Shown here one piece after another: positions 1 to 5,978 of a DNA stretch of 5,978 nucleotides. Source of the stretch: Planctomycetota bacterium (lineage in GTDB: Bacteria > Planctomycetota > Phycisphaerae > FEN-1346); contig JAPLMO010000446.1 in assembly GCA_026386995.1 (NCBI GenBank), forward strand, positions 1-5,978, given 5' to 3'. The translations under genes were made by a program, and so were the position numbers. Each line of letters begins with the position of its first letter. The first letter of the stretch is position 1. The notes under the pieces are model-generated. The model searched no databases, was not told the DNA's origin, and saw only the letters and a program-made list of their open reading frames with translations.

Positions 1-1140
1 TTTACCACGGGCATGTGCCCGGCCCGATGGCGGATCACCAGTTACCTTCAGACGCGCGAGGGCAACCGGATCGACCAGCAGGCCGACTGGCTCGACCCGA
101 AGGCGCCGACGCTCGCCCGCACGCTCCAGGCCGCAGGCTACGCCACCGGCCACTTCGGCAAGTGGCACATGGGCGGCGGCCGCGACGTGGACAACGCGCC
201 GCTGCCGCAGGAGTACGGCTTTGACGAGAGTTGGACCACCTGGGAGGGCATGGGGCCGGGCATCGACAACGACCCTGCGGCCAAGGGCACGCCGCGCTTC
301 CGCCGCACGCAGAAGTTCGTCGAGAAGGCGATGGACTTCATCCGCCGCGCGAAGGGCCGCCCGTTCTACGTCAACATCTGGCCCAACGACGTGCACGACC
401 CGCACGTGGCCGACCCGGAGTTGCGGTCGAAGTACGACACCGCTCCGCCGGGCCACCAGGACTTCAATGCCGTGCTCGATGAGTACGACCGCCAGTTCGG
501 GCGGCTGCTCGATTTCCTCCAGGCCGAGGGGCTGGCCGAGAGCACCATCGTGATTTTCTCCAGCGATAACGGGCCGAACCCGCCGTTCCAGGGCCACCGG
601 CGCACCGGGGGTCTGCGCGGCATGAAGTGGAGCCTCTACGAGGGCGGCATCCGCATGCCCTTCATCGTGCGCTGGCCCGGGCGCATCCCCGCCGGCAAGG
701 TGGACGAGCGGACCGTCGTGGGCGCCGTGGACCTGCTGCCGACGGTCTGCGCGCTGGCGGGCGTCGCCCCGCCCGTGGGACCGGAGTTCGACGGCGAAGA
801 CATGAGCCGCGCGTGGCTCGCCGCGCCGCAGGACCGCACGCGGCCGCTCTTCTGGGAGTACGGCCGCAACACGCACTTCCTCTACCCGGCGGTGCGTTAC
901 AGAGTCGGCAAGGACAAGAAGGCGGACGATCTTTATCCGGACGTGAAGAACGACCGGAGCCCGAACTTAGGCGTCCGCGAAGGCAAGTGGAAGTTGCTCG
1001 TCAGCGCCGACGGCAGCGGGGCGGAACTCTACGACATTGCCACCGACCCAAAGGAAACCACGAACCTGGCCGAGAAGGAGCCCGCCACCGCCGAGCGCCT
1101 GGCCGACAAGGCGCTGGCTTGGCGGAAGTCGTTGCCGTGA
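1..1140 (+). CDS. Sulfatase, 5'-truncated by the window edge, with an atypical active-site motif
   Basis: This is the C-terminal 379 residues of a formylglycine-type sulfatase, which would hydrolyse sulfate esters. The reading frame is open from base 1, and the ATG at 13 lies inside the active-site region, so the real start is upstream. Judging from the Cys position in the neighbouring genes (85-87), about 80 residues are missing. Visible landmarks in order are: the active-site segment T-G-M-C-P-A-R (bases 7-27); the GKWH motif (Lys 160-162, His 166-168); the H-D-P-H segment (His at 394-396 and 403-405); the metal-binding S-S-D-N-G (Asp 565-567, Asn 568-570); the substrate-side Lys in R-G-M-K (625-627); and a C-terminal subdomain with R-E-G-K-W-K-L-L followed by E-L-Y-D and E-T-T-N-L. 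The motif is odd: Cys-to-Arg spacing is three, not four (see findings). The segment after it (Y-L-Q-T-R-E-G-N) also differs from the L-T-G-R-Y of genes 2 and 3, so this is another subgroup. The family call is secure; activity and substrate are not. Confidence 0.93.
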   Translation, partial: FTTGMCPARWRITSYLQTREGNRIDQQADWLDPKAPTLARTLQAAGYATGHFGKWHMGGGRDVDNAPLPQEYGFDESWTTWEGMGPGIDNDPAAKGTPRFRRTQKFVEKAMDFIRRAKGRPFYVNIWPNDVHDPHVADPELRSKYDTAPPGHQDFNAVLDEYDRQFGRLLDFLQAEGLAESTIVIFSSDNGPNPPFQGHRRTGGLRGMKWSLYEGGIRMPFIVRWPGRIPAGKVDERTVVGAVDLLPTVCALAGVAPPVGPEFDGEDMSRAWLAAPQDRTRPLFWEYGRNTHFLYPAVRYRVGKDKKADDLYPDVKNDRSPNLGVREGKWKLLVSADGSGAELYDIATDPKETTNLAEKEPATAERLADKALAWRKSLP

Positions 1141-1159
1141 GCGTTATGCACACCCGAAC

Positions 1160-1173
1160 GGAGAAGAACTACG
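1160..1173 (+). promoter_or_regulatory. Ribosome binding site and ACG start codon of gene 2
   Basis: GGAG at 1160-1163 is followed by 7 nt and then ACG at 1171-1173. Genes 4 and 5 have GGAG, 7 nt and ATG with identical spacing, and gene 3 has AAAGG, 7 nt and ATG. Starting at 1171 puts the twin arginines at residues 6-7, exactly as in genes 3, 4 and 5. No ATG, GTG, TTG or CTG lies in frame between the gene 1 stop and the Arg-Arg codons (1186-1191). The site is therefore either a real near-cognate start or an ATG changed to ACG. Confidence 0.75.
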
Positions 1174-2691
1174 AACGTCCTCAACCGTCGCGAGTTCCTG
1201 AAGTGGTCTGCCGCCGTGGCCGCGGCGATGGCGCTGCCGAAGTGGTCGAGCGCCGCCGGGCCCGCCCTCGCCGGCAGGCGGCCCAACATCGTCTACATCC
1301 TCGCCGACGACCTGGGCTACGGCGACATCGCTTGCCAGAACCCCAGGTCGAAGATCCCCACGCCGAACCTCGACCGGCTGGCCGCGCAGGGCGTCCGATT
1401 CACCGATGCCCACGCCCCCACGGCCGTCTGCACGCCAACGCGCTACGCCATCCTCACCGGGCGCTACGCGTGGCGCTCGGCGCTTAAGCGCGGCGTTCTC
1501 GCGCCATACGGCAAGACGCTGATCGAGGCCGGCCGCCTGACCGTTCCGGCCATGCTCAGGCAGGCCGGCTATGACACGGCGTGCATCGGCAAGTGGCACC
1601 TGGGCTGGCAGTGGCCGACGACCGACGGCAAGCCCGTCGCTTACCAGAAGGACGGGTCGAGCAACGTGGACTTCACTAAACCCGTCGCCGAGGGACCCAC
1701 GACGCGCGGCTTCAACACCTACTTCGGCACTGACGTGCCCAACTACCCGCCGTACTGCTTTATCGAGAACGACCACCTGCTGGGTCTGCCGTCGATACCC
1801 AAGCCGAAGACGATGTTCGGCAACCCGGGGCCGATGATCGAAGGTTGGGACCTCGTCCGGATTCTGCCGACCCTGGCGAAGAAGGCGGTGGAGTGCGTCG
1901 AGAAGGCCGCCAAGTCGCCGGACAAACCGTTCTTCCTCTATTTCCCGCTCACCTCGCCGCACACGCCCATCGTGCCCGCGCCGGAGTTCAAGGGCAAGAG
2001 CGGGGCGGGCGATTACGGCGACTGGGTCCACCAGACCGACTGGACCATCGGCCAGGTTCTCGACGCCATCGACCGCTGCGGCCTGGCCGAGAACACGCTC
2101 GTTATCTTCGCGAGCGATAACGGGCCGGAGAGTTTCGCTTACGCGCGCATCCGCGAGTTCGGCCACTACAGCATGGGCGACCTTAGGGGCCTCAAGCGCG
2201 ATGCCTGGGAAGGCGGTCACCGCGTGCCCTTCATGGCCCGCTGGCCCGGCCGCATCAAGCCCGGCACGACCAGCGGCGAGATAGTCTGCCACGCGGACCT
2301 CATGGCTACGCTGGCGGCCATGCTGGGCATCCGCCTGCCGGACGATGCCGCCGAGGACAGTTACAACATCCTGCCGGCCCTGCTGGGCGAGAAGTTGGAG
2401 ACGCCCATCCGCGAGGCCACGGTGCATCACAGTTGCAACGGCAAGTTCGCCATACGCCGGGGCGACTGGGTCTTCATCGACGCCCCCACCGGCGACGACA
2501 ACAAGGAGCCCGACTGGCTGAAGAAGGAGCGGGGTTACGAGCCGCACAACTTCCCGGGCGAACTCTACGACCTCTCGAAGGACCTGGGCGAACGCCGCAA
2601 CCTGTACGCCGAGCACCCGGAGATCGTGCAGCGCCTCAAGGCCCTGCTGGAGAAGTACAAGGCCGAGGGCCGAAGCGCCCCGCGAGCGTGA
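1171..2691 (+). CDS. Tat-exported sulfatase, probable ACG start
   Basis: This is a 506-residue sulfatase read from ACG at 1171. An in-frame GTG (1216) and ATG (1228) exist, but using them would remove the twin-arginine motif N-R-R-E-F-L-K (residues 5-11) that all visible neighbours have. After the Tat leader (hydrophobic stretch to about residue 30) come metal ligands D46-D47 in I-L-A-D-D-L-G-Y, the formylglycine motif C87-T-P-T-R followed by L-T-G-R-Y, GKWH (K141, H143), S-P-H-T-P (H264), A-S-D-N-G (D316, N317), L-R-G-L-K (K342), and a C-terminal subdomain with E-L-Y-D-L. All expected catalytic and metal residues are present. The product would be exported and remove sulfate esters; the substrate is unknown. 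It is closest within the window to the next gene, sharing A-E-N-T-L-V-I, E-G-G-H-R and the G-R-S-x-P tail. It starts 30 nt after gene 1 and ends 11 nt before gene 3, consistent with cotranscription. Confidence 0.93.
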   Translation, partial: TNVLNRREFLKWSAAVAAAMALPKWSSAAGPALAGRRPNIVYILADDLGYGDIACQNPRSKIPTPNLDRLAAQGVRFTDAHAPTAVCTPTRYAILTGRYAWRSALKRGVLAPYGKTLIEAGRLTVPAMLRQAGYDTACIGKWHLGWQWPTTDGKPVAYQKDGSSNVDFTKPVAEGPTTRGFNTYFGTDVPNYPPYCFIENDHLLGLPSIPKPKTMFGNPGPMIEGWDLVRILPTLAKKAVECVEKAAKSPDKPFFLYFPLTSPHTPIVPAPEFKGKSGAGDYGDWVHQTDWTIGQVLDAIDRCGLAENTLVIFASDNGPESFAYARIREFGHYSMGDLRGLKRDAWEGGHRVPFMARWPGRIKPGTTSGEIVCHADLMATLAAMLGIRLPDDAAEDSYNILPALLGEKLETPIREATVHHSCNGKFAIRRGDWVFIDAPTGDDNKEPDWLKKERGYEPHNFPGELYDLSKDLGERRNLYAEHPEIVQRLKALLEKYKAEGRSAPRA

Positions 2692-2705
2692 AAGGCTAAC
2701 CGATG
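2691..2705 (+). promoter_or_regulatory. Ribosome binding site of gene 3, overlapping the gene 2 stop
   Basis: AAAGG at 2691-2695 shares its first A with the TGA of gene 2 and ends 7 nt before the ATG at 2703. This tight arrangement suggests that genes 2 and 3 are translated from one message, possibly with coupling. Confidence 0.6.
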
Positions 2706-4127
2706 CCATCGATCAGCCGTCGGGACTTCCTGGCGTGGGCGGCCGGCAGCGCCGCGGCGCTGGCCCTGCCGCGCTGGCTCACGGCTGCGCAGAACACTGC
2801 GGCCGGCAAGCCGAACATCATCTTCATCCTCTTCGACGACCTGGGTTACGGCGAGCCGCCGGTTTTCCGCAAGGACTCGCCCTTCAAGATGCCGAACCTC
2901 GACCGCCTGGCCCAGGAGGGCGTCAGGTTCAGCGACGCCCACAGCGCCGCGGCCGTGTGCACGCCCACCCGCTACGGTGTTCTGACGGGGCGCTACCCGT
3001 TCCGCATCGGTCAGTTCGGCGTGCTCAACTTCGCCTCCAAGCCCATCATCGAGAAGCAGCGAATGACGGTTGCCTCAATGCTCAAGGCTCGCGGCTATTA
3101 CACCGCGTGCTTCGGCAAGTGGCATCTCGGGATGGATTGGGGCGGCGTGAAGGCCGAGGCCGCCGCCAAGGCCGACACGCCTGTCGCCGACGGCCCAACG
3201 ACGCGCGGGTTCGACGTCTTCTGCGGCTACACCGAGGCCCGCAGCATCCGCACGGTGATCGAGAACGACCGCGTTCTTGGCACGTACGAGCCCGTCGAGG
3301 TCCAGCCGCTGATGGCGAAGAAGGCCGTGGAGTACATAGATGCGCGGGCCAAGGACGGCAAGCCGTTTTTCATCTACCAGCCGCTGAGCATCCCGCACTT
3401 GCCGCATGTGCCCGCCAAGGAGTTCGAGGGCAAGAGCGGGCAGGGGGCCTACGGAGACTGGATCTTCGAGGGCGACTGGGTGGTCGGCCGGATTCTCGAG
3501 GCGCTCCAGCGTAACGGCCTCGCCGAGAACACGCTCGTCATCGCCTCCAGCGATAACGGGGCCGAGGGCCGCGAGTATCCGCCGCTTCGCGGCTCGAAGC
3601 GGAGCATCTACGAGGGCGGGCACCGCGAGCCTTTTGTCGCCCGCTGGCCGGGCAAGATCAAGCCGGGCACGGTTTGCGAGGACACGGTCTGCCTGAACGA
3701 CCTCCTGGCCACGTGCGCCGAGATCGTGGGCGAAAAGTTGCCCGACGGCGCGGGCGAGGACAGCGTCAGCATTCTGTCGCATCTTCTCGGCACCGCGAAG
3801 GGGCCCGTCCGCGAGGCCACCGTCCACCAGTCGGCGGCCGGCGACCTGGCCATCCGGCAAGGGCCGTGGAAGTTGATCTTCTTTAAGAACGGCAATCGCG
3901 AACTCTACAACCTGAAGGACGATCTCGGCGAAACCAGGGACGTGCTGGCCGCGAACCCGGAGATAGTCGAGCGCCTGACGAAACTCATGCAGCAGTACAT
4001 CGACAACGGCCGCAGCACGCCTGGCGCGCCGCAGAAGAACGGCATCAGTTTCGCGCTGCCCAAGTCTGTTGCCGCGGGCGCCGGCGAAGAGGGCGGCGAA
4101 GGAAAGAAACACAAGAAGAAGCAATAG
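2703..4127 (+). CDS. Tat-exported sulfatase with a lysine-rich C-terminal tail
   Basis: This is a complete 474-residue sulfatase. The start is supported by the AAAGG site 7 nt upstream and by a near-consensus Tat motif, S-R-R-D-F-L (residues 5-10), followed by an Ala/Leu-rich stretch to about residue 29. Catalytic landmarks are D45-D46 in F-D-D-L-G-Y-G, formylglycine motif C86-T-P-T-R, GKWH (K139, H141), I-P-H-L-P-H (H232), S-S-D-N-G (D284, N285) and L-R-G-S-K (K299), so the active site looks intact. The C-terminal subdomain contains A-I-R-Q-G-P-W-K-L-I and E-L-Y-N-L. It is a paralogue of gene 2, but it lacks that protein's insert between DNG and the active-site Lys and has a shorter C-terminal subdomain. 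After G-R-S-T-P-G it carries about 33 extra residues ending in a Gly/Glu-rich then Lys-rich tail (G-K-K-H-K-K-K-Q). The exported product would cleave sulfate esters; its substrate cannot be inferred. Confidence 0.96.
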   Translation: MPSISRRDFLAWAAGSAAALALPRWLTAAQNTAAGKPNIIFILFDDLGYGEPPVFRKDSPFKMPNLDRLAQEGVRFSDAHSAAAVCTPTRYGVLTGRYPFRIGQFGVLNFASKPIIEKQRMTVASMLKARGYYTACFGKWHLGMDWGGVKAEAAAKADTPVADGPTTRGFDVFCGYTEARSIRTVIENDRVLGTYEPVEVQPLMAKKAVEYIDARAKDGKPFFIYQPLSIPHLPHVPAKEFEGKSGQGAYGDWIFEGDWVVGRILEALQRNGLAENTLVIASSDNGAEGREYPPLRGSKRSIYEGGHREPFVARWPGKIKPGTVCEDTVCLNDLLATCAEIVGEKLPDGAGEDSVSILSHLLGTAKGPVREATVHQSAAGDLAIRQGPWKLIFFKNGNRELYNLKDDLGETRDVLAANPEIVERLTKLMQQYIDNGRSTPGAPQKNGISFALPKSVAAGAGEEGGEGKKHKKKQ

Positions 4128-4160
4128 CAGCCGGCCACATCGCCGCACGAGCATCAGCCA

Positions 4161-4174
4161 GGAGAAGAGAAATG
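4161..4174 (+). promoter_or_regulatory. Ribosome binding site of gene 4
   Basis: AGGAGAAG (GGAG at 4161-4164) ends close upstream of ATG 4172, with 7 nt between GGAG and the start. It fixes the start of gene 4 and serves as the template against which the gene 2 ACG site is compared. The 44-nt gap before it shows no terminator-like hairpin with a T run. Confidence 0.7.
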
Positions 4175-5683
4175 CACGGACACACGCGGCGAGACTTCCT
4201 GAAGTATGCCGGCGCAGGCGCTGCGGCCCTGGCGATGCCGAAGTGGCTGGGCGCGGCCGAGCCGGGCCTCGCCGGCAGGCGGCCCAACATCATCGTCGTC
4301 CTGACCGACGACCAAGGCTACGGCGACATCGCCGCCAACGGTAACCCCAAGATCAAGACGCCCAACATGGACCGCATGCACGACGAGGGCGTCCGGTTCG
4401 AGGATTTCCACGTCAGCCCCACCTGCTCGCCCACGCGGTGCTCGCTGATGACCGGGCGGCACGAGATGAAGTCGGGCGTCACGCACACCATCCTGGAACG
4501 CGAGCGGATGAGCCTGAAGGCCACGACCGTCGCGCAGATCCTCAAGTCCGCCGGCTACGCGACCGGCATCTTCGGCAAGTGGCACCTGGGCGACGAGGCC
4601 GACCACCAGCCCGACAAGCGCGGCTTCGACGAGGTGTTCATCCACGGCGCGGGCGGCATCGGCCAGTCGTACCCGGGCAGTTGCGGCGACGCCCCGGGCA
4701 ACACGTACTTCAGCCCCGCGATCCTCCACAACGGCAAGTTCGAGAAGACCGACGGTTACTGCACCGATGTTTTTTTCGGCCAGGCGATCAAATGGCTGGA
4801 CGAGAAGCGCAAGGCCGGCGGGCCGTTCTTCGCCTACATCACGCCCAACGCGCCGCACGGGCCGCTGCAATGCCCGGAGGACTACATCAAGAAGTACGAA
4901 GGGCAGGGCCTTACGCCGCAGGAGATGGCCTTCTTCGGCATGATCACCAACATCGACGACAATCTCGGCCGCTTGCTCGCTAAACTCGCCGAGTGGGGCA
5001 TCGAGAAGAACACCCTCGTTATTTTTATGAACGACAACGGCGGCACGGCCGGCGTGAAGGTCTTTAACGCCGGGATGCGCGGCAGCAAGAACTCGCCGTA
5101 CAACGGCGGCACGCGCGCGGCATCGTTCTGGCGATGGCCGGGGACCCTGAAGCCCGTTGTGGTCGACAAACTTACCATGCACCGCGACGTTTTCCCGACG
5201 CTGGCCGAACTGGCCGGCGCGAAGGTGCCCAACGACGTGGCCGCCAAACTCGACGGCCGTAGCCTCGCGCCGCTTCTCGCGGACTCAGCGGCCGCGTGGT
5301 CCGACCGCTACGTTTTCACCCACATCGGCCGCTGGCCGAAGGGGAAGGCGGCGGAGTCGAAGTACGCCGGCTGCAGCGTCCGCAGCCAGCGCTACAACAT
5401 GGTCAGCCACGGCAAGGGCGGCGGCAACGGGAAGTGGGAACTCTACGACCTCAAGGCCGACCCCGGCGAAACGAAGGACGTGGCCGCCGAGCACGCTGAC
5501 GTCATCAAGGAGATGTCCGCCGCCTACGACAAGTGGTGGGACGAAGTCCTGACGTGCCTCGAAAATGAGGATACCGTCGGGCCGGCCGCAAACCCCTTCA
5601 AGGAACTCTACCGGAAACAGTTCGGCGGCGGGCCGACGGAATCGGACAAGCCCAAGCAGGGCCGCAAGGGCAAGACGCAATGA
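4172..5683 (+). CDS. Tat-exported arylsulfatase-type sulfatase
   Basis: This is a complete 503-residue sulfatase of a different subgroup from genes 2 and 3. It starts at ATG 4172 behind a strong GGAG site. The Tat motif T-R-R-D-F-L-K occupies residues 5-11, followed by an Ala-rich hydrophobic stretch and A-A-E at about 28-30 as a likely cleavage area. Key residues are D46-D47 in L-T-D-D-Q-G-Y-G-D, formylglycine motif C85-S-P-T-R with M-T-G-R, GKWH (K136, H138), N-A-P-H-G-P (H229), M-N-D-N-G-G (D288, N289) and M-R-G-S-K (K306) followed by N-G-G-T-R and F-W-R-W-P-G. The C-terminal part has W-E-L-Y-D-L, D-P-G-E-T, W-W-D-E-V-L and N-P-F-K-E-L-Y-R-K-Q-F-G, an arrangement I associate with arylsulfatase-annotated planctomycete proteins (from memory, not searched). 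The last 20 or so residues are polar and Lys-rich. The active site is intact; the natural substrate is unknown. Confidence 0.96.
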   Translation: MHGHTRRDFLKYAGAGAAALAMPKWLGAAEPGLAGRRPNIIVVLTDDQGYGDIAANGNPKIKTPNMDRMHDEGVRFEDFHVSPTCSPTRCSLMTGRHEMKSGVTHTILERERMSLKATTVAQILKSAGYATGIFGKWHLGDEADHQPDKRGFDEVFIHGAGGIGQSYPGSCGDAPGNTYFSPAILHNGKFEKTDGYCTDVFFGQAIKWLDEKRKAGGPFFAYITPNAPHGPLQCPEDYIKKYEGQGLTPQEMAFFGMITNIDDNLGRLLAKLAEWGIEKNTLVIFMNDNGGTAGVKVFNAGMRGSKNSPYNGGTRAASFWRWPGTLKPVVVDKLTMHRDVFPTLAELAGAKVPNDVAAKLDGRSLAPLLADSAAAWSDRYVFTHIGRWPKGKAAESKYAGCSVRSQRYNMVSHGKGGGNGKWELYDLKADPGETKDVAAEHADVIKEMSAAYDKWWDEVLTCLENEDTVGPAANPFKELYRKQFGGGPTESDKPKQGRKGKTQ

Positions 5684-5712
5684 TTGTGACGAGGAGCCTG
5701 TCAGGATAAAAT
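5684..5712 (+). promoter_or_regulatory. Possible sigma70-like promoter for gene 5
   Basis: TTGTGA (5684-5689, 4 of 6 to TTGACA) and TAAAAT (5707-5712, 5 of 6 to TATAAT) are separated by exactly 17 nt, in an otherwise GC-rich region. A start about 7 nt downstream would fall near 5719, at the base of the large inverted repeat, making that repeat the 5' leader of gene 5. This is a pattern match only; a chance match is quite possible, and planctomycete promoter consensus may differ. Confidence 0.3.
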
Positions 5713-5716
5713 CTGT

Positions 5717-5794
5717 GGGTGCCACGGCTGCGCAGTTTGCAGCCGTGGTCGTTGGCAGGAACGCACGGCTGCAACCTGCGCAGCCGTGGCACCC
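5717..5794. repeat. Composite palindrome: 31-bp inverted repeat containing four alternating 9-bp modules
   Basis: Bases 5717-5747 are the reverse complement of 5764-5794 with a single mismatch (T5736 against C5775). The 16-nt centre can add a further 4-bp stem, CGTT 5750-5753 with AACG 5760-5763, leaving a 6-nt loop. Each arm is itself a hairpin: CACGGCTGC 5723-5731 with GCAGCCGTG 5739-5747, and CACGGCTGC 5764-5772 with GCAGCCGTG 5780-5788, each with a 7-nt loop. The module therefore occurs four times in alternating orientation. No T run follows it on the + strand, so it is not a textbook intrinsic terminator. Its form resembles REP/BIME-type palindromic elements or a small non-autonomous mobile element; no transposase is visible here. 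Confidence 0.9.
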
Positions 5795-5820
5795 TCCTTA
5801 TTAGAGTTGACGGACCTCTA

Positions 5821-5834
5821 GGAGCGTCGCAATG
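5821..5834 (+). promoter_or_regulatory. Ribosome binding site of gene 5
   Basis: AGGAG ending at 5824 precedes ATG 5832 by 7 nt, the same spacing as in the upstream genes. It supports this ATG as the start. Confidence 0.7.
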
Positions 5835-5978
5835 CAACCCATCAAGCGGCGGGACTTCCTGAAGGCGATGGGGGCAGGCGCGGCCGCCTTGGCCCTCCCG
5901 CGCTGGCTCGGCGGCGCCGAGGCCGCGGCGCCCCAACTCCAGAAGCCCAACATCGTCGTCATTCTCGTCGACGACATG
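5832..5978 (+). CDS. Tat-exported sulfatase, N-terminal fragment (cut by window end)
   Basis: Forty-nine codons are visible, open to the last base. The start is set by AGGAG 7 nt upstream. The leader has the Tat motif K-R-R-D-F-L-K (residues 5-11), then G-A-G-A-A-A-L-A-L-P-R-W-L, nearly the same leader core as in gene 3. It is followed by K-P-N-I-V-V-I-L-V-D-D-M, which is the first beta strand and the paired metal-binding aspartates (residues 47-48) of the sulfatase fold. The formylglycine motif lies beyond the window, so subgroup and activity cannot be judged. The sulfatase call rests on the PNIVVILVDD strand and on the row of sulfatase genes before it. Confidence 0.85.
   Translation, partial: MQPIKRRDFLKAMGAGAAALALPRWLGGAEAAAPQLQKPNIVVILVDDM

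What the first reader, a model, noticed from the sequence alone, without database searches (positions are those of the whole stretch)
1160..1230. Sulfatase gene 2 appears to start at ACG
Seen directly: GGAG, 7 nt, ACG at 1171, with the same spacing as GGAG, 7 nt, ATG in genes 4 and 5. Reading from ACG puts Arg-Arg at residues 6-7, exactly as in genes 3, 4 and 5. The first standard in-frame starts other than CTG 1198 are GTG 1216 and ATG 1228; all three lie after the Arg-Arg codons and would give a protein without a Tat signal. Inference: this is either a genuine near-cognate start that lowers expression of one operon member, a T-to-C mutation silencing export or translation, or a base error. 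Automatic annotation would choose 1216 and wrongly call the protein non-secreted.
Basis: partly seen in the sequence, partly recalled or inferred. Interest (0 to 1): 0.7.

Follow-up and report, generated by a model that had tools for sequence, protein, structure and literature searches.

The report
Sulfatase gene with ACG start position
In a run of exported sulfatase genes from an uncultured planctomycete-like bacterium, one gene shows ACG where the best-matching leaders of relatives have ATG as start codon; the gene is otherwise intact, so this is most likely a recent start-codon change or a single base error, and only possibly a rare natural ACG start.

Summary
Gene 2 (sulfatase, PF00884) has no in-frame ATG/GTG/TTG between the preceding stop (TGA 1138) and its Arg-Arg codons at 1186; ACG 1171 is the only near-cognate codon there. 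Four lines place the start at 1171: a Shine-Dalgarno of median strength at normal spacing (GTG 1216, ATG 1228 and ATG 1146 have weak ones); gene-like codon usage from 1171; a Tat-signal match that the 1216 product lacks; and relatives. The best-matching leaders (MNAVN-RREFLKWSAA, MNGLN-RRDFLRWSAA, MKAVS-RREFLKWSAA) align without gaps with TNVLN-RREFLKWSAA, so their Met sits on the ACG. Of 90 Tat-sulfatase frames counted, only this one has no standard start. The protein is intact: 0 departures at 192 columns invariant in 20 homologues. Against the reading: the G002 orthologue also has ACG at that codon, but starts at an ATG three codons on. No reads or near-identical orthologue were available, so a real recent substitution with weak initiation (about 0.48) cannot be separated from a base error (about 0.33); a maintained, working ACG start is possible (about 0.1).

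The parts
1138..1140 (+). TGA stop of sulfatase gene 1, in the same frame as gene 2
1160..1166 (+). Shine-Dalgarno-like GGAGAAG; 7 nt between GGAG and ACG 1171
   Evidence: duplex -6.6 kcal/mol, equal to the median of 89 reference starts
1171..1173 (+). ACG at the likely start-codon position of gene 2; the best-matching leaders have ATG here
   Evidence: codon usage turns gene-like here
1171..2691 (+). sulfatase gene 2 (506 codons from ACG, then stop TGA 2689-2691)
   Evidence: PF00884 E=2.1e-53; CTPTR in the translation (CxPxR motif recalled)
1180..1239 (+). Tat signal matched by PF10518 (residues 4-23 of the 1171 reading), with NRREFLKW and a hydrophobic stretch
   Evidence: 30.7 bits against cut-off 22.7; no match when read from 1216
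1216..1218 (+). GTG, first standard in-frame start; not supported
   Evidence: SD -2.3 kcal/mol, reached by 48.5% of controls
1146..1148 (+). ATG in another frame; would need a frameshift; not supported
   Evidence: SD -2.0 kcal/mol

Best explanation
ACG 1171 sits where the start codon of this Tat-exported sulfatase was: the ancestor had a standard start there, most likely ATG, and this molecule differs from it. I take the change to be a real, recent substitution in this strain. Ribosomes would still be placed at 1171 by the GGAG, but initiation on ACG would be weak, so little exported enzyme is made; gene 2 would be close to silent in an operon of similar sulfatases. Shown: no standard start before Arg-Arg, intact rest of the gene, ATG at this codon in the best-matching leaders. 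Inferred: that the substitution is real and recent, and that expression falls.
For: 1 of 90 Tat-sulfatase frames lacks a standard start, this one. SD -6.6 kcal/mol at 1171. Codon-usage score in the gene frame is -20.5 bits for 1141-1170 and +4.7 bits for 1171-1185; no wrong-frame 5-codon stretch inside the genes reaches 4.68. Of the 5 best DNA matches to the Arg-Arg region in the held loci, 4 have ATG exactly at this codon (L110 MNAVN, L109 MKSPK, L118 MNGLN, L116 MPLLR); P0121 MKAVS and P0122 MNAVN likewise. In L110 and L118, 9 of the 12 bases between start triplet and Arg-Arg match (binomial tail 0.001 each). The gene-2 orthologue of G001 has its ATG five codons before Arg-Arg too. Intact protein: 0 departures at 192 columns invariant in 20 homologues; residues unique to window 34, G001 32, G002 44 of 503 columns.
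Against: No reads, so a base error explains the same facts. All 5 DNA matches lie in one genome (G002), and the fifth (L129) has its ATG two codons before Arg-Arg instead. The gene-2 orthologue of G002 also has ACG five codons before Arg-Arg, as a codon upstream of its real start, ATG two codons before Arg-Arg; 1 such ACG in 89 is what chance would give (1 in 64 codons), but it leaves open that the old start lay at 1180. Other bases after the start triplet match weakly: L109 7, L116 5, G001 3 of 12. That ACG initiates weakly in bacteria is recalled (Hecht et al. 2017, not held), not measured for this organism.
Confidence: 0.48

Rival explanations
1. The ACG is a consensus or assembly error at base 1172; the organism has a standard start at 1171 and nothing unusual happens.
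For: One base explains everything; the best-matching leaders have ATG there; the rest of the gene is intact; no relative seen depends on ACG.
Against: The window shows no other sign of poor sequence: the gene frames are open and gene 2 has 0 departures at 192 invariant columns. An error at just this base is rare a priori (no rate was measured here).
Confidence: 0.33
2. ACG is a genuine, maintained start codon giving low but useful expression of one operon member.
For: Normal Shine-Dalgarno and spacing, intact and not accelerated protein. Native AUU/AUA starts in S. aureus give about 10% of AUG output in poor medium, up to 30% for ccpN in rich medium, and one of them (citZ) is limited to one strain lineage (PMC13009471, section 10 read), so lack of conservation does not exclude it.
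Against: No relative seen depends on ACG. The SD is ordinary, not extended as at infC, cvfC1 and ccpN. Of 61,358 ancestral AUG starts, 363 went to GUG, 113 to UUG, 2 to CUG and 1 to AUU (PMC5622118, section 12 read); ACG does not occur in that paper's text. That annotation rarely allows ACG is recalled.
Confidence: 0.1
3. The old start lay at 1180 (CTC now), as in relatives that begin MN-RR, and was lost by more than one base change; the ACG is a bystander.
For: MN-RR starts are the commonest spacing (31 of 89); the gene-2 orthologue of G002 begins MN-RR and carries ACG three codons before its ATG; the GGAG also pairs at -6.4 kcal/mol with a 12-nt spacing to 1180.
Against: CTC needs two changes from ATG; 12 nt is a long spacing; codons 1171-1179 already look gene-like; leaders closest to this one start at the ACG codon.
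Confidence: 0.04
4. Translation really starts at GTG 1216 or ATG 1228 and the enzyme stays in the cell.
For: First standard starts in frame; the sulfatase domain is complete without the leader.
Against: SD -2.3 and -1.5 kcal/mol, reached by 48.5% and 72.1% of control positions; the codons upstream of 1216 encode a Tat signal matching other signal peptides.
Confidence: 0.03
5. The start is ATG 1146 and one extra base near 1171-1173 (error or mutation) breaks the frame.
For: Codons 1146-1172 in that frame also look gene-like (+5.3 bits; stretch 1158-1172 at 6.67 exceeds every wrong-frame stretch).
Against: Weak SD (-2.0); the gene-like codons GAG AAG AAC overlap the Shine-Dalgarno; the closest leaders align without gap from ACG onward and begin there; Arg-Arg lies 13 or more codons from the start in only 2 of 89 genes.
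Confidence: 0.02

Closest known systems
Tat-exported bacterial sulfatases (PF00884 with PF10518 leader) of Planctomycetota and neighbours
   Same: Domain, CTPTR motif, Arg-Arg leader, tandem sulfatase genes; nearest homologues at 78-87% identity
   Different: ACG instead of a standard start codon
Native non-canonical starts of S. aureus: infC (AUA), cvfC1 (AUU), ccpN (AUA), citZ (AUA) (PMC13009471, section 10 read)
   Same: Near-cognate codon behind a Shine-Dalgarno, expected low output
   Different: Those were seen by ribosome mapping; cvfC1 and ccpN starts are conserved between species and infC, cvfC1 and ccpN have an extended SD. Here: ACG, a single sequence, ordinary SD, no expression data
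Recent start-loss alleles or young pseudogenes (general knowledge)
   Same: Start codon changed by one base, rest intact
   Different: A base error is not excluded here

Membership tests
Sulfatase family PF00884 | Match to the domain model above cut-off | tested here: met
   182.1 bits against 25
Sulfatase family PF00884 | CxPxR motif for formylglycine (motif recalled) | tested here: met
   AVCTPTRYAILTGR in the translation
Tat-exported proteins | Twin-arginine leader recognised by a family model | tested here: met
   PF10518 30.7 bits, cut-off 22.7; but NCBIfam TIGR01409 16.5 bits, just under its 16.7
Tat-exported proteins | Export shown | not testable with these tools
   needs experiment
Native non-canonical start genes | Non-canonical start conserved in relatives (true for cvfC1 and ccpN, not for citZ) | tested here: not met
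   89 of 89 other Tat-sulfatase frames have a standard start; best leaders have ATG. G002's orthologue has ACG at the codon but a usable ATG after it
Native non-canonical start genes | Strong, extended Shine-Dalgarno | tested here: not met
   -6.6 kcal/mol, the median of 89 ordinary starts
Native non-canonical start genes | Initiation shown by ribosome or peptide data | not testable with these tools
   no such data held
Decayed pseudogene | Stops, frameshifts or loss of conserved residues | tested here: not met
   open frame; 0 of 192 invariant columns changed

The most novel reading that the evidence does not exclude
ACG 1171 is a working start codon of a secreted bacterial sulfatase, kept because it sets the enzyme's level low relative to its operon neighbours.
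Probability: 0.1. Interest if true: 0.6.

Novelty: new member of a known kind. Interest (0 to 1): 0.25.

Why it matters
If C at 1172 is real, this is a clean natural case for asking what a bacterial ribosome does when ATG becomes ACG behind a good Shine-Dalgarno, and it shows how start choice limited to ATG/GTG/TTG cuts a Tat leader off such a gene. If it is a base error, it shows how one base in a contig turns a secreted enzyme into an apparently cytoplasmic one. In neither case does it change a general picture.

Tried and rejected
A conserved ACG start in the lineage: looked for in relatives. The only other ACG at that codon among the 90 frames is in G002's gene-2 orthologue, which has an ATG behind it. 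One search covered 397 genomes drawn from a larger class; one search covered the same class and listed the same matches, and the same six genomes, so neither second search added anything.

A frameshift from ATG 1146: considered because of its codon usage, rejected on relatives and Shine-Dalgarno. Starts at 1216 or 1228: rejected. RNA structure at the start: unremarkable, z-score +1.25. Viral contigs: no match.

First count of missing starts gave 2 of 35; the second (L092) came from placing Arg-Arg upstream of its true Met. One search corrected the rule (nearest Arg-Arg) and enlarged the set: 147 sulfatase-like frames, of which 57 without Arg-Arg were dropped, leaving 90. Frames that run off the start of a sequence were left out. 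The 90 are no random sample: 59 come from stretches of four genomes (G001, G002, G003, G005), 14 from genome-search loci, 14 from the search for related loci, 3 from the window. In one search the gene-2 comparison with L002 failed (wrong piece taken); one search replaced it.

A syntenic orthologue: G001 contig C96 (L099) has genes 3 and 4 in the same order (93% over residues 64-307, and 88%), but the contig begins inside gene 3, so gene 2 cannot be seen there. P0123 differs from gene 3 at 10 of 474 residues, so a close strain is in the protein collection, but no gene-2 protein above 87% is listed and its DNA could not be reached.

Literature: searches listed no paper that I recognised from title or abstract start as describing a native bacterial ACG start; (planctomycete Tat sulfatases) was not useful. 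Read: single sections of PMC13009471, PMC5622118 and PMC13232202; passages found by term in these and in PMC11497404, PMC9845219, PMC9841429, PMC3219674 and PMC3305630. Hecht et al. 2017 and Baudet et al. 2010 on Deinococcus deserti non-canonical starts (title seen in reference lists) are not held, so a bacterial ACG start may be described there.

Full report
What is there. The window holds five tandem genes, all on the + strand: gene 1 (cut at the 5' end, stop 1138-1140), gene 2, gene 3 (2703-4127), gene 4 (4172-5683) and the beginning of gene 5 (5832 on). Genes 1 to 4 match the sulfatase domain PF00884; of gene 5 only 49 codons are present, and they match the Tat leader model. No genome is held for the window. 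The nearest loci in the genome collection belong to MAGs named Planctomycetia bacterium (L001) and Planctomycetota bacterium (L002), at 79% and 78% identity to gene 2.

The observation. From TGA 1138 to Arg-Arg at 1186 the gene-2 frame reads GCG TTA TGC ACA CCC GAA CGG AGA AGA ACT ACG AAC GTC CTC AAC, with no standard start. ACG 1171 is the only codon of that stretch one base away from ATG. GGAG ends 7 nt before it, as before the ATGs of genes 4 and 5, and Arg-Arg then falls at residues 6-7 as in genes 3, 4 and 5.

Is it unusual? In 175 sequences (the window and 174 loci, 1.9 Mb, partly overlapping, repeats counted once) I found 147 sulfatase-like frames. Of these, 57 had no Arg-Arg leader and were dropped; of the other 90, 89 have a standard start (nearest: 74 ATG, 12 GTG, 3 TTG) no more than 15 codons before Arg-Arg. 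The window's gene 2 is the one exception. Missing starts are therefore not a habit of the genomes sampled, 59 of the 90 frames coming from four genomes.

Where does translation begin? (a) Shine-Dalgarno: -6.6 kcal/mol at 1171, equal to the median of the 89 other starts and reached by 3.6% of 445 internal control positions; -2.3 at GTG 1216, -1.5 at ATG 1228, -2.0 at ATG 1146; the same GGAG gives -6.4 for CTC 1180 at a spacing of 12. (b) Codon usage, trained on 1896 codons of the window: codons 1141-1170 score -20.5 bits, 1171-1185 +4.7 bits. In the same call the frame of ATG 1146 also scores +5.3 bits up to 1172, a result against a simple reading; I attribute it to the Shine-Dalgarno region being read as GAG AAG AAC. 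(c) Leader: PF10518 fits the 1171 product (30.7 bits, cut-off 22.7) and not the 1216 product; NCBIfam's TIGR01409 falls just short for the 1171 product (16.5 against 16.7).

Relatives. Five places in the held loci match the 30 bases from Arg-Arg on best (23 to 26 of 30; threshold 22). All five lie in genome G002. In four (L110 MNAVN, L109 MKSPK, L118 MNGLN, L116 MPLLR) the triplet five codons before Arg-Arg is ATG, exactly the window's ACG; in the fifth (L129) the ATG is two codons before Arg-Arg. Between start triplet and Arg-Arg, L110 and L118 match 9 of 12 bases, L109 7, L116 5 and the G001 orthologue 3. In the protein collection a search with the first 42 residues returned two proteins, P0121 MKAVSRREFLKWSAAGAAALALPKWSSAA and P0122 MNAVNRREFLKWSAAGAAVLALPKWSMAA: ungapped matches to TNVLNRREFLKWSAAVAAAMALPKWSSAA with Met on the Thr. 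Gene-3 homologues P0125 and P0126 begin VPTVN-RR, with a Val-written start at the same place. The gene-2 orthologue of G001 begins MPITC-RR with ATG at this codon; that of G002 begins MN-RR and has, before its ATG, an ACG at the codon that lines up with the window's. One such ACG in 89 frames is about what chance gives, and the leader of G002's gene 2 (MNRRAFLKQVALGAAAG) is less like the window's than those above, so I read it as coincidence; it is nonetheless the main result against 1171. Among 122 proteins of the first two searches, 48 have an Arg-Arg motif in the first 45 residues, and in 21 of these it begins at residue 6.

Is the gene alive? At 192 columns invariant in the 20 best homologues gene 2 has 0 departures; each of the 20, treated likewise, has 0 to 17. 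In a three-way comparison with G001 and G002 the window has 34 unique residues, the others 32 and 44, of 503 columns. So there is no sign of decay: the change is recent, or an error, or ACG works.

What the literature says. In 36 triples of related genomes, 61,358 ancestral AUG starts changed 363 times to GUG, 113 to UUG, 2 to CUG and once to AUU (PMC5622118, section 12); ACG does not occur in its text. That annotation rarely allows ACG is recalled. Native AUU and AUA starts in S. aureus give about 10% of AUG output in poor medium and up to 30% for ccpN in rich medium; infC, cvfC1 and ccpN have extended Shine-Dalgarno sequences, cvfC1 and ccpN starts are conserved between species, and citZ's is found in one strain lineage only (PMC13009471, section 10). 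A 2026 preprint reports that in reconstituted systems AU-rich codons initiate more and GC-rich ones less, many active codons having U in second place (PMC13232202, section 5), which would disfavour ACG; ACG is not named in its text.

Verdict. 1171 is the ancestral start position (about 0.9). What the C means cannot be settled here: real recent substitution with weak initiation 0.48, base error 0.33, maintained working ACG start 0.1, old start at 1180 0.04, other starts 0.05 together. These weights are judgement; no error rate was measured.

Noticed in passing
window 1171-1260 and 4155-4260; L110; P0004, P0121, P0122, P0124: Nearly the same Tat signal peptide sits on different mature proteins: the gene-2 type on sulfatases (P0121, P0124) and on a BamB-like PQQ protein (P0122), the gene-4 type (MHGHTRR) on a G002 sulfatase (L110) only 40% identical to gene 4 and on a gene-2-like sulfatase (P0004). 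Leader cassettes may be exchanged among paralogues.
   Followed up: partly
window 5717-5794: Inverted repeat between genes 4 and 5: 31-nt arms, 97% complementary, 16 nt apart; the 14-base stretch GTGCCACGGCTGCG has no exact match in the 174 loci held. Possibly a terminator or small mobile element.
   Followed up: partly
window 2703-5683; L099: Genes 3 and 4 keep their order in G001 contig C96 (93% over residues 64-307, and 88%), and the start region of gene 4 (GGAGAA..ATGCACGGACACACG) is nearly identical there.
   Followed up: partly
window 1144-2709, - strand: A 521-codon open frame lies antisense to gene 2; probably a by-product of GC-rich codon usage.
   Followed up: no
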